The notes under the pieces are model-generated. The model saw nothing but the letters and a program-made list of their open reading frames with translations. It made no database searches and had not been told where the DNA came from. 64,000 bases of DNA, taken from Phenylobacterium deserti (lineage in GTDB: Bacteria; Pseudomonadota; Alphaproteobacteria; Caulobacterales; Caulobacteraceae). Positions 1 through 64,000 of this stretch are shown one piece after another. The translations under genes and the position numbers were made by a program. Where the stretch lies: assembly GCA_943332615.1 (NCBI GenBank), contig CALQQB010000019.1, forward strand, positions 1-64,000, written 5' to 3'. The first letter of the stretch is position 1; each line of letters opens with the position of its first letter.

Positions 1-270
1 AAGGCCGAAGCCGCCAAGGTCGCGTCGGGCGGAGCCGCCTCGGTCCAGATCGGCGCGGTCTCCTCGACCGCGCTGGCCGAGAAGGCCTGGAAGGACGCCG
101 TCGCCGTCGCCCCGGGCCTGGCGGCCGGCAAGGGCAAGGGCGTGGAGAAGATCGAGAAGAACGGGGGCGTGCTCTATCGCACCGCCGTTACCGGCTTCGC
201 CTCCAAGGCCGCCGCCCAGGCGTTCTGCGCCAAGCTCGAGGGCGCCGGGAAGAGCTGCTTCGTCCGGTGA
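1..270 (+). CDS. SPOR-domain protein, C-terminal fragment
   Basis: The last 89 codons of a gene that begins before the window. The visible part reads as a SPOR fold: a VQIGAVSS strand, then an alpha-helical stretch, then VLYRTAVTGF and FCAKLEGAG near the end. SPOR domains bind denuded septal peptidoglycan in the periplasm, so the full protein is probably a membrane-anchored envelope or division factor. Its stop overlaps the GTG start of nagZ by four bases (GTGA), which implies translational coupling. The N-terminal part, including any membrane anchor, cannot be seen. Confidence 0.8.
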   Translation, partial: KAEAAKVASGGAASVQIGAVSSTALAEKAWKDAVAVAPGLAAGKGKGVEKIEKNGGVLYRTAVTGFASKAAAQAFCAKLEGAGKSCFVR

Positions 271-1292
271 CCTGCGCGGCGGCCATTCTCGGCTGCGCGG
301 GGGCCGTGCTGACGCCCTCGGAGAAGGCCTTCTTCGCCGAGGTCCGGCCCTGGGGCTTCATCCTGTTCAAGCGCAACGTGGAGACACCCGAGCAGGTGCG
401 GGCGCTGGTCGCCGAGTTGCGCCGGACCGTGCAGCGGGCCGACGCGCCGGTGCTGATCGACCAGGAGGGCGGGCGCGTGCAGCGCCTGGGCCCGCCGCAC
501 TGGCGGCGCTATCCGCCGGGCCGCGCCTACGGCCGGCTGGCCTCCAACGACCCGCTGTTCCGCCGCGAGATCACCCGGCTGGGCGCGCGCCTGCTGGCCC
601 ATGACCTGGCGGCGCTGGGGATCAATGTGGACTGCGTGCCGGTGCTGGACGTGCCCGACCCCTCCGGCCACGAGATCATCGGCGACCGGGCCTATGCCGA
701 GACCCCGGGCGAAGTGGCCTGCCTGGGCCGGGCCGCCGCCGAGGGCCTGATCGCCGGCGGCGTGCTGCCGATCCTCAAGCATATCCCGGGCCACGGCCGC
801 GCCCGCGCCGACAGCCATCTGGAACTGCCGGTGGTGGAGGCCAGCTGGGACGACCTGGACGCCCGCGACTTCGCGCCGTTCAAGGCGCTGTCCGACATGC
901 CGATGGCGATGACCGCCCACGTCATCTACGCCGCCATCGACGCCAGGCGTCCGGCCACCACCTCGCGTTCGGTGATGCGGCGCGCGATCCGGGGCGCCAT
1001 CGGCTTCGACGGGCTGCTGATGAGCGACGACCTGTCGATGAAGGCGCTGGCCGGGGGTTTCCAGGACCGGGCGGAGGCCGCCATCGCGGCCGGCTGCGAC
1101 ATGGTCCTGCACTGCAATGGCGACATGGCGGAGATGCAGGCGGTGGTCGCCGGCGCGGGTCGGCTGCGGGGCCGGGCGCTGCGGCGCGCCCAGGCGGCGC
1201 TGGCGCGGCTGCCGAAAGCTGTGGAACCCTTCGACGCGGCGGAGGGTCGGGCTCGCTTCGACGCGGCGTTTGAGGGAGGGTGGGCCGCATGA
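267..1292 (+). CDS. nagZ: Beta-N-acetylhexosaminidase NagZ
   Basis: A family 3 glycoside hydrolase of 341 residues. NagZ removes N-acetylglucosamine from anhydro-muropeptides in the cytoplasm during peptidoglycan recycling. The family signature KHIPGHG lies at about 171-177, followed by the general acid/base Asp-Ser-His at 182-184. The nucleophile aspartate sits in SDDLSM near 253-258. Length is normal for a single-domain NagZ. The GTG start overlaps the stop of the upstream SPOR gene, and the stop overlaps the ATG of scpA. The nagZ-scpA-scpB order with a SPOR gene upstream is typical of Caulobacterales. Confidence 0.95.
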   Translation: MTCAAAILGCAGAVLTPSEKAFFAEVRPWGFILFKRNVETPEQVRALVAELRRTVQRADAPVLIDQEGGRVQRLGPPHWRRYPPGRAYGRLASNDPLFRREITRLGARLLAHDLAALGINVDCVPVLDVPDPSGHEIIGDRAYAETPGEVACLGRAAAEGLIAGGVLPILKHIPGHGRARADSHLELPVVEASWDDLDARDFAPFKALSDMPMAMTAHVIYAAIDARRPATTSRSVMRRAIRGAIGFDGLLMSDDLSMKALAGGFQDRAEAAIAAGCDMVLHCNGDMAEMQAVVAGAGRLRGRALRRAQAALARLPKAVEPFDAAEGRARFDAAFEGGWAA

Positions 1293-2098
1293 GCCAAGGC
1301 GTTCAGCCCAGCCTCGACTTCGCCGCCGCGGCCACCGCCGCCGAGGACGGCGAGGCGCTGATCATCGACCTCGACGGCTACGAGGGCCCGCTGCACGTGC
1401 TGCTGGCGCTGGCCCGCACGCAGAAGGTGGACCTGCTGAAGCTTTCGGTCCTGAAGCTGGCCGAGCAGTACCTGGCCTTCGTGCAGGAGGCGCGCCGCCG
1501 CCGGTTCTCTCTCGCGGCCGACTATCTCGTGATGGCGGCCTGGCTGGCCTATCTGAAGTCGCGCCTGCTGCTGCCCAAGCCCGACCAGCCGAGGGCCGAG
1601 GAGGCGCCGGCCGAGGAGGTCGCCGCCCGGCTGGCCTTCCGCCTCGCCAAGCTTGAGGCCATGCGCAACGCGGCCGAAGCCTTGCGCACCCGCGCCCAGC
1701 TGGGTCGCGAGGTGTTCGTGCGCGGCGATCCCGAGGCGATCCGCATCATCCCATCCGGCCGCTTCGAGGGCGACCTCTATGGCCTGATGACCGCCTACAT
1801 CAGCCAGCGCCAGAAGGAGGGACAGCGCAGCTACACGCCCGCCGCGCCAGTGGCCTATCCGCTGGAGGACGCCCGCGACCGCCTGCGCCGCCTGTTGCCC
1901 GACCTGGACCGCTGGACGGCGCTGGCCGGTGTGGCGCCGATGGGCACGCGGACCGCCGGGCCCAGCCGGGCCTCCTATGTGGCCTCGACGCTGTCGGCCA
2001 GCCTGGAGCTTGTGAAGGAAGGCGAGTTGGAAGCCCGCCAGCTGGAAGCCTTCGCCGACATCTATCTGCGCGCCCGGAAAGGCGAGAAGATCGCATGA
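1289..2098 (+). CDS. scpA: Segregation and condensation protein A
   Basis: ScpA is the kleisin subunit of the SMC-ScpA-ScpB condensin that compacts and segregates the chromosome. The 269-residue protein has the N-terminal signature YEGPLHVLLALAR followed by KVDLLKLSVLKLAEQYL, which forms the SMC-neck-binding helices. A Glu/Arg-rich middle and a C-terminal winged-helix region follow. I chose the ATG at 1289, which overlaps the nagZ stop (ATGA) and has a GGAGGG upstream. A GTG at 1280 would add only three residues. The stop overlaps the scpB start. Confidence 0.95.
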   Translation: MSQGVQPSLDFAAAATAAEDGEALIIDLDGYEGPLHVLLALARTQKVDLLKLSVLKLAEQYLAFVQEARRRRFSLAADYLVMAAWLAYLKSRLLLPKPDQPRAEEAPAEEVAARLAFRLAKLEAMRNAAEALRTRAQLGREVFVRGDPEAIRIIPSGRFEGDLYGLMTAYISQRQKEGQRSYTPAAPVAYPLEDARDRLRRLLPDLDRWTALAGVAPMGTRTAGPSRASYVASTLSASLELVKEGELEARQLEAFADIYLRARKGEKIA

Positions 2099-2733
2099 GC
2101 GACCGGATGGAGACCGCCCGCGAGATCGAGGCCCTGCTGTTCGCCGCCGCCGGGCCGCTGACCCGCAAGGACCTCGTCAACCGCCTGCCCGAGGGCGCGG
2201 ATATCCCGGGCGGGCTGGAGGAACTGGCCGCGCGCTATGCTGGTCGCGGCGTCGTGCTGGCGGAGATCGCCGGCGGCTGGCGGTTTCAGACCGCGGAAGA
2301 CCTGGCGTGGCTGATGACCGAGGAACGCGAGGAGCCGCGCCGCCTGTCGAAGGCCGCCCAGGAGACCTTGGCCATCATTGCCTACCACCAGCCGGTCACC
2401 CGGGCCGAGATCGAGGCGGTGCGCGGCGTGCAGGCCAGCCGGGGCACGCTGGACGTGCTGCTGGAGCTGAGCCTGGTGCGCATGCGCGGCCGCCGACGCA
2501 CGCCAGGCCGCCCGGTCACCTACGGCACCACCGACGGCTTCCTGGAACACTACGGCCTGGCGACCTTGGGGGACCTGCCGGGGATCGCGGAGATGAAGGT
2601 CGCGGGCCTGTTGTCGCTGGATCTGCCGCCGGACTTCGCCGTGCCCGACCCCAATGCGCCGTCGCTCGACGAGGACCCGCTGGAGGCCGACGCGCCGGAA
2701 TTCCACGTGGACTTCCTGGGCGAGGATCATTGA
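2095..2733 (+). CDS. scpB: Segregation and condensation protein B
   Basis: ScpB dimerises and binds ScpA to complete the SMC condensin. This 212-residue protein has the usual two winged-helix domains: REIEALLFAAAGPLT at the N-terminus and SKAAQETLAIIAYHQPVTRAEIE in the second domain, followed by the conserved GRPVTYGTTDGFLEHYGL. The acidic C-terminal tail beyond residue 180 is variable in this family. The ATG overlaps the scpA stop by four bases, so the two are almost certainly translated together. Confidence 0.94.
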   Translation: MSDRMETAREIEALLFAAAGPLTRKDLVNRLPEGADIPGGLEELAARYAGRGVVLAEIAGGWRFQTAEDLAWLMTEEREEPRRLSKAAQETLAIIAYHQPVTRAEIEAVRGVQASRGTLDVLLELSLVRMRGRRRTPGRPVTYGTTDGFLEHYGLATLGDLPGIAEMKVAGLLSLDLPPDFAVPDPNAPSLDEDPLEADAPEFHVDFLGEDH

Positions 2734-2747
2734 GGGAAAAGGCCGCG

Positions 2748-2777
2748 TTGGCTTGCTGGCGACGGACAGACTATATA
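2748..2777 (+). promoter_or_regulatory. Candidate sigma-70 promoter for tatABC
   Basis: TTGGCT (2748-2753) and TATATA (2772-2777) are separated by 18 bp in the 102-bp gap between scpB and tatA. The local drop in GC supports a promoter. It would give tatABC its own transcription start in addition to any read-through from scpAB. Prediction only. Confidence 0.4.
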
Positions 2778-2835
2778 GCGGCGTGAGATATGGGATCGGG
2801 ACCAGTGGGGTCCGGGTCCAAGGAGAGTTCAGCCC

Positions 2836-3039
2836 ATGGGCGCCTTCAGCATCTGGCACGTGGCCCTGGTGGTCCTGGTCTTGGTCGTCCTCTTTGGCGG
2901 TCGCGGCAAGATTTCCGGCCTGATGGGTGACACCGCCAAGGGCATCAAGGCGTTCCGCGAGGGCCTCAAGGGCGACGACACCCCGGAGGAGGCCGCCAAG
3001 CCGCTGCCCAAGGACGAGAAAGACGGCGCGCGCGGCTGA
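2836..3039 (+). CDS. tatA: Twin-arginine translocase subunit TatA
   Basis: TatA polymerises in the inner membrane to form the size-adaptable pore that exports folded proteins. The 67-residue protein has the canonical layout: a short N-terminal transmembrane helix (WHVALVVLVLVVLFGG), the hinge glycines and FGGRGKISGLMGD, an amphipathic helix (KGIKAFREGLKG), and a charged tail. It is the first gene of tatABC. It is separated from tatB by 73 bp that contain a hairpin, whereas tatB and tatC overlap. Confidence 0.94.
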   Translation: MGAFSIWHVALVVLVLVVLFGGRGKISGLMGDTAKGIKAFREGLKGDDTPEEAAKPLPKDEKDGARG

Positions 3040-3061
3040 GCCGCGACCTATTCGCCCTCCC

Positions 3062-3101
3062 GCGCCGGCCTGCGCTTGATCGCGGCCGGCGCTTCTGTTT
3101 T
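3062..3101 (+). terminator. Terminator-like hairpin between tatA and tatB
   Basis: A perfect 9-bp GC stem (GCGCCGGCC / GGCCGGCGC) with a 13-nt loop is followed by TTCTGTTTT. The loop is long and the T-tract is interrupted, so a partial terminator or an mRNA-stabilising 3' hairpin for tatA fits better than full termination. Either would favour the known excess of TatA over TatB and TatC. Confidence 0.45.
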
Positions 3102-3112
3102 AGGCCAGCCCT

Positions 3113-3666
3113 ATGCTCCCCGAAGTCGGCGCCCTCGAATATCTGATCATCGCGGCCGTCGCCCTCATCGTGGTGGGGCCCAAGGACCTGCCGATGCTGC
3201 TGCGCCGGCTGGGCCAGTTCGTGGCCAAGCTGCGGGGCATGGCCTCGGAGTTCCGCGCCAGCTTCGACGAGATGGCGCGGCAGTCCGAACTGGACGACCT
3301 ACGCAAGGAGGTCGAGGCCATGCGCCGCGGCCAGTTCGCCGACATGGCCGACCACGACCAGGAGATGCGCGCGATTTCCAGCGACATCGAGTCGTCGATC
3401 AAGGACGTCGGCGTGTCCTTCGACAATGTGCCTGAAGCCTACAACTACGATGACGCGCCGCCGGCCCCGCCGCTGACGATCACCGAGGCTCCGAAGCCGA
3501 AGACGCCCCGCACCGCGAAGCCGAAAGCCGCGACCGCGACAACCAAGGCGACGCCCGTCGCCAAGGCCAAGGCCGCCGCACCGAAGGCCGCTGCGGCCAA
3601 GCCCGTCGCCGCCAAGCCCGTCGTGGGCCGCACGCCGCGCGCCAAGAAAACCGTCGGGGCGGGCTC

Positions 3667-3670
<4 letters not shown>
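3113..3670 (+). CDS. tatB: Sec-independent translocase subunit TatB
   Basis: TatB pairs with TatC as the receptor for twin-arginine signal peptides. The 185-residue protein starts with EVGALEYLIIAAVALIVVGPKDLP, the TatB-type membrane helix and GPKxLP hinge. A long amphipathic helix follows, with LRRLGQFVAKLRGMASEFRASFDE. Beyond about residue 118 the sequence is a low-complexity Ala/Lys/Pro tail (repeated AKPKAA and AAKPVAAKP), which is typical of alphaproteobacterial TatB. The stop overlaps the TTG start of tatC. Confidence 0.92.
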
Positions 3671-6756
<3,086 letters not shown>

Positions 6757-6758
6757 CC

Positions 6759-7427
6759 ATGCCCGCGCCCCCGCCGACCGATGACGACAGCCCCGAGACC
6801 CGCATGGCGCGCCTGTTGCTGGCGCTGCGCTCGCAGGGTGTCACCGACGCCAAGGTGCTGGGCGCCATCGAGACGACGCCCAGGCCGATCTTCACCGAAG
6901 AGCTGTTCAAGTCGCGCGCCTTTGAGGACTCGGCCCTGCCCATCGCCTGCGGCCAGACCATCAGCCAGCCCTTCGTGGTGGGCCTGATGACCCAGGCGCT
7001 GAAGATCGACCGGCGGGACAGGGTGCTCGAGATCGGCACCGGCAGCGGCTACCAGACCACGATCCTCTCGAAAGTGGCGCGGCTGGTCTATACGGTGGAG
7101 CGCTATCGCACCCTGATGCGAGACGCCGAGGCGCGGTTCAAGGACCTGGGTCTCACGAACGTGATCACCCGTTTCGGCGATGGAGGTGAAGGGTGGCCTG
7201 AACAGGCGCCTTTTGACCGTATTATGGTCACAGCAGCGGCGCCAAGTGAGCCGAAGGCCTTGCTTTCGCAACTGAAACCGACCGGCATCCTGGTGGCGCC
7301 GATCGGCAAGGGGCCTGTGCAGAGCCTGCGCCGCTACACCGGCGACGGCGAGGGCGGGTTTGAAGTCGAGGACTTGATCGATGTCCGCTTCGTCCCCCTC
7401 CTGGATGGCGTCGCCAAGGAGCTCTGA
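6759..7427 (+). CDS. pcm: Protein-L-isoaspartate O-methyltransferase
   Basis: Pcm methylates isoaspartyl residues in damaged proteins, using S-adenosylmethionine, as the first step of repair. The 222-residue protein has the isoaspartate-methyltransferase N-terminal region (IACGQTISQPFVVGLMTQAL) and an intact SAM-binding motif I, VLEIGTGSGYQT (residues 89-100), then FDRIMVTAAA. The ATG at 6759 lies two bases after the surE stop. A longer in-frame reading overlaps surE and is not conserved in character. A second, degenerate homologue lies at 58680-59243. Confidence 0.95.
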   Translation: MPAPPPTDDDSPETRMARLLLALRSQGVTDAKVLGAIETTPRPIFTEELFKSRAFEDSALPIACGQTISQPFVVGLMTQALKIDRRDRVLEIGTGSGYQTTILSKVARLVYTVERYRTLMRDAEARFKDLGLTNVITRFGDGGEGWPEQAPFDRIMVTAAAPSEPKALLSQLKPTGILVAPIGKGPVQSLRRYTGDGEGGFEVEDLIDVRFVPLLDGVAKEL

Positions 7428-7532
7428 CCTTTTCGTGTTGCGGCCGATTGCGGGTTGGCGGGGGCGTTGGCTCGCCGCCATCATCCCCCCTCATGCCCCG
7501 CTGATTCCAATTCGACCTGCCCCGGAGCGGCG

Positions 7533-9173
7533 ATGACGCATTTCCTCGAACGATCGGCCATGATCCTGCTGGCGGGCACGGCGCTTGGCGTCGGCGTGAG
7601 CCTGCACGGGGCGATCGCCCGGCCCGTGCTCGATATCCCGCCGGCCGCGGTCGCCGCACCCGGCGTGGACGCCGCCGCGCGGGCCAAGTCCCGCCGGCAG
7701 AAGCCGGCCGCGGAAGCCGAGGACGCCGCCACCTACAAGGTGCGCAGGGGCGACACCCTGGCCAAGGTCGCGACCAAGCTTGGAACCAGCCTCGAGGCCC
7801 TCGCCAAGGCCAACGGCCTGAGGAGCCCCTACCGGCTGGACGTCGGCCAGGTGCTGAAGAACCCGGATGCGGCGCCCAAGGCGTCTGCCAGGACCTCGTC
7901 GCAGGCGACCGCCAAGGGCAAGGCCGGGGCCAAGGCCGCACCCGAGAGCTATGAGGTGAAGTCCGGCGACACCCTGTTCTCCATCTCCAAGCGGTTCGGC
8001 GTCTCCATTGAGGCGCTCAGGGCCGAAAATGGCATGGGGCGCAGCTCATCCCTGGCGCGTGGGCGTAGTCTGAAGATTCCGGGCACGGGCGGTGCGTCCG
8101 ACGAGGTCGAGGACGCGGCGCCGCCCCAGGAGGCCCGCGCCAGCCGGTCGCGCGTGACGCCCGAGGCGCGGGAGGATGCAGCTTCCGAACGCGCCGCGCC
8201 CGGTCGGTTGATCACGATCCAGACCGCGGGCAGGGCGGTTCGTGTGAAGAAGGGCGAGACCCTCGAGCGGGTGGCCCGTCGTCTCGATAGCAATGTTGTC
8301 GAACTGGCTCGGATCAACAAGCTGAAGCGGCCCTACCGCCTACGCGCGGGCCAGACGATCCGCGGGCCGGGCGACTCGGCCAAGGCCTATGTGGTCGCCC
8401 GCGGCGACACCCTGGCGACGGTCGCCGACCGGTTCGATGTAACGTTGGATCGCCTGCGCCAGGCCAACGGCCTGCGCCGGGGCGCGGCCATCGCGGCGGG
8501 CCGCAAGCTGCGCCTCCCGGCCGGCTATCGCGACCTGGGCCCGGGCCGGACGGTCGAGCCGACCGAGCCGCGATCGTCGTTCAGCAACCCGACCCCGGTG
8601 GGCCAGCCCCTGCCGCCGCCGCGCTCGGCGATGCCCGAGGCCCTGCCGAACGGGCCGCAGCCCTATATCCCGCCGCCGCGCCGGCCCTCGGCCAGCTATC
8701 CGTCCCCGGGCGGCAGCGTCAGCGGCGCGCCGACCGCCAGCCCGGCGGTGTCCGACGTCCAGATCACGCAGATGGGTCGCGGGGTCTTTACCTGGCCCGC
8801 GCGCGGCCAGATCATCTCCGGCTTCGGCGACAAGGGCACCAGCCAGCGCAACGACGGCTTGAACATCCGCGCCAACGCCGGCGATCCGGTCCGTGCCGCG
8901 GCGTCAGGGGATGTGGTCTATGCCGGCGACCAGGTGCCGGGCTTTGGCAACCTGGTGCTGATCAAGCACGCTGACGGCTGGGTCACCGCCTACGGTCACC
9001 TGGGCAAGGTGGAGGTTCGCATGCAGCAGAAGGTGACGCAGGGCCAGCAGATCGGCGAGGCGGGCGCCACCGGAGGAGTCTCCGAGCCGCAACTGCACTT
9101 CGAGGTCCGCTATGCGCCGAACCCACAGGAACGCGCCCGGCCCATCGACCCGGCGCTTGTGCTCCCAAAATAG
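7533..9173 (+). CDS. dipM: DipM-like LysM/LytM division protein
   Basis: A 546-residue envelope protein with an N-terminal hydrophobic export segment (about 10-28) and four LysM repeats starting near residues 68, 140, 236 and 286, each with a (R/K)xGDTL-like core. A Pro-rich linker runs from about 345 to 410, and a C-terminal LytM/M23 domain follows from about 414. The LytM domain keeps YGH at 489 and LHFE with His522. The usual first metal-binding motif HxGxD reads NDGLN at 440-444, so two zinc ligands are missing and hydrolase activity is unlikely. This matches Caulobacter DipM, a division factor that activates peptidoglycan hydrolases rather than cutting itself. The position after surE-pcm also fits. 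Confidence 0.86.
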   Translation: MTHFLERSAMILLAGTALGVGVSLHGAIARPVLDIPPAAVAAPGVDAAARAKSRRQKPAAEAEDAATYKVRRGDTLAKVATKLGTSLEALAKANGLRSPYRLDVGQVLKNPDAAPKASARTSSQATAKGKAGAKAAPESYEVKSGDTLFSISKRFGVSIEALRAENGMGRSSSLARGRSLKIPGTGGASDEVEDAAPPQEARASRSRVTPEAREDAASERAAPGRLITIQTAGRAVRVKKGETLERVARRLDSNVVELARINKLKRPYRLRAGQTIRGPGDSAKAYVVARGDTLATVADRFDVTLDRLRQANGLRRGAAIAAGRKLRLPAGYRDLGPGRTVEPTEPRSSFSNPTPVGQPLPPPRSAMPEALPNGPQPYIPPPRRPSASYPSPGGSVSGAPTASPAVSDVQITQMGRGVFTWPARGQIISGFGDKGTSQRNDGLNIRANAGDPVRAAASGDVVYAGDQVPGFGNLVLIKHADGWVTAYGHLGKVEVRMQQKVTQGQQIGEAGATGGVSEPQLHFEVRYAPNPQERARPIDPALVLPK

Positions 9174-9191
9174 GGTAGGGGGTCGCGGCTT

Positions 9192-9449
9192 TTAGGCACC
9201 GCGATCCAGCTTGCTCTCCGCCACACCGCCCTGTTCGACCTTTACGCCCAGGTAGCGCATCACGCCCCCGGTGAAGCTGAGGTCGGCGACAGGCAGCGAA
9301 CGGTCGCGCCGCAGCGAGGTCACGTCGTTGAGAGTCAGGCGCAGGGTCATGTCGTCGCGCACGGCACCGTCGGCCTCGGCGGCTTCGATCTCGGTGCGGA
9401 AACGCGGGGCCGGGGGCACGCGGCGGACGGGCGGGGGCGGACGGCTCAT
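9192..9449 (-). CDS. Conserved small protein, function unknown
   Basis: An 85-residue basic/acidic protein. The N-terminus is Pro/Arg-rich. The C-terminal half (MTLRLTLNDVTSL, LPVADLSFTGGVMRYLGVKVEQGG) reads like a compact beta-rich domain. The ATG at 9449 lies four bases after the stop of the upstream gene at 9454, so the two form an operon. A start five codons earlier would overlap that gene. It converges on dipM. I do not recognise the family. Confidence 0.5.
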   Translation of the reverse strand: MSRPPPPVRRVPPAPRFRTEIEAAEADGAVRDDMTLRLTLNDVTSLRRDRSLPVADLSFTGGVMRYLGVKVEQGGVAESKLDRGA

Positions 9450-9453
9450 CCGG

Positions 9454-9663
9454 TCAGGCCGCATTGAAGAAGCCGTGCTCGCCGGTCACACGGACGAGAC
9501 AGGGCTTGCCGGCGTCTTGGGCGGCGCGGGCGCGCTTATTGGCGGCCGCCTTGGCGACTTCCTTGTCGATCGAGACGTCGGAGATCTCGCCGCCATGCTC
9601 CACCGCCCAGCCTGACTCGTGGCGAACCACTGTAAAAATGGCTCGTTCTGGGGCGTTGCGCAT
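9454..9663 (-). CDS. DUF2188-like small protein
   Basis: A 69-residue soluble protein with a WAVEHGGE strand, a long Ala/Lys-rich helix (DKEVAKAAANKRARAAQDAG) and a final LVRVTGEHG strand. This strand-helix-strand pattern resembles DUF2188 proteins, whose role is not established. I used the ATG that begins MRNAPERAIF. The in-frame extension upstream to 9729 is compositionally unlike the rest. It is the first gene of a two-gene operon reading away from the cold-shock gene. Confidence 0.55.
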   Translation of the reverse strand: MRNAPERAIFTVVRHESGWAVEHGGEISDVSIDKEVAKAAANKRARAAQDAGKPCLVRVTGEHGFFNAA

Positions 9664-9961
9664 TGGGTAGGCTCCATCGCCCGCAGGCGCCGGCTCGTCT
9701 CGTTGTCCGCATGGACGTAAGGCTGTCACCTTATAGCTAAATGCCTGTCATGTCTCGATTTTGCGCAAATTATTCTAGCGCAGCTTGTGCTGGCGGCTGG
9801 ATATTGTATGTTGACCTGATCGAATATCGCACTGGTTCGCGCGATGTCCGCCGGTGAGTCTTGAAGATTCGACCACGGAATTCACCCACGACCCTCTCCG
9901 AGAATTTGATGCATGCGCCAATCGGAGGCGCGAAATATTTGCACCCCGGAAAGGGAACAAA

Positions 9962-10171
9962 ATGGCTGTTGGTACTGTGAAGTGGTTCAATGCGACCAAG
10001 GGTTTTGGTTTCATCCAGCCTGATGAAGGTGGCGCGGACGTGTTCGTGCACATCTCGGCGGTGGAACGCGCGGGCCTCGGCTCGCTGAACGAAGGCCAGA
10101 AGGTCTCCTTCGAGCTCGAGCGCGACAAGCGCAGCGGCAAGATGTCGGCCGGCCAGCTCGGCGCGGCGTAA
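9962..10171 (+). CDS. Cold-shock family protein (CspA type)
   Basis: A 69-residue single cold-shock domain with both RNA-binding motifs: [15 protein letters not shown] (RNP1) and [13 protein letters not shown] (RNP2). Such proteins bind single-stranded nucleic acid and melt RNA structure as chaperones. A GGAAAGGG ribosome-binding site precedes the ATG. The gap upstream, 9664-9961, is AT-rich for this genome and probably holds the promoter and a long 5' untranslated region, as is usual for csp genes. A strong terminator follows the stop. Confidence 0.95.
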
Positions 10172-10196
10172 GCTCAGCTAAAGCTAGAACGGAAGA

Positions 10197-10223
10197 GGCC
10201 GGTGCGATGCGCCGGCCTTTTTT
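10197..10223 (+). terminator. Intrinsic terminator after the cold-shock gene
   Basis: GGCCGGTGC and GCGCCGGCC form a 9-bp stem with one G-U pair around a GAT loop, followed directly by six T. It lies 25 bases after the csp stop and separates csp from the convergent DUF815 gene. Confidence 0.88.
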
Positions 10224-10254
10224 GTTTCCCTCCCCCTAAGGCGGATGGAAGTGT

Positions 10255-11094
10255 CTACAGAGGCAGGCTTTTCCCCAGCTCGCCCGCCAGATCACGGATG
10301 AACTGCCAGGCCACCCGCCCGGACCGGGCACCGCGCAGTTGCGACCACTGCAGCGCCCGGCGGTCCAACTCCTGAACCTCCAGCCCGAACCGCACCGCAT
10401 ACGCTCGCACTGCCGCCAGGTAGGTGGGCTGGTCCATCGGCGGGAAGCCGATCCACAGGCCGAAGCGGTCGGAGACGCTGACCTCCTCCTCGGCGTCCTC
10501 GGCGGTGGCGATCAGGCCACGGTCCTCATCGTGACCGCGCGGCATCAGATGGCGGCGGTTCGAGGTGGCCACGAACAGCACATTGGCCGGCGGGCCCGAG
10601 ACGCCGCCCTCCAAGGCCGACTTCAGCGCCTTGGCCGCGGCCGCGCCCTCCTCGAACGACAGGTCGTCGCACAGCACCAGGAACCGCTCGGCCCGCAGCC
10701 GCAGGACATCGAACAGGGCGGGCAGGGCGGTGACCTCGTCGCGGTCCACTTCCACCAGCCGCAGATCCAGCGCACCGGCCGCCACGGTCATGAAGGCCGC
10801 CTTGGCCAGCGAGCTCTTGCCGGCGCCCCGCACGCCCCACAGCAGGGCGTGGTTGGCGGGCAGGCCGGCGGCGAAGCGGCGCAGGTTCTGGACGAAGCGA
10901 TCCTTCTGCCGCTCCACCCCCACCAGGCTGGCCAGCTCCAGCGGATAGTCGGGCGCCGCGTGGAAAGCGCCGCTGGCCGGATCGTGCCGGTACAGCCGCG
11001 CATCGTCGAAATTCACCGGCGGCGCAGGGGGTGGCGCCAGGCGCTCCAGCGCCTCCGCGATCCGGGTCAGCAGCGGCGTGTGGTCGCTCTCCAT
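10255..11094 (-). CDS. DUF815-family P-loop ATPase
   Basis: A 279-residue AAA-type ATPase. The Walker A motif GVRGAGKSS is at 87-95 and the Walker B motif FLVLCDDL at 138-145. A sensor-1-like VLFVATSNRRHLMPR follows, and then SDRFGLWIGFP. This arrangement is the DUF815 family, which is related to DnaA/IstB-like ATPases, but its cellular task is unknown. I chose the ATG beginning MESDHTP. The 48-residue extension to 11238 overlaps the yajC coding start and is not family-like. It is divergent from yajC. Confidence 0.85.
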   Translation of the reverse strand: MESDHTPLLTRIAEALERLAPPPAPPVNFDDARLYRHDPASGAFHAAPDYPLELASLVGVERQKDRFVQNLRRFAAGLPANHALLWGVRGAGKSSLAKAAFMTVAAGALDLRLVEVDRDEVTALPALFDVLRLRAERFLVLCDDLSFEEGAAAAKALKSALEGGVSGPPANVLFVATSNRRHLMPRGHDEDRGLIATAEDAEEEVSVSDRFGLWIGFPPMDQPTYLAAVRAYAVRFGLEVQELDRRALQWSQLRGARSGRVAWQFIRDLAGELGKSLPL

Positions 11095-11214
11095 GGGGTC
11101 ACGCCTTAGACTGGCTCCGGTTCCATTGCAAAAGCAGGACGCTGCGAATAGCTTCCGCCGACTTTCGCGGCCCCCCATATGGCGGGAGCTTCCGCACGCC
11201 ACTCCGGAGAGGCC

Positions 11215-11568
11215 ATGTTCGATACCGCCTATGCTCAAGCCGCCGGCGCCGCCGCCGGACCTGCGGGATTCATGGAAGGCCCGTTCGGGTCACTGATCCT
11301 GTTCCTGCCTCTCATCGTGTTGTTCTACTTCCTGATCCTGCGTCCTCAGCAATCGCGCGCCAAGCAGCACCAGGCGATGATCACCGGCCTCAAGCGCGGC
11401 GACGTGGTCGTCCTGTCGTCGGGCATGATCGGCAAGGTGGTTCGGGTCGAGGATCGCGAAGTCGGCCTCGAAATCGCCACCGGCGTGACGGTGAAGGTGG
11501 TCAAGGGCATGATCACCGAGGTCCGCGCCCGCGGCGAACCGGCCGCCGCCAACGATTCCAAGGCCTAG
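11215..11568 (+). CDS. yajC: Preprotein translocase subunit YajC
   Basis: YajC is a small single-span inner-membrane protein that joins SecD and SecF in the Sec holotranslocon. The 117 residues include one membrane helix (LILFLPLIVLFYFLILRPQQ) ending in the hallmark RPQQ, then a conserved cytoplasmic domain (LKRGDVVVLSSGMIGKV). A GGAGAGG site precedes the ATG at 11215. secD starts 13 bases after the stop, so yajC-secD-secF form one transcription unit. Confidence 0.96.
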   Translation: MFDTAYAQAAGAAAGPAGFMEGPFGSLILFLPLIVLFYFLILRPQQSRAKQHQAMITGLKRGDVVVLSSGMIGKVVRVEDREVGLEIATGVTVKVVKGMITEVRARGEPAAANDSKA

Positions 11569-11581
11569 AAGCGCAGCCGCA

Positions 11582-13180
11582 ATGATCAACGTCTCCCGCT
11601 GGAAGATCATCGTCGTCGTTGCGGCGGCGCTCTTCGGCATCCTCTTTACCCTGCCGAACCTGCTGCCCGCCGGTGTGCGCGACAGCATCCCGGGGTTCCT
11701 GCCCTCCAAGACCCTGAACCTGGGCCTCGACCTGCAGGGCGGCTCATCGCTGCTTTATGAGGTGGATACCCAGGCGCTGCGGGCCGAGAAACTCACCACC
11801 CTGGTTGAGGATGTCCGCCAGGAACTGCGCAAGCAGCAGATCGAGTTCACCGGCCTGGGCGTGGTCAACGGCGAAGTGAACGTCCGCATCTCCGACACCG
11901 CGCAGGTCGAGGCGGCCGCCAAGGCGCTGCGCAATGCGGTCGGCACGCCGCTGCCGGGCGCGGCCGGCGGTCGCGATACGACGATCAGCCTGTTGGCCGA
12001 CCAGCGCATCCGCATCGCCTATGTAGCCCAGGCGCTCGACTCCCAGGCGACCAAGGCGGTCGCCCAGTCGGTGGAAGTGATCCGTCGCCGGATCGACGCC
12101 CTGGGCACCAAGGAGCCTTCGATCGTGCCGCAGGGCACGAACCGCATCAGCATCCAGGCGCCAGGCGAGAGCGATCCGGAAAAGCTGCGCGCCATCATCG
12201 GCAAGACCGCCAAGCTCACCTTCCAGATGGTCGACGAGACGGCCGACCTCCAGGCCGCCGCCCAGGGGCGCGCGCCCCCCGGCTCGATGATCGTGCGCGG
12301 CGACCAGTACGCGCCCTTCTACGTGGTCAAGCGCCGCCAGGTGGTGACCGGCGAGATGCTGGTGGACGCCCAGGGCACCTTCGACCAGCAGACCGGTCGC
12401 CCGGTGATGAGCTTCCGCTTCAACGGCGCCGGCGCGAAGAAGTTCGGCGAGGCGACCTCGCAGAACATCGGCAAGCGTTTCGCCATCATCCTCGACAACG
12501 AGGCGATCTCGGCGCCCACCATCAACGGCGCGATCCTCGGCGGCTCGGGCATCATCACCGGCAACTTCACGGTGGAGAGCGCCAACCAGCTGGCCATCCA
12601 GCTGCGCGCCGGCGCCCTGCCGGCGCCCCTGAAGATCCAGGAACAGCGCACGGTCAGCGCCGAACTGGGCGCGGACGCCATCAAGGCCGGCGCCATCTCC
12701 CTGGCCCTGGGCGCGGTGGCGATCATCGTCTTCATCGTGCTGGCCTACGGCCTGTTCGGCGTGTTCGCGGCCATCGCCCTGATCGTGAACGTGCTGCTGA
12801 TCATCGGCATCATGTCGCTCTTCCAGTTCACGATGACCCTGCCCGGGATCGCGGGCCTGATCCTGACCCTGGCCGTGGCCGTCGATGCCAACGTGCTGAT
12901 CTATGAGCGGGTGCGCGACGAGGCTCATGCCGGGCGGGCGCCGATCATGGCGCTCGAGCACGGCTACAGTCGCGCGCTCGTCTCCATCATCGACGCCAAC
13001 ATCACCAGCGCCATCTCGGCGGTGATCATGCTGAGTTTCGGGGCCGGTCCTATCCGCGGCTTCGCCCTGACCCTGCTGATCGGGGTCATCACCTCGGTGT
13101 TCACCGCTGTCGTCATCACCCAACTGCTCATCGGCCTGTGGTTCCGCGCCACCAAGCCGAAGAGCCTGCCGATCGAGTAG
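11582..13180 (+). CDS. secD: Protein translocase subunit SecD
   Basis: SecD uses the proton motive force to pull exported proteins through SecYEG on the periplasmic side. The 532-residue protein has an N-terminal membrane helix, then the D1 motif LGLDLQGGSSLLYEV and a large periplasmic domain (to about residue 355). Five C-terminal membrane segments follow, with the D5/D6-type VAVDANVLIYERVRDE. Length and order are normal for a standalone SecD. secF begins five bases later. Confidence 0.97.
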   Translation: MINVSRWKIIVVVAAALFGILFTLPNLLPAGVRDSIPGFLPSKTLNLGLDLQGGSSLLYEVDTQALRAEKLTTLVEDVRQELRKQQIEFTGLGVVNGEVNVRISDTAQVEAAAKALRNAVGTPLPGAAGGRDTTISLLADQRIRIAYVAQALDSQATKAVAQSVEVIRRRIDALGTKEPSIVPQGTNRISIQAPGESDPEKLRAIIGKTAKLTFQMVDETADLQAAAQGRAPPGSMIVRGDQYAPFYVVKRRQVVTGEMLVDAQGTFDQQTGRPVMSFRFNGAGAKKFGEATSQNIGKRFAIILDNEAISAPTINGAILGGSGIITGNFTVESANQLAIQLRAGALPAPLKIQEQRTVSAELGADAIKAGAISLALGAVAIIVFIVLAYGLFGVFAAIALIVNVLLIIGIMSLFQFTMTLPGIAGLILTLAVAVDANVLIYERVRDEAHAGRAPIMALEHGYSRALVSIIDANITSAISAVIMLSFGAGPIRGFALTLLIGVITSVFTAVVITQLLIGLWFRATKPKSLPIE

Positions 13181-13185
13181 CGCCC

Positions 13186-14127
13186 ATGCGTTGGCCCTTT
13201 ATCCGCCTCCTCCCGCGTGAGTTCCGCATCGACTTCGTGCGCCTTGCGCCGATGGCCGCCGTGCTCTCGGCCCTGCTGGTCATAGGGTCGGGCGTGTCAC
13301 TCGCGATGCAAGGTCTGAACCTCGGTATCGATTTCCGGGGTGGTACGGTGATCGAGGTGCGGACCACCGGCCCCGTGCCCCTGGCCGCGCTGCGGGCCGC
13401 CCTTCCGGCCGCCGGCGCCCATGACGGGCAGGTGCAGGGCGTGGGGCGGCCAGAGACGGCGCTCATCCGCTTCCGCACCGAAGGCCAGGACACGTTCCAG
13501 GGCGCCAATGCCGTCAAGGCCAAGCTGGCCGCGAAGTTTCCGGACATGACGTTTAAGCCGGCCGAGGTGATCGGGCCCAAGGTCTCGCAGGAACTGGGAT
13601 GGGCCGGTGTGAAAGCCCTCGCCGCGGCGCTGGTTCTGATGCTGGGCTACATCTGGTTCCGCTTCCAACTGCAGTTCGGGCTGGGCGCGGTGGTGGCGGT
13701 CTTCCACGACGTCATTCTAACCATCGGCCTGCTGTCGATCACCCAGATCGAGTTCTCCATGTCGTCAATCGCGGCCTTGCTGACCGTCATCGGCTATTCG
13801 ATGAACGAGAAGGTCATCACCTTCGACCGGCTCCGCGAGAACCTGCGCAAGTACAAGACCACACCGCTGCGCGACGTGATCAACAAGTCCGAGAACGAAC
13901 GGCTGTCGCGCACGCTCATCACCGGCACCACCGCGATCCTGGCCCTGGCCGGCGCGTTCTTCCTGGGCGGCCCGGTGCTGTTCCCGCTGGTCTCGACCAT
14001 GGTGTTCGGAATCTTCATCGGCACCTATTCGTCGGTCTACGTCGCCTTGCCGATCATCCTGCTGTGGGGCGTGAAGCGGAACGACGAGCCGGCCGTGCCG
14101 CTGAAGCCGGCCACCGCGCGGCGTTAG
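13186..14127 (+). CDS. secF: Protein translocase subunit SecF
   Basis: The partner of SecD: 313 residues with an N-terminal membrane helix, a short periplasmic domain beginning LGIDFRGGTVIEV, and five C-terminal membrane helices. The SecF motif GYSMNEKVITFDRLREN is present; the commoner form is GYSxNDTVVVFDR. The ATG at 13186 follows the secD stop closely. An in-frame reading from 13138 would overlap secD and is rejected. An Mth938-like gene follows after four bases. Confidence 0.96.
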   Translation: MRWPFIRLLPREFRIDFVRLAPMAAVLSALLVIGSGVSLAMQGLNLGIDFRGGTVIEVRTTGPVPLAALRAALPAAGAHDGQVQGVGRPETALIRFRTEGQDTFQGANAVKAKLAAKFPDMTFKPAEVIGPKVSQELGWAGVKALAAALVLMLGYIWFRFQLQFGLGAVVAVFHDVILTIGLLSITQIEFSMSSIAALLTVIGYSMNEKVITFDRLRENLRKYKTTPLRDVINKSENERLSRTLITGTTAILALAGAFFLGGPVLFPLVSTMVFGIFIGTYSSVYVALPIILLWGVKRNDEPAVPLKPATARR

Positions 14128-14131
14128 GGCG

Positions 14132-14491
14132 ATGGCGCGCGACGCGCCGACCATCGACGCCTATGGCCAGGGCGGCTTCCGGCTGTCCGGGGTGCGGCAC
14201 GACGGCTCGCTGCTGATCCTGGGCGACGCGCCGCGAGCCTGGCCCGTGAACGCCCTGGCGGATCTGACCCTTGAGGCCTTGCAGCCCGTGCTGAACGCCG
14301 GCCGCGCGGAGGTGGAGTTCGTGCTGCTGGGCACAGGCGCCCGCAACGGCCTGCCGCCGCGCGAAATCCGCGACGCGCTCAAGGCCGCCGGGATCGGCCT
14401 CGAGTTCATGGACACCGCCGAGGCGGCCCGCCTCTACAACCTGCTGACGAGCGAGGGCCGCCGTCTGGCGGCCGCCCTGATCGCCGTTTGA
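14132..14491 (+). CDS. Mth938-like (DUF498) domain protein
   Basis: A 119-residue protein with the Mth938/NDUFAF3-type fold: IDAYGQGGFRLSGVRHDGSLLIL at the N-terminus, VEFVLLGTGARNGLPP in the middle and GIGLEFMDTAEAARLYNLL near the end. Mitochondrial relatives (NDUFAF3) assist complex I assembly. The bacterial role is not proven. It starts four bases after secF, and in many alphaproteobacteria the family sits directly after secDF, so it probably shares that operon. Confidence 0.88.
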   Translation: MARDAPTIDAYGQGGFRLSGVRHDGSLLILGDAPRAWPVNALADLTLEALQPVLNAGRAEVEFVLLGTGARNGLPPREIRDALKAAGIGLEFMDTAEAARLYNLLTSEGRRLAAALIAV

Positions 14492-14549
14492 GCCGCAGGC
14501 AAAACGCCCTATACCTGACTGACAAGGTAGGACTCAGGGGACAAGTTCA

Positions 14550-15164
14550 ATGGCTGGAATACTCGCCAACTTCCGCAATACGGTGATCCTAAGCGTCATC
14601 CTGGCGCTACTCGTCGTGGGCGCATATGCGACCGGCCCGCAAGGCGCCGGGCCGATCTTCGTGCAGGCGGTGTTCCGCTGGCTGCACGTCTTCTTCGGCA
14701 TCCTCTGGATCGGCCTGCTGTACTATTTCAACTTCGTCCAGATCCGGAAAATGCCAGAAATCCCCGCCGAACTGAAGCCGGCGGTCTCGAAGTACATCGC
14801 CCCCGAGGCGCTGTTCTGGTTCCGTTGGGCGGCGCTCGCCACGGTGCTGATGGGCCTGGCCATCGCCGGCAGCCGCGGTTATCTCGCCGAGACCCTGACG
14901 CTGGGTTTCGTCGGCGGCTACAACCCGGCGCTCGACATGCAGTACGCCCTGCTGGGCCTGGGCATGTGGCTGGGCATCATCATGATGCTCAACGTCTGGG
15001 GCATCATCTGGCCGAACCAGAAGCGGGCGCTGGGCATCGTCGAAGCGGATGCCGACACCAAGGCCAAGTCCGCGCGGATGGCGATGCTGGGGTCGCGGAC
15101 GAACCTGCTGCTGTCCATTCCGATGCTGGCGTCCATGTCCATGTCGCAGTCGATCTTCGGCTGA
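14550..15164 (+). CDS. PuuD-like (urate hydroxylase membrane domain) protein
   Basis: A 204-residue integral membrane protein with about five helices. WLHVFFGILWIGLLYYFNFVQ carries a conserved His, and a further run (MWLGIIMMLNVWGIIWPNQKRAL) resembles the membrane domain of PuuD urate hydroxylases. The C-terminal cytochrome c domain of authentic PuuD is absent, and no purine-catabolism genes are nearby, so urate oxidation should not be assumed. A strong terminator follows it. Confidence 0.72.
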   Translation: MAGILANFRNTVILSVILALLVVGAYATGPQGAGPIFVQAVFRWLHVFFGILWIGLLYYFNFVQIRKMPEIPAELKPAVSKYIAPEALFWFRWAALATVLMGLAIAGSRGYLAETLTLGFVGGYNPALDMQYALLGLGMWLGIIMMLNVWGIIWPNQKRALGIVEADADTKAKSARMAMLGSRTNLLLSIPMLASMSMSQSIFG

Positions 15165-15184
15165 TCCGAGGCCAGGTTTGCGAG

Positions 15185-15213
15185 AAGGCCCGCCCTCGCG
15201 GCGGGCCTTTTTT
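15185..15213 (+). terminator. Intrinsic terminator
   Basis: A 10-bp perfect stem (AAGGCCCGCC / GGCGGGCCTT) with loop CTCGC runs into six T. It ends the transcript of the PuuD-like gene just before the next start at 15227. Confidence 0.9.
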
Positions 15214-15226
15214 CGTTGAGAGCACG

Positions 15227-15874
15227 ATGAGCGACGACCTCGACGACCTGATCCGGCGCGTGGACCCGGACCGCTGGCTTTCCAGCCGGTTCGTGGCCGA
15301 CGCCGCGCTGCGCGCCGATGTCATCGCGATCTACGCCTACGACCATGAGCTGGCCCGCGCGCCGAAGGTGGCGTCCAACGCCTTGCTGGGCGAGATCCGT
15401 CTGACGTGGTGGCGCGAGATGCTGGACGAGGCGTTCGAGGGACGGCCGGTGCGGGCGCATCCGACGGCGCAGGCGCTGGCGGGCGTCATCGCGAGGCGTG
15501 GCGTCCCGCGCGACCTGTTGGAACTGATGATCGACGGCCGCTACCGCGAACTGGACCGGACACCGATGAGCGTGGCCGAGGCCCTCTCATGGGCAATCGA
15601 CACGGCCGGGCAGGCGGCCAAGATCGCGGCGTACATCCTTGACCCGGTTGGCGACGCGGAGCTCGCTCAATTTCCAGCCGTGGTGTGGGCGCTCAAGCGT
15701 CGCGGCCTGGGTGTCGATGCTGCAGAGGCTGAGTCGGCGCGCGACGACGCCCGACTCCTGAGCGCCGCCGCATTTCCCTCGGTGGCGCATGTGGCATTGG
15801 CGCTGAAGCCAGCCAAGTCGGAGCTTGGCAAACGCCTGCGAGTCACCTGGGCGGTGGCGACGGGAAGGCTGTAG
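15227..15874 (+). CDS. Squalene/phytoene synthase family protein (NDUFAF6-like)
   Basis: A 215-residue protein of the trans-isoprenyl diphosphate synthase fold: RWLSSRFVADAALRADVIAIYAYDHELARAP near the N-terminus, then RLTWWREMLDEAFEG. The two Asp-rich motifs that bind prenyl diphosphates in true squalene and phytoene synthases are not both present (DDLDD sits at the extreme N-terminus). The protein is also about 60-70 residues shorter. Catalysis is therefore doubtful. Alphaproteobacterial and mitochondrial relatives (NDUFAF6) act in complex I assembly, a plausible but unproven role. The stop abuts the repeat element at 15879. Confidence 0.72.
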   Translation: MSDDLDDLIRRVDPDRWLSSRFVADAALRADVIAIYAYDHELARAPKVASNALLGEIRLTWWREMLDEAFEGRPVRAHPTAQALAGVIARRGVPRDLLELMIDGRYRELDRTPMSVAEALSWAIDTAGQAAKIAAYILDPVGDAELAQFPAVVWALKRRGLGVDAAEAESARDDARLLSAAAFPSVAHVALALKPAKSELGKRLRVTWAVATGRL

Positions 15875-15878
15875 CGTT

Positions 15879-16021
15879 TCCTTCCCCTTTATGGGGAGGG
15901 TGGCGAGCGAAGCGAGACGGGTGGGGAAGTGTGGGCCGGAACTGGGCGCTGAAATCCCGCCCACACTTCCCCACCCTGGCCGCTTACGCGGCCTGTCCCT
16001 CCCCATAAAGGGGAGGGATTT
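15879..16021. repeat. Two-armed inverted-repeat element without a gene
   Basis: The left arm (about 15879-15935) and right arm (about 15960-16021) face each other around 24 bp. Each holds a CCTTTAT- or CATAAAG-centred hairpin with flanking CCCC/GGGG runs, then a second segment, then GGTGGGGAAGTGTGGG. The right arm's second hairpin is GGCCGC-GTAA-GCGGCC read on the minus strand. The right end finishes GGGGAGGGATTTGCG, the same as the DUF559 unit at 19036-19514. The right arm overlaps the 3' end of trmFO. Confidence 0.8.
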
Positions 16022-17393
16022 GCGCCCACGCCGCAAGGTCCGCCAGCGCCCGCTCGCCCACGGCGCGCTTCTTCAGCCGCGTCTTTTCCTTCGACCCCAG
16101 CCGGTTGCCCTCGGCGTCGCGCTTCGGCGGCTCGATCGCTGGCATCAGCCCGTAGTTGATGTTCATCGGCTGGAACGAACCTTTCCCCCCGTCCAGGTGC
16201 CCGCCGGTGATGTGTCCCACCAGCGCGCCCATCGCAGTCGTTGCGGGTGGCGCGGAGATCGGGCGGCCCAGCCGCTCAGCGGCGGCGAAGCGGCCGGCCA
16301 GCAGGCCCACCGCGGCGCTCTCCACATAGCCCTCGACGCCGGTCACCTGGCCGGCGAACCGCAGGCGCGGATCGGCCTTCATCCGCAAGGTCCCGTCCAG
16401 CAGGCGCGGCGAGTTGATGAAGGTGTTGCGGTGCAGGCCGCCCAGCCTGGCGAACACCGCCTTCTCCAGCCCCGGGATCATCCGGAAGATATCGGTCTGG
16501 GCGCCGTGCTTCAGCTTGGTCTGGAAGCCCACCATGTTCCACAGCGTGCCCAGGGCGTTGTCCTGCCGCAGTTGCACGATGGCATGGGCCTTCACCAGCG
16601 GGTCGCGCGGATTGGTCAGGCCCACCGGCTTCATCGGCCCGTGGCGCGGGGTCTCGCGCCCGCGCTCTGCCATCACCTCGATCGGCAGGCAGCCATCGAA
16701 GTAGGGGACATGCTCCCAGTCCTTGAACTCTGATTTCGGGCCCGCTAGCAGAGCGTCGATGAAGGCCTCGTACTGGTCCTTGTCCATCGGGCAGTTGATG
16801 TAGGCGGCGGCGTCGCCGCCCGGGCCTTCCTTGTCGTAGCGCGACTGGCGCCACGCCACGTCCATGTTGACGCTCTCGAAGTGGAGGATCGGCGCGATGG
16901 CGTCGAAGAACGACAGCTGATCCTCGCCGCCCAGCTCCAGGATCGCGGCGGCCAGCGCCGGCGAGGTGAGCGGGCCGGTGGCGATGATGACGCTGTCCCA
17001 CTCGGCCGGCGGCAGGCCGGCCACCTCCTCGCGGGCGATGGTGACCAGGGGGTGGGCTTCCAGGCGCGCGGTCACCGCCTCGGCGAACCCGTCCCGGTCC
17101 ACCGCCAGCGCCCCCCCGGCCGGCACCTGGTGGGCGTCGCCCGCCGACATGATGATCGAACCCAGGGCGCGCATCTCGGCGTGCAGCAGGCCGACCGCAT
17201 TGCCGGTCCAGTCGTCGGCGCGGAAGGAGTTGGAGCAGACCAGCTCGGCCAGCCGGTCGGTCTGGTGGGCGTCGGTGCCGCGCACCGGGCGCATCTCGTG
17301 CAGCACCACGGGAACGCCGGCCTCGGCGATCTGCCAGGCGGCCTCAGAACCGGCCAAGCCGCCGCCGATCACATGCACAGGGGTCATTGTCAT
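15984..17393 (-). CDS. trmFO: tRNA U54 methyltransferase TrmFO (folate/FAD-dependent)
   Basis: TrmFO makes ribothymidine at position 54 of tRNA using methylenetetrahydrofolate and FAD. The 469-residue protein has the N-terminal FAD-binding [16 protein letters not shown] (about 8-23), [26 protein letters not shown] with its conserved cysteine, and [11 protein letters not shown] in the C-terminal part. A start two codons later is equally possible. The last roughly 11 residues ([10 protein letters not shown] and neighbours) are encoded by the right arm of the repeat at 15960-16021, so the natural C-terminus has been replaced or extended by the repeat. Confidence 0.96.
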
Positions 17394-17514
17394 GCGTGGC
17401 TAACTAGCAACGAACGCGAAGGATCGCGAGCGGGGCCTTGCACCCGGACGTGAGCGGGGCAAGTTGAAGCCTACGGAGCGGCCGAATCACGCCGCGCGGG
17501 GGCCGACGACAAGG

Positions 17515-18399
17515 ATGAGCCGCTTTTCGCCCAGTGACGCCGCGCTTGAGGGCTTTCGCCTGACACGGGAACGGCCGGCGACGATCCTGGCCTGGGGCCT
17601 GGTGAACTTCCTGGGCATTACCGTCCTCGGCGGCCTGATGCTGGTCACTCTGGGTGGCCCGTTCGTCGAGTTCGTGCAGAAGGGCGGCTTGGCAGCCGGC
17701 AACCCCGAAGCCCTGTTCGCCATGGTGGAGAAATCCTGGCCGGCGTTCGTGGTCCTGCTCATGGTGGTCGTGCTGTTCATGTCGATCCTGACCGGCGGCA
17801 TCTTCCGCCTGGTGCTGCGGCCGACCGAGAAGGGCTTCATGCACCTGCGGATCGGGGCGGACGAGCTGCGGCTGACCTGGGTGAACCTGGCCCTGCTGTT
17901 CGTGGGCCTGACCTGCCTGGCTTTCCTGGACCTGCTGTACAGCCGGATTGCCGGAACGATCGGCGGCGCGCCGGCGGCGCTCGTCTGCATGGGTGTCGCG
18001 GCCCCGATGGTGTGGTTCGGCGTGCGGATGTCGCTGATGACGCCCCTGACCTTCGCCGAGCACCGCATCGACTGGGGTAAGGCCTGGTCGATGACCCGAG
18101 GCAGCTTCTGGCCGTTGTTGGGCATGATCCTGCTGGCGGCGATCTTCTACGTGATGGTCTGGGCGCTGATCCTGATGATCTACTTCGCCGTCGTGGCGCT
18201 GGCCGGCGGGCCAGAGACAATCGCCGCGATCGAGCAGGGCCAGATGAGCGCCGGCGCCCTGGTCGCCTTCCTGGCCGTGATCCTGTTGCAGCTCATCCTG
18301 CCGGTGTTGCAGTGGGTGATGCTGTATTCGCCCCTGGCTGTCGCCTACCAGGGCCTGAGCGGCGAGAGCCCCGTTCTCGAGGCCCCCGCCCAGACCTGA
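17515..18399 (+). CDS. Polytopic membrane protein, function unknown
   Basis: A 294-residue inner-membrane protein with about six hydrophobic segments, including ILAWGLVNFLGITVLGGLML, FVVLLMVVVLFMSILTGGIF, LLGMILLAAIFYVMVWALIL and ALVAFLAVILLQLILPVLQW. The N-terminus FSPSDAALEGFRLTRERPATILAW resembles uncharacterised Caulobacterales membrane proteins. I preferred the ATG at 17515. An in-frame TTG at 17464 would add 17 residues of no evident character. It diverges from trmFO and converges on the glutathione transferase. No catalytic motif was recognised. Confidence 0.75.
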   Translation: MSRFSPSDAALEGFRLTRERPATILAWGLVNFLGITVLGGLMLVTLGGPFVEFVQKGGLAAGNPEALFAMVEKSWPAFVVLLMVVVLFMSILTGGIFRLVLRPTEKGFMHLRIGADELRLTWVNLALLFVGLTCLAFLDLLYSRIAGTIGGAPAALVCMGVAAPMVWFGVRMSLMTPLTFAEHRIDWGKAWSMTRGSFWPLLGMILLAAIFYVMVWALILMIYFAVVALAGGPETIAAIEQGQMSAGALVAFLAVILLQLILPVLQWVMLYSPLAVAYQGLSGESPVLEAPAQT

Positions 18400-18404
18400 G
18401 GCGT

Positions 18405-19016
18405 CTAGGCCTGCGCGCTCGGCCGCGCCGTCACCCGCGTGTGCCAGGCCTTCACATTGGCGAATTCTTCCGGGAGCGGCAGCCCGATCCACTCGGCGAA
18501 GTCTACCGTCGAGAGCGCGCAGATGTCGGCCATGGAATAGGTCTCGCCGGCCACGAACGGCTTGGCGGCCAGTTCGCCGTCCAGCCATTTCAGGCCGTTG
18601 GCGTAGTTTGCCCGGTTCGACTCCCCGAACTCCGTGTGCTGGGTCAGCAGGGCCGCGGTGAGCTTGTGAGCATGGCGCCAGAACATGCTCACCGGGTTCA
18701 TCAGCACGAACTCGACGCGCCGGATCCACATGTCCACCAGCGCCCGCTCGATCGCCGTGGTCCCGAACAGCGGCGGGCCCGGGCTGGTCTCGTCGAGGTA
18801 GCGGCAGATGGCGACGGTTTCGGAGATGGCGGTGCCGTCATCCAGCACCAGGGTGGGGACCTGCCCCAGGGAATTGCGCGCGCGGTGCTCCTCGGACTTG
18901 TGCTCCCGCTTCATGATGTTCACCCGCGTCTCGGGCAGCTCGATGCCCTTCTCGGCCAGGAAGATGCGCACGCGCCGCGGATTCGGCGCCGGATTCGGCG
19001 CGCCGTAGAGGATCAC
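18405..19016 (-). CDS. Glutathione S-transferase family protein
   Basis: A 203-residue cytosolic GST. The N-terminal thioredoxin fold starts MILYGAPNPAPNPRRVRIFLAEKG and carries the cis-proline and glutathione gamma-glutamyl contacts in GQVPTLVLDDGTAISET (QVP and ES/ET). The C-terminal all-helical domain has FVAGETYSMADICALSTVDFAEW, the usual capping-box Asp. The substrate is unknown. The left arm of the DUF559 unit begins about 20 bases upstream of its start, so its promoter must lie in or beyond that repeat. Confidence 0.9.
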   Translation of the reverse strand: MILYGAPNPAPNPRRVRIFLAEKGIELPETRVNIMKREHKSEEHRARNSLGQVPTLVLDDGTAISETVAICRYLDETSPGPPLFGTTAIERALVDMWIRRVEFVLMNPVSMFWRHAHKLTAALLTQHTEFGESNRANYANGLKWLDGELAAKPFVAGETYSMADICALSTVDFAEWIGLPLPEEFANVKAWHTRVTARPSAQA

Positions 19017-19035
19017 GGGGGAGGCTCTCCTTGCC

Positions 19036-19514
19036 TAAATCCCTCCCCTTCATGGGGAGGGTGGCTCACGCCGCAGGCGCGAGCCGGGTGGGGAAACCGG
19101 TGCTGCTTCCAGCGCCGCGCGGATCGAATACATCACGCCTTCGAGATTCTCGCGAACCTCACCATTCCAGAACCGCAGAACCTTGAAGCCTTCACGCTTC
19201 AGAACGGAGTCGCGGATGGCGTCGTGCGCCGCCTGTTCAGCGCCCGCGTGCCCCTCGCCATCCACCTCAATGACCAAACGCCGAGAGAAACAGACGAAGT
19301 CGAGATAGTAGCCTCGAAACGGCGCCTGACGGCGGAAGTGGAAGCCTTCAGCGCGAAGGCGCTTGAGGCCCGACCAGAGGATGACCTCGGGCTTCGGCAT
19401 CGAATTCCGAAGATCCCGAGCACGATAGCCCTTGGCCGTGTACGGCATACTGTTTCCCCACCCGGTCCGCGCAGGCGCGGACCACCCTCCCCATAAAGGG
19501 GAGGGATTTGCGAC
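19036..19514. mobile_element. Inverted-repeat unit carrying a DUF559 nuclease gene
   Basis: Left arm 19036-19098 and right arm about 19452-19514 are near-identical inverted copies. Each has CCCTCCCC-N5-GGGGAGGG, then a second hairpin, then CGGGTGGGGAAAC. The second hairpins differ in sequence but both pair: GGCTC...GAGCC with inner CGCC-GCA-GGCG on the left, GGTCCGCGC-AG-GCGCGGACC on the right. The DUF559 gene fills the whole interior, with its last 16 codons inside the left arm and its ATG only three bases from the right arm. A gene-less relative is at 15879-16021. No clear target-site duplication was found; a GCCTAA copy occurs near each side but not flush. Confidence 0.75.
19050..19448 (-). 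CDS. DUF559 (Vsr-like PD-(D/E)XK) endonuclease
   Basis: A 132-residue protein of the DUF559 family, related to very-short-patch-repair and restriction nucleases. Candidate catalytic residues are Glu21, Asp50 (YLDFVCF) and Glu61/Asp63 (VIEVDGEGH). The family hallmark DAIRDSVLKREGFKVLRFWNGEV is at 76-98. The gene lies wholly within the inverted-repeat unit: its final residues (PPGSRLRREPPSP) are translated from the left arm, and the GGGGA of the right arm sits about seven bases before the ATG as a likely ribosome-binding site. This gene-repeat fit suggests the nuclease acts on, or mobilises, the repeat. Function is inferred. Confidence 0.85.
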   Translation of the reverse strand: MPYTAKGYRARDLRNSMPKPEVILWSGLKRLRAEGFHFRRQAPFRGYYLDFVCFSRRLVIEVDGEGHAGAEQAAHDAIRDSVLKREGFKVLRFWNGEVRENLEGVMYSIRAALEAAPVSPPGSRLRREPPSP

Positions 19515-19519
19515 GAAGC

Positions 19520-22417
<2,898 letters not shown>

Positions 22418-22503
22418 ACTGTCCCGGACGCGTGGATGGGCCCGCGAAAGGGTGCTCCCGCGAGGCCGCCTAATGTAGGTGACGGGACTCAGGGATAACA
22501 CAG

Positions 22504-22518
22504 GAACGCACAGGGAAC
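22504..22518 (-). promoter_or_regulatory. LexA (SOS) box upstream of uvrA
   Basis: On the minus strand the sequence is GTTC-CCTGTGC-GTTC, an exact match to the alphaproteobacterial LexA consensus GTTC-N7-GTTC. It lies 87 bases before the uvrA start, within the uvrA-mazE intergenic region (22418-22707). Confidence 0.8.
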
Positions 22519-22650
22519 ATAGCGCCTGCGGCAACGTGGGCGGCCAGGCTGCTGACACCACACTGGCAGGAGGGACGAGACGCCGCGCCAGCCAGTTCTT
22601 GTGCGCCAGGCATCGAGACCAGCAAAGCGCACGTCATGTATCGACAAATG

Positions 22651-22679
22651 TTGACACTTGCCATGAACAATGAGAACTT
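22651..22679 (+). promoter_or_regulatory. Candidate mazEF promoter
   Basis: A consensus TTGACA (22651-22656) is followed after 17 bp by GAACTT, a weak -10. It lies 29 bases before the mazE ATG in an AT-rich pocket. Only the -35 is convincing. Confidence 0.35.
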
Positions 22680-22707
22680 TTCGGATGTCGAAGCCGTCGA
22701 GGTCGCC

Positions 22708-22950
22708 ATGAAGGTTCAGGTCAAGAAGTGGGGCAATAGCGCCTCTGTCCGGATTCCGGCGTCCGTCATGGCCGCGGCGGAACTTCGCCTCGATCAGGCC
22801 GTCGATGTCCGGGAGGAGGACGGCCGGATCATCATCGAACCGATCCGGGCGCCGACCCACGACCTGGATCGGATGCTGGACCAGATGTCACCGGAAACCT
22901 TCCATGACGAGGTGGACTTCGGGCCGCCGGTGGGGCGGGAAGCCTGGTAG
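22708..22950 (+). CDS. mazE: MazE-type antitoxin (AbrB/SpoVT fold)
   Basis: An 80-residue DNA-binding antitoxin. The N-terminal swapped-hairpin domain reads MKVQVKKWGNSASVRIPASVM with the MazE signature KWGNSxxVRIP. The acidic C-terminal half (LDRMLDQMSPETFHDEVDFG) is the part that normally wraps and inhibits the toxin. I chose the ATG at 22708; the in-frame extension to 22636 covers the likely promoter. Its stop overlaps the GTG start of mazF by one base (TAGTG), the usual coupling for a toxin-antitoxin pair. Confidence 0.92.
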   Translation: MKVQVKKWGNSASVRIPASVMAAAELRLDQAVDVREEDGRIIIEPIRAPTHDLDRMLDQMSPETFHDEVDFGPPVGREAW

Positions 22951-23282
22951 TGGCGGGCTATGTTCCCGAGGCAGGAGATGTCGTCTGGTTACAATTCGAT
23001 CCGCAGGCCGGCCATGAACAGGCTGGCCAGCGGCCCGCGCTGGTCCTGTCGCCGTCGCGCTACAATGCTCTACGCGGGATGATGATCTGCTGCCCGATGA
23101 CCTCCCGGATCAAGGGATACGTCTTTGAGGTGATCGTCAGCCAAGCCCCTCCCAGCGCCGTCCTGGCCGATCAGCTCAAGAGCCTGGACTGGCGAGCGCG
23201 GGGAGCCATCCCCAAGGGCTCCGTGCCCCCGAACGTCCTGGTGGAGGTTCAGGCTCAGATAAAGGCGCTGTTGCGCCTCTGA
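22950..23282 (+). CDS. mazF: MazF/PemK-family endoribonuclease toxin
   Basis: A 110-residue toxin of the CcdB/PemK fold that cleaves mRNA at short sequences. Recognisable parts are the N-terminal GDVVWLQFDPQAGHEQAGQRPALVLSP, with the GxEQ/xxRPxLVLSP motif, then MMICCPMTSRIKGYVFEV and VLADQLKSLDWRARG. The conserved Arg and Ser/Thr of the active site (RPALVLS, PMTSR) are intact, so it is probably functional. Base composition is slightly less GC-rich than its neighbours, in keeping with transfer of the pair. Confidence 0.93.
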   Translation: MAGYVPEAGDVVWLQFDPQAGHEQAGQRPALVLSPSRYNALRGMMICCPMTSRIKGYVFEVIVSQAPPSAVLADQLKSLDWRARGAIPKGSVPPNVLVEVQAQIKALLRL

Positions 23283-23283
23283 C

Positions 23284-25266
23284 TCAGGCTCGCTTACGCC
23301 CCGCCCAAGCGTAGAGCCCCAGCCCCACCGCGATATAGGTCCCGATCGCCAGCGCCGGCGCGAACGCGAAATCCTCCGGGACCAGCGCCAACGGCGAGCC
23401 CTTGTTCGTCGCGACGATCAGCCCGGACAGCGCCACGTTGAACAGGCTCTCGCCCACGATCAGGCCGCTCACCACCAGAACGCCCAGGCTCTGCGCCGCT
23501 TCGCCGTCCGGGCGCCGGGCGACGCGGCGGTTGTACATCCATCCCGCGACGGCGCCGATCACCACTGGCAAGGTGAGCGTGGCGGGCAGGTAGATGGCCA
23601 TGCCGACGCCGAGCGGGGGCAGGCTGTAGCGCTTCGTGCGGCGCAGCAGTTCATCGATGACGATCAGGCCGACGCCGATCAGCACGCCGATGCCGATCAG
23701 GCTCCAGTCGAGATCGCCGCCGACGACCCCTTTGGCGATCGTCGAGATCAGGGTGGCCTGGGGCGCGGGCAGGGGGTCGCCGGAGATGCCGACCATCCGC
23801 GAGCCGGCGAAACCATTGGACCTGTTCAGCAGTTCCAGCACCGGTGGGATCATCGCCGATCCGGCGATCACGCCCACCACCAGGGCCGCCTGCTGGCGCC
23901 ACGGGGTGGCATCGACCAGTTGGCCGGTCTTCAGGTCCTGCAGGTTGTCGTTGGCGCTGACGGCCACGGCCAGCAGCACGCTGGTGACCAGCAGGGCGAA
24001 GGCGACCAGCGGCTTGGGATCGCCCATGACCGCGCCGGCGCCGATGGCGGTGACGATCAGGGACGCCCCCAACACCGCCAGGATCGCCAGGCCGGAGACC
24101 GGGCTGTTCGATGACCCCGCAAGGCCCGCCATATAGCCGCAGACCCCGGCGATCGCGAACCCGGCCACGGCGATATAGACCAGCGCCGCGGCGGTCAGCG
24201 GGAAGGTCAGGCCCGCCAGGGGCCCGCCCTGCAGGAAGTGGGCGATCACGAAACCGATGGGGACCAGGCAACCGAACGCGACCAGGGCCACGATGCCGAT
24301 GGGGATGTCCTGCTCGGTCCGATCCACCACGGGCTCGCCGGCCGTGCGGCGGCCCTGCGCGGCGATCGCGCCGGAAAGCCCGCCCCAGACCGGCCCGGCC
24401 AGCTTGGCCAGGGTCCAGATCGCCGAGATGCCGATCGTGCCGGCCCCGATGAAGCGGACCTTGCTGGTCCAGATGGCGCCGGCGGCGTCAGCGGCGCTGG
24501 CGGCGAGGTCGGGGTACATCGTGGTCAGGATCGGAACCAGCACGCCCCAGGCCAGGATCAGCCCCGTCAGCATGGCCATGCCGACGGCGATCCCCATCAG
24601 GTGGCCTGCACCCAGCAGCGCCAGCGACATCGACGCGCCCGTGCCGGTGGCGCCGCCCGCGCCGAAGCGGAAGTAGCCGGTAACCTCGCCGGCCAGCGCC
24701 CGGGTCCCGACCAGCAGTGCGTAGATCGCCGAAGCGGCTGTCCCGAGCACGATGGCCGTGAGGCCCCGGCTGCTGTCGGCCTTGGCCTCCGGCGAGTCGC
24801 CGCGCGCACCGGACCCTACCTTCAGCACCTCGGCGGCGGCGACGCCTTCCGGGTAGGGCAGGTCCGAGTTGGTCACCAGAGCGCGCCGCAGGGGGACGGT
24901 GTACATCACCCCCAGGAGGCCCCCGATCGCGCACAGCAGGAAGGTCGTCCAGAACGGGAAGCCGGTCCAAACCCCGATGATCACCAGTCCGGGCAGCACG
25001 AAGATCACAGAGGCCATGGCGCCTGCGGCCGAGGCCACCGTCTGGACGATGTTGTTCTCCCAGATCGTTGCGCCCTTGAAGAGCCGCAGGATCGCCATGG
25101 AGATGATCGCCGCTGGGATCGAGGTGGCGACCGTCAGCCCCACCTTCAGGCCCAGGTAGACATTGGCCGCGGTGAACACGAGGGTGATCAGGACGCCCAG
25201 GATCACACCCCGGATCGTCAGCTCAACCCGCTTGGCGCCACCCGCCGCAGCGGTTGCATCCGTCAT
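23284..25266 (-). CDS. Oligopeptide transporter, OPT family
   Basis: A 660-residue inner-membrane carrier with about 15 hydrophobic segments. The N-terminus LTIRGVILGVLITLVFTAANVYLGLKVGLTVATSIPAAIISMAILR is the bacterial OPT signature. The YPEGVAAAEVLKVG motif follows MYTVPLRRALV. Family members import oligopeptides or metal-chelator conjugates by proton symport, but the substrate here cannot be told. It converges on mazF with a one-base gap and is probably monocistronic. A Pro-Ala-rich C-terminal region ends in ALAIGTYIAVGLGLYAWAGRKRA. Confidence 0.92.
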   Translation of the reverse strand: MTDATAAAGGAKRVELTIRGVILGVLITLVFTAANVYLGLKVGLTVATSIPAAIISMAILRLFKGATIWENNIVQTVASAAGAMASVIFVLPGLVIIGVWTGFPFWTTFLLCAIGGLLGVMYTVPLRRALVTNSDLPYPEGVAAAEVLKVGSGARGDSPEAKADSSRGLTAIVLGTAASAIYALLVGTRALAGEVTGYFRFGAGGATGTGASMSLALLGAGHLMGIAVGMAMLTGLILAWGVLVPILTTMYPDLAASAADAAGAIWTSKVRFIGAGTIGISAIWTLAKLAGPVWGGLSGAIAAQGRRTAGEPVVDRTEQDIPIGIVALVAFGCLVPIGFVIAHFLQGGPLAGLTFPLTAAALVYIAVAGFAIAGVCGYMAGLAGSSNSPVSGLAILAVLGASLIVTAIGAGAVMGDPKPLVAFALLVTSVLLAVAVSANDNLQDLKTGQLVDATPWRQQAALVVGVIAGSAMIPPVLELLNRSNGFAGSRMVGISGDPLPAPQATLISTIAKGVVGGDLDWSLIGIGVLIGVGLIVIDELLRRTKRYSLPPLGVGMAIYLPATLTLPVVIGAVAGWMYNRRVARRPDGEAAQSLGVLVVSGLIVGESLFNVALSGLIVATNKGSPLALVPEDFAFAPALAIGTYIAVGLGLYAWAGRKRA

Positions 25267-25335
25267 CCGTCTTACTCCAAGCCACGATCCTCGCGCCTGT
25301 TAGAGCGTGACTTTGGGGCGCGGCCAAGCGGCCGA

Positions 25336-25656
25336 TCAGAAGCGGAGCTTATAGGAGACCCTGATCGGGCTGGCGCGGAAGCCCTGATCATCGCTCCAGC
25401 CGGCCTTGGCGCAAATGTCCACCGGCGGCGTGTCGGCGTCGAGGGGGGTTCGAGCCTTGGGGTTCAGGGTGCGAAGGCGGTTCGCCGGCGGCGCGGCTCG
25501 CGGAACCGGTTCGATGACCGCGAAGGTCCGGGAGTACGGCGCCGAGGCCTGCACTCTGGCTTTGGAAACCACAGCCCCGCCGGGCCACGCCTGTGCCAGC
25601 GCAGGGAGCGGGGCGGCCAAGAGGGCGACGGTCAGAAGGGCGAGGTGGCGGGGCAA
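25336..25656 (-). CDS. Small exported protein, function unknown
   Basis: A 106-residue protein starting at a TTG preceded by GGAG at the right spacing. The first 22 residues (RHLALLTVALLAAPLPALAQA) form a clear Sec signal peptide with an ALA-Q cleavage site. The mature part is Pro/Arg-rich with two cysteines (DICAKAGW...) and ends ASPIRVSYKLRF. The last residues suggest an edge beta-strand. No family recognised. A much longer open frame in this register runs into the neighbouring dehydrogenase gene and is an artefact of high GC. Confidence 0.6.
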   Translation of the reverse strand: MPRHLALLTVALLAAPLPALAQAWPGGAVVSKARVQASAPYSRTFAVIEPVPRAAPPANRLRTLNPKARTPLDADTPPVDICAKAGWSDDQGFRASPIRVSYKLRF

Positions 25657-25754
25657 GGCTGTTCTCCGAGGGGGAACCGCACCCCGGAACCCCCCTGGAC
25701 CGCATTGGTTGCCGCCGCTCAGCTCACGCTGGGCGGGTCTTCGCGTGCGGGGTC

Positions 25755-26960
25755 TTAGCTCAGCCGGCGGAGGTTCGCGGCCCGGAGGTCGGCCAGGCGG
25801 GTGACCCCGCACTGGCGCATGGCCTGGGTCAGTTCCTCGTCGATCAACCGCATGGCGGCCTCGACGCCGGCCTGGCCAAAGGCGCCGAGGCCCCAGATGT
25901 AGGGCCGGCCGATGCCCACCGCTGTCGCGCCCAGGGCCAGGGCCTTGAAGACGTCCGTCCCGCGCCGGATGCCGCCATCGACGATCACCGGCGCCTTGCC
26001 GCCCACCGCTTTCACCACTTCCGGCAGCACGTCGAGCGTGGGCACCAGGCTTTCCTCGGCCCGGCCGCCATGGTTGGAGACGATGATCCCGTCGCAGCCG
26101 CGCTGCAGCGCCATCCGCGCATCCTCCCCGGACATGATCCCCTTCACCAGGATCGGCGTCTTCGTGATCTCCCGGATCCGCGAGACATAGTCCCAGGTGA
26201 AGGCCGTGCTGCTGAAGGCGCCGACATGGCTCATGTCCAGCCCCTGGTACATCGGGCGGCGCAGGTTCTGGGTGGCGCGCATCGCCGGCGGGCCGTGGCA
26301 GGCTTCGCAGGCGCGGGCGTCGGCGCGGGCCAGGCGCTGCATCGTCTCGCGTCGCATGCCGCCGTCCAGCAGGTCGAGGGTCAAGACGATGGCGCCGGCC
26401 CCGGCCTTGTCCGCCCGGCGGACCAGACCCTTGGCGACCTCGATCTGGTCGGTCGGATAGACCTGGAACCACACCGGCGCCTCGCGCGCCTTCGTCACCT
26501 CCTCGATGCCGGTCGAAGCGACGGTCGAGAGCATCTGCAAGGCGGAGCGGGCCTTGGCGGCGCGGGCCGATCCCAGCTCGCCGTCGGGGTGGAAGGCGCG
26601 CTGGCTGCCCAGCGGGCAAAGTGCGACGGGCGAGGCATAGGTCCGGCCGAAAAGTCGGACACTGAGATCGACCTTGGACACGTCCACCAGTCGTCGCGCC
26701 CTCAGGCCCCAGCGGCTATAGGCGGCGGCATTGGCCGCGATGGTGCGGTCGTCGAGCACGCCGGTCATCAGGTAGCCGTAGTGGGCCGGCGGGATGTTCC
26801 GCGCCGCCACGGCCTGGAGTTCGAAGACGTTCAGGGCCTGGCTGGCCGCGGTGATCAGCGGGGCAGGGTCCTCGGCGCGAGCGGGCGCCGCCAGCAACGG
26901 GCTGGCCGCCAGCCAGGCCAGGAACCGCCGCCGCGCGACCTCATCGCCACCTGCCGCCAT
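25755..26960 (-). CDS. Tat-exported FMN alpha-hydroxy-acid dehydrogenase with CxxCH
   Basis: A 401-residue protein of the lactate/glycolate oxidase family (FMN-binding TIM barrel). Residues 10-29 are a Tat signal: RRRFL, a hydrophobic stretch, then AAPARA. The barrel shows PVALCPLGSQRAFHPDGE, VWFQVYPT, ILVKGIMSGEDA and the active-site SNHGGR (295-300). PVIVDGGIRRGTDVFKALALGA supplies phosphate binding. Unusually, CEACH at 218-222 is a c-type heme attachment motif, in the loop that follows barrel strand 4 in this family. Export plus this motif suggests a periplasmic enzyme passing electrons to the respiratory chain. The substrate is unknown. The ATG was chosen to give the complete Tat signal. 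Confidence 0.88.
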   Translation of the reverse strand: MAAGGDEVARRRFLAWLAASPLLAAPARAEDPAPLITAASQALNVFELQAVAARNIPPAHYGYLMTGVLDDRTIAANAAAYSRWGLRARRLVDVSKVDLSVRLFGRTYASPVALCPLGSQRAFHPDGELGSARAAKARSALQMLSTVASTGIEEVTKAREAPVWFQVYPTDQIEVAKGLVRRADKAGAGAIVLTLDLLDGGMRRETMQRLARADARACEACHGPPAMRATQNLRRPMYQGLDMSHVGAFSSTAFTWDYVSRIREITKTPILVKGIMSGEDARMALQRGCDGIIVSNHGGRAEESLVPTLDVLPEVVKAVGGKAPVIVDGGIRRGTDVFKALALGATAVGIGRPYIWGLGAFGQAGVEAAMRLIDEELTQAMRQCGVTRLADLRAANLRRLS

Positions 26961-27028
26961 CGTTGTCTCCCCCCGCCGTCCGAAGGTCAGTCGAACACAG
27001 TCCGCCACGTCCGGCCAGACCGCCCACG

Positions 27029-27142
27029 TTGCGCGAACCCTGGTCAGTGACCGGCAATACCGCCGTCGAGGACGCCTTCGTCAGCGACGACGGCGCCCTG
27101 CTCGCGGTGATCGGGATCGAGCGGGAGATCGTACTCGGCTAG
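27029..27142 (+). other. Possible short relic reading frame
   Basis: A 37-codon frame from a TTG to a TAG has gene-like content (AVEDAFVSDDGALLAVIGIERE). It ends against the stop of the DUF1330 gene on the opposite strand. It has no convincing ribosome-binding site and may be the end of a decayed gene or chance. It fills most of the 26961-27138 gap. Confidence 0.2.
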
Positions 27143-27429
27143 TCGTAGCCCTCGGTCATCAGGATGAACGCCTCGGACGCCGCGTGGCGATGCTTGGCGA
27201 TCTCCAGATACTCCGGCGACCTGGCCCAGGTGAGGGCCTTGGCCTGGTCCGGGAACGCGAGGATCACCAGTCGCCGCCCATCGGCGACGCCCTCCAGCAC
27301 GGCGGGGGCGTCGTTCACGGCGACCACCTTGCCGCCGTGGCGCTCGAGAATGGGCATGAACCCCGCCTCGTACTGTGCATAGCGCTCGCGATCGCGGATC
27401 GCGAGATGGCCCACGATATAGACAGTCAT
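27139..27429 (-). CDS. DUF1330 family protein
   Basis: A 96-residue ferredoxin-like (dimeric alpha/beta barrel) protein with the DUF1330 features YIVGHLAIRDRERYAQYEAGF near the start, PILERHGGKVVAVNDAPAVLEG in the middle and LVILAFPDQAKALTWARSPEYLEIAKHR. The family has no settled function. Its ATG overlaps the stop of the thioesterase gene (ATGA), which itself overlaps ribH2, so all three probably share one riboswitch-controlled transcript. Confidence 0.9.
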   Translation of the reverse strand: MTVYIVGHLAIRDRERYAQYEAGFMPILERHGGKVVAVNDAPAVLEGVADGRRLVILAFPDQAKALTWARSPEYLEIAKHRHAASEAFILMTEGYD

Positions 27430-27851
27430 GCGGCGGTCCTCTTCACGACCCGGAACACGCCATTGGCCCGGGCGCAGGGCTGACCATCCGCTGTGACGAA
27501 GGCCTGGGTGAAGCATAGCGTGCCGCCGGGCTTCACGAACACCGTGTCGAACTCCAGCCACTGGCCGGTAAGCGCCGGGCCCAGGAAGTCGAGCGTCAGG
27601 TTCACCGTCACCAGGCTGGCGCCATCCCCCAGCCGCCGCGCGCAGCTCAAGCCCATGGCGTTGTCGGCCAGGGCGCTCAGCAGCCCGCCGTGGACGAAGC
27701 CGCGGCTGTTGGTGTGGGCGGCTCCGGCCCGCAGGCCCAGGATCACCGTGTCGCCGGAGAGCCGCCGGTACAGCGGCTCCCAAGGCTCGGTCAGGGGGCT
27801 CTTGCGGTCGTGCCGGACGAAGCCGTCGGGGACATCGAGCAGCGCCTCCAT
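27426..27851 (-). CDS. PaaI-family hotdog thioesterase
   Basis: A 141-residue hotdog-fold acyl-CoA thioesterase. The motif NSRGFVHGGLLSALADNAMGLSC contains the family HGG with the catalytic Asp/Asn region. LVTVNLTLDFLGPALTGQWLEF and TLCFTQAFVTADGQPCARANGVFRVV complete the fold. The true substrate is unknown. The ATG at 27851 overlaps the ribH2 stop (TGATG), and a GTG one codon earlier is the alternative. The position second in an FMN-riboswitch operon is unusual for this family. Confidence 0.88.
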   Translation of the reverse strand: MEALLDVPDGFVRHDRKSPLTEPWEPLYRRLSGDTVILGLRAGAAHTNSRGFVHGGLLSALADNAMGLSCARRLGDGASLVTVNLTLDFLGPALTGQWLEFDTVFVKPGGTLCFTQAFVTADGQPCARANGVFRVVKRTAA

Positions 27852-28372
27852 CACTGCGCGCCCGCCAGCTTGGCCAGGCTGTGCAGCGTCCCCACACAGG
27901 CCCGCGCCGCCTCCACCCCCTTGGTGCGGAAGTGGGCGTGGAAGAAGCCCTGGTGGGTGTCGTGCTCATGGAAGTGGTGCGGGGTCAGCACCACCGAGAA
28001 CACCGGCGTCTCGGTGCTCAGCTGCACCTGCATGAGAGCCTGGATCACCGTCGAGGCGACGAAGTCGTGGCGGTAGATGCCGCCATCGACCACGAAGCCG
28101 GCGGCGACGATGGCGGCATAGCGGCCGGTGCGGGCCAGGGTCTGGGCATGCAGCGGGATCTCGAACGAGCCGGGGGTCTCGAACAGCTCGATGACGTCTT
28201 CGTTGAAGCCGAGCACCGCCATCTCCTCGACGAAGCCCAAGTAGGCCTCGCGGACGATGTCGGCGTGCCACAGCGCGTGGACGAACGCGATGCGGCCGGC
28301 GCGGAACGCGCCGTTGGCGGTGGGGAACTCCAGGGTCTGGAGCTTGGTGGGGGTGGCGGCAGCTTGGGCCAT
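27851..28372 (-). CDS. ribH2: 6,7-dimethyl-8-ribityllumazine synthase, RibH2 type
   Basis: Lumazine synthase condenses the ribityl-uracil amine with dihydroxybutanone phosphate in the penultimate step of riboflavin synthesis. The 173-residue protein fits the decameric RibH2 class known from Brucella and rhizobia: RIAFVHALWHADIV, ETPGSFEIPLHAQTLARTGRYAAIV, VVDGGIYRHDFVASTVIQALMQVQL and LTPHHFHEHDTH. An AGGGAGAA site precedes the ATG. It stands apart from any other rib gene and directly follows an FMN riboswitch, just as ribH2 does in Brucella. Confidence 0.93.
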   Translation of the reverse strand: MAQAAATPTKLQTLEFPTANGAFRAGRIAFVHALWHADIVREAYLGFVEEMAVLGFNEDVIELFETPGSFEIPLHAQTLARTGRYAAIVAAGFVVDGGIYRHDFVASTVIQALMQVQLSTETPVFSVVLTPHHFHEHDTHQGFFHAHFRTKGVEAARACVGTLHSLAKLAGAQ

Positions 28373-28465
28373 GGTCTTCTCCCTGGCGGGGTTCAAAGGA
28401 CCACGACTCAGGGGGCAGGCCGGGCGCGCGCGCGGAGACGGAATCCCGCCGCCAGCGTGCTCGAC

Positions 28466-28628
28466 CGTTCTCATAACCGGACTATGACCGTCGGCCCCGG
28501 GATCACACCGGGTCTGCTCGACCCTGCCTCCCCGTATGACGGGAAGCCAGGCGCCCGCGGGCTCGTCCCAACCTCTTGCGGGGGAGGGCATTACCGCCGG
28601 TGGGGAGTTGCACCCCGCCCTGAGAACG
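28466..28628 (-). promoter_or_regulatory. FMN riboswitch (RFN element)
   Basis: Read on the minus strand, all RFN landmarks are present. The closing stem is TGAGAAC-type (28622-28628 with 28467-28473). GGGGTGCAACTCCCC is followed by ACCGGCGGTAAT, then AGCCCGCGGGCG, then a GACCCGGTGTGATCCCGGGGCCGACGGTCATAGTCCGG-like 3' half, seen in pieces across 28474-28515. No T-tract terminator follows. The segment 28441-28455 can pair with 28383-28394, just ahead of the ribH2 ribosome-binding site, so control is probably at translation. The rest of the 402-base gap 28373-28774 shows only a weak promoter candidate. Confidence 0.95.
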
Positions 28629-28659
28629 CAGGCCGCCGGAAGGTCCGACGGCAAGGGCA

Positions 28660-28688
28660 AGATAGGTCGGATCGCTTGCGTTAAACAA
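28660..28688 (-). promoter_or_regulatory. Candidate promoter of the ribH2 operon
   Basis: On the minus strand TTGTTT and CTATCT are 17 bp apart, some 30 bases before the FMN riboswitch. They overlap a local inverted repeat (GCGTTAAAC / GTTTGAACGC). Weak match; spacing and position are the main support. Confidence 0.3.
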
Positions 28689-28774
28689 GCGTTTGAACGC
28701 AATCGCGATTGTTTTCCGCTCCTGCTGCGGATCCCCGTCCACGACCAGGTCGGGATGTGGTCGGCTGCCCGGAG

Positions 28775-29218
28775 CTAGGCCCGCTTGTTCAGGGTGATCG
28801 CCGTGGCCGACGCGCCGGGCGCCTGCAGGCCGCCGGAACCATAGGTTGAGCCCTGGGTGCGCTGGGCGGCGACCTCTTCGGCGATGGCTTTCACCAGACC
28901 CTCGGTGACCGTGCGGGCGGCCTCCAGCGCGCGGCCCTGGCGGGCGAGAACGGCGTCGAAGCCCTCGGTGGCGCGGATCAGCCGGGTGCGGGCTTCCGCC
29001 GGCGCGGCGGCGACCATGCGGGTGTCGGCGCGCACCCTGGCGCTCTCGTGACGATAGAGGTTGGCCAGGCGCGAGATCTCCTCGTGCATGGCTGCCGCCT
29101 CGATGGGACGGCGCTGCTCGAACAGGGCGGCCTGTTCCGCAATCAGCCGGGTCAGGCGCTCGGTCAGGATGACCAGCTGCTCGACACGGTCGGCGGCGTC
29201 GCTCGCGGCGATGGCCAT
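28775..29218 (-). CDS. flbY: Flagellar protein FlbY (FlgN-like)
   Basis: A 147-residue, mostly helical protein. DRVEQLVILTERLTRLIAEQAALFEQRRPIEAAAMHEEISRLANLYRHE resembles FlgN-type flagellar chaperones. In Caulobacter the third gene of the flgI operon is named flbY, and this gene occupies exactly that place. Its ATG overlaps the stop of the FlgJ-like gene (TGATGG). The C-terminal 30 residues are Gly/Ala/Thr-rich and probably flexible. The name rests mostly on position and helix pattern. Confidence 0.7.
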   Translation of the reverse strand: MAIAASDAADRVEQLVILTERLTRLIAEQAALFEQRRPIEAAAMHEEISRLANLYRHESARVRADTRMVAAAPAEARTRLIRATEGFDAVLARQGRALEAARTVTEGLVKAIAEEVAAQRTQGSTYGSGGLQAPGASATAITLNKRA

Positions 29219-29523
29219 CAGTTCAATCCCTGCATCTTGAGCATTTCGCGCTGGACGGTGGCGGACAGGCCGATGCCGCCGGCCTTGGTCATCTGCTGGG
29301 CCATGGTGTCGGTCATCACGGAGCGGAACATCTGTTCGCCGAAGCCGCCACCGAACGGACCGTCGGTCTCGATCCCCTCGAACATGTGGCCGATCATCTG
29401 AGCCAGGAACTGGCTCTCGAACTTTTGGGCGGTGTCCTTGACCCGGCTGCGGGCGAGGTCCGACCCGGTGGTCGTGGGGTTGGGCGTCAGCAGGTTCGGG
29501 GCGAGCGCGATTGGGTCGGCCAT
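29218..29523 (-). CDS. FlgJ-like rod-binding protein
   Basis: A 101-residue protein equal to the N-terminal rod-binding domain of FlgJ, without the muramidase domain. AQKFESQFLAQMIGHMFEGIETDG and GGFGEQMFRSVMTDTMAQQMTKAGGIGLS are the typical motifs. It probably caps or scaffolds the growing rod during flagellar assembly. Single-domain versions are standard in alphaproteobacteria. The ATG at 29523 overlaps the flgI stop. Confidence 0.88.
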   Translation of the reverse strand: MADPIALAPNLLTPNPTTTGSDLARSRVKDTAQKFESQFLAQMIGHMFEGIETDGPFGGGFGEQMFRSVMTDTMAQQMTKAGGIGLSATVQREMLKMQGLN

Positions 29524-30653
29524 CACATCACCTCGATTTCGGCCTGCAGGGCGCCCGCGGCCTTGATGGTCTGGAGGATGGAGATCATGTCGCGCGGCGT
29601 GAGGCCCAGCGCGTTCAGGCCCTGGACCAGGGTCGCCAGCGAGACGCCGGACTTGAGGGTCAGGAACTGCTTGCCCTTCTCCTCCTCGATCGAGATGTCG
29701 CTCTGCGGCACCACGGTGGTCGTGCCGCCGCGGCTCAGCGGCGAGGGCTGGCTCACCAGCGGCTGCTCGCGCACCGTGATGGTCAGGTTGCCCTGCTGGA
29801 TCGCGACGGTGGAGATGCGCACGGCGTCGCCCATGACGATCACGCCGGCCACCTCGTCGATCACCACCTTGGCGGGGGAGTCGGGCTCGACGGTCAGGTT
29901 TTCGATCTGAGCCATGTACTGGACCATGTTCTGGCCGGCCGGCGGGCGGATCGCGACGATCGTGGGGTTCTCAGCCTGGGCCGAGCCTGGGAAGGCGGCG
30001 TTGATGGCGTCGGCGACGCGGCGGGCGGTGGTGAAGTCCGGATTGCGCAGGGTCAGCCGCATCTGGCTCATGTCGGCCAGCTGGAAGGCCACCTCGCGCT
30101 CGACGCTGGCGCCGCCGGCGATGCGGCCGGCGGTCGGCACGCCCTTCAGCACGGTCGAGCCCGAGCCGCCGCCGGCGCTGATCGAGCCGGTCTGCACCGT
30201 ACCCTGCGCCACAGCGTAGGCCTGGCCGTCAGCGCCCAGCAGCGGGGTGACCAGCAGGGTGCCGCCCAGCAGGCTCTTGGCGTCGCCGAACGCCGAGACC
30301 GTGGCGTCGATCTGGGCGCCGGGGGCGGCGAAGGCCGGCAGCTTGGCGGTGACCATCACCGCGGCCACGTTCTTGGTGTTGAGATTGGCGTCGCGGACGT
30401 TGACGCCCAGCCGCTCCAGCATCGCCTCCAGGCTCTGCTTGGTGAACGGGCCATTGCGCAGCGCGTCGCCGGTGCCGTTCAGGCCGACGACCAGGCCGTA
30501 GCCCACCAACTGGTTCTCGCGCACGCCCTCGAACTCGACGATGTCCTTGATGCGCGACATGGCGTAAGCGGGGCCGGCCCCAAGGCTGGCGATTGCGGCG
30601 GCCAATAGGGCGATGGTCGAGAGTGGAACGGAGAGCAGACGGGACGGACGCAT
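29523..30653 (-). CDS. flgI: Flagellar P-ring protein FlgI
   Basis: FlgI forms the periplasmic P ring around the flagellar rod. The 376-residue protein has a Sec signal (LLSVPLSTIALLAAAIASLGAGPAYA) and the conserved RIKDIVEFEGVRENQLVGYGLVVGLNGTGD. LGGTLLVTPLLGADGQAYAVAQG follows, and GVSLATLVQGLNALGLTPRDMISILQTIKAAGALQAEIEVM closes the C-terminus. I used the ATG at 30653; a TTG six codons upstream is the alternative. It is the first gene of flgI-flgJ'-flbY and is divergent from fliX. Confidence 0.96.
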   Translation of the reverse strand: MRPSRLLSVPLSTIALLAAAIASLGAGPAYAMSRIKDIVEFEGVRENQLVGYGLVVGLNGTGDALRNGPFTKQSLEAMLERLGVNVRDANLNTKNVAAVMVTAKLPAFAAPGAQIDATVSAFGDAKSLLGGTLLVTPLLGADGQAYAVAQGTVQTGSISAGGGSGSTVLKGVPTAGRIAGGASVEREVAFQLADMSQMRLTLRNPDFTTARRVADAINAAFPGSAQAENPTIVAIRPPAGQNMVQYMAQIENLTVEPDSPAKVVIDEVAGVIVMGDAVRISTVAIQQGNLTITVREQPLVSQPSPLSRGGTTTVVPQSDISIEEEKGKQFLTLKSGVSLATLVQGLNALGLTPRDMISILQTIKAAGALQAEIEVM

Positions 30654-30778
30654 CGGGACCCTTGCGCGCAAATGACCACAGGGCCAGACGCGAGAACCAT
30701 GCCAGTCTGAAAATCGAAGAAAATCAAAGGTTGAACACCAAGGTCGGCAAGTTCGGCCTAGGCAGAATCAGCCGCCCG

Positions 30779-30793
30779 TTAACCATGCTTCAA
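30779..30793 (+). promoter_or_regulatory. CtrA-like box upstream of fliX
   Basis: TTAACCATGCTTCAA fits the CtrA consensus TTAA-N7-TTAA with one mismatch, including the common TTAACCATGC form. It lies 57 bases before the fliX start in the flgI-fliX divergent region, where CtrA control of early flagellar genes is expected in Caulobacterales. Confidence 0.55.
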
Positions 30794-30849
30794 GCTTGCC
30801 CTGCGACAGTGCCGGCGAGCGTTCAGATAGGGGCTTTGCGTCCAATCCC

Positions 30850-31278
30850 ATGAAGGTCAGTGGTGCAGGCGGTCCCGCCCAGACATCCGGCTCGCGCCCC
30901 GCGCGCGGCGGCGGAGGGGGATTTCGCATCGTGGGCGCGTCGGCTCCGGCGGCGCCCGTCGCGGTCTCGAACGCAGGCGGTGTCAGCGGTGTGATGGGGG
31001 TGGGAGCCCTCCTGGCCCTGCAGGACGTGGAATCCGCCACCCAGCGCAGGCGGCGCTCCGTCGGCCGCGCCGGTCGGCTTCTCGACGAACTGGATGAACT
31101 GAAGATCGCCTTGCTCGGCGGCGACCTCGATCCTGGCCAGCTGGATCGCCTTGCCAAGGCGGTTCGCGAGCAACGCTCGGCCACCGACGACCCTAAGCTG
31201 GAGGGGCTCCTGGACGAGATCGAGACCCGCGCGGCAGTCGAATTGGCCAAGCTGGAAAGCCCTCGCAATGCGGCTTGA
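30850..31278 (+). CDS. fliX: Flagellar assembly regulator FliX
   Basis: FliX couples flagellar assembly to FlbD-dependent late flagellar transcription in Caulobacterales. The 142-residue protein has a Gly/Ala/Pro-rich N-terminus (GGGGGFRIVGASAPA) and then the conserved helical part GVGALLALQDVESATQRRRRSVGRAGRLLDELDELKIALLGG, followed by LAKAVREQRSATDDPKLEGLLDEIETRAAVELAKLE. The divergent arrangement with flgI is the same as in Caulobacter. The ATG at 30850 was preferred; the upstream in-frame codons overlap the control region. Confidence 0.93.
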   Translation: MKVSGAGGPAQTSGSRPARGGGGGFRIVGASAPAAPVAVSNAGGVSGVMGVGALLALQDVESATQRRRRSVGRAGRLLDELDELKIALLGGDLDPGQLDRLAKAVREQRSATDDPKLEGLLDEIETRAAVELAKLESPRNAA

Positions 31279-31301
31279 GCCACTTCTGCGTTCAGGATGC
31301 G

Positions 31302-31329
31302 TTGAATCGTTAGTTTGTTTTGCTATACA
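31302..31329 (+). promoter_or_regulatory. Promoter of the dksA-family gene
   Basis: TTGAAT (31302-31307) and TATACA (31324-31329) are 16 bp apart in an AT-rich stretch between fliX and the dksA-family ATG at 31372. This is one of the best sigma-70-like matches in the window. Confidence 0.6.
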
Positions 31330-31371
31330 GCCGCCGCGTGTCTCAGGGTTCCTAGGGGGCGTGAGGTTTTC

Positions 31372-31800
31372 ATGAAGACAGCCGCAGTTCTGGCTGATGG
31401 TCCTGGATACCGTCCTTCCGAGGACGAGGAATTCATGAATGAGCGTCAGCGTAATTATTTCAAGCACAAGCTAAATGCGTGGAAAGAAGACATCCTTCGC
31501 GAGTCCCGCGAAACCTTGTCCCATCTCCAGAAGGAAACCGAGAACCACCCGGATCTCGCGGACCGCGCATCATCGGAGACTGATCGGGCGCTCGAACTTC
31601 GCACCCGTGACCGTCAACGCAAGCTGATCTCCAAGATCGACGAAGCGATTCGCCGCATCGACGACGGCTCGTACGGCTATTGCGAAGAGACGGGCGAGCC
31701 CATCGGGCTGGCCCGCCTAGACGCCCGCCCGATCGCCACCCTCAGCCTGGAAGCCCAGGAGCGGCACGAGCGCCGTGAGCGCGTCCACCGCGACGACTAG
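31372..31800 (+). CDS. dksA: DksA-family RNA polymerase-binding regulator
   Basis: DksA enters the RNA polymerase secondary channel and, with ppGpp, resets promoter choice on starvation. The 142-residue protein carries the coiled-coil hairpin (NYFKHKLNAWKEDILRESRETL, then DRASSETDRALELRTRDRQRKLISKIDEAIRRI) with the Asp/Ala tip region. The zinc-finger region is degenerate: GYCEETGEPIGLARLDARP keeps one Cys, and the other zinc cysteines are replaced. Such cysteine-poor forms are common in alphaproteobacteria. It lies next to fliX as in Caulobacter. Confidence 0.92.
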   Translation: MKTAAVLADGPGYRPSEDEEFMNERQRNYFKHKLNAWKEDILRESRETLSHLQKETENHPDLADRASSETDRALELRTRDRQRKLISKIDEAIRRIDDGSYGYCEETGEPIGLARLDARPIATLSLEAQERHERRERVHRDD

Positions 31801-32192
31801 CTTTCAGCGCTTATGACGGCATCGACCTCGATCTCGACCAGCCAGTCGGGATCGACGAACCGTGCGACCTGCATGATGGTGTCAACGGGCTTGGAGGCCA
31901 GGCAGTAGCCCTTGCGGACTTCGCTGACCGCCCGCCAGTCGTCGATGTTGGTCAGCAGGGTCCGCGTGCGGACCACGTCGCCCCAGCCCGCACCCGCGCG
32001 CCGCAACGCATCGTCGATGATCTCGTAGCAGCGCATTGCCTGCCGCGTGACATCTCCGACCCCGACGGTGCGACCCGCCGCGTCCAGCGGGGCCGTCCCG
32101 CCGACGCTGATCCAGGCCCCCACCCGCACGGCGCGGGCGAAGCCCACGGCCTGCTCCATGGGCGTTCCGTTCAGGATCAGCTGGCGCGGCAT
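31797..32192 (-). CDS. RidA/YjgF-family protein
   Basis: A 131-residue member of the Rid superfamily. The Arg of the imine-binding pocket is in the context [14 protein letters not shown]. The end, [21 protein letters not shown], is typical of Rid subfamilies other than canonical RidA. The usual role is hydrolysis of reactive enamines/imines. The start at 32192 is favoured because GGAGG stands just before it; in-frame starts at 32210 or 32252 are weaker. The stop overlaps the convergent dksA-family stop. Confidence 0.88.
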
Positions 32193-32272
32193 GCGGCCTC
32201 CGGGGTTCATCGACGGTAGCCTTCTGTCCGGCGGTTCGCCAACCTTGGCCACCCTTGAGTCGCGCCGCGTAT

Positions 32273-32301
32273 TTGGTGTTTCGAAAGGGTCGCGCTATAT
32301 A
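32273..32301 (+). promoter_or_regulatory. nadE promoter
   Basis: TTGGTG (32273-32278) and TATATA (32296-32301) are separated by exactly 17 bp. The site lies 38 bases before the nadE start. A perfect palindrome begins at the last base of the -10. Confidence 0.6.
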
Positions 32302-32317
32302 TGCTCAAATTGAGCAT
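32301..32317. promoter_or_regulatory. 17-bp palindromic operator candidate at nadE
   Basis: ATGCTCAA-A-TTGAGCAT is a perfect inverted repeat covering the predicted transcription start of nadE. A repressor binding here would block initiation. The regulator is not encoded nearby. Known NAD regulators such as NrtR or NadQ are possibilities only. Confidence 0.5.
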
Positions 32318-32338
32318 TACTCCGCATCGGAGCCGACC

Positions 32339-34384
<2,046 letters not shown>

Positions 34385-34393
34385 GCCGAGCGC

Positions 34394-36286
34394 CTAGGCG
34401 ACCGACCGCGGCACGGTCGCCCTGCCTTCGCGATCGAAGATCGTCGTCCCGCCCTCGCTCGCCTGCACCGTCCAGGAGATATCGAAGGCCCGGGGCGTCG
34501 ATCGAACCTCCAGCCGCGTCATGATCCGGATCGACCAGTCCGGGCGCTCGAAGGCGGCGCGGTAGACCTTGACCGCGATGGCCTGACGTCCCTCGTCGCG
34601 CAGCGCCAGCTCGAACCGGGAGGCCAGCTGATAGTCCGCGCCCGTGGCGGCCAGATGATAGGCGGAGGCCGGCGGCGCATGGGCAGCCACGCCGGCAAGG
34701 TCGGACCTCGGCAGTACCTCCCTGACCGGATCGAGCCATTTCAGAGGCCCGACGCCGGTGTTTCCAGCGGTGTCGGCCGGCGGAAAGGCGTGGGCGTCCG
34801 TCATGTCGCCGGAGGCGTGGGGAACCCCAAGTTCCAGGCTCTCCCGGGCCAGGGTCAGCGTCGCCCCGGCGCGGCCCGGCCACAGGGTCGGCCAACCCTC
34901 GGCGGCGAGCAGCAGCCCGAGCCGATGACCCGCCTTCAGTCGCCAGGCCGTGGCCTGGAAGGGCAGGGCGATGTCGAGAGGCTCGCCCGCCTTGGGGGGC
35001 GCCGCCAGGCCCGAACCATCGTGGAAGGCCAGGTTCAGCGCGCCGGTGGTCATGCGAACCGCCTGGCCGTCCGGCGCGATATCCAGCAGGCGCGCAACCA
35101 GCAGGCCGCCTGCGCGGTCGCTGGTCAGGCGGCAGCGGAGCACAGGCGCCGCCACGATCTCCAGGTCGATGGGCGCCGGTTCGGTGGTCAGCGCGCCGGT
35201 CGTTGCCCAGGGGCCCGGGATGTCCTCATAGAGGTCCGCGACCAGGGCGCCAGGCGCCCGTGGGTTGGGCTTGAGAACCATGGCTCCCGATCCGAACCGG
35301 AACGTGGCCGTGTTCGCCTGCGCCATGGGCCAGGCCATCCCGCGCCAGGCGCCGCGCTCCAGCCCGCCCTTGCGATCCGGTTCCGCCACCCAGAGCCTCA
35401 GCGCCGGCTCGTCGAGGACACCGGTCTCGCGGCCCTTCAGCCACTTGTCCCACCAGCGCAGGGCCTCCTGCAGCAGGCCGATGCGAGGCCCGCGCGCGGC
35501 GACATTCGGAACCGCGTGCTCCCAGGGACCGATGACGGTCCTCACCGGACCGCGCCACGCCGCCGCGATCCGGAGCACCGAGGTCGAGTACTTGTCGGCC
35601 CAGCCCGAATACAGCATCAGCGGAATCGCCGACGATGGCGCCGCTCGCTCGCGCCAGTAGCGGTCCCGCTCGGGATGCCCCAGCCAAGTGGTCAAGAACG
35701 GCCGGTTGGCCTCCAGCCGGCGGAGCCATGCCATGCGCCAACCCTCGCCGAACTGCTTTGGATCCGGGGGCAGGGCGTTGAACATCAGCATGACGCCGGC
35801 CCAGTCGGCGATGGCGGAATAGGGCGCGCCGCCCAGGTTGTGGATGTCGGTGGTCCAGCCATCCTCGGACACGCCGCCCAGCACCATGGCCTTCAGGGCC
35901 GGCGGCGCGCGGCCCGCGGCGCGCAGGGCGGTGAAGGCAGCCCACGACAGCCCGCTCAGACCCACGGCTCCGTCGCACCACGGCTGGGCGGCCGCCCAGG
36001 CCACGACGGCGACGGCGTCATCGATTTCGGAGGCCTCGTACTCGTCGAGCAGCAGGCCGGTCGAACCGCCGGCGCCCGCCGTATCTACCGCCAGCACCGC
36101 GTAGCCCTGCTCGGCCCAGAGCGGCAGCAGGGGTTCCTCGAGCGCCCGGAAGACGTCGAAGGCCCGATAGGGCGACAGGTCCAGAATGGCGGGAACGCGG
36201 TCTGCTCCCTCCGGACGCCAGATGTGTGCGGCAAGCACGCGACCGCTGGGCAACGGAATCCGGATGAACGCGTCGATCAGAGCCAC
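34394..36286 (-). CDS. CocE/NonD-type serine hydrolase
   Basis: A 630-residue alpha/beta hydrolase of the cocaine-esterase/X-Pro dipeptidyl-peptidase family. The N-terminal strand region is RIPLPSGRVLAAHIWRPEG. The nucleophile elbow is GLSGLSWAAF, with LSWAAF replacing the common GxSYGG. LMLYSGWADKYS probably carries the acid and ENAV-type His lies in GPWEHAVPN. The C-terminal third is the jelly-roll domain of this family. The family's usual substrates are esters, amides or dipeptides. The GTG start lies seven bases from the LOG gene stop codon in the same direction, so both are one operon. Confidence 0.88.
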   Translation of the reverse strand: MALIDAFIRIPLPSGRVLAAHIWRPEGADRVPAILDLSPYRAFDVFRALEEPLLPLWAEQGYAVLAVDTAGAGGSTGLLLDEYEASEIDDAVAVVAWAAAQPWCDGAVGLSGLSWAAFTALRAAGRAPPALKAMVLGGVSEDGWTTDIHNLGGAPYSAIADWAGVMLMFNALPPDPKQFGEGWRMAWLRRLEANRPFLTTWLGHPERDRYWRERAAPSSAIPLMLYSGWADKYSTSVLRIAAAWRGPVRTVIGPWEHAVPNVAARGPRIGLLQEALRWWDKWLKGRETGVLDEPALRLWVAEPDRKGGLERGAWRGMAWPMAQANTATFRFGSGAMVLKPNPRAPGALVADLYEDIPGPWATTGALTTEPAPIDLEIVAAPVLRCRLTSDRAGGLLVARLLDIAPDGQAVRMTTGALNLAFHDGSGLAAPPKAGEPLDIALPFQATAWRLKAGHRLGLLLAAEGWPTLWPGRAGATLTLARESLELGVPHASGDMTDAHAFPPADTAGNTGVGPLKWLDPVREVLPRSDLAGVAAHAPPASAYHLAATGADYQLASRFELALRDEGRQAIAVKVYRAAFERPDWSIRIMTRLEVRSTPRAFDISWTVQASEGGTTIFDREGRATVPRSVA

Positions 36287-36289
36287 GAG

Positions 36290-36892
36290 CTAGCCTCGCC
36301 GCCCTACCGCCGCCTCGGAGGGAAAGGCCTCGCGGCCCTGGCCCAGCAAGGCGGGGACGATTTCGTCAATCGTGGTGACGGATGTCCAGGCGCGCATGAA
36401 TTCCGGCGGCGTCAGGTTCTCGTCCACCGTGTGCTGGAACAGCTTGAACAGCGGCTCCCAGAACCCGCGCGGGTTGTAGAACACCACTGGCTTGGCATGC
36501 AGGTCGAGGCGGCGCCACGACAGCAGTTCCACCACCTCTTCCAGGGTGCCGATGCCCCCGGGCAGCACCACAAAGCTGTCCGATCGCTGGAACATGAGCA
36601 TTTTTCGCTCATGCATGTTGTCGACGATGACGTGCTCGACGCTTTCCAACGCGCGCTCCGCGCCCACCAGGAAGGTGGGGATGATTCCCAGGACGTCGCC
36701 GTTGGCCTGATGTGCGGCACGCGCCACGGCGCCCATCAGCCCCACGCCGCCGCCGCCGTAGACCAGCTTGATGCCGGCATCGGCCAGGGCCTTGCCCAGG
36801 CGGCCGGCGGCCGCCAGGAATTCAGGATCCGCCAGGTCCGAAGAGCCGCAGAACACGCAGGCCGATTCCAGGCGTTGGCGCTCACGCCCCAT
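36290..36892 (-). CDS. LOG-family protein (cytokinin riboside phosphoribohydrolase-like)
   Basis: A 200-residue Rossmann-like protein of the LOG/TIGR00730 family. It has VFCGSSDLADPEF at the start, LVYGGGGVGLMGAVA for nucleotide binding and the hallmark PGGIGTLEEVVELLSW with the catalytic Arg/Glu (RK in MHERKMLMF). Enzymes of this family remove ribose phosphate from AMP-type nucleotides; in bacteria the physiological substrate is often uncertain. It is first in a two-gene operon with the CocE-type hydrolase. Confidence 0.92.
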   Translation of the reverse strand: MGRERQRLESACVFCGSSDLADPEFLAAAGRLGKALADAGIKLVYGGGGVGLMGAVARAAHQANGDVLGIIPTFLVGAERALESVEHVIVDNMHERKMLMFQRSDSFVVLPGGIGTLEEVVELLSWRRLDLHAKPVVFYNPRGFWEPLFKLFQHTVDENLTPPEFMRAWTSVTTIDEIVPALLGQGREAFPSEAAVGRRG

Positions 36893-37062
36893 AAAGCGTA
36901 CTCCAGTGGAAAGAGGATTGGGCGCCTTGCTTCTGCATCGCGCAAGCCAAACCCGTGTGGACGAGACTAGGGAGTTTCAGCGAAATCGTGAAATCGCCGA
37001 CTTTTTCGACTGTTCCAACATCTTCCGTGGCTGAGGCCTGATCGGCCTTGGTTCACGGTCAC

Positions 37063-38892
37063 ATGCCGCATGCGCGGTTCTCCGGCCCTGAGGCCGTGGC
37101 GGCGCGCGAGACAAAGTTCGCTTTTTGGGCCTCGATGGGCGACCTGCTGGCTCTGGTGATGCGCTCCGGCGCGCCGCAGCTTCGGCTACGAATCGGGGTG
37201 GCTCTGGTCCTGGTGTTCGTGGGCAAGCTCTCCGGCGTGATCGCGCCGGTCATGCTGGGCGACGCCATCAACACGCTCTCGCCGGCCGCCCAGGGTGGCG
37301 TGGCTATCGGGGTGAGCTTCCTCACCCTTGCCATCTCGTTCGCCGCCCTGCGGCTTGTGGCGGCCTGCGCGCCCTACGCCCGCGACGCCATCTTCACCCG
37401 CGTCTCGCAGTCCACCATGGCCAAGGCGGCGGTTGAGAGCTTCGGGCATGCGCTGTCGCTCTCGCTGGACTTCCACCAGACCAAACAGACCGGGACCCTG
37501 TCGCGGGTCATCGACCGGGGCGCACGCTCGACCGACTTCCTGATCCGCAGCCTGATATTCAGTCTCGGCCCCACCTTCGTGGAATTGATCCTGGCGATGG
37601 TGGTGATGACCGTGCGGCTGGACTGGGTGTTCGCGCTCACCGCCTTCGGGACGCTCGTGCTCTATTCCGTGGTGACCTTCCGGATCACCGACTGGCGGCT
37701 GTCGCACCGACGCGATCTCAACGAGGCCGAGAACCGCGCCGCGGGCCTCTCGAACGACGCCCTGATCAACTACGAGACCCTGAAGGCCTTCGGGGCCGAG
37801 GACCGCCTGGTGGACGCCTATGGCGGCGCCATGGCCGACTATGTGGACGCCAGTTCCAAGGCCAACAGCTCGCTCAACCTGCTGAACGGCGCGCAGTCGG
37901 TGATCCTGAATGTCGGTCTGGCGGCGATGACGGTAATGGCGGGCTACGAGGTCTCCGGCGGTCATCTGCGGATCGGCGACATCACCACGGCGATCTTCCT
38001 GCTGTCGGGCCTCTATGCGCCGCTGGGCATGCTGGGGTTCCAGTACCGCGAGATTCGCCAGGGCCTGATCGACATGGAGCAGATGGTTTCGCTGAAGACC
38101 ATCCAGCCCGACATCATGGATGCCGTGGGCGCCCAGCCGTTGCCGCCGGCGAGCGGGAAGGGCGCTGCGATCGCTTTCGACGACGTCAGCTTCCGCCATG
38201 ACGCCCGCTCTTCGGGCCTGCTGGGTGTCAGTTTCGAGGCGCAGCCTGGCCAGACCATCGCCCTTGTTGGCCCGTCGGGGGCCGGCAAGACCACCGCCGT
38301 GCGCCTGGCCATGCGCCTGCTGGACCCACAGGAGGGCCGGGTGCTGATCGACGGCGTCGATATGCGCCAGGTGCGTCAGGCCGAGCTGCGTCGCGCCGTG
38401 GCCCTGGTGCCGCAGGACGTGGCCCTGTTCAACGACACCCTCTACGCCAACATCGGCTTCGCCCGGCCCAATGCCACCACCGAAGAGGTGCGCGCCGCCG
38501 CCGCCGCCGCCGAACTGGGGCCGTTCATCGACGGCCTGCCCAACGGCATGGCGACCAAGGTGGGCGAGCGAGGCCTGAAGCTCTCCGGCGGCGAGCGCCA
38601 GCGCGTCGGTATCGCCCGCGCCCTGCTGGCCAACCCCCGGCTGCTGATCCTGGATGAAGCCACCAGCGCCCTCGACGGTCCCACCGAGGCGGCCATCCAG
38701 GAGACCCTGCGCAAGGTCAAGGCCGGCCGCACCACCCTGGTGATCGCCCACCGACTCTCGACCATCGTCGATGCCGACCAGATCGTCGTGCTGCGCCGGG
38801 GCCGGATCGTGGAGAAGGGGACCCACGCCGAGCTGCTGGCCAAGACCGGCGAGTATGCGGCGCTGTGGAGAAGGCAGACACGGGAGAGTTAG
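37063..38892 (+). CDS. Atm1-type ABC exporter (fused membrane and ATPase)
   Basis: A 609-residue half-transporter with six N-terminal membrane helices and a C-terminal ABC domain. The Atm1/HMT1 class is indicated by SQSTMAKAAVESFGHALSLSLDFHQTKQTGTLSRVIDRG and by NEAENRAAGLSNDALINYETLKAFGAE. The ABC domain has Walker A GPSGAGKTTA, signature LSGGERQRVGIARALL and Walker B LLILDEATSALD. Relatives export glutathione-linked metal or sulfur species. The ATG at 37063 is preferred to the TTG five codons earlier. It converges on the GNAT gene with overlapping stops. Confidence 0.93.
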   Translation: MPHARFSGPEAVAARETKFAFWASMGDLLALVMRSGAPQLRLRIGVALVLVFVGKLSGVIAPVMLGDAINTLSPAAQGGVAIGVSFLTLAISFAALRLVAACAPYARDAIFTRVSQSTMAKAAVESFGHALSLSLDFHQTKQTGTLSRVIDRGARSTDFLIRSLIFSLGPTFVELILAMVVMTVRLDWVFALTAFGTLVLYSVVTFRITDWRLSHRRDLNEAENRAAGLSNDALINYETLKAFGAEDRLVDAYGGAMADYVDASSKANSSLNLLNGAQSVILNVGLAAMTVMAGYEVSGGHLRIGDITTAIFLLSGLYAPLGMLGFQYREIRQGLIDMEQMVSLKTIQPDIMDAVGAQPLPPASGKGAAIAFDDVSFRHDARSSGLLGVSFEAQPGQTIALVGPSGAGKTTAVRLAMRLLDPQEGRVLIDGVDMRQVRQAELRRAVALVPQDVALFNDTLYANIGFARPNATTEEVRAAAAAAELGPFIDGLPNGMATKVGERGLKLSGGERQRVGIARALLANPRLLILDEATSALDGPTEAAIQETLRKVKAGRTTLVIAHRLSTIVDADQIVVLRRGRIVEKGTHAELLAKTGEYAALWRRQTRES

Positions 38893-39419
38893 GTGATCGT
38901 CTTGCCCATCCGCACCAACGGCACCGCCGCTCCGCCTCGGGAGTCCTCGATGGCCTCTATGTCTGTGTAGCCGCACTGGCTGTAGAGAGCTCGGCCCGAC
39001 AGCGTCGCCATCAGCTCCAGCCGCGTGAAGCCCTCGGCTCGCGCGGCGTCCTCGCACAGGCGCAGAATCAGCCGCCCCACGCCGCGGCGGGCGAAGGCGG
39101 GGTGGGTATACATGGCCCGCACCCGCGCCGCCTCGGTCGCCGGGTTCAGCACGGCGGCGTCGCGGCCGGGCGTGTGGTCGCCGCCATAGAGGGTGGCGCG
39201 CCGGCTCCAGCCGCCGCATCCGGCCACGGCGCCGCCCTCCTGGATGACAAAATAGGTGCGGTCGGCCACCAACTGGCGATCCAGGCCCATGATCATGCGG
39301 CTGGAAGCGATCTGGGCGGGGTCCAGGAAGGCGCGCTGAAGTTCTGCGATCGCCGCGTCCATGACCAGGGACAGGCTCGGAATATCGTCCTCGACGGCGA
39401 TCCGATGGGTCAGTCCCAC
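38889..39419 (-). CDS. GNAT-family N-acetyltransferase
   Basis: A 176-residue acetyltransferase. The acetyl-CoA pyrophosphate-binding loop is ARRGVGRLILRLCEDAARAEGF, preceded by ARVRAMYTHPAF, and the protein ends LYSQCGYTDIEAIEDSRGGAAVPLVRMGKTI. The acceptor is unknown. The GTG start at 39419 lies just after the RND pump gene stop (39424), so it is probably the last gene of the adaptor-pump-GNAT operon. Confidence 0.85.
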   Translation of the reverse strand: MGLTHRIAVEDDIPSLSLVMDAAIAELQRAFLDPAQIASSRMIMGLDRQLVADRTYFVIQEGGAVAGCGGWSRRATLYGGDHTPGRDAAVLNPATEAARVRAMYTHPAFARRGVGRLILRLCEDAARAEGFTRLELMATLSGRALYSQCGYTDIEAIEDSRGGAAVPLVRMGKTIT

Positions 39420-39423
39420 GCGG

Positions 39424-42400
39424 CTACTCCGCCGCGCGCGGCACGTCTTCGTTGCCGACGCTGGTCGCCGTGGGCCGCTGGCTGTCGCGGGGCTTCTGGC
39501 CGAGGACCCGGTCACGCAGCCAGCCGAACCGCTGCGAATAGACCTTTGGCGCGGCCAGCATCACCGGGGTCAGCACCAGGGTCAGAAGGGTCGCGAACGA
39601 CAGACCCCAGACCACGGCCGCTGACAATTGCACCCACCATTCGGAGCCGGGCGCCTTGTACTCGATGTGCCCGTTGCGGAAGTCCGGGTGGATCTGGAAC
39701 ATCAGCGGGATCAGTCCGGCCACGGTGACCAACGTCGTCAGCAGCACCGGTCTGAACCGCTGGGTGGCGGCGCGCACCGCGGCCTCGTCGGCCATGAAGC
39801 CGTTGCGCCGCAGGTGATAGTAGGTGTCCACCAGCACGATATTGTGGCCCACGACGACCCCGAACAGGGCGACCACACCGGTCCCGAGCATGATCACCGA
39901 CAGGTAGTCGAAGGTGTGGGCCAAGTTGACCTGCACGCCCAGCAGCACGCCGCTGGTCGAGAGCACCACCGCCGAGAGGGTGACGACCACGCCGTAGAAG
40001 CTGTTGAATTGCCAGAGCAGGATCACGGACATCATGAAGATGGTCGCCAGGATCGCCACCATGAAGAATACGGCGGCCTTCTGGCCCTCTTCGTCGGCGC
40101 CCACGAATTTGGAGGTCACGGACGGGTCAATCGGCGCCTTGGCCAGCCAGGGCTTCAGCTCGGCGATCTTCAGGTTGCCGGCGACGCCTTCGATCGTGTT
40201 GGCCTGAACCACCACCAGCCGCTGGCCTTCGCGACGCTGGATCTGGGTGATCTGCTGGCCGGCGACCCGTTTGATGAAGTAGCTTGCCGGCACCGCGCCC
40301 GTGGGGGTGGTGATCTTCAGCTGGTCGATGGCCGCGACGTTCCGGGCCGTCGCCGGGAACCGCACCCGGATGTCGAGTTCGTCCTGGGCATCGTCCGGCC
40401 GGAAGCGGCCCATCAGCACGCCGCCAGTCAGAAACTGGATGGTCTGGCCCACCGAGACGACATCGACGCCGTAGCGGCCAGCGGCCTCGCGATCGACAGC
40501 AAGGTTCCATTCGATGCCGGGCGAGGTGCGGTTGTCCTCCAGCTCGATCAGCTGCGGGTCGGACGCCAGCTTGGCCTTGACCAGGTCCGCGGCGTGGCTG
40601 AGGGCGACGGGGTCTCGGCTCTGCAGCTGCACCTGGATGGCCTTGCCGGTCGGCGGCCCGCCCTGGGGCTTGCGCACCTCGATCTGCAGGCCGGGAATAT
40701 CCGCCACGCGGTCCCGGATGTTCTTGACGATGTCATCGCCGCGGATGCCCAGCGCCTTGCGGGCCTCGAAGTCTTCGAAATCGACGCTGATGCCGCCGAT
40801 GGTGTCGTTGGGCGCCGAATTCGGCCCGCCATTCGACGAATAACCCCCGGCGCGGACGTAGATCGCCCGCACACCCTTGGCACCGATGATCCGGGCCTCG
40901 GCCTGCCGCACCAGGGCGTCCTGCGCCTCGGGCGAGAGGTTGCCGCGCGCCTTGACGTAAACCTGCACGAACTCAGGGTCCTGCTGGAGGAAGAACTCGC
41001 TCTTGTGCGGCGTGGAGGCGAACCAGAAGCCGATGCTGAAGACCACCAGGATGGCCGCCGCCATCGTGCGCGTCGGATGCTTTCCCAGGTAGGTGAGCAT
41101 GTTGGCGTACCAGCCCATGAAGCCGGTCATCTCGCGCGGGTCGCCGTGCTCGGACTTCATGATCTCAGCGAGCAGTTCCTCATCGACCGCGGTCTTGCGC
41201 CCGACCAGGGACCCCAGGGCCGGCGTGAAGATCAACGCCACAAAGATCGACGCGCCCAGCACGAAGAACAGCGTGAGCGGCAGGAAGCTCATGAATTTGC
41301 CCGGAATCGAGTTCCAGAACATGAACGGCAGGAACGCGCAGAGCGTCGTCAGCGTGCCGTTGGTCACCGGCCAGAACATCCGCTTGCCGGCTGCGGCGAA
41401 AGCCTCCTCCTTGGGGACCCCCTCGGCCATCTTTCGGTCGGCGTATTCCACCACCACGATGCCGCCATCGACCAGGATGCCGACCGCCAGCACCATGCCG
41501 AACATCACCATCTGATTGAGCGTGATGCCCATGCCGTTGATCATCAGGAAGGCGAGCAGGAAACAGGCCGGGATCGCCAGACCCACGATCAGGCCCTGCC
41601 GGATGCCCAGACTGCCGACGATGATCACCATCACCAGCAGGCTGGCGGACAGGATGCCGCCTTCGAGCACGTTGAGGGTGCGTCCGATGAAGTCGGACTG
41701 GTCGTTGGTGTAGTCGACCTTCACAGTCGACGGCCAACGCTTCTCCTCCTCGGCGACGACCTTTTTCACGGCCTGGACGGTCTCGAGGATGTTGGCGCCG
41801 CTGCGCTTGGTCACCTCGATCGCGAAAGCGCGCTGGCCGTTGAACCGGCTGATCGAGGTGGCGTCCTTGAACGTCCGGCGGACGTCGCCGATGTCGCCGA
41901 CGGTGACCATGCGGTCGCCGCTCTTCTTGATCGGCAGGGCCAGGATGTCCTCGGGCTTTTCAACGACGCCCGGCACCTTCACCGCGAACTGCCCTGTGCC
42001 GGAGCGCAGGTTGCCGGCGGGAACCAGCTGGTTGTTGCGGCCGATCACCTGAGCGATTTCGCTGGTGGTGACATTGTAGGCCTCCATCCGCAGGGGATCG
42101 ATGGTGACCTCAAGCAGTTCCTCGCGGACGCCGCCCATGAAAACCTCGAGCACACCCGGGGTGGCCTCCAGGCGGTCCTTCAGGCGTTGCGCGACCGCGA
42201 ACAGCTCCCGTTCGGGGGCCGGCCCGTAGAGCATGATCTCCAGCACCGAGCCGCCCACGAAATTCGACTTCTCGATGATCGGCTCTTCGGCGTCGGGCGG
42301 GAACTTGCCGCGCGCCAGGTCGATCTTCGCCCGCACGTCGGCCAGCGCCTTGTCGGTCTTCATGTCCGGCTCGAACTCGAGCGTGACAATGGCCGCGTTC

Positions 42401-42663
42401 TGGCGGGCGACCGCGTTCATGTGGATCAGCCCCTGGATGGACTGAAGCTCGATCTCCATCGGCTTCACCAGCAGGCGCTCGGCATCTTCCGGTGAGACGC
42501 CGGGGAAGGGGACCACCACCGAGATATAGGGGACGTCGATGTCCGGCTGCGCCTCGCGCGGCATGGCCAGATAGGAAAACAGCCCAAAGATCGCCGCGAC
42601 GAAGGTCACGCCGAGCACGACCTTGCGTCGTTTGATGGCTCCGTCGATCAGGCCGCCGATCAT
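39424..42663 (-). CDS. RND efflux transporter, inner-membrane pump
   Basis: A 1079-residue resistance-nodulation-division pump that expels drugs or other hydrophobic compounds by proton antiport. It begins IGGLIDGAIKRRKVVLGVTFVAAIFGLFSYLAMPREAQPDI and has two large periplasmic loops and about 12 membrane helices. Helix 4 carries LAVGILVDGGIVVVEYADRKM, the position of the proton-relay Asp (a single DG rather than the DD of AcrB), which fits a divergent HAE/AcrB-like branch. The ATG follows a GAGGGAAAA site. The partner adaptor lies upstream. No outer-membrane gene is adjacent; tolC at 59360 could serve. Confidence 0.94.
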   Translation of the reverse strand: MIGGLIDGAIKRRKVVLGVTFVAAIFGLFSYLAMPREAQPDIDVPYISVVVPFPGVSPEDAERLLVKPMEIELQSIQGLIHMNAVARQNAAIVTLEFEPDMKTDKALADVRAKIDLARGKFPPDAEEPIIEKSNFVGGSVLEIMLYGPAPERELFAVAQRLKDRLEATPGVLEVFMGGVREELLEVTIDPLRMEAYNVTTSEIAQVIGRNNQLVPAGNLRSGTGQFAVKVPGVVEKPEDILALPIKKSGDRMVTVGDIGDVRRTFKDATSISRFNGQRAFAIEVTKRSGANILETVQAVKKVVAEEEKRWPSTVKVDYTNDQSDFIGRTLNVLEGGILSASLLVMVIIVGSLGIRQGLIVGLAIPACFLLAFLMINGMGITLNQMVMFGMVLAVGILVDGGIVVVEYADRKMAEGVPKEEAFAAAGKRMFWPVTNGTLTTLCAFLPFMFWNSIPGKFMSFLPLTLFFVLGASIFVALIFTPALGSLVGRKTAVDEELLAEIMKSEHGDPREMTGFMGWYANMLTYLGKHPTRTMAAAILVVFSIGFWFASTPHKSEFFLQQDPEFVQVYVKARGNLSPEAQDALVRQAEARIIGAKGVRAIYVRAGGYSSNGGPNSAPNDTIGGISVDFEDFEARKALGIRGDDIVKNIRDRVADIPGLQIEVRKPQGGPPTGKAIQVQLQSRDPVALSHAADLVKAKLASDPQLIELEDNRTSPGIEWNLAVDREAAGRYGVDVVSVGQTIQFLTGGVLMGRFRPDDAQDELDIRVRFPATARNVAAIDQLKITTPTGAVPASYFIKRVAGQQITQIQRREGQRLVVVQANTIEGVAGNLKIAELKPWLAKAPIDPSVTSKFVGADEEGQKAAVFFMVAILATIFMMSVILLWQFNSFYGVVVTLSAVVLSTSGVLLGVQVNLAHTFDYLSVIMLGTGVVALFGVVVGHNIVLVDTYYHLRRNGFMADEAAVRAATQRFRPVLLTTLVTVAGLIPLMFQIHPDFRNGHIEYKAPGSEWWVQLSAAVVWGLSFATLLTLVLTPVMLAAPKVYSQRFGWLRDRVLGQKPRDSQRPTATSVGNEDVPRAAE

Positions 42664-42689
42664 CGCTTTTCCCTCACCGCCCCGCGACC

Positions 42690-43754
42690 CTAGCGGGCCT
42701 GCGCGACGCGAACCTTCTGACCGTCCGCCACGAACGACTGACCGACGGTGATCACATTGACGGGGCCAGACAGGCCGGCGACCCACATACCCTGGGGAGT
42801 CTCCTCCAGCACCCTCACGGGCGCAAAGGCCACGCGGCTGTCAGCCAGCACATAACGGACGCCCTGACGTCCGGCGGCATCGAGCACCAGCGCCGACACC
42901 GGCACCATATGCGCCGCGCCCTGGCCCGTCCCGACCTTCAGGTCCGCCGACAGGCCCGCGCGGACCGAGAAGCCGGGATTCGGAACCGCGACTTCCAGGT
43001 GGTAGGTGCGGGTCTGTGGGTCGGCGTCGTGGGCCACGTATCGGACCTGACCGTTCAGCACCTGGCCGGAGACCAGTCGTGCCTGGGCCGGCAAGCCCAC
43101 GCGCAGCATGGCCGCCTCGGTCTCAGGCACGTCGCCCACCACTAGCAAAGGGTTCAGCTCGATCATCGTGCCGCACGGCTGGCCGGGCGACAGGTAGGCG
43201 CCGATTTCGGCGTCACGCTTGTCAAACACGCCGGCGAAGGGTGCGCGGATTTCAACCTGCTTCAGGGCGATTTCGGCGGAGCGCACCTGGGCCTGGGCGG
43301 CGTCGAGGTTGGCCTGGGCCTCCAGCACCTGGGCCTGCGACCGATAGCCCTTCTCGGCAAGCTGGGCCGCGGCCTCACGCTGCAACTGCCGCGACCGCCA
43401 GGTCGCGCGGGCCTGATCCAGGCTGGCCTGGCGGGCGTCAACCGACAGCCGGCACAGCACCTGGCCCTGCTTCACGAACGCGCCCTCTGCGGCCGGAGCT
43501 GCGGTGACCACGCCGGCGGTTTCAGAGCGAATCACCACACTGCGCGCCGCTTCCGTGCGTCCCCGCATCACCACCTGTACCTGCCGGGTGGTCTGGGGCG
43601 TCAGTCGCACCTGCACGCCGGGCGGACCGCTGGCGGACTCCGTAGGTTTCGCCTCGGCCTTCTTACCACTGCTCAGAACCGACATGCCGATGAAGTAGAT
43701 GACCAGCACGCCGATCACGGCGATGATGAAGACATACTGCGGCTTCAAGCGCAT
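42690..43754 (-). CDS. RND periplasmic adaptor (membrane fusion protein)
   Basis: A 354-residue adaptor linking the pump to an outer-membrane channel. One N-terminal membrane helix (YVFIIAVIGVLVIYFIGMSV) anchors it. The lipoyl half-motifs are VVIRSETAGVVTAAPAAEGAFVKQGQVL and VEIRAPFAGVFDKRDAEIGAYLSPGQ, separated by a short coiled coil of about 70 residues. Beta-barrel and membrane-proximal domains follow. It is first in the operon; the 16-bp palindrome at 43858-43873, 104 bases upstream, is a candidate operator. Confidence 0.93.
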   Translation of the reverse strand: MRLKPQYVFIIAVIGVLVIYFIGMSVLSSGKKAEAKPTESASGPPGVQVRLTPQTTRQVQVVMRGRTEAARSVVIRSETAGVVTAAPAAEGAFVKQGQVLCRLSVDARQASLDQARATWRSRQLQREAAAQLAEKGYRSQAQVLEAQANLDAAQAQVRSAEIALKQVEIRAPFAGVFDKRDAEIGAYLSPGQPCGTMIELNPLLVVGDVPETEAAMLRVGLPAQARLVSGQVLNGQVRYVAHDADPQTRTYHLEVAVPNPGFSVRAGLSADLKVGTGQGAAHMVPVSALVLDAAGRQGVRYVLADSRVAFAPVRVLEETPQGMWVAGLSGPVNVITVGQSFVADGQKVRVAQAR

Positions 43755-43857
43755 AAAACTCTATCCCCGGTCTCAGCTGCGTGCGCGGAATGTTTCACCG
43801 TGCGCGGGCGCCGACTTGATGCGGCTTGCCCCGCTTGTGATGCCGCCGTTATGTCAG

Positions 43858-43873
43858 CGCAAATGAATTTGCG
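43858..43873. promoter_or_regulatory. 16-bp perfect palindrome, candidate operator
   Basis: CGCAAAT-GA-ATTTGCG lies in the 255-bp divergent region between the RND adaptor and the glyoxalase gene. Its size and AT-rich core fit a TetR-type operator. No regulator gene lies next to it. The rest of this region shows nothing else certain apart from a weak CtrA-like half match at 43940-43954. Confidence 0.45.
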
Positions 43874-44009
43874 GCCACCCCGGCGGAAGGGTTTAGTCTG
43901 ACGCAGCGAGCCTAGATTGTAACGCGAGAAAATCTCCCGTTAAGCCAGATTTCACCAAAACCCTCTGTACGAAGTAAAGGCAGCCTTCGCCAGTTAAGGA
44001 AGAGTCACC

Positions 44010-44450
44010 TTGCGATATCTCCACACCATGGTCCGCGTCGCCGACCTCGATGCGTCCCTCGCGTTCTACTGTGACAAGCTTGGGCTCAAGGAAGTGTCCC
44101 GGGTCGCCAATGAACGCGGTCGCTTCACCCTGGTCTTCCTCTGCGCCCCCGGCGACGAGGCGGCCGCGCGCGAGCACCGGGCTCCAACCGTGGAGCTGAC
44201 CTACAACTGGGACCCGGAGGACTATCAGGGCGGCCGCAACTTCGGCCACCTAGCCTATGCGGTGGACGACATCTACGCGACCTGTCAGCGGCTGAAGGAC
44301 GGTGGTGTGGTGATCAACCGGCCGCCCCGCGACGGCCACATGGCCTTCGTCCGCTCGCCGGACAATATCTCGGTGGAACTGCTCCAGGCCGGCCCGGCCC
44401 TGGCGCCGGCTGAACCCTGGCTCTCGATGCCGAACGTCGGCAGTTGGTAG
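44010..44450 (+). CDS. gloA: Lactoylglutathione lyase (glyoxalase I)
   Basis: Glyoxalase I isomerises the methylglyoxal-glutathione hemithioacetal to lactoylglutathione. The 146-residue VOC-fold protein has the GloA start RYLHTMVRVADLDASLAFYCDKLGL with metal-ligand His5. VELTYNWDPEDYQGGRNFGHLAYAVDD supplies a Glu and the second His, and NISVELLQ the final Glu. The start is a TTG at 44010 with AAGGAAG nine bases before it. No better start lies downstream because His5 would be lost. Confidence 0.93.
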   Translation: MRYLHTMVRVADLDASLAFYCDKLGLKEVSRVANERGRFTLVFLCAPGDEAAAREHRAPTVELTYNWDPEDYQGGRNFGHLAYAVDDIYATCQRLKDGGVVINRPPRDGHMAFVRSPDNISVELLQAGPALAPAEPWLSMPNVGSW

Positions 44451-44454
44451 GCGC

Positions 44455-45042
44455 TCAGGCGGAGGGTTCCGACACACGCTGCGCCACCCACACCCGCCAG
44501 CGCCAGAAGATCAGCCCGGCCAGCACGGCCAGCACCAGCGCCCCGATGGCCATCGGGGCGGCGTGGGCCATCACGCGGCCGAGCAGAACCATGACCGCCG
44601 GGCCGAAGATCACGCCCAGGCCCACGAACACGCCGGCCCAGATCACCGCGCCCAGTGCGTTGAGCGCCGCGAATCGGAGGGTGCTCACATTGGTCACGCC
44701 TACGGCGACCGGTCCGGCGGCCCGGAGCCCGTAGAGGAAGCGGAAGCCCAGGATGAAGCCGGTCGGGTAGCGCTCGATCAGGCCCAGCGCCTTGGCGAAG
44801 GCCGGCTTGGCCGCCACGCGGCGAACGAAGCGGGTGTCGCGGAAGCTGCGCCCCAGGATGAACAGCACCTGGTCCAGGATTCCCGAGCCCAGAGCTGCCG
44901 CCGCCACGGCCACGAACGGCGACATCAACCCCTGACGCGCGATCACCCCGCCGGCGATCACGGCGGTCTGGCCCTCGAAGGCGGCGCCAAGAAGGATAGC
45001 GATCGGCCCGTAGGCGGCCAGATAATGTTGGAGGTCTGCCAT
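44455..45042 (-). CDS. DedA-family membrane protein
   Basis: A 195-residue polytopic protein with the DedA features: GAAFEGQTAVIAGGVIARQG, with the Glu of the first re-entrant segment; GSGILDQVLFILGRSFRDTRF; and RFLYGLRAAGPVAVGVTNVSTLRFAALNALGAVIWAGVFVGLG with the conserved Arg and Gly residues. DedA proteins are thought to move phospholipid or undecaprenyl-phosphate carriers across the inner membrane, and help resist antimicrobials. The start at MADLQHYL was preferred to one 13 codons upstream. It converges on gloA. Confidence 0.9.
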   Translation of the reverse strand: MADLQHYLAAYGPIAILLGAAFEGQTAVIAGGVIARQGLMSPFVAVAAAALGSGILDQVLFILGRSFRDTRFVRRVAAKPAFAKALGLIERYPTGFILGFRFLYGLRAAGPVAVGVTNVSTLRFAALNALGAVIWAGVFVGLGVIFGPAVMVLLGRVMAHAAPMAIGALVLAVLAGLIFWRWRVWVAQRVSEPSA

Positions 45043-45152
45043 GCCGCCTGGTCTTGGGCCGGCGAGGCGCCGGGGTCTCACATATGGGCGAGGTCGCGTC
45101 TGACGCCAGGGGGCGCCGATGGCCGATCAGCCGGAGCGGGATAAAGTCTCGA

Positions 45153-45228
45153 TGGCTCCCGGAGCAGGACTCGAACCTGCGACATCAGCATTAACAGTGC
45201 CGCGCTCTACCAGCTGAGCTATCCGGGA
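45153..45228 (-). tRNA. tRNA-Asn (GTT)
   Basis: A complete 76-nt cloverleaf on the minus strand: acceptor TCCCGGA/TCCGGGA, D arm GCTC-AGCTGGTA-GAGC, anticodon loop CTGTTAA (anticodon GTT) on stem CGGCA/TGCTG, T arm GCAGG-TTCGAGT-CCTGC, and an encoded CCA end. The following stretch, 45229-45483, holds the upstream region of the first PEP-CTERM gene and no other recognisable gene. Confidence 0.97.
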
Positions 45229-45483
45229 TCAGGCCATCAAGAGGCCGGGCCTATACGCCGGCCCGCCGGGCCGTGCAAGCGCCCGCAGACGACGTGTCGC
45301 GCTCGAACGGCGAAGCCCCTCGCAGCTTCGCTATGGTTGTCTCAAAAACCATGATTCGTGAAACATTCGCCTGTGAGGTGAATCGCGTTGGCCGTTGCGC
45401 TGCGGTGCGGCACACAAGGTTAACGAATGCTGTTAGGCGTCCGGATAAACCGGAAGCGCGGCGCTGGCGATGGGGTTTTTAAC

Positions 45484-46134
45484 ATGCGGTTCGGTCTTCT
45501 TGCTACGGCGGCTGCGGCTGCGGTTCTCGCCAGCGCGGCTCCGGCCGGCGCGACGGTGTTCCTCTCGTTCGCGCCCGGGGCGGCGACGCCGGACACCGGC
45601 TACAGCGTCATCGACACCTTCGATACGCTGGCAGGGGTTGTCGCCAGCGGCGTCCCCGGTCAGGTCCAAATCAAGTTCCCGCCGTCCGACAGCTCTGGCG
45701 CGCCTCCGGCCAACTCTTCGCCGTCCGGCACGAATTACCTGTCGGTCCTGGCGGGCGGCATCGCTAACATCGCGCTCTCCAACGTTTCGGCGTTCCAGTT
45801 CGACTGGGGTTCGATCGACGCCTACAACACGCTGACGATCTTCACGAACTTCGGCTCCGGCGTCGTGATCCCGGGCAGCCTCACGTTCCCGAACGCGGCG
45901 AACGGCGACCAGTTCGCGGCCGGCACCAACGGCCGCTTCACCGTCTTCAGTGACAACGCGGGCGAGTACTTCACCGGCATCCAGTTGGAATCCAGCACCA
46001 ACTCGTTCGAGATCGACAACCTGGCCGTCGCCGCCGGCGTGCCGGAACCGGCCACCTGGGGCATGATGATCCTGGGCTTCGGCGCCGCCGGCAGCCTCAT
46101 CCGGCGTCGTCGCGCCGCCGCGCTCACGGCCTGA
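45484..46134 (+). CDS. PEPxxWA-CTERM surface protein (first of a tandem pair)
   Basis: A 216-residue exported protein. A signal peptide (FGLLATAAAAAVLASAAPAGA) leads to a beta-rich body with FQFDWGSIDAYNTLTIFTNFGSG, FPNAANGDQFAAGTNGRFTVFS and SSTNSFEIDNLAVA. The sorting tail is VPEPATWGMMILGFGAAG, then a hydrophobic run and RRRR. PEP-CTERM tails are cut by an exosortase and direct proteins to the outer surface or exopolysaccharide; no exosortase gene is in the window. The gene at 46367-46999 is a close paralogue. Confidence 0.88.
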   Translation: MRFGLLATAAAAAVLASAAPAGATVFLSFAPGAATPDTGYSVIDTFDTLAGVVASGVPGQVQIKFPPSDSSGAPPANSSPSGTNYLSVLAGGIANIALSNVSAFQFDWGSIDAYNTLTIFTNFGSGVVIPGSLTFPNAANGDQFAAGTNGRFTVFSDNAGEYFTGIQLESSTNSFEIDNLAVAAGVPEPATWGMMILGFGAAGSLIRRRRAAALTA

Positions 46135-46155
46135 TCCCGCGAGGTCAAGCAAGCG

Positions 46156-46185
46156 CGCCGCCGGCCCCCGGGCCGGCGGCGTTTT
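46156..46185 (+). terminator. Intrinsic terminator after the first PEP-CTERM gene
   Basis: An 11-bp perfect stem (CGCCGCCGGCC / GGCCGGCGGCG) with loop CCCG is followed by TTTT, 21 bases after the stop. It shows that the two PEP-CTERM genes are separate transcripts. Confidence 0.85.
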
Positions 46186-46366
46186 GCTGTTCTCAACCCT
46201 GTTTTGACCGCGACGTTCCCGTCTGAGGCGTGGAGTATAGTTAAGAAACGCTTCCCGAGTGTGCCGTGTTGCGGGATCGATCACGTGACGTCATTGAGTC
46301 CCCGCACAAGTCGAGTCCTTGGAGTTCCGGAGTGTCCGGGACGGCACGGCCCACGGGAATCTTAGT

Positions 46367-46999
46367 ATGAAGATGGGTATTCTGGCCGCCGGCGTCGCCG
46401 CAGCCGCGATTATGGTTTCCACGTCCGCAAGCGCGGCCGTGATGTTCAGCTTCGATCCGGGCGCGGCGTCGCCGGATGGCGGCTTCAGCGTGATCAACGC
46501 CTTCAATGACGCCACCGGCATCACCGGATCCAACTTCCAGATCAAGACGCCGCCGTCCGACGGCAATGGCGCTACGCCCGCCAACTCCATCCCGGCTGGC
46601 ACCCCCTACCTTTCGGTGCTGGGCGGCGGTTTCGCCAACGTCAGCCTGGGCGGCGCGTTCTCGGCGTTCCAGTTCGACTGGGGTTCGATCGACAGCTACA
46701 ATACCCTCACTATCCACAGCAGCATCGGCGATGTCGCCGTGGTTCCGGGTGGAAACTTCCCGAACACGGCGAACGGCAACCAGTTCGCCCCGGGGACCAA
46801 CGGCCTTTTCACGGTGCGAGCCACCGCGGGCGAGACCTTCACCGGCATCACCCTGGCCTCGGGCTCGAACTCGTTCGAGATCGACAACCTTGCCGTAACC
46901 GGCGGGGTCCCGGAACCGGCCAGCTGGGCGCTGATGATCATGGGATTTGGTTCCGCCGGCGTCATGCTGCGCCGCCGGCGGGGGCTTCGTGTCGCCTGA
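46367..46999 (+). CDS. PEPxxWA-CTERM surface protein (second of a tandem pair)
   Basis: A 210-residue paralogue of the preceding gene with the same order of parts: signal peptide (AAGVAAAAIMVSTSASA), MFSFDPGAASPDGGFSVINAF, FQFDWGSIDSYNTLTIHSSIGD, FPNTANGNQFAPGTNGLFTV, SGSNSFEIDNLAVTG, then the tail VPEPASWALMIMGFGSAG with RRRR. Identity is high in the body and lower in the signal peptide, and the upstream regions differ, which points to an old duplication with separate regulation. The role is unknown beyond surface sorting. Confidence 0.88.
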   Translation: MKMGILAAGVAAAAIMVSTSASAAVMFSFDPGAASPDGGFSVINAFNDATGITGSNFQIKTPPSDGNGATPANSIPAGTPYLSVLGGGFANVSLGGAFSAFQFDWGSIDSYNTLTIHSSIGDVAVVPGGNFPNTANGNQFAPGTNGLFTVRATAGETFTGITLASGSNSFEIDNLAVTGGVPEPASWALMIMGFGSAGVMLRRRRGLRVA

Positions 47000-47027
47000 T
47001 CGACCTACGTGATCGGAAGATTGCGTG

Positions 47028-47058
47028 CGCCGCCGGCCTTAGGGTCGGCGGCGTTTTT
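47028..47058 (+). terminator. Intrinsic terminator after the second PEP-CTERM gene
   Basis: CGCCGCCGGCC pairs with GGTCGGCGGCG (one G-U pair) around TTAG, followed by five T. The stem is almost the same as that at 46156, as expected if it was copied with the gene. Confidence 0.85.
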
Positions 47059-47076
47059 CTGACCGGGCTCTGGAGC

Positions 47077-47103
47077 AAAAAAAGCCCGGCGCGTGCGCCG
47101 GGC
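47077..47103 (-). terminator. Minus-strand intrinsic terminator without an obvious gene
   Basis: Read on the minus strand, GCCCGGCGC and GCGCCGGGC form a 9-bp stem followed by seven T. No protein gene on the minus strand leads into it. It may end a short RNA started from the CtrA-type box at 47167-47181, or serve as a two-way barrier before mpl. Confidence 0.65.
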
Positions 47104-47166
47104 GTTACTGAGTTTGGTGATGGTGGGTGCCTTCGAAGAAGACGCCCTGACAGTCGTCTGTCGAGG

Positions 47167-47181
47167 TTAAGGCTGGGTTAA
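47167..47181 (-). promoter_or_regulatory. CtrA-type box upstream of mpl
   Basis: On the minus strand the sequence is TTAACCCAGCCTTAAC, an exact match to TTAA-N7-TTAAC, the CtrA consensus. TTAA-N7-TTAA is present on both strands. It lies 87 bases before mpl and 64 bases before the minus-strand terminator. The direction with the final C favours a minus-strand target. Confidence 0.6.
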
Positions 47182-47267
47182 GGACGTTCGCTACGTCCCC
47201 GGTAACCCTGCGCGGCTGCGCCCTTGGGGGCTGGACGGGGAGGGCGGATCGCCCGATCAACGGGCAG

Positions 47268-48695
47268 ATGCGCATCCATTTCACCGGAATTGCAGGGGCG
47301 GGCATGGCGGCGGCGGCGCTGATGATGCGCGGGGCCGGGCACGCCATTACCGGCTCCGACGCGGACGTTTTCCCGCCCATGTCCACCTATGTGGAAGGGC
47401 TTGGGTTCCCGGTGGCCTGGCGGTTCGACGCGGCGAACCTGGTGGCCGATCTCGACCTGCTGGTGCTGGGCGCCAGCGCCAAGCTGGGCGGTGAGGACAA
47501 TGTCGAGGTCCAAGCGGCTCGCGCCCGCGGGGTGCGGGTCACCACCTTCCCTGAGCTGGTGGGGGAGGCGACCTCCGCGCGGGTGAATACGGTGGTCGCA
47601 GGCTCGTTCGGCAAATCCACCTGCACCGCGCTGACCGCCCACATCCTGCGCGAGGCGGGGTGCGACGCCGGCTGGATGATCGGCGCCATCTCGCCTTCCC
47701 TGCCCGCCACCGGCCACTGGGGGACCGCGCCGCACGTGGTGCTGGAGGGCGACGAGTACATCGTCAGCGCCACCGACCGCCGGTCCAAGTTCGTGCTCTA
47801 TCATCCGAACGATGTGCTGCTGACCTCACTGGTCCACGACCACATCAACGTCTTTCCGACCTTCGCGGACTACGAGGCGCCGTTCCATGATCTCCTTGGC
47901 CTGATCCCGGCCGAGGGACTGCTGGTGGCCCGCGAATCGGCCCCGATCCGAGCTATCGCCTCCAACGCCGCCTGCCGCGTCGTCTGGTACGATACCGCCC
48001 CCTGCGACGGCTGGTATTCGGAGGGTGTGACCTACGGCGAAACCTCCCGGTTCACGCTGGTCGGGCCAAAGGGCCGCCGCCTCCCGCTCGCCACCACCCT
48101 GTTGGGCGAGCACAACATCGAGAACATCGTGGGCGTCTGCGCCTACGTCCTCGAACGGGGCCTGGTCGCCGAGGACGCGCTGGTCCGCGCGGTGGCGAGC
48201 TTCGCCGGCATCCGCCGCCGCCTGGACCGCCTGACCACCCGCTCCGCCGTTCCCCTGATCGAAGGCTTCGGCTCGTCCTACGAGAAGGCCCGCTCGGCCA
48301 TCGAGGCCATGCTGCTGCACTATCCCACCCGCCCGCTGACGGTGCTGTTCGAACCCCATACCTTCTCGTGGCGCAGCCGCGACGCGCTGGCCTGGTACGA
48401 CACGGTGTTCGAAGGCGTGGCCAAGGTGCTGGTCATCCCGCCGCCTCACCATGGCGAAGGCAGCCACAACCAGTCCGGCTTCGGGGAGATCCTGGCCCGG
48501 GTGGCGGCGACCGGCGTGCCCGTTGAAGGCGTCGAGACCGCCAGGGCCGCCACCGCCGCGCTCATGGACTTGGACGGCGACGAAGTCGTGCTGTTGCTCT
48601 CCTCCGGCCCGCTGCTGGGCCTGCCCGACAGCCTGCCGTCGGTGTTCGAGGACCTCTACAGCCCCGGCGCGCCCGCCCGCCGTCGCCAGCCTTAA
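47268..48695 (+). CDS. mpl: Murein peptide ligase Mpl
   Basis: Mpl rejoins recycled L-Ala-D-Glu-mDAP tripeptide to UDP-MurNAc, feeding peptidoglycan synthesis. The 475-residue Mur ligase starts MRIHFTGIAGAGMAAAALMM, with the MurC/Mpl-type glycine loop. The ATP loop is GSFGKSTCT, HINVFPT follows, and FEPHTFSWRSRDA and PPPHHGEGSHNQSGFGE lie in the C-terminal domain. MurC would sit in the dcw cluster and lacks this spacing. With nagZ it shows an active recycling pathway in this region. Confidence 0.88.
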   Translation: MRIHFTGIAGAGMAAAALMMRGAGHAITGSDADVFPPMSTYVEGLGFPVAWRFDAANLVADLDLLVLGASAKLGGEDNVEVQAARARGVRVTTFPELVGEATSARVNTVVAGSFGKSTCTALTAHILREAGCDAGWMIGAISPSLPATGHWGTAPHVVLEGDEYIVSATDRRSKFVLYHPNDVLLTSLVHDHINVFPTFADYEAPFHDLLGLIPAEGLLVARESAPIRAIASNAACRVVWYDTAPCDGWYSEGVTYGETSRFTLVGPKGRRLPLATTLLGEHNIENIVGVCAYVLERGLVAEDALVRAVASFAGIRRRLDRLTTRSAVPLIEGFGSSYEKARSAIEAMLLHYPTRPLTVLFEPHTFSWRSRDALAWYDTVFEGVAKVLVIPPPHHGEGSHNQSGFGEILARVAATGVPVEGVETARAATAALMDLDGDEVVLLLSSGPLLGLPDSLPSVFEDLYSPGAPARRRQP

Positions 48696-49618
48696 GTTCC
48701 GAGCGCCCGACAGGCGTCGCGGGTGTCGGCGCAGGGGAACCAGACCTCGACCAGTCCGGGCCGAACCTTCCGGGCCAGGCCCGAAACCGCCTTGACCGTG
48801 GGCGCCCCGAAGGCTGGCAGCAGCTTGCCGATGTCGCTGGCCACCCTGAGCGCCGCATCGCGATCCGCCACGCGGAAGTAGCGCACGTCAATGGTGCGGA
48901 GCTGGCCGGTCGCGAGCATGCGCACACCCTGGGTGCTCACGACGTTCTCGATGCCGGGCACCGGAACGCCGGCTTGTCGCAGACTGTCCTGCAGTTGCTG
49001 CGCCGCGGCACGGTCGGCGTCCCGGAAGAGCTGGATGTAGACATACCGCGGCTTGGCGTCGGCCATGGCCGGCGCAGTCAACGCGACCGCGGTGCGGGTC
49101 GTGGTCGCAGAGGCGTCCGTGGCCGTGCTGGACAAGGCGCCGCCGCCGCCGGCCCCGGAACTCCCCTGAAGAATGCTCTCGGCGTTGATCGCGGCTTCCT
49201 TGCGCTCGACCGGGTTCGTGCTCTCCTGGCCAGCCCCCACCACGAGCTGGATCTGGCGGTAGGCGGCGGTGATGCCGGGTCCGGCCTTGCGCGCGGTGGC
49301 CAGGCTGGAGAGCACCGAGATTCCGATCACCCGCTCCGCCGGCTTGTCGCTGACCAGGCTGGGGATCAGGGCGGTCACCTGGTCGACGTCCTTGCGCGCC
49401 TCGGCCAAGTCGGCCTGCTGCCGGCGCTCGGCCTCGTGCTGTTTGGCGTCGAAGTAACTCCAGATGCCGGTGGCCAGCGGGATCATCAGGCTGACGACGA
49501 TCCAGCGGACGTTCTCTGGCGCCGCCAGGGCGCTCCAGAAACGCTTCGCGGGCGGCTCCGCGTCGCGCGGCGCCTCCGCCTCGGGGGTCCTTGTACGTTC
49601 CTCGTCGCTCAACGGCAT
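48692..49618 (-). CDS. Membrane-anchored protein with a SPOR-like end, unknown function
   Basis: A 308-residue protein with a short cytoplasmic part (acidic, 1-37), one membrane helix (WIVVSLMIPLATGIWSYF) and a coiled-coil-like stretch (DAKQHEAERRQQADLAEARKDV). A helical domain to about 140 and a Gly/Ser/Ala/Thr-rich linker follow. The last 110 residues (YVYIQLFRDADRAAAQQLQDSLRQAGVPVPGIENV and on) have the strand-helix pattern of SPOR-like domains, but no clear match. It converges on mpl. I do not recognise the family. Confidence 0.7.
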   Translation of the reverse strand: MPLSDEERTRTPEAEAPRDAEPPAKRFWSALAAPENVRWIVVSLMIPLATGIWSYFDAKQHEAERRQQADLAEARKDVDQVTALIPSLVSDKPAERVIGISVLSSLATARKAGPGITAAYRQIQLVVGAGQESTNPVERKEAAINAESILQGSSGAGGGGALSSTATDASATTTRTAVALTAPAMADAKPRYVYIQLFRDADRAAAQQLQDSLRQAGVPVPGIENVVSTQGVRMLATGQLRTIDVRYFRVADRDAALRVASDIGKLLPAFGAPTVKAVSGLARKVRPGLVEVWFPCADTRDACRALGT

Positions 49619-49858
49619 GGCTCAGCCTCCCGTCCCGGGGCGTCCGGCCCAGCGCCTAGTAGGGCCAATTCCTAGTAGGGATAGCCTTCGCCACGGCCGC
49701 AAGCCCTTGCGCCGAAATCCGCGCTCCTGGATAGCGCGGCGCCCCAGCCGCGCACGGTCCAGGGCCGCCAGTCGCCTGACGGCCCTTCCCGCTGATGATG
49801 GTTCGCCTCGCCGGGGGCAGCGATCCGTAGACCGCCAGCCGCGCCGGCGAGCCTGGGC

Positions 49859-51196
49859 TCAAGGCCGCGCGGGCGTCGGCTGCACGTAGTTGTCCTGCGC
49901 CTCCGCCTCCGCCTTGAACTGCGCCCGCTTCGGCCCGAGGTAGCCGAACAGATAGGCGGCGACCTTGCGGATCTGGATCTCCTCGGAGCCCTCGGTGATC
50001 CGGTAGCGGCGGTGGTGGCGGTAGATGTGCTCGAAGGGCGTGTGCCGCGAGTAGCCCATGCCGCCGTGTACCTGCATGGCCCGGTCGGAGGCCTCGCAGA
50101 CCAGGCGGTTGCCCCAGTAGTTGCACATGGAGACCTTATCCGAGATCGTCCGCTCGATCTCCTTGTGGTCCATCTTGTCCATCTGCCATGCCGTCTTGCG
50201 GATCAGCAGGCGCAGCATCTCGCATTGGGTCTGCAGCTCCACCAGTGGCCACTGGATGGCCTGGTTCTCCGCCAGGGCCTTGCCGAACGGCTTGCGCTTG
50301 CGGGCGTACTTGACGCTCTCGTCGATGCAGAACTGCGCCGCGCCCAGCGACGAAGCCGCCTGCCGGATGCGGTTCTGGTGCACGAAGCTCTGCCCCAGCC
50401 CCAGGCCGCGGCCGACCTGGCCCCAATAGCTGTCCTCGGGGATCCAGACGTTGGTGAAGCTGACCCGAGGGTGGTCCGTGGGCATGTTGAACGTCCACAT
50501 ATATTCTTCGATCTTCACCCCGGGGGTGTCGGCCGGCACGATGAAGCAGGTGATGCCGGTCGCGTCGCCGTCCTTGCCGGAGGTGCGGGCGAAGACCATC
50601 ACGTGCGTCGCCACGTGCATCCCCGTGGTCCACATCTTCTCGCCCTGGATCAGCCAGCCGGGCTTGCCGTCTTTTTCATGCGGGACGCCGGTGGTTTCCA
50701 TGAAGGTAGCGTCGGAGCCGTGGTTCGGCTCGGTGAGGCCAAAGCCCGTCCGCATCTTGCCGCCCAGCAGCTTGTCGGCGTCGCGCTCATACTGGGCGTT
50801 GGTGGCGAATTCCTTGAACATCAGCACGAACGGGTTGTTGCCGACGATCGAGTGTTCGGTCTGCAGGTCGTTGAACAGGCCCAGGCCCTTGGCGGCCAGG
50901 TGCTCGCGGATGATCGCCATGGCCAGCTGGGTGCCGCCCTTGCCGCCCATCTCCGGCGGCCACGCGTAGCGCAGGTGCCCGGCGTCGTCGGCCAGCTTGC
51001 GGGCCTTGGCCAGCAGCTCTTCCCAGTCCTTGCGGGGCAGGCCCTGGTTGTCCCAGTCGGTGCGGGCGTGTTCGCGGCGGTGGTCGAAGAACCGCTCGTT
51101 ATCGTCCTGCGCCTGCAGCGGCTTGATCTTCGCCTCGATGAAGGCGTCCAGCTCATCCAGATAGTCCTGAATGTCCTTGGGGATATCGAAGTCCAT
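49859..51196 (-). CDS. Acyl-CoA dehydrogenase family protein
   Basis: A 445-residue FAD-dependent acyl-CoA dehydrogenase. It shows LRYAWPPEMGGKGGTQLAMAIIREHL, FGLTEPNHGSDATFMETTGVPH (the FAD/substrate loop), WLIQGEKMWTTGMHVATHVMVFARTSG, and the C-terminal VCEASDRAMQVHGGMGYSRHTPFEHIYRHHRRYRITEGSEEIQIRKVA with the usual Gly-Met-Gly and RI(T/Y)EG(S/T). The family oxidises acyl-CoA esters; chain length cannot be set. Divergent from the phosphotransferase gene, with which it commonly clusters. Confidence 0.93.
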   Translation of the reverse strand: MDFDIPKDIQDYLDELDAFIEAKIKPLQAQDDNERFFDHRREHARTDWDNQGLPRKDWEELLAKARKLADDAGHLRYAWPPEMGGKGGTQLAMAIIREHLAAKGLGLFNDLQTEHSIVGNNPFVLMFKEFATNAQYERDADKLLGGKMRTGFGLTEPNHGSDATFMETTGVPHEKDGKPGWLIQGEKMWTTGMHVATHVMVFARTSGKDGDATGITCFIVPADTPGVKIEEYMWTFNMPTDHPRVSFTNVWIPEDSYWGQVGRGLGLGQSFVHQNRIRQAASSLGAAQFCIDESVKYARKRKPFGKALAENQAIQWPLVELQTQCEMLRLLIRKTAWQMDKMDHKEIERTISDKVSMCNYWGNRLVCEASDRAMQVHGGMGYSRHTPFEHIYRHHRRYRITEGSEEIQIRKVAAYLFGYLGPKRAQFKAEAEAQDNYVQPTPARP

Positions 51197-51312
51197 GCCG
51201 TCTCTCCCAACGCTTTCTTGGGCGCGCTTGACGCAGGGGAGGCGTTTACAACCACCCCCGGAGCCCGCCACATCGGGGCCAGATTAGACCACCCGGAAGG
51301 TTCCGTACGGTC

Positions 51313-52308
51313 ATGGAAGTTGATGTCCGCGCCGGTCTTGAGCGCCTCGCCGAACGCCTCGGCGGGGCTGGCGTCCGCACGACGGAGGCCCAGCGCCTCT
51401 CGGGGGGCGCCAGCATGGAAACCTGGGCTTTCGGGTTCGAGGGTGAGGGCGGGCCCGAGAGCCTGATCCTGCGCCGCCGCAGCGCGCCGTTCGACGAGGA
51501 GACCGCCCGCTCGGTCAGTCTGGCGACCGAGGCGAAGCTGATCCAGGCCACCGAGGCCAACGGCGCACGCGTGCCGCGGGTGCGTCACGTCTGCGACGAC
51601 ATCGACGGCCTGGGCGAGGCCTATGTCATGGTCCGGGTCGGCGGCGAGACCCTCGGCCGCAAGATCACCAGCGACCCGCGTTTCGACGCGGTTCGGCCGG
51701 GGCTGGCCAGACAGTGCGGCGAGGTGCTGGTTCCGATCCACGCCACCCCGCCCCCGCCCGGCCTGAACCTTAAGACGGTCGATGGCCAGATCGAACTCGA
51801 CCGCTACGAGGAGGTCTATCGGGCCACCGGCGCCGAACGGCCGATACTCGAACTGGCCATCCAGTACCTGCGCCGACATACGCCCACACCCGTCGAGCCC
51901 GTGCTGCTGCACGGCGACTTCCGGAACGGCAACATCATGTTCGACCCGCAGATCGGCGTGGCCGCCGTGCTGGACTGGGAGTTGGCCCACATCGGCGACC
52001 CGGCCGAGGACATGGGCTGGATCTGCACCAATTCCTGGCGCTTCGGACGGCCTGACCGTCCGGTCGGCGGCTTCGGCGACTATGCCGACCTGCTGGCCGG
52101 CTACGCGGCGGCGGGGGGACGGCCGATCGAGCTTTCCCGCGTGCGGTTCTGGCAGATGCTGGGGTCGCTGCGCTGGGGCATCATGTGCCTGACCATGTAC
52201 CTGTCGTGGCGGGACGGGGCGACGAAGTCGGTGGAGCGCCCGATGATCGGCCGGCGCGTCTCCGAGACCGAGGCCGACCTGGTCGTGCTGCTGGAGGAAG
52301 GCCTTTGA
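51313..52308 (+). CDS. Aminoglycoside-phosphotransferase-like kinase (ACAD10/11 type)
   Basis: A 331-residue protein-kinase-like phosphotransferase. RLSGGASMETWAFGF is the nucleotide loop. LLHGDFRNGNIMFD is the catalytic HGDxxxxN, and VAAVLDWELAHIGDPAEDMGWIC is the metal-binding DxE/D. The proteins beside acyl-CoA dehydrogenases in bacteria match the kinase domain of ACAD10/11, which phosphorylates 4-hydroxyacyl-CoAs before their degradation, so that role is plausible. The stop overlaps the TTG of the DUF6285 gene. Confidence 0.9.
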   Translation: MEVDVRAGLERLAERLGGAGVRTTEAQRLSGGASMETWAFGFEGEGGPESLILRRRSAPFDEETARSVSLATEAKLIQATEANGARVPRVRHVCDDIDGLGEAYVMVRVGGETLGRKITSDPRFDAVRPGLARQCGEVLVPIHATPPPPGLNLKTVDGQIELDRYEEVYRATGAERPILELAIQYLRRHTPTPVEPVLLHGDFRNGNIMFDPQIGVAAVLDWELAHIGDPAEDMGWICTNSWRFGRPDRPVGGFGDYADLLAGYAAAGGRPIELSRVRFWQMLGSLRWGIMCLTMYLSWRDGATKSVERPMIGRRVSETEADLVVLLEEGL

Positions 52309-52664
52309 TCACCCATCCGCGCACAGAAGAACTGGCCGAGTCGGTCCGCCTCTGGATCGACGAGATCCGCCCGACCCTGGACCCCCGGAACGCCTTCCTG
52401 GCCCGCGTCGCCGCCAATGCCATGGCCACCATCGGCCGCGAACTCACCCAGGGGCCCGCCGCCGAGGCGCAGTCCGTCGCCCTGATGACCGAAATCCTCG
52501 GTCACCCCGGACCCCACGCCGAACTCAACACCGAGCTTTGCGCCCGCATCCGCTCGGGCGAACTCACGGTCGAGACGCCCGGCCTGCTGGCGGCCCTGCA
52601 GGTCATGGCCCGCGACCAGATCGCCATCGACCAGCCGAACTACAAGCCGGAAGGCAGCCTCTAG
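52305..52664 (+). CDS. DUF6285 family protein
   Basis: A 119-residue helical protein (HPRTEELAESVRLWIDEIRPTLDPRNAFLARVAANAMATIGREL, then LNTELCARIRSGELTVETPGLLAALQVMARDQIAIDQPNY). This is the DUF6285 family, which regularly follows an acyl-CoA-linked phosphotransferase and is of unknown function. The TTG start is embedded in the upstream stop (TTGA), so it is probably coupled to the kinase and may be a partner of it. Confidence 0.82.
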   Translation: MITHPRTEELAESVRLWIDEIRPTLDPRNAFLARVAANAMATIGRELTQGPAAEAQSVALMTEILGHPGPHAELNTELCARIRSGELTVETPGLLAALQVMARDQIAIDQPNYKPEGSL

Positions 52665-52978
52665 GCCGCCAGCTGCGTCTCGAACACTCGCACGATCTCG
52701 CTCTCGCGCTCGTTCCACAGGATCGCGACCCGGCCGGCGCGGCTGGCATGGGGGCCAAGCGCGGCCTCGACTTCCGGCTCGTGCAGGCGCCGTTCGGACA
52801 GCCGTAGCAGGGTCCGCTCGCCGCCCTGGTCCAGCGCCACGTCGTGGAAGCGCAGCACCGCATCGACCACCGCGGCCGGCGGCAGCGGCAGCAGAGGGGA
52901 CGCGGGACGGGGCGCCGGCGTGGGGCGAGGCGAGAATTTGCGGGTGCGGCGGGGCAGGAAAGGGGTGAAGGAAGCCAT
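52661..52978 (-). CDS. Small conserved protein next to a WYL regulator, unknown
   Basis: A 105-residue protein with an Arg/Pro-rich N-terminus (about 1-35) and a compact C-terminal part (VVDAVLRFHDVALDQGGERTLLRLSERRLHEPEVEAAL, then RVAILWNERESEIVRVFETQLAA). It is divergent from the WYL regulator with 75 bp between starts, so it may be a target of that regulator. It converges on the DUF6285 gene with overlapping stops. No family recognised. Confidence 0.55.
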   Translation of the reverse strand: MASFTPFLPRRTRKFSPRPTPAPRPASPLLPLPPAAVVDAVLRFHDVALDQGGERTLLRLSERRLHEPEVEAALGPHASRAGRVAILWNERESEIVRVFETQLAA

Positions 52979-53053
52979 CGAAAATCTCCGTTGCGTCGGC
53001 TCGATGTTTCCCTTCTGATCCCTGCCTACGACAAAAACGGACGCAGGCGAAAA

Positions 53054-54037
53054 ATGCGACACGAAAAAGCCGGGCAACTGCTGGAACTCGCCCGAATGCT
53101 GGCGGCCAGCGCCGAGGGGCTGAGCCTCGACCAGATGGCGGAGCGGCTTGGCGTGGCCCGGCGCACGGTCGAGCGGATGCGCGACGCGGTCCGCGACGCC
53201 TTCCCGCAGATGGAGGAGGTGGACGATCCGCCCAGCAAGCGCTTCCGCATCCCCGCCGGCCTCGACGGCCTCTTCCAGACACCGACGGTGGAGGAACTGG
53301 CGGCCCTGTCCGCGGCGGCGGAGCAGTTCGCCGCCCTGGGCGCCGGCAGTCGCGCCGCGGCCCTGCGTTCGCTGGAACGCAAGGTGCAGTCGGCCACCCG
53401 CGCCGCCGCCCGCCGCAAGATCGCCCCCGACCTGGAGGCGCTGTTGCAGGCTGAAGCCATCGCGGTGCAGGCCGGCCCCCGGCCATTCGAGGAGGAGGCG
53501 GTGCTCGCGGCCATCCGCGAGGCGGTGAAGTCGCTCTCCACCCTGCGTTTCCGCTACGAGGGCGGCTCCACCCCCGGCCGGGTGCGGGAGGTGACTCCGT
53601 TCGGCATCCTGTTCGGGCGCTCCAACTATCTGGTCGCCGCCGAAGACGAGGCGGTCGGCCCCCGAAACTGGCGCCTCGACCGCATCCACGACATCAAGGT
53701 GACGGGCGACTGGGGACCGCGGCCGGAGGACTTCTCCCTGCAGGCCTACGCCGACGAGAGCTTCGGCATCTATCAGGATGACACTGAGGACGTGGTCCTG
53801 GCCGTGACGCCCGAAGGCCGCGAGGACGCCCTGCGCTGGCGCTTCCACGCCAACCAGAGGGTGGAGGAACTGCCGGACGGCCAGGTGATCGTCCGCTTCC
53901 GCGCCAGCGGCATGCGCGAGCTGGCCTGGCACCTGTTCACCTGGGGCGACAAGATTCGGGTGGTGGCGCCGCAGACGTTGCAGGACACGCTGGTCAGCGA
54001 AATCGAGACCGCCCGCCGAGCCCACGTCCGAATTTGA
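53054..54037 (+). CDS. WYL-domain transcriptional regulator
   Basis: A 327-residue regulator. An N-terminal helix-turn-helix (QLLELARMLAASAEGLSLDQMAERLGVARRTVERMRDAVRDAFP) is followed by the WYL Sm-like ligand-binding domain (LRFRYEGGSTPGRVREVTPFGILFGRSNYLVAAEDEAVGPRNWRLDRIHDIKVTG), whose usual WYL triplet is replaced by NYL. A C-terminal WCX region ends at RI. Members sense nucleic acids or nucleotides and often control DNA-damage or defence genes. The ATG at 53054 follows the divergent control region; longer in-frame readings overlap the opposite gene. Confidence 0.9.
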   Translation: MRHEKAGQLLELARMLAASAEGLSLDQMAERLGVARRTVERMRDAVRDAFPQMEEVDDPPSKRFRIPAGLDGLFQTPTVEELAALSAAAEQFAALGAGSRAAALRSLERKVQSATRAAARRKIAPDLEALLQAEAIAVQAGPRPFEEEAVLAAIREAVKSLSTLRFRYEGGSTPGRVREVTPFGILFGRSNYLVAAEDEAVGPRNWRLDRIHDIKVTGDWGPRPEDFSLQAYADESFGIYQDDTEDVVLAVTPEGREDALRWRFHANQRVEELPDGQVIVRFRASGMRELAWHLFTWGDKIRVVAPQTLQDTLVSEIETARRAHVRI

Positions 54038-54082
54038 CGTACCCCGGTCCTAGCGTCGGTTCATCAGAACCGGAGCCACGCC

Positions 54083-54223
54083 ATGACCACCCTCGATTAC
54101 GCGACCTTCTACGAAACCGAATTCCGCGCCCGCCGTCGCCTGCGCCGTACGCTGCTGGGTCTCGCTGCCGTGTTCGTGTCCGCCGTGCCGCTGGTCTTCG
54201 TGCTGATGTCAGGGCTGGGTTGA
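54083..54223 (+). CDS. Small single-span membrane protein (46 aa)
   Basis: A short gene of 46 codons: TTLDYATFYETEFRARRRLR, then one membrane helix (TLLGLAAVFVSAVPLVFVLM), ending SGLG. A GGAG lies nine bases before the ATG. The Arg-rich stretch before the helix places the N-terminus in the cytoplasm. It lies between the WYL regulator and a vapBC pair and is read in the same direction. No family recognised; supported by the ribosome-binding site, the hydrophobic segment and third-position GC bias. Confidence 0.5.
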   Translation: MTTLDYATFYETEFRARRRLRRTLLGLAAVFVSAVPLVFVLMSGLG

Positions 54224-54257
54224 AACGGTCATTGACCGGGCGAGGGAGAGCGATCAT

Positions 54258-54297
54258 CTTACCCCCGTCTTACCCCCGTCTTACCCCCGTCTTACCC
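54258..54297. repeat. Tandem 11-bp repeat before the antitoxin gene
   Basis: CTTACCCCCGT occurs three times in perfect head-to-tail order (54258, 54269 and 54280), with a fourth partial copy from 54291. The array ends 12 bases before the GTG of the vapB-type antitoxin, so it includes the antitoxin leader. Eleven bases is close to one helical turn, so each copy would present the same face to a DNA-binding protein. Confidence 0.85.
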
Positions 54298-54308
54298 TGG
54301 AGGCCGTC

Positions 54309-54617
54309 GTGACCGCGCCTGCCAAGCAAACCACCGTCGTCTCAACCAAGGGCCAGGTCATCCTGCCCAAGGCTGTGCGCGAAAGCCTCAACTGGCCTCC
54401 CGGGACCAAACTTGTCGTTGAGAAAACCGATCGAGGCGTGCTGCTGAGTTCAGAGCCGCTGTTCAAGCCGACCACGCTCGATGAGGTTATCGGCATCCTC
54501 AAGTACGACGGGCCTGCATTCACGATCGAAGAGATGGACGAAGCTCTCCTACAGGCTGTCGCCGAGGATGATGCGCAGATTATGGATGATTATCGGTCGG
54601 CCCGTGATCGCGATTGA
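54309..54617 (+). CDS. vapB: VapB-type antitoxin (AbrB fold)
   Basis: A 102-residue antitoxin whose AbrB-type DNA-binding half is QTTVVSTKGQVILPKAVRESLNWPPGTKLVVEKTDRGVLL. An acidic helical tail (FTIEEMDEALLQAVAEDDAQIMDDYRSAR) neutralises the PIN toxin. The GTG start comes after GGAGG. The end overlaps the toxin start by 14 bases. Its GC content is visibly lower than that of neighbours, as is usual for a transferred toxin-antitoxin pair. The tandem repeats just upstream are its likely operator. Confidence 0.9.
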   Translation: MTAPAKQTTVVSTKGQVILPKAVRESLNWPPGTKLVVEKTDRGVLLSSEPLFKPTTLDEVIGILKYDGPAFTIEEMDEALLQAVAEDDAQIMDDYRSARDRD

Positions 54618-54996
54618 CACGAACATCGTTGTGCGTGCGCTGACGGCAGATGACGCGGCCCAGACCGAACGCGTACGAGCGCTGCTCGAACAGGAACAGT
54701 TGTTTGTCTCGACCACGGTTCTGCTTGAGACGGATTGGGTCCTTCGAAAGATTTACAGGATTGATCCGCGCGAGGTGCCGAAAGCTCTGGAGGCCTTCAT
54801 AGCTTTGCCGCAGGTTCGTCTGGAGCATCCTGAGCGCGCAACGCACGCCTTGCGATTGGCCCGGCAGGGCTTCGATTTTGCGGACGCGATGCATCACGCC
54901 GCTGCCTTGGACGCTGGCTGCGAGACCTTCGTCACCTTTGATCAGAAGCTCGCGAGGCTGCCCAAATCCGAGCGACCAACTGTCCGCCTGCTCTGA
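54604..54996 (+). CDS. vapC: VapC-type PIN-domain ribonuclease toxin
   Basis: A 130-residue PIN-domain toxin that cuts RNA (in the family, often tRNA or rRNA loops). The four acidic active-site residues are in place: Asp5 (IDTNIVVR), Glu42 (LLETDWVL), Asp94 (FADAMHHAAA) and Asp113 (FVTFDQKL). The GTG start lies within the antitoxin coding end. Composition matches the antitoxin rather than the surrounding genes. All catalytic residues being intact suggests a working toxin. Confidence 0.92.
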   Translation: MIAIDTNIVVRALTADDAAQTERVRALLEQEQLFVSTTVLLETDWVLRKIYRIDPREVPKALEAFIALPQVRLEHPERATHALRLARQGFDFADAMHHAAALDAGCETFVTFDQKLARLPKSERPTVRLL

Positions 54997-55079
54997 GAAG
55001 CCACCACTCGCAGCGCAGCAGGTGACGTCCCGGCTACGTCGGGCTAGCCTCCGGCCACCGTGCCCTTGAAAGCTTGCCC

Positions 55080-57176
55080 ATGCGCCTTGCCGCCGCCGCG
55101 ACCCTGGTCGCCGGAGTGTTCCTGATGGGCGCCGCCCCCGCGCCTCCCAGCGACCCTTACGTCTACATGGAGGAGATGGACGGCGCGCAGGCCATGGCCT
55201 TCGCCAGGGCCGAGAACGCGCGCTCGCTGCCGCAGTTGCAGAACGATCCGCGCTATGGCGGCCTCTATGCCGACGCCCTGAAGATCGCCACCGCCAAGGA
55301 CCGGATCCCGGCGGTGGGCTTCGCCGGCGACGGGTCGTTCCGCGATTTCTGGCAGGACGCCGAGCATGTGCGCGGGATCTGGCGCACCACCAGCGTCGAG
55401 AGCTATCGCGCCGGCGCGCCCGACTGGAAGACCCTGCTGGACCTGGACGGGCTCTCCAAGGCTGAGGCCGCCAACTGGGTCTGGAAGGGCGCTCAGTGCC
55501 TGGCGCCGGACGACCGCTATTGCCTGGTCAACCTCTCCAACGGCGGCAAGGACGCTGTCGAGGTTCGCGAATTCGACGCTCAGACGGGCAAGTTCATCGA
55601 CGGCGGGTTCAAGCTGCCCGAGGGCAAGCACCGGTTCGACTGGCTGGACAAGGACACGCTGTTCGTCGTCACTGACTGGACCAAGGCCGACGTCACCACC
55701 TCTGGCTACCCCTTCATCGCCAAGATCCTGAAGCGTGGACAGCCGCTGTCGGCCGCCAAGGAGGTCTATCGCGGGACCCAGGCCGATGGCGGCTATGGCG
55801 TACAGCCGGTGGTCCTGAACGAGCCCAATGGCAAGGTCGCCGCGGTGATCATCCAGCGGCCCTTGGATACCTTCAACGCCGAATACTACCTGCTGACCGG
55901 CGAGGGGACCGCCCGCCTGGACCTGCCGAAGAAGTCCCAGATCCAGGGCTACGTCTCCGGCCGGCTGCTGGTCAGCCTGGAGGAAGACTGGGCGGCCAAG
56001 GGCTTCAAGGAGGGCGACCTCGTCGACTTCGACCTGGCGGCGGTGAAGGCGGCGCCCGGCGCCCTGAAGCCCGCCCTGGTGGTGCGGCCCACCCTGAGCC
56101 AGTCCGTCGAGCAGGTTGCGACCACCCGCAACCGGCTGGCCGTGGTGCTGCTGGATAACGTCAAGGGTCAGGTGCGGAGCCTGAAGCGCACGGGCGATAG
56201 CTGGACCTCGACCAACCTGGACCTGCCGAAAGACTCCACCATCAGCATCGACAGCGCCGCCGACAGCGACGACCGGTTGATCGTGAGCATCGCCAGCTAC
56301 CTGACCCCTTCCAGCCAGTGGCTGGCCGACGCCGCGGGCGGACGGCCTGTGAAGCTGCGCGCCCTGCCGGACCGCTTCGACGCCTCAAAGTTCGCCGTCG
56401 AGCAGTTTTGGGCCACGTCGAAGGACGGAACGAAGGTCCCGTACTTCGTGGTCCACGGGAAGGACGTGAAGCTCGACGGGACCAACCCCACCCTGCTCAA
56501 CGCCTACGGCGGCTTCCTGGTCAGCCAGTCGCCGGCCTATTCGGGCATCGTCGGCAAGCTGTGGCTGGAGAAGGGCGGGGTGTTCGCGGTCGCCAACATC
56601 CGCGGCGGCGGCGAGTTCGGCCCGAGGTGGCACAACGCCGGCCTGAAGCTGAACCGCATGCGGGTCTATGACGACTTCTTCGCCGTCTCCGAGGACCTGA
56701 TCGCGCGCAAGATCACCAATCCGAAGAAACTGGGCATCGTCGGCGGCTCGAACGGCGGCCTGCTGATGGGTGTCGCCCTCACGCGGCGCCCCGAACTGTA
56801 CAACGCCATCGTCATCCAGGTGCCGCTGTTCGATATGATCGCCTACGACCACATCGGTGCGGGCTCATCCTGGATCGGCGAGTACGGCGACCCCAAGGTC
56901 CCGGCCGAGCGGGCCATGCTGATGAGCTATTCGCCCTACCAGAACCTGAAGCCCGGCCAGCCCTATCCCCGGGTGTTCATCGAGACGTCCACCAAGGACG
57001 ACCGCGTCCACCCCGCCCACGCCCGCAAGGCCGCCGCGCGGCTTAAGGAATACGGCTACGACTACCTCTATTACGAGAACATCGATGGCGGCCACGCCGC
57101 TGCGGCCAACCTCAACGAACGAGCGGTGCGCGCGGCGCTGGAGTACACCTACCTCCAGCAGCGCCTGATGGACTGA
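55080..57176 (+). CDS. Exported prolyl oligopeptidase (S9 family)
   Basis: A 698-residue serine peptidase that cleaves small peptides, usually after proline. An N-terminal signal peptide (LAAAATLVAGVFLMGAAPAPP) precedes a seven-bladed propeller to about residue 420 and the alpha/beta hydrolase domain. Catalytic Ser557 is in GGSNGGLL, the Asp lies in TKDDRVHPAHARK (Asp640/641) and His672 is in DGGHAA. The signal peptide indicates a periplasmic or secreted enzyme, unlike cytosolic prolyl oligopeptidase. The ATG at 55080 was used; a TTG two codons earlier is possible. Confidence 0.93.
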   Translation: MRLAAAATLVAGVFLMGAAPAPPSDPYVYMEEMDGAQAMAFARAENARSLPQLQNDPRYGGLYADALKIATAKDRIPAVGFAGDGSFRDFWQDAEHVRGIWRTTSVESYRAGAPDWKTLLDLDGLSKAEAANWVWKGAQCLAPDDRYCLVNLSNGGKDAVEVREFDAQTGKFIDGGFKLPEGKHRFDWLDKDTLFVVTDWTKADVTTSGYPFIAKILKRGQPLSAAKEVYRGTQADGGYGVQPVVLNEPNGKVAAVIIQRPLDTFNAEYYLLTGEGTARLDLPKKSQIQGYVSGRLLVSLEEDWAAKGFKEGDLVDFDLAAVKAAPGALKPALVVRPTLSQSVEQVATTRNRLAVVLLDNVKGQVRSLKRTGDSWTSTNLDLPKDSTISIDSAADSDDRLIVSIASYLTPSSQWLADAAGGRPVKLRALPDRFDASKFAVEQFWATSKDGTKVPYFVVHGKDVKLDGTNPTLLNAYGGFLVSQSPAYSGIVGKLWLEKGGVFAVANIRGGGEFGPRWHNAGLKLNRMRVYDDFFAVSEDLIARKITNPKKLGIVGGSNGGLLMGVALTRRPELYNAIVIQVPLFDMIAYDHIGAGSSWIGEYGDPKVPAERAMLMSYSPYQNLKPGQPYPRVFIETSTKDDRVHPAHARKAAARLKEYGYDYLYYENIDGGHAAAANLNERAVRAALEYTYLQQRLMD

Positions 57177-57203
57177 GGGCGCGCCGGCCCGACCATCCGT
57201 AAC

Positions 57204-57920
57204 TTACCTTACGAACGAGGCGCCGTTGATATCCAGGACCGCCCCCGTCATCGACGCCGGCGCCTCCAGGGCCAGCCACGCGGCCGTGGTCGCGACCTCG
57301 CCCGGATCGGCGACCCGGCCCAGCGGGATATCCGCCAGCAGCCTGTCGCCGCCCCGGCTGGCCAGGTAGTCCTCGGCCATGCCGGTCATGGTGAAGCCCG
57401 GGCAGACGGCGAACGCCAGGATGCCCTCGGCCGCATAGCCGCGCGCGATCGACTTGGTCATCGCCACCATGCCAGCCTTGGACGCCGCATAGTGCCAGTG
57501 CGCCGGCGAGTCGCCGCGATAGGCTGCCCGGCTGGCGATGTTCACCAGCCGCCCGCCGACGCCCCGCTCGCGCCAGTGCAGGATGGCGCGTCGCGACAGG
57601 TCGGCCGAGGCCTGCAGGTTGATCTGCAGCGTGCGGCTCCAGGATTCCTGCCAGAATTCCAGCGTCGCATCGACATCCACCGCTTCGAACACCCCGGCGT
57701 TGTTGATCAGCACATCGATCCGCCCGTCCAGCGCCCCCAGCGCCCGGTCCCACAGGCGCTCGGTGGCGGAGGGGTCCGCCAGGTCGGCGCCCAGCACCCC
57801 TGGCCCGTCCGCCCGACCATGCCCCACCACCCGCGCCCGACCCGCCAGACCCTCGACGATGGCCGCGCCGATGCCGCGCGTGGAACCGGTGACAAGGATG
57901 TGGGGCAGGGGCGTGGTCAT
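57204..57920 (-). CDS. Short-chain dehydrogenase/reductase
   Basis: A 238-residue NAD(P)-dependent oxidoreductase of the classical SDR family. The cofactor loop is VTGSTRGIGAAI (TGxxxGIG at 11-18) and NNAG is in VLINNAGVFE. The catalytic residues are Ser130, Tyr144 and Lys148 (NIASRAAYRG..., HYAASKAGM). Both FabG-like ketoreductases and sugar-alcohol dehydrogenases share this pattern, so the substrate cannot be named. It converges on the S9 peptidase gene. Confidence 0.92.
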   Translation of the reverse strand: MTTPLPHILVTGSTRGIGAAIVEGLAGRARVVGHGRADGPGVLGADLADPSATERLWDRALGALDGRIDVLINNAGVFEAVDVDATLEFWQESWSRTLQINLQASADLSRRAILHWRERGVGGRLVNIASRAAYRGDSPAHWHYAASKAGMVAMTKSIARGYAAEGILAFAVCPGFTMTGMAEDYLASRGGDRLLADIPLGRVADPGEVATTAAWLALEAPASMTGAVLDINGASFVR

Positions 57921-57989
57921 GCCCTTTGGTGTAGCGCCGCCCGCTTCATGGGCAAGGCGCCCCGGCCACCCCTCGGACGTCGATTGCCC

Positions 57990-58451
57990 CTAAGGCTGCG
58001 GCCGGGTCTCGAACTTGGCGACGACGTAGGTGAACGATCCGCCCGCCGCCACTTCAACCTGATGCGGCTGGCCGGCGGGAATCCACAGCACGTCGCCGGG
58101 CGCGAGCGGATAACGGGTCCCGCCGACGATGCTGCCGCCGCGACGTTCGCCGGGCGCCGTGTCGCGACCGCCCTCGACCGTCCCGCCCACCAGAACGGTG
58201 GCGTTCCCGGCCTGGACGATGAACTCGTCGGCGAGCTTCGCGTGGACTTCGACCTCGCCGGTCTTCTCGCGCCGGGCGATCAGCATCTGAGCGCCGGGCC
58301 CGGTTGGGATGGCGTAATTCACCAGGCCGTCCGTGGTCTTGGCGACCTTCGCGGCGAGGTCCTTGGCGGAGACATAGTGGGGCCCGTCCTGGGCCCGGGA
58401 GACCGCCGGCGCCATCGCGGCGACGGAGAGCAGGATGGCGGCTGCGCGCAT
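57990..58451 (-). CDS. Exported cupin-domain protein
   Basis: A 153-residue protein with a Sec signal (RAAAILLSVAAMAPAVSRAQ) and a single cupin barrel: EVEVHAKLADEFIVQAGNATVLVGG (motif 1, with one His and a Glu) and YPLAPGDVLWIPAGQPHQVEVAAGGSFTYVV (motif 2, with PHQ). The metal-binding His/Glu set is mostly present. The ligand is unknown. The start at MRAAAIL gives the signal peptide; the longer in-frame reading runs through the tRNA-Cys gene and is spurious. Confidence 0.85.
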   Translation of the reverse strand: MRAAAILLSVAAMAPAVSRAQDGPHYVSAKDLAAKVAKTTDGLVNYAIPTGPGAQMLIARREKTGEVEVHAKLADEFIVQAGNATVLVGGTVEGGRDTAPGERRGGSIVGGTRYPLAPGDVLWIPAGQPHQVEVAAGGSFTYVVAKFETRPQP

Positions 58452-58494
58452 GGCGGACGTCCCCACCGGCCTTGGAAAGGAGCCGGCATGAAGT

Positions 58495-58568
58495 TGGAGG
58501 CCTGACCGGGAATCGAACCCGGGTGCACGGATTTGCAGTCCGGTGCGTAACCACTCCGCCATCAGGCC
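58495..58568 (-). tRNA. tRNA-Cys (GCA)
   Basis: A 74-nt cloverleaf on the minus strand: acceptor GGCCTGA/TCAGGCC, D arm GCGG...ACGC, anticodon loop CTGCAAA (GCA) on stem CCGGA/TCCGT with one mismatch-tolerant pair, T arm CCGGG-TTCGATT-CCCGG, and an encoded CCA after T73. It lies 44 bases before the cupin gene on the same strand. Confidence 0.96.
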
Positions 58569-58679
58569 GCCGGAGGTGAGGGCGGGTGCTATCAGAACGG
58601 CCTATCCGCCGCAATTGCCTTCCGGAATGGGCCGCCTTAAACCCCGCGCGACGGATGTCTCCGTATCCCAAGGATTCCC

Positions 58680-59243
58680 ATGGCCGACTTCGCCGCCGCC
58701 CGCCTCAACATGGTGGAAAGCCAGGTGCGCACCCAGGACGTGACCGACGTGCGGATCACCGACGTCATGCGCACCCTGCCGCGCGAGGACTTCGTGCCCG
58801 AGGGTCGTGCGTTCCAGGCCTATGCCGACCTGGAGGTCGAATACGCGCCGGGCCGCTGGCTCCTGAAGCCGCGGGATGTGGCCAAACTGATCTATGCGCT
58901 GCGCCCGCTACCCGGCGAGACCGCGCTGGCGATCTCGGCGCCGTATGCGGCAGCGGTGATCGCGGCCCTGGGCGTGACGGTGACCCAGATCGACGCCGGC
59001 CAGGCCCCGCCTGCCGGCCCCTTCGACATCGTGGTCTGCGAGGGCGCCGTCGCCCGCGCGCCGCAGGCCTGGACCGCGGTCCTGGCGACGAACGGCCGGC
59101 TGGGCGTGGTCGAACGGTCGGGTCCGGTGGGCCAGGCCTGCCTCTATGTGCGGGCCGAGGGCGGCGTCGGTCGGCGAGACCTGTTCGACAGCTTCTCGCC
59201 CGTACTGGCCGGGTTCGAACCGCAACACGGTTTCGCCTTCTAG
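58680..59243 (+). CDS. Degenerate protein-L-isoaspartate methyltransferase-like protein
   Basis: A 187-residue protein related to Pcm in its N-terminal third (ARLNMVESQVRTQDVTDVRITDVMRTLPREDFVPEGRAFQAYADLEV). Where true Pcm has the SAM motif VLEIGTGSGY it reads ALAISAPYAAAVIAALG, without the glycine loop. FDIVVCEGAV is then a degraded motif II. It is also shorter than Pcm. It is therefore unlikely to be an active methyltransferase. It stands directly before tolC; this pairing recurs in alphaproteobacteria, so a role tied to export is possible. Confidence 0.8.
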   Translation: MADFAAARLNMVESQVRTQDVTDVRITDVMRTLPREDFVPEGRAFQAYADLEVEYAPGRWLLKPRDVAKLIYALRPLPGETALAISAPYAAAVIAALGVTVTQIDAGQAPPAGPFDIVVCEGAVARAPQAWTAVLATNGRLGVVERSGPVGQACLYVRAEGGVGRRDLFDSFSPVLAGFEPQHGFAF

Positions 59244-59359
59244 GTGAAAGTGAAACACCTTCGAAACGGTGGCGTGAAAAAAGCTTAAGGTGACTGAGCT
59301 TGGTCCAGGCGGCAGACGACGCATATACCAAGCGTCTCTCGCGAGATCGGGGATACCGA

Positions 59360-60898
59360 ATGCCGATGAACTTCCGTGGCCGCCTGATGGCTGCGACTGT
59401 GTGTGCGGGCGTCCTTGGCGCCGCTGTGCCAGCGGGGGCTGAGACCCTCGCCGACGCCATTGCGTTGGCGTACCAGAACAATCCCACGCTGCAGGCGCAG
59501 CGGTCCAGTCAGCGTGTGCTGGACGAGAGCTATGTGCAGGCCCGCTCGGGCTGGCGTCCGACCCTGGGCGCGCAAGCCACCGCCAACTGGGCCGAGACGC
59601 AGACGCCCAAGGCCGGCCGCGGCGTCGACCTGAACGGCGACGGCGTACCCGACAGCTTCGGCTCCGGCGGCGTGCGGCGCAGCAACCGCGGCACCGCGGG
59701 GCTCAGTTTCAACCAGCCGCTGTGGACCGGTGGCCGCGTGGCCGCCGCGGTCAATTCGGCGAATGCCGATGTGCTGCAGGGCCGCGAAAACCTTCGCCGG
59801 GTCGAGGCGACGGTGATCGTCACGGTGATCCAGGCCTATGCTGACAACCGTCGCGACCAGGAATCGCTACGTATCCGCCAGGAGAACGTCAACGTCCTGA
59901 CCCGGCAGCTGCAGGAATCGCAGGCCCGCTTCGATGTTGGCGAACTGACCCGAACCGACGTGGCCCAGTCCCAGGCCCGTCTGGCCCAGGCCAAGTCGCT
60001 GCTCCAGTCGGCCGTCGCCCTGCTGGCCATCACGCGGGCCGGCTACGCGACCGTGGTCGGGCAGAACCCCGGCGACCTCGCCCCGGAGCCGTCGCTGGCC
60101 TACCTGCTGCCGACCGATCCCGAAGAGGCCTACAAGGTCGCAGAGGAGCAGAACCCGCAGTTGCGGGGCCAGCAACTCGCCGAACAGTCCAGCCGCGCCC
60201 GCATCGCCGGCGCCCGGGCCGAACGGATGCCGTCGGTCTCCGCCAACCTCTCGGTCCAGCACAACGGTCTGATCGATCCCTTCGACCCGGGCAGCAACTT
60301 CGGCCGCTCGATGAGCGCCACCGTCACCGCCTCCGTGCCGCTGTTCACCGGCGGCCTCACCACCTCGCGGATCCGCCAGGCTGTGGAGCGCAACAACACT
60401 GACAAGATCACGGTCGAGACGGTCCGCCGCAACGTCGTCCAGGGTGTGACCCAGTTCTGGAGCCAGCTGATCGCGGCGCGCTCCAACATCAGCTCCAGCG
60501 AGGAGCAGGTGCGCGCCAGCCGAATCGCCGCCGAGGGCACCCGCGAGGAACAGAAGGTGGGCCTGCGCACCACCATCGACGTGCTGAACGCCGAGCAGGA
60601 GCTGCGCCAAGCGGAGCTGAACCAGGTGAGCGCGCGGCGCGACGAATATGTGGCCGCCGCCAACGTGCTGGCCACCATGGGCCGGCTGGAAGCCAGGAAC
60701 CTGATCCCGAGCGTTCCGCAGTACGATTCGGCCAAGAACTTCCGCAAGCTGAAGATGACCTGGGGCTGGGTGCCTTGGGAGGAGCCGGTTGGCCTCCTGG
60801 ATGAGGGTCTCACCCCCTGGCCGTCGAAGGCGCCTGCCGCGAGACCGGATGCGGCGCCGATCGGCCCGGGCCTGCAACCGGCGCCCGTCAGGCCTTGA
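59360..60898 (+). CDS. tolC: TolC-family outer-membrane channel protein
   Basis: TolC forms the trimeric outer-membrane duct used by RND pumps and type I secretion. The 512-residue protein has a signal peptide (AATVCAGVLGAAVPAGAETL), and the two duplicated halves show the TolC pattern: LADAIALAYQNNPTLQAQRSSQRVLDESYVQARSGWRP and NYxx-like LSVQHN in the second, with long coiled-coil helices (IVTVIQAYADNRRDQESLRIRQENVNVLTRQL; AEGTREEQKVGLRTTIDVLNAEQELRQAE). The C-terminal tail after about 455 is Pro-rich. The ATG at 59360 was used, with 59366 possible. Confidence 0.94.
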   Translation: MPMNFRGRLMAATVCAGVLGAAVPAGAETLADAIALAYQNNPTLQAQRSSQRVLDESYVQARSGWRPTLGAQATANWAETQTPKAGRGVDLNGDGVPDSFGSGGVRRSNRGTAGLSFNQPLWTGGRVAAAVNSANADVLQGRENLRRVEATVIVTVIQAYADNRRDQESLRIRQENVNVLTRQLQESQARFDVGELTRTDVAQSQARLAQAKSLLQSAVALLAITRAGYATVVGQNPGDLAPEPSLAYLLPTDPEEAYKVAEEQNPQLRGQQLAEQSSRARIAGARAERMPSVSANLSVQHNGLIDPFDPGSNFGRSMSATVTASVPLFTGGLTTSRIRQAVERNNTDKITVETVRRNVVQGVTQFWSQLIAARSNISSSEEQVRASRIAAEGTREEQKVGLRTTIDVLNAEQELRQAELNQVSARRDEYVAAANVLATMGRLEARNLIPSVPQYDSAKNFRKLKMTWGWVPWEEPVGLLDEGLTPWPSKAPAARPDAAPIGPGLQPAPVRP

Positions 60899-61096
60899 GC
60901 GACACCGGCGCGGCATTCGGTCGCGCTGCGGTCTTATGGTGTGCCCGCACGCCTTGATTCGGCGCGCGTGAGGGTTTCTTCCGGCCATTGACCGAACGGC
61001 CGGCTGACACGTTGACGCTCTGTTATTCCGGAAATTGCAGGATGATGCGGGCGCGCATAGGGTCAGCGCACAGATTCACATGCGGCGGCACGGGCA

Positions 61097-61696
61097 ATGT
61101 CTGAACAGTCCTCACAAGAACCGACCATGGAGGAAATCCTCGCCTCCATCCGCCGCATCATCTCCGAAGATGAAGCGCCGGCCGAAGGCGAGCCGGCGGT
61201 CCCTGAACCGGAGCCCGCCGCCGCCAAGGTCGCTGCGGAGATCGAGACCCCGGCCGCCGAACCGACGATATCCGGATCGTCCGAAGCCGCCACCGTGCCG
61301 GAATACGAGCCGAGCTTCGCTGTGGAGCCCGAACTGCCCCCGATGCCGGATCTGGACGATCAGGACGACGGCGACCTCGAACTGACGCAGCGGGTGGAAA
61401 CCCTTGGCGACCTCGACGTCATGGCGCCGCCCGCCCCGGCCCCTGAGCCGGTCGCGGCGCCGCCGATCGCCACCCTGGTCAGCGCCCATGTCGCCACCGC
61501 CACGGCCGCCAGCTTCAGCGCGCTCACGTCGGGCCTGCTGGTGCCGCGTTCGGACCGCACCCTTGAGGACGTGGTCCGCGACCTGCTGACCCCGCTGCTG
61601 AAGGCCTGGCTCGACGAGAACCTGCAACGCGTCGTGGACGAGGCGGTCCGCGCCGAGGTCGACCGCATCTCCCGCCTGGGGGCCGGAGCCCGCTAA
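61097..61696 (+). CDS. popZ: Polar organizing protein PopZ (DUF2497)
   Basis: PopZ forms the polar microdomain that anchors the ParB-bound origin and recruits cell-cycle kinases in Caulobacterales. The 199-residue protein has the N-terminal helix EPTMEEILASIRRIISEDE, then a long Pro/Glu/Asp/Ala-rich disordered stretch (about 25-135). The C-terminal oligomerisation helices are RTLEDVVRDLLTPLLKAWLDENLQRVVDEAVRAEVDRISR. The order popZ-valS is the same as in Caulobacter. The upstream gap 60899-61096 has a TTGACG at 61012 but no convincing -10. Confidence 0.95.
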   Translation: MSEQSSQEPTMEEILASIRRIISEDEAPAEGEPAVPEPEPAAAKVAAEIETPAAEPTISGSSEAATVPEYEPSFAVEPELPPMPDLDDQDDGDLELTQRVETLGDLDVMAPPAPAPEPVAAPPIATLVSAHVATATAASFSALTSGLLVPRSDRTLEDVVRDLLTPLLKAWLDENLQRVVDEAVRAEVDRISRLGAGAR

Positions 61697-61796
61697 GGCG
61701 CGTCCCGACCGGCCTTCGCGCCAGCCGCTTCGCGTTCGCCGCCAACCCCTGTAAGACCCCGGCGGCGCCTGCTTTGGGCGCGCGTTACGTATGGCC

Positions 61797-64000
61797 ATGC
61801 TCGACAAGACCTTCGATCCCAAGACCGCCGAACCGCGCCTCTACAAAGCCTGGGAGGAAAGCGGCGGCTTCGCGCCGATCGACGACCCGAACGCCGAGCC
61901 GTTCTCCATCGTCATCCCGCCGCCCAACGTCACCGGTTCGCTGCACATTGGGCACGCGCTGAACAACACCCTGCAGGACGTGCTGATCCGCTTCGAGCGC
62001 ATGCGTGGCAAGGCGGCCCTGTGGCTGCCCGGCACCGACCACGCCGGCATCGCCACCCAGATGGTCGTGGAGCGCCAGTTGGCCGAGGCCGGCAACCAGG
62101 GCCGCCGCGACATGGGCCGCGAGGCGTTCGTCGCCAAGGTCTGGGAGTGGAAGGCCAAGTCTGGCGGCACGATCGTCAACCAGCTGAAGCGCCTGGGCGC
62201 CTCCTGCGATTGGAGCCGCGAACGCTTCACCCTCGACGAGGGCCTGTCGGCCGCCGTCCGCAAGGTCTTCGTCACCTTGCACAAGCAGAAGCTGATCTAC
62301 CGCGACAAGCGGCTGGTGAACTGGGACCCGCACTTCCAGACCGCCATCTCCGACCTGGAGGTCGAGGCCCGCGAGGTCGATGGCTTCTACTGGCACTTCG
62401 CCTATCCGCTGGAGGACGGCTCCGGCGAGATCGTGGTCGCCACCACCCGGCCGGAGACCATGCTGGGCGACACCGCCGTTGCCGTGCATCCGTCGGACGA
62501 GCGCTACAAGGCGCTGGTCGGCCGCGCCGTGCGCCTGCCGATCGTGAACCGCCCGATCCCGATCATCGCCGACGAATATCCGGACCCCGAGAAAGGCTCT
62601 GGCGCCGTCAAGATCACCCCGGCCCACGACTTCAACGACTTCATGGTCGGCAAGCGCCACAACCTGCCGGTCATCAACATCTTCGACGATTTCGCTCGCA
62701 TCAACGACAACGCGCCGGCCGAGTATCGCGGCCTGGACCGTTTCGCCGCCCGCAAGAAGGTGGTCGAGCAGTTCGAGGCCCTGGGCCTGCTGCGCGAGAT
62801 CGAGAAGACCCGCCACACCGTGCCGCACGGGGACCGCTCCGGCGTGGTCGTCGAGCCCTACCTGACCGACCAGTGGTACGTCGCCGCCGACGTGCTGGCC
62901 AAGCCGGCCATCAAGGCCGTCGAGGACGGCGACACCGTCTTCGTGCCTAAGGCCTGGGAGAAGACCTACTTCGAGTGGATGCGGAACATCCAGCCGTGGT
63001 GCGTCTCCCGCCAGCTGTGGTGGGGCCACCGCATCCCCGCCTGGTACGGCCCGGACGGCAAGGCCTTCGTGGAGGAGACCGAGGCCGAGGCGCAGAAAAT
63101 GGCCGACGAGCACTATGGCCGCCCCACACCGCTGCGCCAGGACGAGGACGTCCTCGACACCTGGTTCTCGTCGGGCCTGTGGCCGTTCTCCACCCTGGGC
63201 TGGCCGGACAAGACCTCCGACCTGGCGCGGTTCTACCCGACCCACACCCTGATCACCGGCTTCGACATCATCTTCTTCTGGGTGGCCCGGATGATGATGC
63301 AGGGCCTGCACTTCACCGGCGAGGTCCCGTTCAAGCGGGTGTTCATCAACGCCCTCGTGCGCGACGCCGAGGGAAAGAAGATGTCCAAGTCCAAGGGCAA
63401 CGTCATGGACCCGCTGGAACTGGTGGACGACTACGGCGCCGACGCGCTCCGCTTCACGCTCACCGCCATGTCCGGCCAGGCACGCGACATTAAGCTCAGC
63501 CGACAACGCATTGAAGGATATCGCAATTTCGGCACCAAGCTGTGGAATGCCACCCGCTTCTGCCAGATGAACGGCTGCGCCCGCGCCGAAGGCTTCGACC
63601 CCGCCCAGGTGAGGGCGCCGCTCAACCGCTGGATCGTCGGCGAGACCCAGCGCACCGCCGCCGCCGTCACCACCGCCCTCAACGACTGCGGCTTCGGCGA
63701 GTCCACCGAGATCCTCTACCGCTTCATCTGGAACCAGTTCTGCGACTGGTACGTCGAACTGGCCAAGCCGCTGCTGACCGGCGATGACGAGGCCGCCAAG
63801 GCCGAGACCCAGGCCACCACCGCCTGGGTGCTGGACGTGATCCTGAAGCTGCTGCACCCGGTCATGCCCTTCATCACCGAAGAGCTATGGGCCCAGACCG
63901 CTGACCTGGGCGCCGCGCGCGGGGAGGGCGGCTTCCTGATGGTGGCGAAATGGCCCGACCTGCCGGCCAGCCTGGTCGATCCGGCCGCCGACGGCGAGGT
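61797..64000 (+). CDS. valS: Valyl-tRNA synthetase, N-terminal part
   Basis: The first 734 codons; the gene runs beyond the window. ValS is the class I enzyme that charges tRNA-Val and edits mischarged threonine. It shows the HIGH motif as [20 protein letters not shown] and the editing domain ([20 protein letters not shown]). [35 protein letters not shown] and the KMSKS loop [25 protein letters not shown] are also present, followed by the anticodon-binding helices. Two ATG codons (61791 and 61797) are possible starts; neither has a strong ribosome-binding site. Confidence 0.96.

Follow-up and report, generated by a model that had tools for sequence, protein, structure and literature searches.

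The locus raises the question of whether a short nuclease gene that exactly fills a pair of inverted repeats forms a mobile unit and, if so, whether the nuclease is the enzyme that acts on the repeats. We consider it probable, at roughly 0.7, that the window (the whole 64,000-nt stretch of Phenylobacterium deserti DNA analyzed) contains a complete copy of a mobile repeat system with triplex-type ends, for which the DUF559 nuclease would be the cognate enzyme. The whole unit (arm, DUF559 gene, arm) spans 19036–19514 between GST and uvrA and is full, gene-less, or absent there in relatives. Its left arm (19036–19098, + strand) comprises hairpin 1 (19041–19061; CCCTCCCC/GGGGAGGG), hairpin 2 (19062–19085), and a tail, GGGTGGGG (19086–19093); its right arm (19452–19514, − strand) comprises hairpin 1 (19485–19505), hairpin 2 (19464–19484), and a tail (19456–19463), and both tails face the gene. 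The original prediction that these arms are inverted copies was borne out by 87% identity over 61 columns. Chance pairing was ruled out, as the flank inverted-repeat score at the window DUF559 gene was 80, compared to a maximum of 36 among 1141 placements elsewhere in the fetched loci. Each arm, as single-stranded DNA, folds into the two hairpins that had been proposed, and 0 of 200 shuffled sequences were equally stable. The gene (19050–19448, − strand, 132 amino acids) also fits the arms as anticipated: its ATG (19446–19448, − strand) lies three bases from the right arm, with GGGGA ~6 nt upstream, and its last 16 codons, stop included (19050–19098), lie in the left arm.

The window protein matched only DUF559 and MTES_1575 in Pfam, the former, in agreement with the initial assignment, at E = 1.7e-32 (PF04480). 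DUF559 is the one credible gene in the unit, and no DDE, HUH, or recombinase enzyme was found among the unit's genes by Pfam and the ORF list. No Rfam match was found at the unit at gathering scores. A known defense system was rejected, as the PADLOC matches were weak (best E = 2.4e-4) and covered no more than portions of large proteins. Elsewhere in the window, 28463–28631 and 47080–47139 match an FMN riboswitch and the Caulobacter CC0196 sRNA, respectively, both of which are ordinary. Across 150 DUF559 domains, E21, D50, E61, D63, H67, D76, R79, and R92 (numbered as in the window protein) are conserved in 146–150, and an alignment of 19 sequences (A1) agrees on the conserved residues. The predicted structure of the window protein (mean pLDDT 82.7) matches 3hrl (NGO0050, also matched in sequence by phmmer at E = 2.1e-19), I-Bth0305I (3r3p; E = 9.5e-5), and Vsr (1vsr; E = 1.6e-3). 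Thus, both the family match and the catalytic residues place the protein among the DUF559/EDxHD nucleases, and the modeled fold identifies DUF559 as a Vsr/homing-endonuclease-like nuclease that, given selection on its catalytic residues, would be expected to cut nucleic acid. We take its catalytic pattern to be that of I-Bth0305I and Vsr. DUF559 shares its fold with both of these enzymes; homing endonuclease genes are mobile, lack inverted arms, and target a single site, and Vsr is a mismatch-nicking enzyme that is not mobile.

Comparison of arm families revealed a common architecture. From the outside inward, an arm consists of hairpin 1 (CCCTCCCC-loop-GGGGAGGG), a variable hairpin 2, and the tail GGGTGGGG toward the gene. 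This tail mirrors the hairpin 1 purine strand GGGGAGGG, with T replacing A, and this rule is kept in other families (GGGGAGAGGG with GGGTGAGGGG, GGGAGAAGG with GGATGAGGG, and GGGAGGAGG with GGAGGTGGG), including A-rich arms (AAAGGGGGA with AGGGGGATT; locus L174). We scored the rule on purine-strand hairpins picked irrespective of the tail (134 from 150 DUF559 loci, 70 of them distinct). Over the 70 distinct hairpins, the mirror match was better than the direct match in 29 cases, worse in 4, and tied in 37 (Wilcoxon p = 9e-6); it exceeded the match of shuffled strands (p = 6e-10) and was perfect in 24 hairpins, compared to perfect direct matches in 7. By its order, the mirror tail reads as the code for an intrastrand triplex of the purine motif, with G on G:C and either A or T on A:T. 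Hairpin 2 was scored in 150 arms listed from the window's genus and order, which are part of all matches. A stem of at least 6 bp was present in 98 of these 150 arms compared to 5.2% of shuffled inserts, or in 95 compared to 2.0% of shuffles when only Watson–Crick pairs were counted. The same arms contain 48 different stems of at least 5 bp, so the sequence of hairpin 2 is free and its pairing is kept. The mirror code and the kept pairing together suggest that a folded single strand is under selection, and the hairpin 2 stems have almost no G–T pairs, which fits DNA. The proposal that the nuclease recognizes folded single-stranded DNA or RNA can thus be narrowed, in that the triplex code and the few G–T pairs favor single-stranded DNA and disfavor RNA as the probable substrate.

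Because they carry a hairpin and the mirror-tail code, the window arms can be assigned to an already published repeat class, the PIT/TM motifs; the pairing of this class with DUF559 appears to be new as far as the searched open-licence PMC papers go. As far as the available text of PMC4666352 goes, intrastrand triplex motifs occur in many bacteria, with 23 copies of one such motif counted in E. coli K-12 and ~100 in N. gonorrhoeae; CD and NMR show in vitro triplex formation by the E. coli motif, which is linked to local genome variability, and in vivo DMS footprinting gave no triplex signal in E. coli. The mirror code suggests that triplexes could form in cells. The arms resemble the published motifs (PIT, TM/TMECO; PMC4666352, available parts) in their hairpin and mirroring third strand, A + B inverted pairs, multiple copies, intergenic placement, and local variability. 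They differ in being tied to DUF559 genes, whereas the motifs are described, in the same parts of that paper, without a mobility gene; the words endonuclease, Vsr, and ycjD are absent from its available text. The window arms also differ from the published motifs in carrying a hairpin inside a long loop: they combine a hairpin, purine strand, and mirroring third strand (GGGGAGGG/GGGTGGGG) as triplex motifs do, but 24 and 21 nt (hairpin 2) separate strand from tail, compared to 1–5 nt in other families and to the loops of 1–6 nt used in the published motif search (PMC4666352, available text).

The arms also occur in pairs that lack a gene. Among the 150 listed arms, 34 neighboring pairs lie less than 150 nt apart, of which 32 are inverted with tails inward, one is inverted with tails outward, and one is in tandem. 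By a two-type rule of this analysis, 29 of the 32 tail-inward doublets join one TGG-type and one ACAG-type arm, a typing that drew on 90 of the 150 listed arms, mostly chosen as close pairs; the remaining 60 added one tandem pair and slightly lowered the hairpin 2 figures. The five close inverted pairs of E. coli motifs likewise all pair type A with type B (5/5), according to the available text of PMC4666352. Doublet spacers measured 42–43 nt in genome G059, 42 nt in G060, 35 or 41 nt in G020, and 16–20 nt in G031. Four tail-inward pairs among the listed arms have a gap of 150–1000 nt (in G000, G021, G029, and G060), and each encloses a DUF559 match. By eye, gene-bearing units (L002, L056–L071) mostly pair like arms (A/A or B/B), compared to the A + B pairing in 29 of 32 gene-less doublets.

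In the host genome, the window left arm has 19 further matches at E ≤ 0.01, beyond the unit's own two arms. A gene-less doublet of the unit's family lies at 15879–16021, formed by a diverged arm found by sequence match (15879–15928, + strand) and a second, inverted arm (15967–16021, − strand); one arm of the doublet is too diverged to out-fold shuffles. The second arm encodes the last residues and stop codon of the ORF at 15984–17393, which is presumably TrmFO, so the repeat seems to have lengthened a host protein. The second DUF559 gene of the host genome (locus L003) has another arm family with 16 matches, 2 at the gene and 14 elsewhere.

We determined how generally DUF559 genes are linked to arms with a detector that requires a hairpin, purine strand, and mirror tail and allows one mismatch each in stem and tail. 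Of 398 genomes searched across the phylum, 145 had a DUF559 match and 110 had one with E below 1e-10, and the phylum sample of 69 loci (29 new best-per-genome loci and the next 40 unfetched in list order) leans to strong DUF559 matches because of the list order. Within 300 nt of the gene, arms with the tail toward the gene were present on both sides in 34 of 69 loci, on one side in 31, and on neither side in 4, and an arm of either orientation was present in 67. The original prediction, which would have lost its footing had most DUF559 genes lacked arms, thus held up, as 65 of 69 phylum loci have a gene-facing arm. Among 50 loci from relatives (30 best-per-genome loci followed by 20 more in list order, with one contig-end locus skipped), gene-facing arms were found on both sides in 30, one side in 11, and neither side in 9. 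In 27 loci from genome contigs, three of which reappear among the uvrA-site loci described below, these numbers were 21, 3, and 3. The four own-genome loci gave 1, 1, and 2, with L003 scored as armless even though its arms are clear by eye; the detector therefore also misses clear arms. Stop codons lie inside the downstream arm or at most 40 nt before it in 35 of 45 loci (relatives and own genome) and 25 of 53 phylum loci. Two DUF559 genes in genome G314 (L125 and L146) are flanked by very long inverted repeats (scores 201 and 171) with no gene-facing arm detected, and may have another arm type.

Control genes behaved differently. Gene-facing arms were detected at 0 of 30 genes for YraN (PF02021), a PD-(D/E)XK protein (PMC1189080, available text), and at 0 of 30 GIY-YIG genes, ruling out arms as a feature of any small nuclease. 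Arm density was 0 in 98 kb of YraN loci and 3 in 95 kb of GIY-YIG loci, compared to 60 in 308 kb of DUF559 loci more than 500 nt from the gene. Inverted-repeat scores exceeded 36 in 1/30 YraN, 7/30 GIY-YIG, 39/69 phylum DUF559, and 35/49 scored relative loci. The phylum sample likewise ruled out a restriction of arms to Caulobacterales. Beyond the phylum, an Anaerolineales contig (L080) has both arms and a Chitinophagaceae contig (L081) has none. The enzyme–repeat system thus spans Pseudomonadota, with one Anaerolineales case.

The number of arms also tracks the gene. In 72 genomes of the window's genus, at least 5 window-family arms were present in 21 of 43 genomes with DUF559, counted only at E below 1e-10, compared to 0 of 29 without it (p = 2e-6; Spearman 0.70). 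Across the phylum, the pattern GGGAGAGGG...GGGTGAGGG occurred at least 4 times in 68 of 110 strong-DUF559 genomes and in 13 of 288 others (p = 5e-34), and its reversed control gave 5 matches overall. As the genomes are related, these p values overstate the association. The pattern is absent from 27 of the 110 strong-DUF559 genomes. The 13 motif-rich genomes without strong DUF559 include G316 (70 copies), G414 (99), G257 (141), and G278 (143), the last two of which are incomplete, and suggest that repeats can outlive the gene or perhaps spread by another helper.

Arms resemble one another according to the protein they accompany, not the genome they lie in. Between genomes, protein identity and flank similarity were correlated (Spearman 0.31; 122 loci), with a maximum of 0.10 in 300 permutations. 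Flank repeats were shared (score >50) in 2 of 25 same-genome pairs with less than 50% protein identity, compared to 29 of 45 different-genome pairs at 70–80% identity. Because flank windows include some coding sequence, a second test was confined to detected arms (113 of 123 loci); at protein identity below 0.8, it gave a correlation of 0.28 compared to a permuted maximum of 0.13. Median similarity of the detected arms was 0.33 at 40–50% protein identity and 0.77 at 70–80%. The host genome offers a direct case, as its L003 DUF559 gene has an arm family different from that of the window gene. Co-variation with the protein and motif counts that track DUF559 provide indirect support for the view that the nuclease itself would recognize and cut the arms.

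Absence of insertion polymorphism would have counted against a minimal mobile unit, as originally proposed, and polymorphism was found at two sites. At the window's own site, uvrA and GST occur together in 24 of 30 fetched genus loci. Five of these have the gene with arms, and in two more, arms accompany a DUF559 match that is partial or broken. In ten, uvrA and GST are less than 200 nt apart, and in seven they are separated by other, longer sequence. The ten short loci comprise a gene-less doublet (L101), a decayed doublet (L086), four loci with a single hairpin or foreign arm (L103, L111, L094, and L098), and four empty sites (L095, L099, L104, and L112). The second site, in another genus and with another arm family, carries a full 672-bp unit in G114. 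Three genomes have a gene-less doublet in its place (G521, whose flanks are 92.5 and 94.5% identical, G507, and G110), and eight have 4–31 nt, with no arm, between the matched flanks. Other sequence occupies the site in L241 and in L242, where it is perhaps a decayed doublet, and the right flank was not found in six loci. Full, doublet, and empty states thus occur in related species at both sites. Whole units are also duplicated. The 672-bp unit is present at two places of G114 with 98.8% identity that starts and stops at the arms, and no target-site duplication or cleavage site was visible by eye at the two copies. Older whole-unit duplicates in G314, G491, and G110 are 86–89% identical. Units of the genus of G114 (L030/L233 and L183) have a doublet at each end, with tails also outward, unlike the single arms of the window unit. 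Together with the dispersed doublets, the polymorphic sites and duplicated units support the proposed mobility.

Could the arms simply accumulate beside an ordinary gene? DUF559 might be a Vsr-like repair nuclease and the arms unstable or terminator-like repeats. This explanation suits the Vsr-like fold of the window protein, the mismatch-repair role proposed for the SOS-induced C. crescentus VsrA, a DUF559 protein (PMC12907096, available text), and the lone hairpin, possibly a terminator, that several relatives keep at the uvrA–GST site. It appears rather unlikely given that other small nucleases lack arms (YraN and GIY-YIG, 0/30 each), that the arms co-vary with the DUF559 protein, and that whole units duplicate and vary by presence. 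DUF559 could instead have a housekeeping or immunity role in resolving or removing triplex repeats, with the arms at its own gene as an autoregulatory operator. An operator would fit the positions of the start codon, 3 nt from one arm, and of the stop, within the other, as well as the frequent placement of stops in or just before the downstream arm (35/45 and 25/53, as above). However, removal predicts fewer motifs in genomes with DUF559, the opposite of what was observed, and leaves the duplicated whole units and per-gene arm families unexplained, making this account very improbable.

Alternatively, another enzyme (HUH/RAYT, IS transposase, or integrase) might move the arms in trans, with DUF559 as cargo. 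Motif-rich genomes without strong DUF559 are consistent with such a helper, and we know of no end-joining activity for a nuclease of the DUF559 fold. We nevertheless regard trans mobilization as quite improbable: DUF559 is the unit's sole credible gene, all four of the 150–1000-nt tail-inward pairs among the listed arms enclose DUF559, and PMC4666352 states that neither a transposase nor an integrase was found close to the motifs of E. coli. A different doubt concerns the arm structure that matters, which might be a G-quadruplex (GGGG-A-GGG ... GGG-T-GGGG) rather than a triplex, as many arms carry four G runs (for example, GGGGAGAGGGTAGGGTGAGGGGG). However, a G-quadruplex needs no pyrimidine strand, whereas hairpin 1 is kept as a hairpin; the A-rich arms of L174 (AAAGGGGGA ... 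AGGGGGATT) keep the mirror order with too few G tracts; and CD and NMR revealed a triplex for the E. coli motif in vitro (PMC4666352, available text). We give the G-quadruplex only a small chance.

If the unit is instead, as we favor, a mobile repeat system served by its own DUF559 nuclease, a mechanism can be proposed. In an exposed arm strand, hairpin 1 would form, hairpin 2 would close the turn, and the G-rich tail would fold back as an antiparallel third strand. DUF559 would most likely bind the folded arm once it is single-stranded, for example on the lagging strand, and nick beside it. The arm-bounded segment, with the gene or without it (a doublet), could then be excised or copied to new intergenic sites via host replication or repair. 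Since end joining is not expected of a hydrolytic nuclease, rejoining would probably need a host function.

The analogy to REP/RAYT systems drawn in the original prediction is apt as to kind but does not extend to membership. Like REPIN/RAYT systems, the DUF559 system has a small nuclease gene between its own palindromes and dispersed, inverted, gene-less doublets, repeat number tracks the gene, and enzyme and repeats co-vary. The REPtron arrangement of a gene between repeats that are also dispersed as inverted doublets is present. In contrast, REPtrons have an HUH enzyme with a catalytic Tyr (Y1, IS200-like), whereas the window protein belongs to Pfam DUF559/MTES_1575, has the 3hrl/I-Bth0305I/Vsr fold, and is Vsr/PD-(D/E)XK-like; the ends of the unit carry a triplex code. 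A GTAG/CGTC tag beside the palindrome was not seen by eye in the listed arms, in which the conserved extra is the mirror tail. DUF559 units also duplicate whole, whereas tnpA-REP is mostly single copy and without mobility evidence in the available text of PMC8266576. DUF559 units share inverted ends, gene-less derivatives, and presence/absence at sites with MITE and IS elements, and the empty/filled sites and exact-ended duplicates are insertion-sequence traits; they differ in having no DDE transposase and a folded motif at each end, and no target-site duplication was seen by eye at the two G114 copies.

NGO0050 (3hrl) and E. coli YcjD belong to the same DUF559 family as the window gene, and their hosts carry ~100 (N. 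gonorrhoeae) and 23 (K-12) motifs (PMC4666352, available text); the repeats are not linked to these proteins in the available descriptions. YcjD has been placed in the PD-(D/E)XK group, matching Vsr (PMC1189080, available text). In K-12, one triplex motif lies 165 nt beyond the ycjD stop codon and a decayed one lies at the stop codon itself; in E. coli strain STN0717-11, the motif at the ycjD stop is intact and overlaps the stop codon. No arm was seen by eye in the 68 nt upstream, and the locus therefore looks like a one-sided relic. By megablast, ycjD was matched in 3365 of 5426 genomes. A clean ycjD empty site was not found in two genomes without a full match (L254 and L255, beside fabI), both of which lack ycjD there and carry a TetR-regulator and RND-efflux operon instead; PMC12817139, in its available text, concerns such an efflux pump.

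We place even odds on a broader proposal from these sequence comparisons, namely that DUF559 proteins are the enzymes of an unrecognized and very widespread class of transposable element with single-stranded triplex ends, a stand-alone Vsr-like nuclease, and no transposase, and that the G/C-rich triplex repeats known from E. coli are its gene-less doublets, as by extension are those of Neisseria and further bacteria, PIT/TM motifs among them. Rhizobial RIME-like mosaic elements may perhaps also be gene-less doublets of this class. A literature search confined to open-licence PMC papers, with no preprint server, found none linking DUF559 to these repeats. The pairing would offer a candidate enzyme for published bacterial repeats that have had none and whose spread and instability lacked explanation, as well as a candidate role for the large DUF559 nuclease family. 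If this is true, RAYT-type repeat spreading would gain a second nuclease class, and a DNA triplex would become a recognized mobile-element end.

The GIY-YIG controls yielded a separate observation. Seven of the 30 GIY-YIG genes (L258, L264, L267, L271, L273, L277, and L281) lie between inverted repeats of non-triplex kinds (for example, TTCGACAAGCTCAGGGCGAACGG and GTCATTCCCGCGAAAGCGGGAATCCAG), and may represent another small nuclease family with its own dispersed palindromes.
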